Assembly: GCA_947166515.1 (NCBI GenBank)
Contig: CAMVEM010000008.1
Coordinates: forward strand, 1 to 34,436
Reading direction: 5' to 3'
DNA: 34,436 bases
Origin: an uncultured Clostridia bacterium
GTDB lineage: Bacteria; Bacillota; Clostridia; Oscillospirales; Ruminococcaceae
The number at the start of each line of letters is the position of its first letter. Within the stretch, counting starts at the first letter, position 1. The position numbers and the translations under genes are program-made. Shown here piece after piece: positions 1 to 34,436 of the stretch. The notes beneath the pieces were generated by a model. The model saw only the letters and a program-made list of their open reading frames with translations. It did no database searches and was not told the DNA's origin.

Positions 1-290
1 TTCTCAACGCTTACGACTGGGATTTCTGCCTTGTCCAGTACAACTATTTCGACGAGTTCACACAGGCAGGGAGAGAAGGCATCAAGGCAGCCAGCGAAAA
101 GGGACTTTCCATATTCATCATGGAACCGTTAAGAGGCGGCAAGTTAGTCGATCTCCTGCCTAAAAAGGCTAAGCGCGAGATAGCAGCTGACCCTCACGGA
201 TAAACACCTGCAGAGAGGTCGTTCAGTGTGCTTTGGGAGCAGCCTGAGATCACATGCGTATTCTCCGGCATTAACTCTATTGCCCCGAAG
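1..290 (+). pseudogene. Aldo/keto reductase C-terminal fragment (5' end off window), in-frame TAA at 201-203 and truncated 3' end
   Basis: Frame 3 reads LNAYDWDFCLVQYNYFDEFTQAGREGIKAASEKGLSIFIMEPLRGGKLVDLLPKKAKREIAADPHG*TPAERSFSVLWEQPEITCVFSGINSI. AKR-type sequence continues in the same frame after the stop. Confidence 0.75.
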
Positions 291-3200
291 TTATCTTCCG
301 GAGTGAATTCCATGACTTCATCATCAATTTTTTTTGCCTCAGTCTTGACCTCGGTCTCAGGCTTGATCTCAGTCTCAGTCTCAGCCTTGACCACGACCTC
401 GTTTCTGGCTGCAGGTCTGTTTCTCAGCAGATAACGCGCGAGCTTTTCCTCAAGAGCGTCTGTCTCGATAGGCTTGGAAAGATAATCGTCAAAGCCCGCA
501 CTGAGATACTTCTCTTTAGCGCCGTTTACAGCATTCGCGGTAAGTGCTACAACGACTGTATCCTCGGAGACAAGAGATTCGTCTTTAAGCCGCTTAAGCG
601 TCTCAATACCGTCCATCTTCGGCATCATGTGATCCAGGAAGACTATATCATAATGCTTTTTGCGCATCATTTCTATGGTCTTCTCACCCGAAGCCGCAAG
701 ATCAGGCGATACACCGAAGAGCTTAAGCAGGTTCTTCGCTACTTTAAGGTTCATCTCATTATCGTCGGTAACAAGCACTTCTGCATCCGGGAAGACGGGT
801 CTCTCACGCACTTTTCCTACTGCAACTGCTCCGCGTCTTTCGCGCACATTTCCTATGGATTTGCTGTCGGCAATGCCCTGGACTATCTCGAACGAGAAAG
901 TGGAGCCTACGCCATAGACGCTCTCGACCTTAAGCTTGCTGTTCATGAGTTCGAGAAGCTTTGTGACTATTGCCATGCCGAGACCGGTACCCTCGATGTT
1001 GCGGTTTCGTGTCTCATCAAGGCGCGAGAACGACTCGAACAGCTTATCCATATCCTCCTCGCGTATGCCTATACCGGTATCCTTTACTGAAACCAGAAGT
1101 TTAAGATCCTTTTCGCTTCTTTCGACACAGGATATAGTGAGCAGGACGGAACCTTTTTCGGTATATTTTACGGCATTTGTCAGCAGGTTCATAATGACCT
1201 GCGTCAGACGGACATCATCACCGATAAGCTTGCAGGGAAGGTTTTCGTCTATGTTCTCATTGAACTCCAATCCTTTTTCTTTTGCGCGTGACGAAACGGA
1301 GTTCAGAAGATTGTTGATAACGGAAATGGAGTCATATTCCGCAGTGACGAGCTCCATTTTTCCGTCCTCGATCTTTGAGAAGTCGAGAATGCTGTTTATA
1401 AGCGACAGAAGAGTTTTACCCGCTGTCTGTATATTGCTTGAATATTCCAGGATGTTCCGATCGTGTGATTCGTTCAGTATCATCTCATTCATGCCGAGTA
1501 CGGCATTAATGGGCGTACGTATCTCATGCGACATCTGCGCTAAGAATTTTCCCTTCGCGGCACCCGCTGCAGTTGCGGATTCCGCCGCTTCCTTCATACG
1601 TCGGTTCACACCTTCCTGCCAGCGGATAAGCTTTGTGAGCAGCCTGTAAACAATTATTATACAAAGAAGCACGCTCACCAGGCAGATCATTCCCACAATG
1701 AATCCTCTGCCATAGACTACCCAGATATCCGTCGCCTTATATATGACAAAGTTTGATTTATCGCTGCGCTTGGCGGTGAATATCCTTACCGAACCGTCAT
1801 AATCCTGATATACCATTGTGCTCTGGCCGTCAGGATTCAGCTCGCTGCATCTGAGTTCGGAAACATTTACCTTGTTGCTCTCCGACATCTGATATGTACC
1901 GTACGGGTGATTGATTATATTTCCGCTCGCATCGGTAAGAAAAGCGTAGCCTTTCTCTGAATAGCTTGTGCTGAGAATATCTGTCAGCTTATCCATGTAG
2001 AAATCTATACCGAGATTACCTAAGAATTCGCCTGTCGCCGAGTCATTTACCTGCTCGGAAATAGTCACACAGTAAAAGCCTGTCTGCTCGTCGTAATAAG
2101 GTGCTGATATGCTCCAGCCGTCTTCAGTCGCAAGAGTATCCTTATACCACTGGCGCTCCTCAACACGCCAGCCGTCCTCAGGCTTCCAGCCGTTGTTCAT
2201 ATAGACCGTAGGCGTCAGATCAGGGTTCGCCATATAAAGCACCGATATCTCAGGGTATCTTGACGCTATTTTATCGAGGAATTGGATCGTCCTGTCATAA
2301 TCATTGAGCATATCGGAATTTGTGGCGATGATGCCCGCAAGCATATCGAGTATGCTCTTCTGTTTGTTGACCCACTCCGACAGCTGATTTTCATAACTGC
2401 TTACATCATTGGCCATTTCGACCCTTGCAAGGCTTCTGCTCAGAAGCATGGTCGTGGTTATCGTGATCCCCAGAACAATCAGAAGAAGAGTGAGTATGAT
2501 ATTTCTGAAACGCTTGCTTATCCTGAAAGTATAGCCTTTTTTGACGTTGCGCTTCTTTTCCTCTTTCTTTGCATCGTTCTTGACTATGTTCGAATACGAA
2601 AGTATCTGCTGTATCTGGTACGAAAGCTGCTCGACCGAATCATGTATGACGCTGAATCGTTCGTCCGCAGTATCGTTGTCGGGATAATTTCTTGAATCCG
2701 ACCTGCTGAGTATCTTTCTGAGAGGCGTTTCAAGCTCTCCCTTGATACCTGCAAGAAACTCGTCTTTTGATCTGAGCGCATCTTCCGCCTTGCGTCTGTT
2801 GCGCGATGCAGCGACATAGAGAACTATTATCACAGCGGTCAGCGCAAGTGTAAGCACAAGCGTTATTGCAAGCTGTATATATGAATTGCGGTAAAGCTCC
2901 CAATCGCTCTGGCTTACAATGAGATACCAGCCTGCGGATGAACCTGCTGCGAACAGATTCTCATAAAACAAGCCGGATTTTATACGATGCGTCACGACTT
3001 CGTCGCTCGTCTTGGCGAGATAAAAGACTGCCGAATATTCGGGGAGCTTTGAGTTGAGAAGATCGCCGATATATGATTCTTCGGTACACCCTGCGATTAT
3101 TCCGTCCTCGGTGACTATAACAGCATTATGCAGACCGCGTTCCGTCATTTTCGCAACGTGAGACTGTATGCTGTCCATGGTATAATCGACGCTCAGGACT

Positions 3201-3691
3201 GTATCTCCGTCATCAAGCATGACCGAAACGGTGTAGCACATATTTCCGGTCACAACGTCAACATAAGGCGGCGTGATGTAAACCTGACCTTTGTTTTTGG
3301 CGGCACCTTTATACCAGTCTCTGCTGACAGGATTGAAATTTTCGGGGTTTGCGAGGCCCGGCAGTATGCTCCAGTCTTTTCCGGCGATATAGATGTTAAA
3401 AGCGCCGACATTTTCTTCATCCAGCGACGCTATCTTGTCATAGATAAGCGCAGACAGTTTTTCTTTATCGCTGATATAAGGTTGAAGCGAGACTGCAGTC
3501 CTAAAAGTGAAGTTCTCCGCTTCGTTTATTGTGCTCTCAAGTTCACCGCTTATACTTTCGAGAGAGTATCTTCCCGACTCCATGGTCTGTTCCGAAGTCA
3601 TATGGAAAACAAGCGTAAGCTCCATTGCGATTACGGCGATAAGCATGACCGCTATAATTATGATCGCGGCGAAATTACCGCTCTTCTTCAT
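194..3691 (-). CDS. Hybrid sensor histidine kinase: Cache / degenerate DHp / TM-Cache / HisKA / HATPase_c / REC
   Basis: 1165 aa ORF. Two TM-flanked extracellular modules, H-box FLAQMSHEIRTPINAVLGMNE, N-box LTNAVKYT, G-boxes DTGIGI and GTGLGMAI, REC with VTDDNEMN, FLDHMMPKMDG and ALTA. Confidence 0.93.
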   Translation of the reverse strand: MKKSGNFAAIIIIAVMLIAVIAMELTLVFHMTSEQTMESGRYSLESISGELESTINEAENFTFRTAVSLQPYISDKEKLSALIYDKIASLDEENVGAFNIYIAGKDWSILPGLANPENFNPVSRDWYKGAAKNKGQVYITPPYVDVVTGNMCYTVSVMLDDGDTVLSVDYTMDSIQSHVAKMTERGLHNAVIVTEDGIIAGCTEESYIGDLLNSKLPEYSAVFYLAKTSDEVVTHRIKSGLFYENLFAAGSSAGWYLIVSQSDWELYRNSYIQLAITLVLTLALTAVIIVLYVAASRNRRKAEDALRSKDEFLAGIKGELETPLRKILSRSDSRNYPDNDTADERFSVIHDSVEQLSYQIQQILSYSNIVKNDAKKEEKKRNVKKGYTFRISKRFRNIILTLLLIVLGITITTTMLLSRSLARVEMANDVSSYENQLSEWVNKQKSILDMLAGIIATNSDMLNDYDRTIQFLDKIASRYPEISVLYMANPDLTPTVYMNNGWKPEDGWRVEERQWYKDTLATEDGWSISAPYYDEQTGFYCVTISEQVNDSATGEFLGNLGIDFYMDKLTDILSTSYSEKGYAFLTDASGNIINHPYGTYQMSESNKVNVSELRCSELNPDGQSTMVYQDYDGSVRIFTAKRSDKSNFVIYKATDIWVVYGRGFIVGMICLVSVLLCIIIVYRLLTKLIRWQEGVNRRMKEAAESATAAGAAKGKFLAQMSHEIRTPINAVLGMNEMILNESHDRNILEYSSNIQTAGKTLLSLINSILDFSKIEDGKMELVTAEYDSISVINNLLNSVSSRAKEKGLEFNENIDENLPCKLIGDDVRLTQVIMNLLTNAVKYTEKGSVLLTISCVERSEKDLKLLVSVKDTGIGIREEDMDKLFESFSRLDETRNRNIEGTGLGMAIVTKLLELMNSKLKVESVYGVGSTFSFEIVQGIADSKSIGNVRERRGAVAVGKVRERPVFPDAEVLVTDDNEMNLKVAKNLLKLFGVSPDLAASGEKTIEMMRKKHYDIVFLDHMMPKMDGIETLKRLKDESLVSEDTVVVALTANAVNGAKEKYLSAGFDDYLSKPIETDALEEKLARYLLRNRPAARNEVVVKAETETEIKPETEVKTEAKKIDDEVMEFTPEDNFGAIELMPENTHVISGCSQSTLNDLSAGVYP

Positions 3692-3956
3692 ATTTTCAGC
3701 CCTTTCCTGTACCTGTCATTTCATGTGCGCTCATTGATACGCATCATTCCTGCATCGTACGATAAGACAGCCTCTTTTATGTCTTTGATGTCACTATTTG
3801 TCCTTGCTGCCCGCGACAGTACTGTTCTGACGAGTCCCGGATCAGGTACGGGCAGAATGCTTTATGCAAAGCAAAAGAATTATACCAAGAAACACATATT
3901 CAGATTTTCTGTCATCTGCCTGATCCAGTTTCGTTCTCTCTTTGTCAGAATAATCT

Positions 3957-4291
3957 TTGCATTTTAATGCAATGCTGTTTGTCAAAAAAGTAGTAACTTG
4001 TTATTTAATTTGCGAAGCGAGTCGCTTTTGCACTTACTTTTCGCTGATGCTTATATGCGCGCATCCATGCGCTCTTCTGGCATCAGCTACCGCAGCATCA
4101 TGCTGCGTCGCGTCCGAAAAGCAGCGGGGTTTGGGTCGCTGCATGATGCAGCGAATGCCCGCCAAAAAGCGCACACAAGGTGCGCTAATAAAGCGGGCAA
4201 AGCAGAGCCCCGATCTCAAGCGTAGCGTTTCTCTGAAATTCTCAAGCGCAAGCGACTTCTTTGACAGTCTGCATTGCATTTTAATGCAATG
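3957..4291. repeat. Hairpin-rich element with imperfect terminal inverted repeats (MITE-like or structured RNA candidate)
   Basis: Left end GCATTTTAATGCAATGCTGTTTGTCAAAAAAGT. Right end, reverse complemented, CATTGCATTAAAATGCAATGCAGACTGTCAAAGAAGT. Several perfect hairpins lie in between. Confidence 0.6.
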
Positions 4292-4292
4292 T

Positions 4293-5966
4293 TTATTTTG
4301 CGTTTTCCTCATCATGGTGTCTTATCTGAGCACGCTTTATCTTACCGCCGAGAGTTTTAGGAAGCTCGTCAACATATTCGATAACACGCGGGTACTTGTA
4401 AGGAGCGGTCTCACGCTTAACGTGATCCTGCAGCTCCTTAGTAAGCTCAGGTGAAGGAGTGTAGCCCTTTGCAAGAACTACAGTAGCCTTTACGATCTGA
4501 CCTCTTATAGGATCCGGAGCGCCGGTTATAGCGGATTCAACCACAGCAGGGTGAGTGAGCAGTGCGCTTTCTACCTCGAATGGCCCGATGCGGTATCCGG
4601 AGCATTTGATAACATCGTCGTTCCTGCCCACAAACCAGTAATATCCATGGGAATCGCGCCATGCAACGTCGCCGGTATCATAGTTTGCGCCGCCAAGTAC
4701 AGCCTTTGTCAGATCAGGATCCTTGTAATATCCGCAGAAAAGTCCGGTAGGATGATGTTTGTCTATACCGCAGGCCATGATGCTTCCTTCTTCACCGTCT
4801 TCGGTTTCCGTTCCGTCCGGACGGAGAAGGTGGATATTATAAAGCGGAGAAGGCTTTCCGGTCGAACCCGGTTTAGGATCTATCCACGGGAAGTTGGCTA
4901 TTAGTACAGAGCCTTCCGTCTGGCCGAAACCTTCACGCATTTTTTTGCCTGTAAGTTCATAGATACGGTTGAACACCTCAGGGTTAAGCGGTTCGCCGGC
5001 ATTGCAGAAGTTCTCGATAGTTGAGAGGTCGTACTGAGTCATATCCTCCTGCAGCATGAAACGGTACATAGTAGGCGGAGCGCAGAACGTAGTGAGCTTG
5101 TACTTGCTTATGACAGAGAGCATATCTTTTGCGTCGAAGCGTCCGGTAAAGTCGTAAACAAATTGTACAGCACCGCATATCCACTGACCGTAGATCTTGC
5201 CCCAGCCGAATTTAGCCCAGCCTGAATCCGAAATAGACATGTGGAGCTTGTTTTCCTGCACCTGATGCCAGTATTTTGCGGTAACGATATGACCGAGAGG
5301 GTATGTGAAGTTATGGCAGACCATTTTAGGCATTCCGGTAGAGCCGGAAGTGAAATATATCAGCATTATATCGGTAGCTTTCGTAGCCTGGTCGTCAGCA
5401 GGACGCTCAAAAGTATCAGGATACTTTGCGATCTCGTCCTCGAAGAAATCCCAGCCGTCACGGGGCTCGGCAACAGCAATTTTCTTGCGTAAAGTTTTTA
5501 TCTCGGGAGCGGCGCCGTCGATCTGAGTGCGGATATATTCGTCATCACAGGCAATAATAGCAGATATTCCGGCCATATTTCCGCGGTAGGCGATATCATG
5601 TGTAGTAAAGAGAAGATTACCCGGGATAAGGATGATTCCAAGCTTATGCAGAGCCGTGGCTATTACCCAGTATTCCCAGCGGCGGCGGAGAATAAGAAGA
5701 ACGACATCTCCTTTTTTTAGTCCGAGACTGCGAAAATAGTGGCAGGTCTGATTCGAGAGCTTAGATATATCGGTGAAAGTGAAAGTACGTTCCTGTTTGT
5801 CGTGGCTCAGCCAGAGCATAGCCTTTTTTTCAGGCTCCTGCTTAGCCCATTCGTCAACGATGTCCCATCCGAAATTGAAATTATCGGGGATGTTTACACG
5901 GTAGTTTTCTACGAAATCCTCGTAAGAATCGAATTCTATACGGGGAAGATAGCGGTCTAAAAGCAT
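4293..5966 (-). CDS. AMP-forming acyl-CoA synthetase (medium-chain/acetyl-CoA synthetase-like)
   Basis: 557 aa. Adenylate-forming motifs YFTSGSTGMPK, REGFGQTEG, YDTGDVAW, GRNDDVIKCSGYRIGPFEVE and C-terminal KTLGGKIKR. Confidence 0.95.
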   Translation of the reverse strand: MLLDRYLPRIEFDSYEDFVENYRVNIPDNFNFGWDIVDEWAKQEPEKKAMLWLSHDKQERTFTFTDISKLSNQTCHYFRSLGLKKGDVVLLILRRRWEYWVIATALHKLGIILIPGNLLFTTHDIAYRGNMAGISAIIACDDEYIRTQIDGAAPEIKTLRKKIAVAEPRDGWDFFEDEIAKYPDTFERPADDQATKATDIMLIYFTSGSTGMPKMVCHNFTYPLGHIVTAKYWHQVQENKLHMSISDSGWAKFGWGKIYGQWICGAVQFVYDFTGRFDAKDMLSVISKYKLTTFCAPPTMYRFMLQEDMTQYDLSTIENFCNAGEPLNPEVFNRIYELTGKKMREGFGQTEGSVLIANFPWIDPKPGSTGKPSPLYNIHLLRPDGTETEDGEEGSIMACGIDKHHPTGLFCGYYKDPDLTKAVLGGANYDTGDVAWRDSHGYYWFVGRNDDVIKCSGYRIGPFEVESALLTHPAVVESAITGAPDPIRGQIVKATVVLAKGYTPSPELTKELQDHVKRETAPYKYPRVIEYVDELPKTLGGKIKRAQIRHHDEENAK

Positions 5967-6004
5967 TATAACAATTCTCTCCTTTATCAGATAAGTTCAG
6001 CAGA

Positions 6005-6550
6005 TCATTCAGCGATCATAGTCAGGAATCTTGCCTTGGTATCGCCGTGGCAGCGCTGACCGTGAGGATATGAAGGGTTGAAGTAGATAGAATCGCCCTC
6101 ATTCAGATTGATCACCTTGTCCTCAAAAATAACATCTACGCTGCCCTTGAGGACGAGGTTGAATTCCTGACCGGTATGAGTAACCAGCTCAGCCGGCTCG
6201 TCGGAAGGTTCAAGAGTAACAAGAAGAGGCTGCATGATCTTGTCCGCATAGCGGAAGGCCAGATCCTTGAAACGATATCCGGGAAAACGGCTTACCGTTC
6301 TTCCCTGTCCGCGCCGGACGACCTGATAAGTATCTATACGACTTGGTTCGCCGGTAATAAGTTCGTTGAAATCGACTTTGAATTTGTTAGCGATCTCATA
6401 GATGACGCTTATCGGAAAATCTCCGTTCTCCTCATAGCCTGCATAAACTTCAGCAGCAATGCCGAGTTCACCGGCAAGCTTTTCCTGAGTGTAATCACAC
6501 ACTTCACGCAATTCACGGATACGAGCAGAGATTTCTTTGATGTTTTCCAT
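6005..6550 (-). CDS. XRE-family HTH regulator with C-terminal cupin domain
   Basis: N-terminal HTH (IRELREVCDYTQEKLAGELGIAAEVYAGYE) and cupin (HTGQEFNLVLKGSVDVIFEDKVINLNEGDSIYFNPSYPHG). Just upstream of the acyl-CoA synthetase on the same strand. Confidence 0.92.
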   Translation of the reverse strand: MENIKEISARIRELREVCDYTQEKLAGELGIAAEVYAGYEENGDFPISVIYEIANKFKVDFNELITGEPSRIDTYQVVRRGQGRTVSRFPGYRFKDLAFRYADKIMQPLLVTLEPSDEPAELVTHTGQEFNLVLKGSVDVIFEDKVINLNEGDSIYFNPSYPHGQRCHGDTKARFLTMIAE

Positions 6551-6677
6551 AATTCAACCTCCAGTAAAGTTATAATCTCGGTGCCTTTAAATGCTCCTGA
6601 CAAAAACGTATAATCATACGGATTTTATTATAACATATTTTCACGCAAAAATCAAGCAAAGAATGTGATTTTATAAC

Positions 6678-6722
6678 AAAATCCCCCGGAAAGCAGTTTC
6701 TGACCCTGCCTTTCGGGGATTT
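6678..6722 (-). terminator. Intrinsic terminator-like hairpin downstream of the 6803-7384 gene
   Basis: Minus strand AAATCCCCGAAAGGCAG-ggtcagaaa-CTGCTTTCCGGGGGATTT, followed by TGTTATAAAAT. Confidence 0.65.
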
Positions 6723-6802
6723 GTCCATTATAGTTGAGAATTGTGAATTATTAATTATGAAAAACAACCGATTACTGTCACAGCGCAAAGTGTTTATGTT
6801 CA

Positions 6803-7384
6803 CTATACTGCATCATCATACTGCTCTGCCTGAAATTCAATAAGCAGCAGAACGATAAAAAGGTTCTCCCAGATGAAAAATGTCTGAAACAACGGCTTGA
6901 AGCGTACATAATACAGCACTATAAACAGGGTCGCATATCCTATTGAAGCAATGTTGATGATACGCTGCTTCCTGCTTTTTGCGAATATAATGGAACAAAT
7001 AAACGAGGCTGTCGTAACGAGCATCAGGGCTATCGCGAAATCGTTGTGCAGATTGATTGTTACAGAAGTCGGATTCTCGCTGTAAAAGTTGAACGGGAAA
7101 AATGCAGTTCCGAAAACACATAGCATAACTATCGCATATACGATTCTTTTGAGCAGGTTCATTTTTATTTTCGCTATGTAATAAATCAGCAGTGCGATCA
7201 TGATCACTGCCGAAATGAAATACATTATCGAGGTAAAACAACTGAGTCCCACATAAGACGAAAACGAAATGCTCAGGTCAAATCTGTGGATATCGGATAT
7301 CCATGCGATCGCGACTGCAGCCACGGCAGTCAGCAGAAACAATATGCCCGCTATCAGCGGTATCTTTTTTAAATACTTGTCCAT
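6803..7384 (-). CDS. Multipass membrane protein of unknown function
   Basis: 193 aa ORF with about six hydrophobic segments, in tandem with the PaaK-like gene. Confidence 0.75.
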   Translation of the reverse strand: MDKYLKKIPLIAGILFLLTAVAAVAIAWISDIHRFDLSISFSSYVGLSCFTSIMYFISAVIMIALLIYYIAKIKMNLLKRIVYAIVMLCVFGTAFFPFNFYSENPTSVTINLHNDFAIALMLVTTASFICSIIFAKSRKQRIINIASIGYATLFIVLYYVRFKPLFQTFFIWENLFIVLLLIEFQAEQYDDAV

Positions 7385-7399
7385 ATATCGCCCCTGCGT

Positions 7400-8728
7400 T
7401 TATGACAGTTCAGAATAAATATGCTTGAATTTTCCGCTTATTTTATTTGCCTGAGGCGGCATATCAGACAAAGTGATCTCAATGCCGGACAAGCCTTTAC
7501 TTTCAAAAAATGACAGAAGATCGCGCCTTGCGCTTTCATACGCTGCGTTCGTATCTTCGGTAGCCAGTCTTAATTCAAGCTTGTTTACTGCTTTCTGTAC
7601 AAGCTGGAATCTGCGTATCGACTTTACCTCCTCAAGTATTTTGTAAAGCGACATCGGCGCTATCTGCACGCCGTTTTCAAATCGCAGTATATCGTCTGTT
7701 CTGCCCTCTATCTCAAGCCAATGAGTGTTTCTCCCACATGCACATTTCTCATTATGTAAGACAATGCGGTCTGTAAGCTCATAGCGTATGAACGGCTGGA
7801 CATAATTCGACAGATTCGTGATAAGAGCCTTGTCAGATTGCGCGCCATAACTGACGGGATTGTTTTCTTTATCGACGGGTTCGACTATCACCCAGTCTTC
7901 GTTTATGTGAAGATGACCTTCGGAGCATTCGCAGGCTATCTCGCCCGCTTCGGTGCAGGAATAATGCGTCTGAACATAACAGCCGAAGCGCCCGGACAGC
8001 TTTTTTCTTATCTCGCCGGTAAGCAGTTCGCCGCCTGTTATGATAACATCGGGGCTTATCTTAAGTTCCTCACAGTCGGCAAGAAGCGAAAGATTTGAAG
8101 GATAACCGCTCAGCATCGAAGGCATGAATTCGTTGAGCTGTGCAACTATCTGTTCCTGCGGAGCATTTACATCGACCGTGATCTTTGTTTTTTGGCGCGG
8201 CATTTTAAGCTGTAGATACCGCGACATCCCACAGGCAAGATAAAATCCGTAATTTGCGAAAACTCCCGCTGTTTTCTTGCCGTGTTTCATAAATGCGCTG
8301 TAGTCTTCTTTTCTTGCGAAAGTGCGAAACGCGGCAACAGCGGACGATACGTCGATATTCTGTTTGTCGTACAGAACGACGGCGGGATTTCCGGTAGAGC
8401 CTGATGTTCTGAAAATAAGATACTTTCCGTCTATCATCCGTCCGACGTTTTCGATGTCGGAGGTAAATTCATCTATCCTGCTCATCGTGATATTTCTGTC
8501 GGTAACAACAGAATCAAAATCAGACATCATCTGCGGCTTGCTTGTGACCGGAAGGTCTTCCAACCGAAAATCGTCACCTATCCCCGCGTACAGCTTCTGG
8601 TAAAACGGACTGTTTGCCCTTGCAAATCTAACCAGCTTTTTCAGCCTTTTTTCCTGTATATGTTCTATTTTCGTCCTGTCGGCTATATTGCCGCCGGAGG
8701 TTTTTATCATTGCGCCCAGAAGTCCCAT
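7400..8728 (-). CDS. Phenylacetate-CoA ligase (PaaK)-like adenylate-forming enzyme
   Basis: LKKLVRFARANSPFYQKLY start, FRTSGSTGNPAVVLYD, ITGGELLTGEIRKKLSGRFGCYVQTHYSCTEAGEIACEC, IEGRTDDILRFENG. Confidence 0.88.
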   Translation of the reverse strand: MGLLGAMIKTSGGNIADRTKIEHIQEKRLKKLVRFARANSPFYQKLYAGIGDDFRLEDLPVTSKPQMMSDFDSVVTDRNITMSRIDEFTSDIENVGRMIDGKYLIFRTSGSTGNPAVVLYDKQNIDVSSAVAAFRTFARKEDYSAFMKHGKKTAGVFANYGFYLACGMSRYLQLKMPRQKTKITVDVNAPQEQIVAQLNEFMPSMLSGYPSNLSLLADCEELKISPDVIITGGELLTGEIRKKLSGRFGCYVQTHYSCTEAGEIACECSEGHLHINEDWVIVEPVDKENNPVSYGAQSDKALITNLSNYVQPFIRYELTDRIVLHNEKCACGRNTHWLEIEGRTDDILRFENGVQIAPMSLYKILEEVKSIRRFQLVQKAVNKLELRLATEDTNAAYESARRDLLSFFESKGLSGIEITLSDMPPQANKISGKFKHIYSELS

Positions 8729-8758
8729 ATAACACGTTCCGATCTCAATTGGTGTACA

Positions 8759-9163
8759 TTAATCGTTATTCTTCTGTTCCCGTCTTTTTCTTCTTTGCTC
8801 GCGGTTCTGTTTTTCAGACTCAAATATTTCCACCGCCGCATCTGTAAGCTCATCCGGCCAGACCTTACCGTTTTCGACAACATTCGCCCATGGAGCGATA
8901 GTTTCGTAGTCGTGGTCAAAAACGATAGTGTAGGGCGGACCGCAGCGGTCATCGACCGACATGTACAGATGCCGTCCCTCTTTATAGATAGCCCTGACCG
9001 CATCGTCGTAGGAAATGCTTTCGTCAAGCTTATCATATATCTCTTTCGTTATCTCGTACAGGTTATAATTGCGGCTATCGCCGTATTCGGCTGTATAGCG
9101 GTCGTTTTCTTCATCGAAGCAGGCTTTCCAGTAACAGCCTTTTTTGAACTGCATACATATCAC
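8759..9163 (-). CDS. Hypothetical protein
   Basis: 134 aa ORF with plausible composition and context. No family recognised. Confidence 0.6.
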   Translation of the reverse strand: MICMQFKKGCYWKACFDEENDRYTAEYGDSRNYNLYEITKEIYDKLDESISYDDAVRAIYKEGRHLYMSVDDRCGPPYTIVFDHDYETIAPWANVVENGKVWPDELTDAAVEIFESEKQNREQRRKRREQKNND

Positions 9164-9199
9164 CCCGTTTAACTGTCTTAAGAGGACATTTTCAACAAA

Positions 9200-10645
9200 C
9201 TACAGCTTCTCCGCAAGCCGCAGTTCTCCGTGTATCAGATTTGAAAGAAAGTACATTATCGCGCACTCGTTTTCCTGCCAGATACGAAAACGCCGTTTTA
9301 CTCCGCAGATAAGCCAGCCGTCTGTTGCTGTACTGCTGCCGACTCTAACGATCATGACCGATTCGAGCATGCGTTCTTTCATAACATTGTACAGAGCGGG
9401 ACAGGCTGTTTCAAGATCGGCGTTAGTGCTTGCGGTATATAAGTCTTCGCAGGTGAGATCATCGATGCCGGAGACGCTGATATCAAGCTGCTCGTCAACC
9501 AACGACTTCATTCGGTGTTCCTTGTTTACGAAGTACAGATCCGGTATCTGAAGACTGTCGGTAAGAAATGTGAGAACCGATCTTACCTTTTCGCGCAGAG
9601 TATTTCCGCGTTCAAACAGCTTATGCAGATTCATCATATCATCGTAAATGTTGTGCCTTACGAGCTTTTTTATCTCAATATCGCGGTGCTTTTCAGCGTT
9701 ATAGATCACATAACAGTTGCGGCCCCGGCTTTTTCCGAGATAGAGGGTTTTGTCTATCAGCGCAAAAAGATCGCCGAAATTGCCTGCATCTGTCGGGAAG
9801 CACGCGCAGCCTGATGTGCAGGTGACATAGGTGCTTCCGGATTCTAAACGCACATTCTGCCGGAGCACATTGTTGTTTTCATATAAGTCCTTGAAGAACT
9901 GCTGATCTGCAGCATAGTCGGTGTCGCGAAGATCGACCATAAGCAGTTCGTCGCCGCCGAAGCGCCCGACAATTCCGTCTGAACCGAGAAAATCTCCGAG
10001 AGATCTTGTTACTGCTTTGAGCACTGTATCGCCCGCGCTGTGGCCGAAGGTGTCGTTGATGAACTTGAAGTTGTCAAGATCGACTATTGCGAACGAGAAC
10101 GGTGTGCCGCTTGAAATGAGCGAATGAACATAGTTCACAGCGTTCACGCGGTTAAGTATCCCTGTCAGCGGATCAAGTATCTCATCAAGAGTCGTGTCGT
10201 CAAGGAGCCTGTCGAAATACGGATACTTTCTGAGCTTTTCGACAGTATATACGATCTGCAGGCCGTCCGCGCGGTTCTGTCTTCTGAGTACATCGGTGAT
10301 GTCAATGAAGCTGCCGACGAGTCCGACGATCTTATCTCCTTCATAAAGCGGTCGCTTTGATGCAATTATGTCGCGTTCCTCACCGCGGATAAAGCACTTT
10401 CCGTGTATCTTGTGCGTGGATTCTCCCGAAAGCACGCGAAGCTCATCGTTCTTATACGGCTCCGGGTCGCTGTGCCAGCCCATGTCCTCGTCGGTTTTGC
10501 CTATCAGGATTTCCGCCGACTCAAAACCGTAGAAATCAAGGAACGCCTGATTGACTCCGAGAAAACGGCGATCCTTGTCCTTCCAGAAAACACAGTCCTG
10601 CGAAGTGTTGATAATGTTATCGAACAGTTCGACTGTCATGTTCAT
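9200..10645 (-). CDS. PAS-GGDEF protein (putative diguanylate cyclase)
   Basis: N-terminal PAS (DCVFWKDKDRRFLGVNQAFLDFYGF). GGDEF domain (DPLTGILNRVNAVNYV, FAIVDLDNFKFINDTFGHSAGDTVL, GRFGGDELLMV). Extra C-terminal region. Confidence 0.93.
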   Translation of the reverse strand: MNMTVELFDNIINTSQDCVFWKDKDRRFLGVNQAFLDFYGFESAEILIGKTDEDMGWHSDPEPYKNDELRVLSGESTHKIHGKCFIRGEERDIIASKRPLYEGDKIVGLVGSFIDITDVLRRQNRADGLQIVYTVEKLRKYPYFDRLLDDTTLDEILDPLTGILNRVNAVNYVHSLISSGTPFSFAIVDLDNFKFINDTFGHSAGDTVLKAVTRSLGDFLGSDGIVGRFGGDELLMVDLRDTDYAADQQFFKDLYENNNVLRQNVRLESGSTYVTCTSGCACFPTDAGNFGDLFALIDKTLYLGKSRGRNCYVIYNAEKHRDIEIKKLVRHNIYDDMMNLHKLFERGNTLREKVRSVLTFLTDSLQIPDLYFVNKEHRMKSLVDEQLDISVSGIDDLTCEDLYTASTNADLETACPALYNVMKERMLESVMIVRVGSSTATDGWLICGVKRRFRIWQENECAIMYFLSNLIHGELRLAEKL

Positions 10646-10866
10646 ATATTTCAGCCACCTTTAATTGTGGAATAATTCGATTTTTATTATATCATATCCA
10701 TTGCGAAAAATCAAGACGAGTCTGATTTACACTTTGTACAGAAATGACGCAGGCTTGCTCGCGCAGGTCAAGAAATTTCTGCGCAAGATGACGGAATAAT
10801 ATGCAAGCAAGATGCGTGCGCCTATTTGTGCGGTAGTGCCGTTACAGTATTGCCTATAGGGTACCT

Positions 10867-11265
10867 CTAAAAACCGTATTTTTCCGAAATGACCCATTCT
10901 TTTGCTTTCTCGTAATCGTCGATAAATCTGACAGCTATCCCCTTTTTGTTTATTACGCCGATCTGCTTTTGCCAATGCTTTTCCACACCGACAAACACGA
11001 TCTTTCTGAACACTTTTTTACTCTCCATAACAGCGTCAGTTATTGTTCTCACTATCTGCCCGGTTATTTCTGTTTTATCCAGATCAATTATCATAAACGA
11101 TGAGACGGAGGGCCGTGAAAACAGCCTTTTATCTTCGGCGAATTTAGCTAACACTTCATCCTCGGACGCGCCCATTCCGTCTAAATGTTCGCACCATATT
11201 GTCCCGCCGTTATAATTCAGTTCAAATGATTTCTTTTTTATTGCAGCCTGCTGAATACTGTCCAT
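10867..11265 (-). CDS. Hypothetical protein, possibly STAS-like fold
   Basis: 132 aa ORF (MDSIQQAAIKKKSFELNYNGGTIWCEHLDGMG...). No confident family. Confidence 0.6.
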   Translation of the reverse strand: MDSIQQAAIKKKSFELNYNGGTIWCEHLDGMGASEDEVLAKFAEDKRLFSRPSVSSFMIIDLDKTEITGQIVRTITDAVMESKKVFRKIVFVGVEKHWQKQIGVINKKGIAVRFIDDYEKAKEWVISEKYGF

Positions 11266-11406
11266 AAATTATCCTCTTAATTTCTGTCTCGCTTTTTCCG
11301 CCGTAATGATACACTTTTGATTCCGGTTCGCAGATCATAATTGATCTATTGTCTATTCAAATCCCGCATTTCTCTGCGAATAGTATCTGAAAAATAAAAC
11401 ATCGGT

Positions 11407-11862
11407 TTATCCTTTATTATACTGCGCGAGCTCGTCATCTGTAAGTATCATGTATTGCTCTATTGTTGTTCCGTAATTAACAATAAGTCTGCCGTTTATG
11501 TGAACATACGAAAAACCGTTTGCTTTTTCCGTGTCGTCCTTTAAATAAAGATTCCTTCTGTCGTATGTATATTCGGTCCTTTCTCCGTCAAGCTCAAAAT
11601 AAGCAGTCCAGTCCTCTTTCAGGACCAGATAGCCCCTTTTTCCAATATCCCGCAATTCCAGCATTTCTTCATATGTCCCGCCGTCCTTGGAAATAGCGTA
11701 TCGCTTATAGCATCCGACAGGTTGTTCGTCAGGATAATAATTATATGTTGCAGTGGTTGTGATGGTACTTGTTTCACTTGTGTTTTTTCCGTCGCAGGAA
11801 CAAAAGCCAATGCATATTACAGATGCCATGATCGCCGGCAACAAAATTCTTTTAGTTTTCAT
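11407..11862 (-). CDS. Putative lipoprotein
   Basis: MKTKRILLPAIMASVICIGFCSCDGKNTSETST: signal peptide with a Cys-containing lipobox-like segment, then a low-complexity linker. Confidence 0.72.
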   Translation of the reverse strand: MKTKRILLPAIMASVICIGFCSCDGKNTSETSTITTTATYNYYPDEQPVGCYKRYAISKDGGTYEEMLELRDIGKRGYLVLKEDWTAYFELDGERTEYTYDRRNLYLKDDTEKANGFSYVHINGRLIVNYGTTIEQYMILTDDELAQYNKG

Positions 11863-11955
11863 AATGCTCCGTTAAGTTATATTAATTTGTCTCTTGTATG
11901 CGCTCACTGTTTTCATTCCGGCATACTATGAAATTCTTTATAAACAGAACTCCCG

Positions 11956-12294
11956 CTAACGCAAGCGCACATCCAAGTCCCGTATAGAAAAAGCGACAAA
12001 AACATCCGGGAATACTCCGGCAGCACGCAGCCCGATTCCGCCGCCCATCATTACCGCCATAATGATATATGCTTTTATATCGAAAAATTTCCAGAAGGGC
12101 TGACGTTCCTTTTCATAACCCAGAATTCTTTTTGTGTGTTTCCAGCTCATTCTGAAAGACATCAGTCCGAACGCCGCAAATACGGCGACCGACGACAGAT
12201 ACCAATACCATTGCTGCTCTATAGCAAGATACGAGATGATCCCCAACCTCGCAACATTTACGCCGGCTATAAGCCAGACTATCCCGGCTATCAA
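11956..12294 (-). CDS. Small membrane protein, hypothetical
   Basis: 112 aa ORF with several hydrophobic helices. Confidence 0.6.
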   Translation of the reverse strand: MIAGIVWLIAGVNVARLGIISYLAIEQQWYWYLSSVAVFAAFGLMSFRMSWKHTKRILGYEKERQPFWKFFDIKAYIIMAVMMGGGIGLRAAGVFPDVFVAFSIRDLDVRLR

Positions 12295-12379
12295 TAATAA
12301 TGTTCTTTTTTAACCATAAAAACGCCTTAGATTTTTTATTGTATTATGTCAGTCATATTCTGATGAGAAATGCTATAGT

Positions 12380-12844
12380 TTACATTTTCAGAACGAATCG
12401 ATATACCATAACACTTCCGTCCATTTCAGCAGACACTATTTCAAATCCACATTTTTCTGTATAAAACTTTACATTTTCTTTTTTATCTATGGGTGTGATC
12501 AAGGTAAATCTATCCCAGTCATCGTAGTACGATGTTACAAACTTAATAGCCTGTGTTCCGATCCCTTTACCCTGATACTCCGGAACAACACACAAACAGC
12601 CGACTTCATATGTTCCTGCTTCCACCTTTTTGCACGAGACGCAGCCAACCGGCTTGTTATCAGACAGAATAACGAATTTGGGGTAATTAATAATGGATTC
12701 CTCCATCATTTCTTTTGTCTTCCCATACGCAGGACATTCACCATATTTTACATAATCACTATAAAACGCAGAATTATAGATATCTATCAGTATTTCTGCA
12801 TCTGAAATATCCGCTTTTCTGAAATCGATCTTCATAAACGACAA
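12380..12844 (-). CDS. GNAT-family N-acetyltransferase
   Basis: GNAT motif A VGCLCVVPEYQGKGIGTQAIKFV and FYTEKCGFEIV near the C-terminus. Confidence 0.92.
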   Translation of the reverse strand: MSFMKIDFRKADISDAEILIDIYNSAFYSDYVKYGECPAYGKTKEMMEESIINYPKFVILSDNKPVGCVSCKKVEAGTYEVGCLCVVPEYQGKGIGTQAIKFVTSYYDDWDRFTLITPIDKKENVKFYTEKCGFEIVSAEMDGSVMVYRFVLKM

Positions 12845-12963
12845 CTCCTTAAATTCCTATTTGCCGCATCGTATTGTAAAGCAAAAATCACAGATATATT
12901 ATATCATACTCTCTGCTATTTTGCAATCACAATTCACAACTTTAGCTGAAAAATTAGTTTCAC

Positions 12964-13002
12964 GTTTCTGTCTCCCCCGCCGGAGGCGGGGGAGACAGAA
13001 AC
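12964..13002. repeat. Perfect 18-bp inverted repeat with 3-nt loop, GC-rich core
   Basis: GTTTCTGTCTCCCCCGCC-gga-GGCGGGGGAGACAGAAAC read directly. Confidence 0.9.
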
Positions 13003-13076
13003 AATAAAATTCCTCAAGTTGTAGATATCAATTTTGAATATAAAACTCTATTTGTTACTACTCCGAAAATCAAGCC

Positions 13077-13105
13077 TTGACAATACCGGCTTTTTGTGAT
13101 ATAAT
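13077..13105 (+). promoter_or_regulatory. Consensus sigma-A promoter for the antiporter leader
   Basis: TTGACA (13077-13082), 17 bp spacer, TATAAT (13100-13105). Confidence 0.85.
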
Positions 13106-13111
13106 AGGCAA

Positions 13112-13223
13112 ATAAAGGGAATGACGACCTCCCTCGGATCTTCCGGAACCGCTTTTTCAGGCTGATGGCATCTGCATTTTTATGCAGATACTGTCGGCCT
13201 TTTTAAATTTTACGGAGGCATTT
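13112..13223 (+). promoter_or_regulatory. Structured 5' leader with terminator hairpin, candidate cation riboswitch
   Basis: Short pairings GGGA/UCCC and UUCCGGAA, then stem AGGCUGA...AUCUGCAU-UUUU-AUGCAGAU...UCGGCCU followed by U-rich UUUUAAAUUUU, then RBS ACGGAGG. Confidence 0.6.
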
Positions 13224-14423
13224 ATGTTACTTTCACTTGCTATTATTTTTCTTGTCGGGCTGTCATCAGCCGCTATATTCAAAGCAATAAAGCTGCCGCG
13301 TATCATAGGTATGCTCGCTTCCGGGATAATAGTCGGCCCGTACGTCCTTGATCTGCTCGACCCGTCAATACTTGGAATTTCAAGTGATCTTCGCCGTATT
13401 GCGCTTATCATAATACTAATAAAAGCCGGCTTATCGCTGAATCTGTCTGACCTGAAAAAAGTCGGCAGACCGGCGGTGCTTATGGCATTCCTGCCCGCCT
13501 GCTCTGAGATAGTCGGATATATTTGCTTCGCGCCGATGTTCTTCGGGCTTACGCTTACCGAAGCTGCTGTCATGGGAGCGGTTCTCGCTGCGGTCTCCCC
13601 CGCTGTCGTTGTCCCGCGAATGGTGAAGCTGATCGAAGAAAAGCAAGGCACGGACAAGAGCATACCGCAGCTGATACTCGCGGGAGCTTCCTGCGACGAC
13701 ATCTTCGTTATTGTCCTGTTTTCGACATTCGTTACAATGGCACAGGGCGGAACGGTAAGCGCGCTTGACTTTGCCAATATCCCGATCTCGATAGTCCTCG
13801 GAGTACTGCTCGGAGTCGCAGCGGGGTTTGCTCTGTTTCTGCTGTTTGAGTTTGCATACAAAAAAGGTCTCAAAATACGAAACACATTGAAAGTCATAAT
13901 CATTCTCGCAGTCGCGTTTCTGCTGATTTCAGCCGAGACTATGCTCACGGGTATCATTGCGGTATCCGGACTTCTCGCGGTGACTGCCATGGCTTGTGTG
14001 ATAAAAATAAAAAGCGACAAGGCTGTATCGTCGCGGATCTCGGAAAAATTCGGCAAACTGTGGATACCAGCCGAAGCCGTTCTGTTCGTACTTGTCGGCG
14101 CTGCTGTCGATATCCGTTACACACTCTCAGCGGGAGTGTCAGCATTGGCGATGATTTTTATTGCTCTCGCCTTCCGGGCTGTCGGAGTTCTCATCTGTCT
14201 TATAGGTACAGAACTGGGCGCAAAGGAACGTCTGTTCTGCGTTATCGCCTATCTCCCGAAAGCTACGGTGCAGGCGGCTATCGGGTCGGTACCGCTGGCC
14301 CTCGGGCTGCCGTGCGGGAACGCTGTGTTGTCGGTGGCGGTGCTTGCGATAATCATTACCGCACCGCTCGGCGCAATAGGTATTGACGCGACCTGCAAAA
14401 GGCTTCTCATATCGGAGAAATAA
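13224..14423 (+). CDS. CPA-family cation/proton (Na+/H+-type) antiporter
   Basis: Hydrophobic, about 12 TM. LPRIIGMLASGIIVGPYVLDLL, LSLNLSDLKKVGRP and AVSPAVVVPRM are typical. Start placed at the ATG after ACGGAGG rather than the track start at 13182, which lies in the terminator hairpin. Confidence 0.88.
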   Translation: MLLSLAIIFLVGLSSAAIFKAIKLPRIIGMLASGIIVGPYVLDLLDPSILGISSDLRRIALIIILIKAGLSLNLSDLKKVGRPAVLMAFLPACSEIVGYICFAPMFFGLTLTEAAVMGAVLAAVSPAVVVPRMVKLIEEKQGTDKSIPQLILAGASCDDIFVIVLFSTFVTMAQGGTVSALDFANIPISIVLGVLLGVAAGFALFLLFEFAYKKGLKIRNTLKVIIILAVAFLLISAETMLTGIIAVSGLLAVTAMACVIKIKSDKAVSSRISEKFGKLWIPAEAVLFVLVGAAVDIRYTLSAGVSALAMIFIALAFRAVGVLICLIGTELGAKERLFCVIAYLPKATVQAAIGSVPLALGLPCGNAVLSVAVLAIIITAPLGAIGIDATCKRLLISEK

Positions 14424-14435
14424 GTCATATAAATG

Positions 14436-14464
14436 TTGCAAAAAATCTGATTTTATGATATAAT
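14436..14464 (+). promoter_or_regulatory. Sigma-A-like promoter for the patatin gene
   Basis: TTGCAA, 17 bp spacer, TATAAT. Confidence 0.7.
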
Positions 14465-14554
14465 TGTCTGAAAATGAAATCACGACTTATGACTTTTCAG
14501 ATCACCTATACAAAACAGAAAAAATATTTTTAAGGAACTAAGGATATAACAATT

Positions 14555-15460
14555 ATGAGCAAACGAGTTTATAAAGGTCTTGACAGGCTCCCGACCGGCA
14601 CGGCAAGCGAAAAACTGTCAGAAGGCTGCCTTGTGCTTGAAGGCGGAGGCTGGAAGGGACTTTATACAGTCGGTGTTCTCGACTGTATGATGATGAATGA
14701 TATAAACATATCGAATGTAGTCGGAGTCTCTGCCGGAGCCCTCTCGGCTGTCGGCTATGTATCCGGCCAGATAGGCTTGTCAGCGCGTATCGATCTGACT
14801 TACAGACATGACAGCAATTATTGCGGTATGGGAGCAATGCGGCGCGATCACGGCATCACAGGATTTACATATCTGTTCACTGATATTCTTGAAAAGATGT
14901 CCCTTGATAAGAAGCGTCTTATGGACCCAGCACGAAAGTTGATAGTAACGGCGACCGACATTACTACAGGGCGGATAAAACACTTTGAAAAAGGAAAGTG
15001 CGATATATTCCGCGCTATCCAGGCATCCGCAACAGTTCCCTATGTCTCCCGCCCGGTGATGATAGACGGAGTCCCATATCTTGACGGAGGCTGCGCAGAG
15101 AAGATCCCGTACTCATGGGCAGAAAACTCGGGAGAGAAAAAGATCGTAGTGGTAAAGACGCGTGAAGCAAGTTACCGCAGAAAACCGGGAACTTCAAAGA
15201 TTGCAAAGATATGGTACAGAAAATACCCGCTATTTTTAGAAAGCCTTAATTCAACAAACGAAGATTTCAATAAAACTGCGGATATGCTTGAACAAAAAGC
15301 AAAGGAAGACTCGATATTTCTTATAGAACCGTCCGAACCTGTCACCGTAAAGCGGTTTGACGGTGATATGGAAAAGCTCGGAAACCTTTACTGGCTCGGT
15401 TATCACGATATGGAAGCAAGAGTCGGTGAACTGAAAAGATATCTTAAGAAAAGCGAATAA
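14555..15460 (+). CDS. Patatin-like phospholipase
   Basis: LVLEGGGWKGLYTVGVLD oxyanion loop, GVSAGALSA nucleophile elbow, YLDGGCAEKIPY Asp-Gly motif. Confidence 0.95.
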   Translation: MSKRVYKGLDRLPTGTASEKLSEGCLVLEGGGWKGLYTVGVLDCMMMNDINISNVVGVSAGALSAVGYVSGQIGLSARIDLTYRHDSNYCGMGAMRRDHGITGFTYLFTDILEKMSLDKKRLMDPARKLIVTATDITTGRIKHFEKGKCDIFRAIQASATVPYVSRPVMIDGVPYLDGGCAEKIPYSWAENSGEKKIVVVKTREASYRRKPGTSKIAKIWYRKYPLFLESLNSTNEDFNKTADMLEQKAKEDSIFLIEPSEPVTVKRFDGDMEKLGNLYWLGYHDMEARVGELKRYLKKSE

Positions 15461-15478
15461 ACTATCACAGGTGATTTA

Positions 15479-16519
15479 ATGGATAAATGGGAAACTCCAA
15501 CCAAAGAAACAGAAAACATTTTTCGTATGTTTTCTGATGATGCTTTGATATCATGCCGGCATATAAACACAAGCAGAGAAGACAGTGATTTCAGAGAAAC
15601 TATCATTGCTGAAACAGGATCGGGAAACAAGCTGGTAATAAAGCTTGCCGATAATGATTTCACTTTTCCCGGAAAGATAAGAATGTGGCAGAAAACAGTA
15701 GAGGAATACCTTGCGCTCGGATATTACTGCCCGATAATATTATGCGATAAAACAGGCGGCTTCCCGACTGTAGATCATAAAGGACACAGATGTGTTGCGT
15801 ATGCCGAGGAATATTCAAAATATGCACTGCTTGAAGAAAGATTCGACGGCAAAAGCGATAATAAATGTTCTTGTTATGACAGATACAGAAAAGACATCTG
15901 GCGCATGACTGCAAAGATTGCCGCAAAACACTTCGACTATACGGAATATCCGTCTGCATACTGCCTGTTCGAGACATTCTGCCCGAGCGATGAGGTCGAT
16001 GAAGTGCTTGAAAACGCTCTGAAATGGAAGGAATATGCTGATACCCTGCCCGATATGTTCCGTGAACAGGTGCAGAGGATATGGGAGCTTTGGACTGAAA
16101 ACAGAGCTGCGCTGGAACCGATCTACAAAAAGCTCCCAACATCTGTATTTCAGGCAGACCTTAACTCAACAAATATTCTTGTTGACGAAAACAAAAGATT
16201 TGTCGGCATCTGCGACTTCAATCTTTGCGGGAAAGATGTATTTCTGAACTATCTTATGCGCGAAAACTACGATGCCGACTTTGATAAAGAGATCGGCGTG
16301 ATATGCGATATGTTAAAAGTTGCAAGTGAGTATTATCATTTTTCAGACATCGAAAAAGACACGACTCTGATGCTTTACCGCTGCCTGAAACCGCTGTGGT
16401 ACAACAGGCTCGAACGGCTGAAAGAGCTGAAAAACAACGAAGAGATAAAAGCGTTTCTTGACAGGACAGAAAACTGTCTGACACGGGACATAGATTTTAA
16501 AACTTGTATTGTCAAATAA
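15479..16519 (+). CDS. Aminoglycoside phosphotransferase (APH)/kinase-like protein
   Basis: 346 aa. Catalytic loop-like VFQADLNSTNILVD and metal-binding-like FVGICDFNLCGKD. Confidence 0.7.
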   Translation: MDKWETPTKETENIFRMFSDDALISCRHINTSREDSDFRETIIAETGSGNKLVIKLADNDFTFPGKIRMWQKTVEEYLALGYYCPIILCDKTGGFPTVDHKGHRCVAYAEEYSKYALLEERFDGKSDNKCSCYDRYRKDIWRMTAKIAAKHFDYTEYPSAYCLFETFCPSDEVDEVLENALKWKEYADTLPDMFREQVQRIWELWTENRAALEPIYKKLPTSVFQADLNSTNILVDENKRFVGICDFNLCGKDVFLNYLMRENYDADFDKEIGVICDMLKVASEYYHFSDIEKDTTLMLYRCLKPLWYNRLERLKELKNNEEIKAFLDRTENCLTRDIDFKTCIVK

Positions 16520-16565
16520 ATATCAGCCGGAAATGGGCAGAGTTTAACAAAAGGAAAATAACACT

Positions 16566-16778
16566 ATGGATAAAAAGTACAGGATTATGTGGACAGCGAG
16601 CCTTATGGCTATTTCATGCATCACAATCATCATCGCAGTCTGCAACATGACGTCAATAGAGCTGCCGGACATTGTCACGCGGATACTGGGTGCTGTTGAT
16701 CTTATTTCGATCCCTGTTCTGATCTTTTCATCGATCAAATTAAGGATACTGAAAAAGGAACAGGAAAAGAAAAGCTGA
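16566..16778 (+). CDS. Small membrane protein
   Basis: 70 aa with two hydrophobic segments. RBS-like AAAGGAAAA upstream. Confidence 0.6.
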   Translation: MDKKYRIMWTASLMAISCITIIIAVCNMTSIELPDIVTRILGAVDLISIPVLIFSSIKLRILKKEQEKKS

Positions 16779-16906
16779 CGATCGTTGTTTGTTTCGCAGA
16801 ATTTGTTTTTCAGATACGTTTTGTCATTCAGGATGTAAAGAATCACCCGATACCTGTTATAAGCCTTTCGCCGGATTCATATATCAACAACGCTGAATGA
16901 AAAAAG

Positions 16907-16932
16907 TCCCTCCGGAATTCATACCGGAGGGA
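16907..16932. terminator. Intrinsic terminator (minus strand U-run)
   Basis: TCCCTCCGG-aattcata-CCGGAGGGA. The minus strand continues into CTTTTTTC. Confidence 0.75.
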
Positions 16933-17153
16933 TTATTAATATACATCTGAAATACTATCTCTTGAACAATGCCGCAAACGCAAGTCCGACGATCAGCACA
17001 AGCGCAGACACGCCGAGCAGTATCACATTGCCGCTGTTATCACAGTACCTCCTGTTTTTATTCGGGAATTGTTCTTTCTGAAATTATAATAATACAACTG
17101 AATAAAGCGATACTAAATTTTTATGTGATAATTATGTATTTTTTCTGAAAAAA

Positions 17154-17181
17154 ACACGACCTGTTGGTATGCCGATCGTGT
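17154..17181 (-). terminator. Intrinsic terminator after HATPase remnant
   Basis: Minus strand ACACGA...TCGTGT followed by TTTTTTC. Confidence 0.65.
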
Positions 17182-17187
17182 ATCATC

Positions 17188-17511
17188 TCATTTCAGAACC
17201 ACCTTAAATCCTATATGGTCCTTATCCTTGCAGTAAGCGGTAATGTCGCCCTTATGCTTTGACACTATCGAGCGTGCAAGCGAAAGGCCTATGCCGTGCC
17301 CGCTTCCGGCTGTGCGCGCTTTATCCGAGCGGTAAAATCTGTCGAATAAGCGGTCGAGCTGGATACCGGACGCCCCGGTGAAGTTGTTCTGGATATTTAG
17401 CGTGATATGGCGTCTTTTTTCGAGCTTTATGTTTATCGTACCGCCGTTGTCGCAGTATTTAACAGCATTATCGAGCAGTATCGAAAACAGGTGCCTTACC
17501 TCGTCTTTCAC
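17188..17511 (-). pseudogene. Sensor histidine kinase C-terminal HATPase_c fragment (N-terminus missing)
   Basis: 107 aa: HLFSILLDNAVKYCDNGG (N-box), LDRLFDRFYRSDKA (F-box), GSGHGIGLSLARSIVSKHKG (G2). No HisKA or sensor upstream. Confidence 0.82.
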
Positions 17512-17561
17512 TTAATGCATTGAACTGTAACTAATAAAGAGGAGAAAGAGCTTCACGGGGG

Positions 17562-17590
17562 TTGAAAGATGAATATATCTGTGCTATAAT
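17562..17590 (+). promoter_or_regulatory. Sigma-A-like promoter
   Basis: TTGAAA, 17 bp spacer, TATAAT upstream of 17659. Confidence 0.7.
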
Positions 17591-17658
17591 ACATTTAGGC
17601 TCAAAGATGCCTGACGGAATGCAATGCCGGGCATATAACATCGGAGGGGCAGTAATAT

Positions 17659-18297
17659 ATGAAGAAATTCTACAATGATTATCTTGATTCCGGAATAAAG
17701 CCGGAGAAAAGCCTGTTCATCGGCATAGTACTTCTTGCCGTTGTGATAAGCGGCATTTTCGGCTGGGTGTATGAATTCATATTCTACTGGATAAACGGCG
17801 GATTCGATAAATTCTACTGGCGCGGAGGAAACTTTCTTCCGTGGATAAATATATACGCCTACGGCTCACTTATGATATGGTTCCTGACCTTTAAGCTGAG
17901 GAAAAAACCGCTGCTTGTATTTATCATAAGCTTTGTATCCACCGGTATCCTTGAATTTTTCGCCGGGCTCGGAGTATATCTTATCACCGGCCTCAAATAC
18001 TGGGACTACGATACCGAGATACTCGGTTTCGGGAGCATATACGGGTTTGTGTGTCTGCGCAGCGTTATTATGTTCGGGTTAATGGGGCTGTTTCTCGTTT
18101 ATGTCATACTGCCGGGGATATATTATCTTGCGGTGAAGCTTCCGAAAAAGGTTTTCCTTGTGACAGCCGTGATACTGTTCGCTGTTTTTCTCGGTGATGA
18201 TATCTACAACCTTATTTTCGCAAATATCTTCTCGCTTCCGACCGCCCGCGATGTTTACCAGAGCATAGGCTTCAACTTCATGGATTATACGCGGTAG
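17659..18297 (+). CDS. Putative ABC transporter permease, CmpB-type family
   Basis: 212 aa multipass membrane protein. GIFGWVYEFIFYWINGG, RGGNFLPWINIYAYGSL and YWDYDTEILGFGSIYGFVCLRSV resemble PF06541-type proteins. Confidence 0.75.
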   Translation: MKKFYNDYLDSGIKPEKSLFIGIVLLAVVISGIFGWVYEFIFYWINGGFDKFYWRGGNFLPWINIYAYGSLMIWFLTFKLRKKPLLVFIISFVSTGILEFFAGLGVYLITGLKYWDYDTEILGFGSIYGFVCLRSVIMFGLMGLFLVYVILPGIYYLAVKLPKKVFLVTAVILFAVFLGDDIYNLIFANIFSLPTARDVYQSIGFNFMDYTR

Positions 18298-18503
18298 ATA
18301 TTGTTCAGGACATAACGACACAGCGTCACCTGACAATGTTTCTCGCAATGCATCAGGTCGTATTGCCGCAGCCGGAAAACGACAGGGGCTTCTTGTTCTG
18401 ATATTGCAAATTCCCCCGATCTGTATATGATATTATATTATTACATTTTCCCGGCTGTCTTCGGGAAATAATTTTCATCAGGAAAACAATATGAGGTGAG
18501 TTA

Positions 18504-19172
18504 ATGCCGAACATACTTATCATAGATGACGATGCCCATATCAATGATATTGTCTCAAAAGCGCTGAAATCGGAAGGATATACCGTATCACAGGCATATT
18601 CCGGAACAGAAGCGCTCATGCTTTTATCGCACAGCAAGCCCGATCTGGTACTGCTCGACCTTATGCTACCCGGATTGTCAGGTGAAGAGGTGCTTCCGCA
18701 GATAAAGGATATACCCGTTATAGTTGTGAGCGCAAAGGCAGATGTGACGAACAAGGTCGATCTGCTTATCGGCGGCGCCGCAGACTATATCACAAAGCCG
18801 TTCGACATGAAGGAGCTTCTCGCAAGGATCACGGTCCAGCTCCGGAAAAATGAGACAGCAGCCAATAAAATGCTTATCACATATAAGGACATCACCCTTG
18901 ACACCGACAGACATATTGTGATCTCAAACGGCAAAGAGCAGAAGCTGACAAGAACAGAGTTCGCCATTCTGAAACTGCTTATACACAATCCCGAACAGGT
19001 CGTGGCGAAGCTCACGATTCTTGATCGCATCAGCATGGATACGCCGGACTGTACCGAAGACTCACTCAAGATACATATATATAATCTGCGCAAGAAACTG
19101 AAGATACTCACAGGTAAAGAGTATATTTCCTCGGTGTGGGGAATAGGTTTCATGCTGAACGATAAATCTTAA
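18504..19172 (+). CDS. OmpR/PhoB-family response regulator
   Basis: REC (ILIIDDDAHIND, PDLVLLDLMLPGLSGEE, KPFDMKELLAR) plus winged HTH (LTRTEFAILKLLIHNPEQVV, VWGIGFML). Confidence 0.96.
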   Translation: MPNILIIDDDAHINDIVSKALKSEGYTVSQAYSGTEALMLLSHSKPDLVLLDLMLPGLSGEEVLPQIKDIPVIVVSAKADVTNKVDLLIGGAADYITKPFDMKELLARITVQLRKNETAANKMLITYKDITLDTDRHIVISNGKEQKLTRTEFAILKLLIHNPEQVVAKLTILDRISMDTPDCTEDSLKIHIYNLRKKLKILTGKEYISSVWGIGFMLNDKS

Positions 19173-19252
19173 CTATTTCTTTACTGTTTTCTTAACCGTT
19201 TTCTTAACTATTTCATAATATACTGTTTTCAGAAAGGAAAGGTGATGACCTT

Positions 19253-20167
19253 GTGGAGTATATTCTGAAAACAACCGGACTGTGCAAACAATATAAGAAC
19301 TTTATGGCACTCAACGGTCTTACAATGAATGTACCGAAGGGCTCGATCTACGGATTTATAGGAAAGAACGGCGCGGGAAAAACAACACTTATCCGTCTTG
19401 TCTGCGGGCTGCAGAACCCCACGGAAGGCGGCTATGAGCTCTATGGCATAAAGAACACCGACAAGTCGATATTAAAGTCAAGACGCCGTATCGGCGCTGT
19501 GATCGAAACTCCGTCGATATACACCGAAATGACAGCGGTGGAAAATCTTAAACAGCAATACCGCATTTTAGGACTTCCGAGCTTTGACGGCATCGACGAA
19601 ATACTGAAGCTGGTCGGACTTGAAGATACCGGTAAGAAAAAAGCAAAGAACTTCTCTCTCGGCATGCGCCAGCGTCTGGGCATAGCCGTTTCACTCTGCG
19701 GCAACCCCGATTTCCTTGTGCTTGATGAGCCTATCAACGGACTTGACCCCCAGGGTATCGTTGAGATACGTGAGCTTATACTCCGTCTCAACAAAGAACG
19801 CAAGATAACGGTGCTTATCTCCTCGCATATTCTTGATGAACTTGCAAAGCTCGCCACATATTTCGGCTTCATCGACAAGGGCAGGATTGTCCGCGAGATG
19901 AGCGCCGAAGAGCTTGAGGCGGTCTGCCGCAAGTGTATGCGTCTGAATGTTACCGACACGACTGTGCTCGCGAAGGTGCTCGATGATATGCAGCTTGAGT
20001 ACACCATAATCGACGACAAACACGCCGATGTATATGCGAAGCCGAATATCACGCAGCTCTCGCTCGCGCTCGCAAAGGATAACTGCGAGGTGCTCACGGT
20101 CGAAGAACATGATGAAAGTCTTGAGAGCTTCTATCTCTCAATGGTGGGAGGTGCCGATCATGCTTAA
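19253..20167 (+). CDS. ABC transporter ATPase (BcrA/lantibiotic-immunity type), GTG start
   Basis: Walker A GKNGAGKTTL, signature NFSLGMRQRLGIAVSL, Walker B FLVLDEPINGLDP. Confidence 0.95.
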   Translation: MEYILKTTGLCKQYKNFMALNGLTMNVPKGSIYGFIGKNGAGKTTLIRLVCGLQNPTEGGYELYGIKNTDKSILKSRRRIGAVIETPSIYTEMTAVENLKQQYRILGLPSFDGIDEILKLVGLEDTGKKKAKNFSLGMRQRLGIAVSLCGNPDFLVLDEPINGLDPQGIVEIRELILRLNKERKITVLISSHILDELAKLATYFGFIDKGRIVREMSAEELEAVCRKCMRLNVTDTTVLAKVLDDMQLEYTIIDDKHADVYAKPNITQLSLALAKDNCEVLTVEEHDESLESFYLSMVGGADHA

Positions 20168-20939
20168 GCTTGTAAATGCATATTTCAACAGACTGTTTAA
20201 ATGGCGTATCTTCCAGATACTTATGGCTGTTATGCTGGTCATGGGAGTTGTGCTCGGACTCGTTTTCAGAGAACTTCTCATAGTTTATCAGATACCGGTC
20301 ATAGCATCGTCTCTGATCTTCCCGATATATATCGGTGTTGTCATAGCCTTGTTCAATTATCCGTTTTTCACAAACGGCACTATCAGGAATCAGATCACGG
20401 TCGGCCACAAGCGCAGCAGCGTTTTCTTTGCAGACTGGGCGGCATCCAGCGTTTTTGCGCTCGTACTTTATCTGATACTTTCGCTGAGCATTTTATGCAC
20501 GGCAGCCATTGCCGGCAACTCAAACATGGTCTGCTGGGAAAACATCGTTCTCGGACTTGTCATATCCTCTTTGCTCGTAATGCTGTTCGCTACCATATCA
20601 CAGTTTATATGTGTGATGTTAAAAGGTGCGATGAGCTTTCTCGCGAACTATCTCAGCAGCCAGATACTTATAGTAATAGCTATGGGCGTTATGTCGTTCG
20701 ACGGCACACCGAAAGCGCTGCTTTATTTCTTCCCTTCGGTTGTATGCATGAACATCAATTATTTCAGTGACGCTTCTGTTCCGAATCCTATTCTGGCAGC
20801 ATCAGAGGGCATGAGTATTTCCGAAACAATTGCCTCGATGACATTTGATCCGCTGCCGGCTATAGGCGCTGTGATCCTTGAGATCGCGGTCATATATCTG
20901 ATAGGCATGCTCTATTTCAGAAAGACAGACATCAAGTGA
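20160..20939 (+). CDS. ABC transporter permease (ABC-2 type)
   Basis: Start at ATG 20160 (RBS GGGAGGTG), overlapping the ATPase stop by 8 bp. Six-TM-like MLKLVNAYFNRLFKWRIFQILMAVMLVMG... The longer track ORF from 20028 is antisense-free overlap into the ATPase. Confidence 0.85.
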   Translation: MLKLVNAYFNRLFKWRIFQILMAVMLVMGVVLGLVFRELLIVYQIPVIASSLIFPIYIGVVIALFNYPFFTNGTIRNQITVGHKRSSVFFADWAASSVFALVLYLILSLSILCTAAIAGNSNMVCWENIVLGLVISSLLVMLFATISQFICVMLKGAMSFLANYLSSQILIVIAMGVMSFDGTPKALLYFFPSVVCMNINYFSDASVPNPILAASEGMSISETIASMTFDPLPAIGAVILEIAVIYLIGMLYFRKTDIK

Positions 20940-20942
20940 GCT

Positions 20943-20996
20943 TATTTTTTCCGGAAGCACGGCCGGTCCGCGCTTCCGGAGACCTTGTTTTTTAAG
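20943..20996 (+). terminator. Hairpin between permease and HK (possible attenuator)
   Basis: TCCGGAAGC-acggccggtccgc-GCTTCCGGA followed by a T-rich run. Confidence 0.5.
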
Positions 20997-21007
20997 GAGG
21001 TATTTGT

Positions 21008-21871
21008 ATGATCTACGGTCTTCTCGGCATATTACTGGCTGCGGCGGTGATAAAGATAATACTGCTGAAAAAAACGGCGCATGAGATCGCGGACGCGTTT
21101 GCAGACAAGATGCAGACCGATACAAATACCGTGATCGATATCTCATCCCGCGATAAGGATATGCGCTATCTTGCGTCAGGCATCAACACTCAGCTTAAGA
21201 TCTTAAGAGAAGAGCATCTCCAGTATCATCTCGGAAATACGGAACTGAAAAACGCCGTAACAAATATCTCCCATGACCTTCGCACGCCGCTTACCGCTAT
21301 CTCCGGAAATCTTTACATGCTGAAAAAGGCCGACGATATCACCGAGATAAGGAACTATCTGAATGTGATTGAAGAACGGACTGAGACCATGAAGCAGCTT
21401 ACAGAGGAATTGTTCAGATATTCCGTTATCGTTTCAAACGAAGAGACTGCGACCGAGGAATTATTTATCAATCAGGTGCTGCAGGAAAGCATAAGCAGTT
21501 TTTATCCCGTTCTTACCGAAAAAGGTATAGTTCCGGAAATAAAACTGACCGATGTACGCATCATGCGAACTGCAAACAGATCGGATATGTCAAGGATATT
21601 CTCAAATCTGCTTAATAATGCAGTAAAATACAGCGACGGCGATCTTGACATCACACTTTCGGATACCGGAGAAATAACATTCTCTAATACAGCAAAAGGG
21701 CTGTCCGCCGTCGAGGTGGAACAGCTCTTTGACAGGTTTTATACCGTAGAAGCCGCACGGAATTCCACCGGTCTCGGACTTTCTATCGCCCGTACACTTG
21801 TCGAACGCATGGGCGGAACTATCAGGGCGGAGTATGAAAACAGCAGGCTTACGATAAGGATAGGTATTTAA
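21008..21871 (+). CDS. Sensor histidine kinase, minimal N-terminal TM input
   Basis: HisKA NISHDLRTPLTAISGNL, N-box NLLNNAVKYSDG, G2 STGLGLSIARTLVERMGG. Single TM and no obvious extracellular sensor. Confidence 0.94.
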   Translation: MIYGLLGILLAAAVIKIILLKKTAHEIADAFADKMQTDTNTVIDISSRDKDMRYLASGINTQLKILREEHLQYHLGNTELKNAVTNISHDLRTPLTAISGNLYMLKKADDITEIRNYLNVIEERTETMKQLTEELFRYSVIVSNEETATEELFINQVLQESISSFYPVLTEKGIVPEIKLTDVRIMRTANRSDMSRIFSNLLNNAVKYSDGDLDITLSDTGEITFSNTAKGLSAVEVEQLFDRFYTVEAARNSTGLGLSIARTLVERMGGTIRAEYENSRLTIRIGI

Positions 21872-21874
21872 ATA

Positions 21875-21911
21875 CAAAGGCACGGAAAATACTCTTCGTG
21901 CCTTGTTTTTA
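21875..21911 (+). terminator. Intrinsic terminator after the RR-ABC-HK cluster
   Basis: AAGGCACG-gaaaatactctt-CGTGCCTT-GTTTTT. Confidence 0.8.
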
Positions 21912-22547
21912 TCGGAATATTATTTTCTTTATGACCTTCGATGCGCCGCCGACAAAACTTTCAAACTCGTCCGCGTCGGCAGGTTTTCCGACTATCGAGC
22001 CGTAGTGTATCGGTATAGCCGTCCCGGGCTTTATTATTTTTACAAGCTCTGCGGCGCTCTTCGCGTTCATGGTGTAAAATCCGCCGATCGGTACACATAT
22101 TATATCACACTTTACCGTCTGCGCCTCATGTGTGTTGTCCGTGTCGCCGCAGACATATATCCGGGTACCTTCCAGCGTTATGACATACCCAAGCCAGCCC
22201 TTTCCTTTCGGGTGGAACGGCTTCATGATGTTGTACGCGGCTACAGCTTCAACTTCCACACCCTGAACGGAGCAGCTCCCGCCGGGCTCAAGATACGTTA
22301 CCCGACTGTCGGGGATACCCTCGCCGCCAAATGCTTTTGACATACTTGCTGGCGCAATGTAAACCGTATTGTCATTTGAAACGCGGGCTATATCCTCGGG
22401 TGAGAAATGATCATAATGCTCGTGCGTTATGAAGATCATATCCGCGTCGTGAGGTTCATCCGGTATATGGAACGGATCAAAATAAACTGTCTTATCCGCT
22501 CCGATACGTACGGCACTTTGTTCGATAACTGTTATTTTGTCGATCAT
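21909..22547 (-). CDS. MBL-fold metallohydrolase (UlaG-like)
   Basis: FITHEHYDHFSPEDI, YVCGDTDNT, AIPIHYGSIVG. Confidence 0.93.
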   Translation of the reverse strand: MIDKITVIEQSAVRIGADKTVYFDPFHIPDEPHDADMIFITHEHYDHFSPEDIARVSNDNTVYIAPASMSKAFGGEGIPDSRVTYLEPGGSCSVQGVEVEAVAAYNIMKPFHPKGKGWLGYVITLEGTRIYVCGDTDNTHEAQTVKCDIICVPIGGFYTMNAKSAAELVKIIKPGTAIPIHYGSIVGKPADADEFESFVGGASKVIKKIIFR

Positions 22548-22878
22548 GATGATATCTCCTTATCATATATGAGTATTGGTTTTTACTTTTCTTTTTAAAT
22601 GTCAGGATAAACCTCACAGCGCAATAGACCAGAACTGCAGCTCCCAGAAACGTAAGTATCAAACCAGGTATTAATTCGCCTTGTGTCAGATTTATTATTC
22701 CTGCGATCAATAAAAATCCTTCCACCACGACTAATACCAGCAGAGACACCGTGAGAACAACAGCTCTCATGCCCTTGGACATATTTTTAGCCCTGTCGGG
22801 ATCAGCCAGATTGTCGATCTCATTGTCGGATATCAGACATACCGCACATTCAACTATCAGATCAAATAATAGATCCAT
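22492..22878 (-). CDS. Small membrane protein, hypothetical
   Basis: 128 aa with two strong TM segments. The 3' end overlaps the MBL gene start and RBS. Confidence 0.6.
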   Translation of the reverse strand: MDLLFDLIVECAVCLISDNEIDNLADPDRAKNMSKGMRAVVLTVSLLVLVVVEGFLLIAGIINLTQGELIPGLILTFLGAAVLVYCAVRFILTFKKKSKNQYSYMIRRYHHDRQNNSYRTKCRTYRSG

Positions 22879-22926
22879 AATTAATCAGCTTTTATAGCTT
22901 AGGTTTTACGAACACCTATAACGCGG

Positions 22927-23217
22927 TCACCCGCCCAGATGCATCAAATTCAGCAGCAGGAGCCAGCTCAGACCGTAGTAGGAAACTACCGCCATAAGGT
23001 CATTTACTGTTGTTATAAGCGGACCAGACGCTACCGCAGGATCGACCTTTATCTTTTTAAAAAACAAAGGTATCAGAGTACCCACCTCTGCCTGCCGCAC
23101 AAGCCGGCTCATCATCGCTTTCGGAGAATCATTTCCGCGTATTATCGCAGTTATCTCCGTAACATAATCGGGGCTTGTGACAACTTCTGTCGATACTGTA
23201 ATCTCCTTGTTTTCCAT
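22927..23217 (-). pseudogene. mgtE: Internally deleted mgtE-like Mg2+ transporter (N-terminal ~40 aa joined to C-terminal TM segment)
   Basis: MENKEITVSTEVVTSPDYVTEITAIIRGNDSPKAMMSRL fused to GTLIPLFFKKIKVDPAVASGPLITTVNDLMAVVSYYGLSWLLLL, which is MgtE C-terminal-like. Confidence 0.72.
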
Positions 23218-23448
23218 TGGTTTTGTCCTCCTTTTTTAAATTTTTGCAGGGAGGGACAAAAGGACATAAAAATGCCTGTGAATGACAGGCCAAACACAGG
23301 CTCACGGATATTTTATCTCACAGTCAATAAAGCGGCATTGTCGGTACCGCCGCACTGTCAATTAAGATATATCCGCGTCGTCGTCCGTTTGACCCGCAAC
23401 TGTCGCCGTTTGCCACCTTATTCACCTCCGACTTTACTATAATTGTTC
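23218..23448 (-). promoter_or_regulatory. Long structured leader upstream of the mgtE remnant, riboswitch-like with terminal hairpin
   Basis: Minus strand pairings GGATAT/ATATCC, GCGGC/GCCGC and ACAGT/ACTGT. Terminator-like GCCTGTG...CACAGGC-ATTTTT. RBS AAAAGGAGG before ATG. Confidence 0.55.
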
Positions 23449-23454
23449 TGCTAT

Positions 23455-23483
23455 ATTATATCATTTTGCTATGTATTTGTCAA
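23455..23483 (-). promoter_or_regulatory. Consensus sigma-A promoter for the mgtE leader
   Basis: Minus strand TTGACA, 17 bp, TATAAT. Confidence 0.85.
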
Positions 23484-24094
23484 TAATTGGAATAAAAATT
23501 CGTCGCCGGCTCAGCGCCGGGATGGCTGACGATCTCAATGCGGTCGGGCTTGAATTGTTCATTCCGGGCAGTAAAAACTTATTTGACTTTTTAGGAGCTG
23601 TTCCCTCATTTTTCGTAAGTGAAGGACTGTCTGGCAGCGGTAAGAACAAAGGTCTGTCCGGGACATCGTGCTGGAGCTGGCGCGGCAAAGAACTGCCGTT
23701 TGCTCCGTATCGTGCACGTAAGTTCAACATCATCAGAATGTTTCTGAAACATAAAGAATTGCATATCATTTCATTTAACCGCGGCAAGAAGATAACGCCC
23801 GAAACAGTGATACCAATAGAAAGAATAAAGGCACCGATCCTGTTCGTTTCTTCAAAACATGACGAAGTCTGGGATTCGTACAAAAGCTCGCTAATAATGA
23901 AGCAAACTTTGAATAAAGCAGGCTTCCCTTATCCGCACAAGCATGTCGCTTATAAATATATGAGCCACGCTATGATGACAGAGATACCTTTTTTCATCAA
24001 ACTCGCTTTTAAAACGGAGCAGCAGAATCCCTGCAAATGCGCGGAAGAATCAGTATTTCCTGCAAATCGTTATACTCAGCTTTTACTATCATAA
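23471..24094 (+). pseudogene. Truncated acyl-CoA thioesterase/BAAT-like alpha/beta hydrolase
   Basis: VPSFFVSEGL, RGKELPFAPY, IPIERIKAPILFVSSKHDEVWDSYKSS and YKYMSHAMM resemble the BAAT_C family. The GxSxG part is absent and the ORF start overlaps the mgtE promoter. Confidence 0.62.
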
Positions 24095-24164
24095 ACATTC
24101 CTCTTAATCTATATCTGCATAAACGCAGGCTTCGGTTCAGGATAATCCCTCGTCCTATTTATTG

Positions 24165-25127
24165 TTAGCCTGTGTACTTGTCAATAAACTCGAATACTGT
24201 CCTGAAATACCGTTCCGGTGCATAATACATTGCCTGACCATGAGCAGCTTCATCAATCATCAGTAATTCGCCGTTCGGATGTGCTTTGTATAGCTGTTCC
24301 GCCATTTCTGGATTTACAAATGTATCCCCTTTTCCTTGAATAAACAAGATCGGAAACTGAGATTTCTTTACTTGTTCTATTGAGGACGCTTCCGAATAAG
24401 AGTATCCCGCTATCAGCTTTGCGGAAAAACTTGCAGTATACATCAGGGGAAATTCCGGTAATCCAGTATAGCTTTTCGTTACATTTGCAAATTGCTCCCA
24501 TACCGAAGTATATCCACTGTCTGCAACAATAGCTTTCACATTTTCACACAGGTTCTCTCCGGATGTCATCATCGCCGCAGCTGCACCCATCGAGATGCCG
24601 TGCAGTACTATCTCGGCATCCGGATCCAGTGATACGATATACTCTGTCCATTTTATGATATCAAATCTGTCCAGCCAGCCCATTCCGATAAATGAGCCTT
24701 CGCTTTTTCCGTGACCGCGCAGATCGGGCATAACGATGTTGAATCCCTGTTGCGCATAAAAGCTTGCATAATTGTGTACCTTTTCCCTTGTCCGTTTGTA
24801 ACCGTGAAGCAGTATCACCCAGCGGTGACTGTTTTTTGAAGTGACCAGATCTGCATACATTTTTGCGTCGTCATAGGATACAATACTGATCTCTTTGATC
24901 TCTGTTTCATCAAGCCAGCGCTGTGTACGCTCTGTGATATCGTTGATATTGCGTTCGGTTATCGCTTTCACTTCATCGCTGACGACCCTCGGAGCATCCG
25001 GGATGCTTTCCATGCCGTCATAGCTTTTAAGGGCATAAAAAACGAGAATAATACTTGCAATTAATTCAAGCAAAATTAAGGTTGTGAAGGTAATGATTAC
25101 TACTTTGAGTATCCGGTGCTTTTTCAT
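24165..25127 (-). CDS. Alpha/beta hydrolase with N-terminal TM anchor
   Basis: VILLHGYKRTREKVHNYASFYAQQGFNIVMPDLRGHGKSEG, LHGISMGAAAAMM, ILFIQGKGDTFVNPEMAE, DEAAHGQAMY. Confidence 0.93.
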   Translation of the reverse strand: MKKHRILKVVIITFTTLILLELIASIILVFYALKSYDGMESIPDAPRVVSDEVKAITERNINDITERTQRWLDETEIKEISIVSYDDAKMYADLVTSKNSHRWVILLHGYKRTREKVHNYASFYAQQGFNIVMPDLRGHGKSEGSFIGMGWLDRFDIIKWTEYIVSLDPDAEIVLHGISMGAAAAMMTSGENLCENVKAIVADSGYTSVWEQFANVTKSYTGLPEFPLMYTASFSAKLIAGYSYSEASSIEQVKKSQFPILFIQGKGDTFVNPEMAEQLYKAHPNGELLMIDEAAHGQAMYYAPERYFRTVFEFIDKYTG

Positions 25128-25191
25128 TAGTATTTTACTCCTGTTTGGGTTATTTCCTTATCGTAAGAACTAACGATCGGGAGCCTTGTTA

Positions 25192-26112
25192 TTAACTGTT
25201 GGTTTCTCTGATATGGAATCTGAGCAAGCTTTCTATCTCCTGCAAGCGGGGCGGGTCGAGCTGCATGGGATACCGTGATATTGCGACACCCGCGCAGGCA
25301 CTTGCAAACCGCACAAGGTCATTGTCGCTCATACCCTTTGCCAACGCGTAGGCGCATCCTGCTTTGAATGTATCTCCCGCGCCGAGCGTGCTTGCGACAT
25401 CAACGCGAAACGGCTGAAATGTCCTGACAGGCTCGCCTTTTCTGCCGTAAAAAAGTGCGTTACCGCCGTTTGTTATGATAGTCAGCCCGTCTGTATTTTC
25501 TGCATAGCGAGTGAACATTTCCTCGCGGCTCACATCGCCATAGTGCATTTTAAGTCCGTCGCCGGAGATGACATCAACGGCCGCGTGACGGTGGATATAG
25601 CTGTCGTATTTGCAGTCGATTGTAACATAGGGCTTTCCGAGCCGCACGCACATTTCAGCAGCAGCCTGTGAATCCTCACCGAAGAAGGCGTCGATCGCAG
25701 CAAAGTCACACCATTCAATATCGCGCTCTTTCGGCGGGTTCCATTGCTTCACGCCGCCGTTGTAGTATTCCCCGAAGAAATGACCGAACCTGCCGAACGG
25801 AGTGCGGTCACTGCCGGAAATAAGAACATAGTCTTCAAGTCCCTCAAAACTGTCGTCAAAGGTCAATGAGCTGAGATCGACAGTTTTATTTTTGTAGAAA
25901 TCCCGCGCGAGCTGTGCCGTGCTTCTCCCAATATGTGTACCGTCAATCCTGATATCCGCGCCGAGGGATGACAGCACAGTCGCGCAGGTGCCGGTCTCAC
26001 CGCCGATAAAGCGTGCACACTGCTCAATCTCGCTGTACTCGTCGGGCTTCAGAAATGCATTAAGCTTGAAGCTGTTCGAACCACAGATCATGCCGTAAAG
26101 ATATATTTTCAT
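25192..26112 (-). CDS. PfkB-family carbohydrate kinase
   Basis: GGETGTCATVLSSLGAD, TIITNGGNALFYGRKG, STLGAGDTFKAGCAYALAKG. Confidence 0.9.
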   Translation of the reverse strand: MKIYLYGMICGSNSFKLNAFLKPDEYSEIEQCARFIGGETGTCATVLSSLGADIRIDGTHIGRSTAQLARDFYKNKTVDLSSLTFDDSFEGLEDYVLISGSDRTPFGRFGHFFGEYYNGGVKQWNPPKERDIEWCDFAAIDAFFGEDSQAAAEMCVRLGKPYVTIDCKYDSYIHRHAAVDVISGDGLKMHYGDVSREEMFTRYAENTDGLTIITNGGNALFYGRKGEPVRTFQPFRVDVASTLGAGDTFKAGCAYALAKGMSDNDLVRFASACAGVAISRYPMQLDPPRLQEIESLLRFHIRETNS

Positions 26113-26216
26113 TGCGTCTGTCCTCCTATTATTTTCATTACTTTCGTGTTATCATCTTTGTAATACATAACCGTCGATTCGGGGCCTGTACCGCCGATAA
26201 GTCCTATTTTTTTCAT
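26109..26216 (-). pseudogene. Aspartate/glutamate racemase N-terminal remnant
   Basis: ATG at 26216 gives MKKIGLIGGTGPESTVMYYKD, a typical Asp/Glu racemase N-terminus, ending after 15 more unrelated residues. Confidence 0.7.
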
Positions 26217-26571
26217 ATCTGATCCATCCCGTAGGTCTTGATAAAATGTCTGCTGAACGCTTCTATCTGCGCTATTGCGTCGTCGGTTTTCTCCGGCTCG
26301 CGGCTGCACAGGTGAATGAGCGCGGAGACCGGCGCGGTGTACTCAAGTGCGAGCATTTCCGGATCGTCTTTTTCAGCAGGCCTTTGTTCATCATTCCCTC
26401 AAAGATGCAAGTGAACATTTCCTTCGTTCCGGTCAGAAAATGCTTGTACATTGATGATTTGGCAAGTCCGAGAGATGCGGTGAGTTCCCGGATATTTGTG
26501 CCTGCATAGCCGTTCTGTGAGAACTGTTCAAGTGCCGCCATAAGAATTCTGTCTCTTGTATCTTTAGCCAT
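26213..26571 (-). pseudogene. TetR-family regulator with internal deletion and frameshift
   Basis: N-terminal HTH MAKDTRDRILMAALEQFSQNGYAGTNIRELTASLGLAKSSMYKHF joined to TGTKEMFTCIFEGMMNKGLLKK. The +1 frame continues DDPEMLALEYTAPVSALIHLCSREPEKTDDAIAQIEAFSRHFIKTYGMDQI*. Confidence 0.78.
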
Positions 26572-26593
26572 AATTACCTCCCGCATCGCAAAT

Positions 26594-26647
26594 GTGACCG
26601 TCCGTTCACTTTATCTATATTATAGCGAACGATCGGTCACTTGTCGA
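26594..26647 (-). promoter_or_regulatory. Promoter with two TetR-type operators
   Basis: Minus strand TCGACA, 17 bp, TATAAT (26619-26647). Operators GTGACCGTCCGTTCAC (26594-26609) and GCGAACGATCGGTCAC (26625-26640) in opposite orientation. Confidence 0.75.
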
Positions 26648-26699
26648 GTACTTTTTTATGATAATTGCTTATTATTCACTTTGATTTTTAAATCTTTTG

Positions 26700-26890
26700 A
26701 CAAACCCTCATATGGGAAGCACATACAGACAGCGACGGTGAGTACACAAAGCATGAAGGATACTGGGTATTCTATTCCGACGGAAAAGGATGAAAATACC
26801 AATCCCAAGACCGGCGTTGGTATAGGTTTCTCGGTTTTGCTCGCAGCAGGCGCCGCAATGCTCTGTGTTGTTTCAAGAAAGCGCAGATAA
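26700..26890 (+). pseudogene. C-terminal remnant of a sortase-anchored surface protein
   Basis: One frame gives TLIWEAHTDSDGEYTKHEGYWVFYSDGKG*. The next frame gives KDENTNPKTGVGIGFSVLLAAGAAMLCVVSRKRR*, i.e. NPKTG, TM, basic tail. Confidence 0.65.
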
Positions 26891-26927
26891 GAGCGCGTTG
26901 ACAGTTATAACCATGGGCAATATAAAA

Positions 26928-26959
26928 GGCCGCACATCATTACCGGTGTACGGCCTTTT
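26928..26959. terminator. Bidirectional intrinsic terminator
   Basis: AAAGGCCG-cacatcattaccggtgta-CGGCCTTTTT. The minus strand also ends in TTTTAT. Confidence 0.75.
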
Positions 26960-27016
26960 TGTGTCAGGTATATATCATCCGGATCTTAACATCGCGCAGT
27001 GCTTATTCAAGTCAGA

Positions 27017-27328
27017 CTATTGCAGCCCGACTGTTTTGTTGACAGGGAGCGAAAAGGCTATACCTTGTCCCTCAGCATTCATTCCTGACGCGCTGTAAAC
27101 TGCTGTCATTACAGCATCCTTTATATCCGCAGGAACAAGTATCATAACAACTTCCTTGTCAGGATGCACCGTGATCTTGAACAGCTCCTCGGCTTCTTTT
27201 CCCGCAGTACCGCGGGCGCGTATTACAGTGCCGCCGCGGGCGCCTGCTTCTCTTGCCGCGTCCATTACGGTCTCGGAAAATCCGGCATTTATGATACAGA
27301 ATATCATTTCATATTTATTGTCGCTCAT
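27017..27328 (-). CDS. PII-like nitrogen regulatory family protein
   Basis: FSETVMDAAREAGARGGTVIRARGT and FKITVHPDKEVVMILVPADIKDAVM, a GlnB-like ferredoxin fold signature. Confidence 0.8.
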   Translation of the reverse strand: MSDNKYEMIFCIINAGFSETVMDAAREAGARGGTVIRARGTAGKEAEELFKITVHPDKEVVMILVPADIKDAVMTAVYSASGMNAEGQGIAFSLPVNKTVGLQ

Positions 27329-27717
27329 TTAGCAAATCCCCCGTTTACCGTATTTGTGGCATTGCACAGAAAGGCGTACACCGATGTACCTATAATACTC
27401 GAAAAAGGTACGGATACCGCTACGCCTTTTCCTCCCCTTATCTTGCGAAATTTCTGCCCGAGCATGTACGTCAGGTCATCGAGCTTATCGGAACGCACAA
27501 CACTGAATATCACAGCCTTATCGGTATCGGCGACGCCGAGATAATCGAGGATGTCCGCCTTTGCTGTACCGCGCGCAGGCATTGTCAGCTGAAAATTCAC
27601 TTCGTATGACTGTATGAGGTCGGCATAGAATTCGGATTTGTTTTTTTCAACTATCGTTATCAGGAGCTCCAGCTTTATCGGAGCTTTATTGTTTGTATCA
27701 GAGCCTTTACTATTCAA
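27325..27717 (-). CDS. Second, divergent PII-like protein (TTG start)
   Basis: IKLELLITIVEKNKSEFYADLIQSYEVNFQLTMPARGTA and GKGVAVSVPFSSIIG. Overlaps the next gene by 4 bp. AAGGGGG RBS. Confidence 0.68.
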   Translation of the reverse strand: MNSKGSDTNNKAPIKLELLITIVEKNKSEFYADLIQSYEVNFQLTMPARGTAKADILDYLGVADTDKAVIFSVVRSDKLDDLTYMLGQKFRKIRGGKGVAVSVPFSSIIGTSVYAFLCNATNTVNGGFAK

Positions 27718-27729
27718 AATGAAGCCCCC

Positions 27730-29259
27730 TTAATCAAAATATAGTATCTGCATATCGTCGGATGACATAATACGGTTCATTGCAACGCGTCTTCTCACAC
27801 GCTCTGACACTACAGCCTTGAAACCGAGAGCCTGTATTGTTATCAGCGGGGTCATAGCTACCATGGCAACTACTCCGAACGCGCTCGAAAGCACATTTTC
27901 GGAACCGTTCAGAGCCATGCACGCGCCTATCGCGAGCGGAAGTATAAAGCTCGATGTGAGAGGACCGCTGGCAACTCCGCCGGAATCGAACGCGATCGCG
28001 GTATAGAGTTTAGGGACGAAGAACGAAAGTCCCAACGAAACAAGGTAGCCGGGTATCAGATAGTAGAGCACGGAGAAACCGAAAATTATGCGTATTACGG
28101 AAAGTCCGATAGATACGCCTACACCGATCGACAGCGCAAGCAACATTTGACGCTTTGTGACCGAGCCGGTTGTCACATCCTCGACCTGCTTGTTCAGGAC
28201 ATGCACTGCGGGCTCCGCGAGAACTACCACCATACCGATGACGAACGCAAATACCGTCAACGGGATATTCCCGCTCTCCGCAAGCTGATATCCGAGCTTA
28301 TAGCCTATCGGCATAAATCCTATGGTCGCGGCAGCTAAGAAAATAACAAGTCCGACAAAGGTGTTGCAGATACCTATGAAGATCTGTACCAGCTTTTTTT
28401 TCGGGAGCTTCAAAACAGCTAATTGCAGGATCGTAAAAGATATTATCAGTAAGATGAGCGAATTGCCAACATCGGTCATTATCTCAATAAATGTATCAAG
28501 CAGCTTTTCACCGAGATGCGCTTTTACCGAATAATCCGGTATCTCATATGTAAGCCCCTCGCCATGGGAGAAAAGAGACAGCATCATCACCGCGATTACG
28601 GGACCTACCGAACACAGCGCGATAAGCCCGAAGCTGTTTTCGTCAGAATTTCTGCCGCCTATCGTCATTGATATGCCTATACCGAGCGCCATGATAAATG
28701 GCACCGTGATAGGTCCGGTCGTGACGCCGCCGGAATCAAATCCCAGCGGCAGCAGCGCACCTTTCGACTGCTCAAGAAGCATTGCCGCCACAGCAAACAG
28801 CATCATATAGAAAAACAGCAGAAATGGTGTTATATCCTTTTTCAGAACTATTTTCAGAACTCCGAGAAGCAGGAATACACCGACGCCTACCCCGACGAAG
28901 CCTATCAGCATTGTGCCGTCCATTACCGCGCTTACCTGTCCCGCGAGCACAGAAAGATCGGGCTCGGCTATAGTTATCAGAAGTCCCATAACAAAGCTTA
29001 CCGCAAGCAGTACTCCAATTTTCCGGGATTTGGTAAGGCCCTCTCCGACGTGCTCGCCCATAGGCGTCATAGCCATATCCGCGCCGAGATTGAACAGTGC
29101 AATACCGAGTATCAGGAAAAACGCGGAGATACCGAATACTGTCATTTCTTCCGTTGTAAGCGTCACAAGCGGAGTATATGCCGTTATCAGCACTATCAAA
29201 GATATGGGCATTACGGAAATAACAGCTTCATAGATCTTTATAGCAAGAGCTTTTCCCAT
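27730..29259 (-). CDS. DUF1538-type multipass membrane protein (putative transporter)
   Basis: Two related halves with repeated GFDSGGVTTGPITVPFIMALGIG and AFDSGGVASGPLTSSFILPLAIG motifs. Confidence 0.82.
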   Translation of the reverse strand: MGKALAIKIYEAVISVMPISLIVLITAYTPLVTLTTEEMTVFGISAFFLILGIALFNLGADMAMTPMGEHVGEGLTKSRKIGVLLAVSFVMGLLITIAEPDLSVLAGQVSAVMDGTMLIGFVGVGVGVFLLLGVLKIVLKKDITPFLLFFYMMLFAVAAMLLEQSKGALLPLGFDSGGVTTGPITVPFIMALGIGISMTIGGRNSDENSFGLIALCSVGPVIAVMMLSLFSHGEGLTYEIPDYSVKAHLGEKLLDTFIEIMTDVGNSLILLIISFTILQLAVLKLPKKKLVQIFIGICNTFVGLVIFLAAATIGFMPIGYKLGYQLAESGNIPLTVFAFVIGMVVVLAEPAVHVLNKQVEDVTTGSVTKRQMLLALSIGVGVSIGLSVIRIIFGFSVLYYLIPGYLVSLGLSFFVPKLYTAIAFDSGGVASGPLTSSFILPLAIGACMALNGSENVLSSAFGVVAMVAMTPLITIQALGFKAVVSERVRRRVAMNRIMSSDDMQILYFD

Positions 29260-29299
29260 TTATTCTCCTTCTCTCAACATCAAAAAAATTTTTTTTGGA

Positions 29300-29911
29300 T
29301 CAGAACTTCTTCTTGACCGTTATCTCTACTTTTCCGCTGATTATGCCTACAGTAACATCATCGGCAAGTTTTGCAATTATTGAACGTTCGAGTTCATCCC
29401 ATTTTGCAGGGTTATTCTCCGCCTTTTTCTTGTATGAAAGCAGCGACCATTCGCTTGAATAACCGACAGGATCCTGATACGCTCCCATTTCTATAAAATC
29501 AAGAGGAGCCGGATCATAAACGACATCTCCGCTCACACCATTTGAAAGGGCATAATTTGCCAGCATGACCTCGGCAGCGATCTTTATCTTGTTCATGATC
29601 CCGACTGCCGCGGCATTCCTTCCGGACTTTGAGACTTTCAGTATTTCCTCTCTGTCAAGACTCGAAAGAAGGTCTTCCGCTTCAACTACCGAGTGGATCT
29701 CAAAACTCTTGTTTTCTGCTTCTATCCAGAATTCTCCCTTTCCATATATCAACAGGTTGGGCAGCATACCCACAAGTTCTTCACAAAGAAGCATAAGCTT
29801 GAGCGTCTGCTTTTCGTCAAGGCCACAGTATTGTGCAGCTTTCTCCGCGAGCGTGTTTATGCCCGCTAAACCGGTTACAGCCTTTTCAAATTTGTAAACA
29901 TCCGTTTTCAT
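29300..29911 (-). CDS. Divergent ATPase-like/partner-switching accessory protein, hypothetical
   Basis: 203 aa. LKLMLLCEELVGMLPNLLIYG resembles the N-box helix of RsbW-type ATPases, but G-boxes are not recognisable. Confidence 0.5.
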   Translation of the reverse strand: MKTDVYKFEKAVTGLAGINTLAEKAAQYCGLDEKQTLKLMLLCEELVGMLPNLLIYGKGEFWIEAENKSFEIHSVVEAEDLLSSLDREEILKVSKSGRNAAAVGIMNKIKIAAEVMLANYALSNGVSGDVVYDPAPLDFIEMGAYQDPVGYSSEWSLLSYKKKAENNPAKWDELERSIIAKLADDVTVGIISGKVEITVKKKF

Positions 29912-29928
29912 ACATTACCTCTTATATT

Positions 29929-30249
29929 TTACATTTCAATTGTCAGTATATCAACATAACCTGTAACATCCAGCGTTTCATATACTGTTTCCGTTGGTTT
30001 TCTGATAACAATGTCAGAGTAACCCGGCATCTTATTCTTGAACAATTTATAAAGATCAAGCAATACCCTGAGCCCCGCAGATGATATATATGTCAGGTCC
30101 TGAAAATCAAAAACAATTTTTGTGATCCCGTCCAGCGAGCACTTTATTTCCTCCCGGAATTCGGATGAATTGTCGGCATCTATCCTGCCGTTGGCTACTA
30201 CTGTCAGAACGTCATTGTCTTTTGTTTTGGTAAGAATAAGATCATTCAT
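29929..30249 (-). CDS. STAS-domain anti-sigma factor antagonist-like protein 1
   Basis: IVFDFQDLTYISSAGLRVLLDLYK. Start set at the RBS-supported ATG (AAGGAG upstream). Confidence 0.88.
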   Translation of the reverse strand: MNDLILTKTKDNDVLTVVANGRIDADNSSEFREEIKCSLDGITKIVFDFQDLTYISSAGLRVLLDLYKLFKNKMPGYSDIVIRKPTETVYETLDVTGYVDILTIEM

Positions 30250-30271
30250 TTTCTGCTCCTTTTGAATCTGT

Positions 30272-30583
30272 TTATTTCTCAATATTCAGTATGTCCAAAA
30301 AGCCTGTAACCTCAAGCACCTCGGTAACAAGATCAGTCGGTTTTCTGATGATGAGTCTGCCATTGACTTCACCCATTTTCCTTTGTAATTTAAGAATTAC
30401 ACGCAGTGCCGAGGAAGAAATATAGCTTACCTTTTCGAAATCAAGTACAAGTTTTGTAATGCCGTCAAGCGAAGGACTTACTTCTGCGTCAAACTTGGGC
30501 GTAGTGTCAGTATCTATCCTGCCCTCCGCAAACACTGTCAGCACATCATGTTCTTTCTGTTTTTTTATTGTCAGTTCATCCAT
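30272..30583 (-). CDS. STAS-domain anti-sigma factor antagonist-like protein 2
   Basis: LVLDFEKVSYISSSALRVILKLQRK. Start at MDELTIKKQKEHDVL. Confidence 0.88.
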   Translation of the reverse strand: MDELTIKKQKEHDVLTVFAEGRIDTDTTPKFDAEVSPSLDGITKLVLDFEKVSYISSSALRVILKLQRKMGEVNGRLIIRKPTDLVTEVLEVTGFLDILNIEK

Positions 30584-30654
30584 AATATTTACTCCCTTAG
30601 TAAATCCGACCCGGAGTCGGATCAATTATTATCACATGTTCCGTTCAGTACTTT

Positions 30655-30969
30655 TCAGTTTTCGATATTGTACAGATCTGCTATTCCGGTAACCTCCAAC
30701 GCTTCAAACACAATTTCAGTGGGCTTTCTGATCACAAGATCGGTTACGGCGTTTTCGGTCATACATTTAAAAACATCGAGTAACACACGAAGTCCCGCGG
30801 ATGATATGTAGATGAGTTTTTCAAGATCAAACACAAGCTTGTTCACATCGTTCAGATACGGTTTTACCTCTTCGCTGAACTGTGGCGAGTTCTGATTGTC
30901 GATCCTGCCCTCCGCAAATACCGTCAGCACGTTATTTTCCTGCTTTCTTCTGATGATAAGATCTTCCAT
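30655..30969 (-). CDS. STAS-domain anti-sigma factor antagonist-like protein 3
   Basis: LVFDLEKLIYISSAGLRVLLDVFK. Start at MEDLIIRRKQENNVL. Confidence 0.88.
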   Translation of the reverse strand: MEDLIIRRKQENNVLTVFAEGRIDNQNSPQFSEEVKPYLNDVNKLVFDLEKLIYISSAGLRVLLDVFKCMTENAVTDLVIRKPTEIVFEALEVTGIADLYNIEN

Positions 30970-31020
30970 AGTAATAACTCCTTTTTGATTATTTTCAGGG
31001 GATTTCTCCCATTCATACAT

Positions 31021-31449
31021 TTATTGATTTATGAGCAGTTTTCTCATAACAAGTATATTGCACCCGTCACGATATTCATACGAAACATTATCCATATTCT
31101 TTTTGGTGAGGAATATCCCGAGACCACCTATCTTCCTCTCACTCGGAGGAAGCTTGACATTCGGGTCGTCCCTCGAAAGAGGATCATACCGCACGCCGTG
31201 ATCGATGAATGTGATCTCAGCCACGGGCGGCTCTCCGGATATGACCGTTTTTATCTGTACTGTACCGGTTCCGGGCGCATAGGCGTAACTTGCGATATTC
31301 ACAAATATTTCCTCGACTGCGAGCTCGATCTGGAGCTGTGTTTTCATAGGGCAGCCGACGGCTTCAAGCTGTTCGTCTATAAACGATATGACCGTTCTTA
31401 ATTTAACAGCCTCAGCTTCGATTTCAAGTTCATTTTTAATCAGTTTCAT
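31021..31449 (-). CDS. RsbW-like ATP-binding (HATPase_c_2) anti-sigma kinase-type protein
   Basis: N-box IELAVEEIFVNIASYAY, G1 FIDHGVRYDPL, G2 ERKIGGLGIFLTKKNMD. Confidence 0.88.
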   Translation of the reverse strand: MKLIKNELEIEAEAVKLRTVISFIDEQLEAVGCPMKTQLQIELAVEEIFVNIASYAYAPGTGTVQIKTVISGEPPVAEITFIDHGVRYDPLSRDDPNVKLPPSERKIGGLGIFLTKKNMDNVSYEYRDGCNILVMRKLLINQ

Positions 31450-33115
31450 GATCCGCTCCTTTATATTCTATACACAGCATCGTCATATCGTCAAACTGTT
31501 CAGCGTCCTTTACAAACGCATTCACAGCGTTTCTGACATTTGCCAGTATTTTTTCCGGAGAAGCACCTTTATCCTCATTCAGTGTGTCAAGCATACGATC
31601 AAGGCCAAACATATTCTTATCCTTGTCTTTTGCTTCGGGAACTCCGTCAGTGTACAGGAACAGTTTATCTCCCGGTTCAAGCGCGATTTCGTATTCCTTG
31701 TACCTTATTTCGGGAAGACCTCCGACAACTAATCCTGATTTTTTTCTAATAAGCTCAAATTCCCCGTTTGCTTTCATGATCGCGGGATATTCATGACCGC
31801 CGTTTGCCGCCGTGATCCTGCCCGTGGATATTTCAAGGATACCGAACCACACAGTTACGAACATACCTGCCTGATTGTTTGAACAGATCGCCTCGTTGGT
31901 TTTCGTGAGCGTTTCTCCTGCGGATCTTCCGAGCATGGCACAGCTCTGTATTATGACCTTCGAGACCATCATAAACAACGCCGCGGGCACTCCCTTTCCG
32001 CTGACATCAGCCATTACTATGCCAAGATGATCGTCGTCAATAAGGAAGAAATCATAGAAATCACCGCCGACTTCTCTTGCGGGAGTCATTGACGCAAACA
32101 GATCAAATTCCTTCCTGTCCGGAAAAGGCGGAAAAACATGCGGAAGCATGCTTTGCTGTATCATCGTCGCAGTGTTCAGTTCCGCGCTGATGCGTTCCCG
32201 ATCGGCGGTCACTGTTTTCAGATTATTCATATATGATGCCACGCTGTCGGCAAGGCTTTGCACATTATCAGCAAGCAGATGAAGCTCGTTGCCCGACCTT
32301 ATGCTGACTTTTTCATAGATAAGATCCTCAGGCGCAGCATTGTTTTGAATTTGTTTAACAAATGCTTCGCTGCTCTTCTCTATGCTCAGGATAGGCTTGA
32401 TGAGATGACGGCGGATGTAGAACAAATACAGTATAATGGTAATGGCAGCCAGAACAAATGCTGTTATTATGACCAGAGTTATATAACGCTGAACACATTC
32501 GTTTATCTTATTGATATTTATTTCGACGCAGATAAGCCCGACCGCGTTATCATTGCTGTCATATATCACATGATAACCGTTCAGCATATATCCGTATCCT
32601 TCTGAATAACCTTCCATTGTGCCGGTGCTACGATTTTTTTCTTTTACAGCTTTCTGGAGTATCAGAAGAGTATCATCCGCAAACGCGCCCTGTTCACATG
32701 GTTTTCCCATATAGCTGTATATTTCCGACAGCGGTCTGCCCGAAGACAATTCCTCCTGTGTCTTGGCATTGATCGCATAATGCAGGCTGTATATGTCATA
32801 GATGTCTTCAAAATATATGGCATAAAGATATTCTATATTGGAACAGTCCTTGATCTTATTAAGCTCGGATCTGAATTTCTCATATCCGTCGGGCATTTCA
32901 CGTGCGGCGACCATATCACCGAAAGAATACTCTTCCGCTGCACGGGATGCATATTCAACGACAGTTTTCGTATAGGACACATAGTTGTCCATTACATTGT
33001 CATAATAAAGCTTATATCCGATACTGGCTATTGCTGTTGTAAGGATTCCCATAAATACCACAGCGGCGATCACTGCGGTGGTATTTATACCGATTCCTTT
33101 TTTCATGCTACTCAT
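31436..33115 (-). CDS. Membrane-bound SpoIIE/RsbU-type PP2C serine phosphatase with extracellular sensor and HAMP-like region
   Basis: Two TM segments, LNTATMIQQSMLPHVFPPFP, PAREVGGDFYDFFLIDDDHLGIVMADVSGKGVPAALFM, GDKLFLYTDGVPEAKD, QFDDMTMLCIEY. Start set at MSSMKKGIG with upstream GAAAGG. Confidence 0.92.
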   Translation of the reverse strand: MSSMKKGIGINTTAVIAAVVFMGILTTAIASIGYKLYYDNVMDNYVSYTKTVVEYASRAAEEYSFGDMVAAREMPDGYEKFRSELNKIKDCSNIEYLYAIYFEDIYDIYSLHYAINAKTQEELSSGRPLSEIYSYMGKPCEQGAFADDTLLILQKAVKEKNRSTGTMEGYSEGYGYMLNGYHVIYDSNDNAVGLICVEININKINECVQRYITLVIITAFVLAAITIILYLFYIRRHLIKPILSIEKSSEAFVKQIQNNAAPEDLIYEKVSIRSGNELHLLADNVQSLADSVASYMNNLKTVTADRERISAELNTATMIQQSMLPHVFPPFPDRKEFDLFASMTPAREVGGDFYDFFLIDDDHLGIVMADVSGKGVPAALFMMVSKVIIQSCAMLGRSAGETLTKTNEAICSNNQAGMFVTVWFGILEISTGRITAANGGHEYPAIMKANGEFELIRKKSGLVVGGLPEIRYKEYEIALEPGDKLFLYTDGVPEAKDKDKNMFGLDRMLDTLNEDKGASPEKILANVRNAVNAFVKDAEQFDDMTMLCIEYKGADHETD

Positions 33116-33177
33116 CCTTTCTTCATTATCTGTCTGCAGCTCAGAGTATCTCCGTTTGTGCTCCACTCGTCCGAATG

Positions 33178-33576
33178 TCAGAATTTTACAGTTACAATAT
33201 TTCTGTCTGTAAATATATGCTTTACAGACTTTAACAGCTTTCTTGAAATAAGCGCAGAAAGCTCATCGCCTTCGGACACGGGGTCATACTTGTCTCCGCC
33301 GTATGTTATTGTCATTTGAGGAGAAGCAAATAATCCGTACTTCTCCACTATGACAGTGACCGGAAGCCCGTCGTCGTCGTTATGCTCGACAAATTGCAAT
33401 ATATTGTTTTTGACAAGCTCCTCAAAAGCAAGTTCGAGATTACGTTTGACGCTTTCTTTTGCCCTGCATAGCCTGCAGTATTTTTCGATAGTGTCAATAT
33501 ATTCTTTCACACTGATCTCACAAGAATCTATATCAAATTGCAGCACATTCTTGTTAAGGGTAAGCCTTGATATCAC
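33178..33576 (-). CDS. Divergent RsbW/HATPase-like protein lacking a clear G2 box
   Basis: LELAFEELVKNNILQFVEHNDDDGLPVTVIVEKYG (N-box-like) and TYGGDKYDPVSEGDELSALISRKLLKSVKHIF aligned to the G1-lid region. Confidence 0.65.
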   Translation of the reverse strand: MISRLTLNKNVLQFDIDSCEISVKEYIDTIEKYCRLCRAKESVKRNLELAFEELVKNNILQFVEHNDDDGLPVTVIVEKYGLFASPQMTITYGGDKYDPVSEGDELSALISRKLLKSVKHIFTDRNIVTVKF

Positions 33577-33729
33577 CTATCGTTCCCTCCTGCTATTCTC
33601 ACGTTATCGCCTTTGATGTATTAATCTCCGCAAGTTCCCTGCTCTGACCGCAGAGAGCCTCCGAAGATATATATGTTATCTGCATTTTCAAATCAATTAA
33701 AATTCAGGGATCCATTTCTCTGTGATATT

Positions 33730-33758
33730 ATTATATAGCATTACAATAAAAAAGTCAA
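33730..33758 (-). promoter_or_regulatory. Sigma-A-like promoter for the SpoIIE/STAS/PII operon
   Basis: Minus strand TTGACT, 17 bp, TATAAT. Confidence 0.75.
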
Positions 33759-33762
33759 TTAC

Positions 33763-33792
33763 CAATCTGGAAATTCCGATATTACCAGATTG
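33763..33792. promoter_or_regulatory. Inverted repeat just upstream of the -35 (candidate regulator site)
   Basis: CAATCTGG-aaattccgatatta-CCAGATTG, perfect 8-bp arms. Confidence 0.55.
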
Positions 33793-33903
33793 ATAATTTA
33801 CTTTCAGGACAATAAATGTTATAATTGTATTGTAAGTGGTTAGCCCACAAAAAGTTTGCATTCCGCAGACAGTATTTTCAAAAGATTTCCTCAGGAGGAT
33901 AGA

Positions 33904-34353
33904 ATTAAAAAAATTATTTCGGCATTTCTGTCGCTTTTGATGACAGCATTTATCACGCTTCCCGCTTATGCTGCCGATGACAGCGGCGATATTTTGCAGG
34001 AGAGTGTGAAAGCCGCCAAAAGAGCGAGCGGACGGTACTATTACAATTACCTCGGCACTATGAGAAAAGGCGCGGCTTATCAGGAACTGTACGATTTTGC
34101 CCTGCGCCTGATAGAAAGTGACATGGATTTCGAGAAGAAAGTCATTACAATTCATTTTAATGCCAACTCTCCGGTCAAATGGGAATATGACTCAAGTGCT
34201 CTTGATTATTATGAGATCCTGAGTGTCTCCAATTTGTTCTGCAGCGAAAATCCGTACTTTTACTTTATGAATTTCATGATTTCCGACGACGAGCTGTTTA
34301 CCGTTATGGTGTATTCATGTCTGTTGACAAACTGTCAATTGACATTGGTATGA
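33904..34353 (+). CDS. Secreted hypothetical protein, apparent ATT (or upstream TTG) start
   Basis: RBS AGGAGG then ataga then ATT AAA AAA ATT. Encoded (M)KKIISAFLSLLMTAFITLPAYA-ADD signal peptide. The C-terminus may be truncated. Confidence 0.55.
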   Translation: MKKIISAFLSLLMTAFITLPAYAADDSGDILQESVKAAKRASGRYYYNYLGTMRKGAAYQELYDFALRLIESDMDFEKKVITIHFNANSPVKWEYDSSALDYYEILSVSNLFCSENPYFYFMNFMISDDELFTVMVYSCLLTNCQLTLV

Positions 34354-34367
34354 AAGTATGATATAAT
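34339..34367 (+). promoter_or_regulatory. Consensus sigma-A promoter pointing out of the window
   Basis: TTGACA, 17 bp, TATAAT. Overlaps the stop of the secreted ORF. Confidence 0.8.
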
Positions 34368-34436
34368 AGAAATGGTTAAATATATTTTGAGAATGCTTCA
34401 ATAAAGATGATCAAGTAATTTCTCAAAACAAAATGT

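Follow-up and report, generated by a model that had tools for sequence, protein, structure and literature searches.

A MITE of the IS1182 type in an uncultured Clostridia bacterium and its relatives, with apparent duplication of whole target hairpins

A short repetitive element found between two genes of an uncultured Clostridia bacterium is best read as a MITE of the IS1182 type, in which a transposase with a preference for hairpin sites would insert the element so that the whole target stem-loop is copied to each side, a reading to which we give a probability of about 0.85. The window (the whole stretch of DNA analysed, 34,436 nucleotides) comes from a genome of 3.1 Mb in 271 contigs that is 83% complete, and the related genomes compared with it are Oscillospiraceae metagenome assemblies. 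Read on the minus strand, the element has an acyl-CoA synthetase gene (4293-5966) upstream and a hybrid histidine kinase gene (194-3691) on its other side. It is short, multi-copy and without a transposase gene (forms of 159-161 and 297 bp), carries terminal inverted repeats (CTGTTTGTCAAAAAAGT / CAGACTGTCAAAGAAGT), and is associated with target-site duplications of 18-39 bp at hairpins and of 7-10 bp at flat sites. Full-length IS1182 elements share both its ends and the hairpin duplication, which makes it a MITE of an IS1182 subgroup.

Comparison from copy to copy sets the mobile unit at positions 3975-4271 (297 bp), with conserved termini CTGTTTGTCAAAAAAGT on the left and ACTTCTTTGACAGTCTG on the right; the ends (CWGNYTGTCRAA...) are constant across the other copies, in the same genome as well as in related species (Table 1). 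The preliminary description had outlined an element of ~335 bp with terminal inverted repeats. Inverted ends do exist, but the outline was drawn too wide and took in the target hairpin. The outer AATGCAATG palindromes are ruled out as element ends, being site-specific and missing from other copies, and are therefore a target duplication rather than terminal inverted repeats. The two palindromes are identical in 19 of 20 bases, and the right one (4272-4291) directly adjoins the stop codon of the synthetase gene, where the element had been said to abut; the interior hairpins named earlier were likewise all found in the sequence. The AT-rich hairpin of the window copy folds only marginally better than its shuffles (p=0.055). 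Nine relatives with a synthetase gene 85-91% identical to that of the window have no element behind this gene, and a clean empty site is not identifiable in them since the flank past the stop codon is not conserved.

Table 1. Coordinates of the element, its parts and its surroundings in the window
Feature	Position	Strand	Basis
MITE, 297-bp form, long variant of the 159-161 bp element	3975..4271	+	comparison with other copies
Left terminal inverted repeat CTGTTTGTCAAAAAAGT	3975..3991	+	copy comparison
Right terminal inverted repeat, reverse complement CAGACTGTCAAAGAAGT	4255..4271	-	copy comparison
First core hairpin (TACTTTTCG...CGAAAAGCAGC)	4035..4125	+	comparison with 161-bp form; stem covariation
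Extra module (~66 bp) in first core hairpin, with hairpins GCTGATGC/GCATCAGC and GCAGCATcATGCTGC	roughly 4044-4109	+	comparison with 161-bp form
Second core hairpin (GGGG...GCAGAGCCCC)	4126..4211	+	comparison with 161-bp form; stem covariation
Extra module (~66 bp) in second core hairpin, with hairpins TCGCTGCAtgaTGCAGCGA and GCCCGC..GCGGGC	roughly 4136-4201	+	comparison with 161-bp form
Target duplication, left copy CTTTGCATTTTAATGCAATG, palindromic	3955..3974		direct repeat; missing from other copies
Target duplication, right copy CATTGCATTTTAATGCAATG, palindromic, beside acyl-CoA synthetase stop codon	4272..4291		direct repeat
Acyl-CoA synthetase gene, context only, not part of the element	4293..5966	-	PF00501 and PF13193

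A BLAST search of the same genome, the check proposed in the preliminary description, returned 57 matches to the region, and the same ends with target duplications recur both there and in relatives. The copies are mosaics that number in the dozens, and their number in this genome, taken from scored candidates, is a lower bound. The basic form has 159-161 bp and two core hairpins (L030, L032, L035, L040, L077 and L078), and a 161-bp form with both ends is present in another species as well (G069). The window copy and locus L002 represent the 297-bp form, in which extra hairpin modules sit inside both core hairpins and thus account for the 'nested hairpins' noticed at first reading. Among individual copies, one (L075, 366-552) has a 26-bp tandem duplication close to its right end, and another (L178, G069:C132, 1-236) carries a tandem array with the unit GGGGCTC.GCCCC..GGCAGGGCT.TGCCCTGCAC. 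At three loci (L030, L169 and L314) the hairpin on one side differs from that on the other, a sign that copies at different sites may have recombined.

Target duplications of 18-39 bp (median 26 bp) flank 26 insertions in thirteen genomes, nine of the genus, that of the window included, and four of the wider family. Nearly all of the duplicated sequences (24/26) fold better than their dinucleotide shuffles at p<=0.01. The automatic search had found 27 duplications, from which L295 was dropped as a coding-type repeat with 45/58 identity. In the genome of the window, L002 has the 24-bp hairpin AAATCTCCCCCGAAGGGGAGATAT outside both ends, and hairpins of 31 bp (30/31 identical) and 24 bp (22/24) are duplicated at L040 and L077. 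Elements with related ends and hairpin duplication occur in other species of the genus (G025, G024, G069, G015, G032, G034, G036 and G056), with a 174-bp element in seven insertions in G025. By a measure that asks for at least 8 pairs and a loop of 3-10 nt, and that replaced one with unlimited loops as too permissive, a hairpin abuts 20/35 element ends in the genome of the window, where the rate at random positions is 6.6% (p=8e-15). In relatives it abuts 61/79 ends, against a random rate of 6.3% (p=2e-53). No abutting hairpin of at least 7 pairs is present at 13/35 ends in the genome of the window. At least five A were counted in the eight bases outside the hairpin at 46/86 hairpin-bearing ends (a raw count, without a control rate), as expected if these hairpins are terminators. 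At targets other than hairpins, the duplication is 7-10 bp long (L032 TATTATTCTT, L162 AATTATATCT, L160 ATGTCTT), as it is for the IS in L303 (TTGAGCTA).

Autonomous elements with ends of the MITE type were found in related genomes. Four are complete and come from other genera of the family (L305, L307, L312 and L317), with termini of the same kind as the MITE ends and perfect hairpin duplications of 31, 39, 29 and 20 bp, respectively; L305 has 1510 bp and encodes 478 aa. The transposases of L305 and L317 score 396 and 423 bits against NCBIfam NF033551 (IS1182 family transposase, cut-off 270), and the transposases of the autonomous partners match the domains PF13751 and PF05598. Within the genus, IS left ends are present in G030 and G036 (CAGACTGTCGAAAAAGCC or CAACCTGTCGAAAAAGCC); a hairpin and promoter-like sequence come next, before the contig breaks off. 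The right ends sit on separate contigs, and one of these, C26 of G036, opens with the C-terminal part of a PF13751 transposase. Matching hairpins outside a left and a right end give four pairs in G030 (L202/L338, L209/L334, L212/L336 and L215/L339) and one in G036 (L203/L333), and their identity would pair these IS ends across contigs. With its many copies, common ends, target duplications and transposase-bearing relatives with the same ends, the element bears out the earlier suggestion of a non-autonomous transposable element. An intact partner transposase is not assembled in the genome of the window (83% complete, 271 contigs) or in its closest relatives; a collapsed, unassembled partner repeat in this genome is possible, because many contigs end inside such elements. 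A candidate partner at L382 (G053:C93, about 1200-1672), where an IS1182-like C-terminal transposase fragment (VDRIEVERKFSLAKRKFGLGLIRTKLENTTKSSILLAIIAMNVDRL) runs straight into the 3' part of a MITE of that species, was rejected as too broken.

In a phylogenetic tree, a fully supported branch separates the duplicating transposases from those of IS1182 elements with GGGGCTGTAAAA ends. The latter (the L086 group, from Clostridia and in part from the same genus) share the NF033551 transposase family with the MITE partner, but differ in their ends and in their branch of the tree, and none of 49 copies has a duplication of at least 8 bp; the differing ends and the lack of duplication rule the group out as the direct partner. 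Its flanks are strongly complementary in 4/49 copies, compared with about 1.2 expected from shuffled pairs. On this count a clear case for hairpin replacement of the IS1272 kind was dropped, and only the absence of duplication is claimed. Just inside the left ends of the G030 and G036 elements (L188 and L198), as in L086 (226-325), a strong hairpin stands ahead of the transposase promoter, and possibly acts as a terminator, keeping host transcription from running on into the transposase gene.

Whole-hairpin duplication is best explained by strand transfer to a hairpin in its extruded form, at both of its 5' feet. The transposase would prefer hairpin-forming sites, often Rho-independent terminators right behind a stop codon, and would see the target hairpin in its folded form (as a cruciform or single-stranded). 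The 3' ends of the element would be joined to the 5' foot of each stem, and gap repair would then copy the whole stem-loop, leaving a complete hairpin on each side of the element, while at flat sites the same elements would leave an ordinary duplication of 7-10 bp. Such flat-site duplications fit an enzyme with an ordinary stagger, to which the hairpin adds its own length. The window copy would be mobilised in trans, the transposase would recognise the extruded hairpin, and a terminator kept at each side would be of benefit. The more general proposition is that this IS1182 clade and its MITEs recognise folded hairpins and transfer strands at both stem feet, so that the hairpin and not the enzyme sets the duplication length, and that they spread through terminators, leaving a working one on each side, and fall back on a 7-10 bp stagger in flat DNA; we lean towards it with only modest confidence.

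Two other readings of the flanking hairpins were weighed. Hairpins that travel with the element would make it a mobile terminator cassette with the outer palindromes as its true ends, as might be suggested by the window copy, in which the palindromes run on into the ends as one unbroken inverted repeat (46 nt, 80%); since the hairpin differs from site to site while the inner ends are constant, and copies at non-hairpin sites lack the palindrome altogether, this deserves next to no credence. Insertion could also be random, with short duplications and survival only behind terminators, and the enzyme would then have no part in the targeting of hairpins. Insertions between genes are generally tolerated, and copies with ordinary 7-10 bp duplications do exist at non-hairpin sites, both of which speak for random insertion. 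Yet the duplication length tracks the hairpin (18-39 bp) with borders no more than a few bases away from the stem feet, a cut stagger cannot be set by survival bias, and IS1272 of the same family targets stem-loops too (PMC5678879, PMC4923244), so that we regard survival bias as quite improbable and enzyme targeting of hairpins as the better account.

The interior raises two further alternatives. Predicted folding of the region is much stronger than that of shuffled sequence, on one strand as on the other (z = -6.3 and -6.4). Across 10 copies from two species, 100% of the cells in the core stems are paired, with compensatory change in 7 pairs; the covariation score was not equalled by any shuffle, and slid controls all failed. 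The element is neither single-copy nor short of covariation or of end conservation in relatives, the combination that had been named as grounds for abandoning the idea. A structured non-coding RNA or attenuator-like regulatory unit, repetitive by chance, might be read from the strong folding and the compensatory changes in two core stems. The structures are palindromes, however, and covariation therefore leaves DNA and RNA function undecided; selection acting on DNA palindromes, or their repeated origin, accounts for the changes just as well. Moreover, Rfam covariance models have no match up to E=1 in positions 3700-4500, the two strands fold equally well, copies differ by gained or missing hairpin modules, and inverted ends with target duplications mark transposition. 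The RNA reading, also raised in the preliminary description, is thus highly improbable as the identity of the element, which is a transposable element and not a known RNA family. More room is left for the view that the core of the interior is a REP/BIME-like repeat in its own right, spread by another mechanism and captured between IS1182 ends. In about a dozen core copies in the genome of the window the left flank is unrelated or degenerate and a terminal repeat cannot be recognised; the core (TGCGAAGCGAGTCGC...GGGGCAGAGCCCC) is seen in this state at L014, L016, L017, L018, L019, L024, L034, L037, L081 and L363. The core may be older or independent, but the both-ended 161-bp form is common to another species (G069), several core copies show partly degenerate ends, and many of them can be understood as old copies that have decayed, which makes independent spread and capture doubtful.

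Among the closest known systems are two from staphylococci. IS1272, of the IS1182 family, replaces its target stem-loop (PMC5678879), and TnSha1 enters terminator hairpins, which are partly deleted as a result (Furi et al. 2016, PMC4923244). Like the elements described here, both rely on an IS1182-family DDE transposase and pick stem-loops, including transcription terminators, without sequence specificity (PMC5678879, PMC4923244), so that this precedent and the present hairpin flanks both indicate that some IS1182 members choose palindromic targets. By contrast, the IS1272 stem-loop is replaced or partly deleted without duplication, while here the whole stem-loop is duplicated and present on both sides, and most copies are short and gene-less. 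Duplication of the whole stem-loop was drawn by Wan et al. 2017 (PMC5678879) as a hypothetical alternative 'pathway b' for IS1272. With bacterial MITEs such as the pneumococcal RUP, BOX and SPRITE (PMC10969869), the elements share small size, lack of genes, multiple copies, inverted ends, a hairpin-rich interior, intergenic location, size variants and truncated copies; IS1182 is absent from the text of that review. REP/BIME repeats are similar mosaics of palindromic modules between genes, but the present elements have defined terminal inverted repeats, target duplications and a relative with a DDE transposase. A literature search for hairpin-duplicating MITEs yielded no description. We know of no MITE with a whole terminator hairpin as its target duplication. 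Isolated cases of hairpin duplication may already be on record, since the direct repeats listed for IS1182 in ISfinder reach about 60 bp.

What is new here are MITEs of a hairpin-duplicating IS1182 clade, and their unusual part is the whole-hairpin target duplication. If the proposed mechanism is true, the stagger of a DDE transposase can be defined by the secondary structure of its target, and these insertions would be natural examples of the proposed duplication branch beside the hairpin replacement of IS1272, making two outcomes comparable within one transposase family. The elements are numerous in the Oscillospiraceae genomes compared here, and probably also break metagenome assemblies, because many contigs end within them. 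Their position suggests a simple reason for harmless multiplication, namely landing behind genes with a terminator left to each neighbour.
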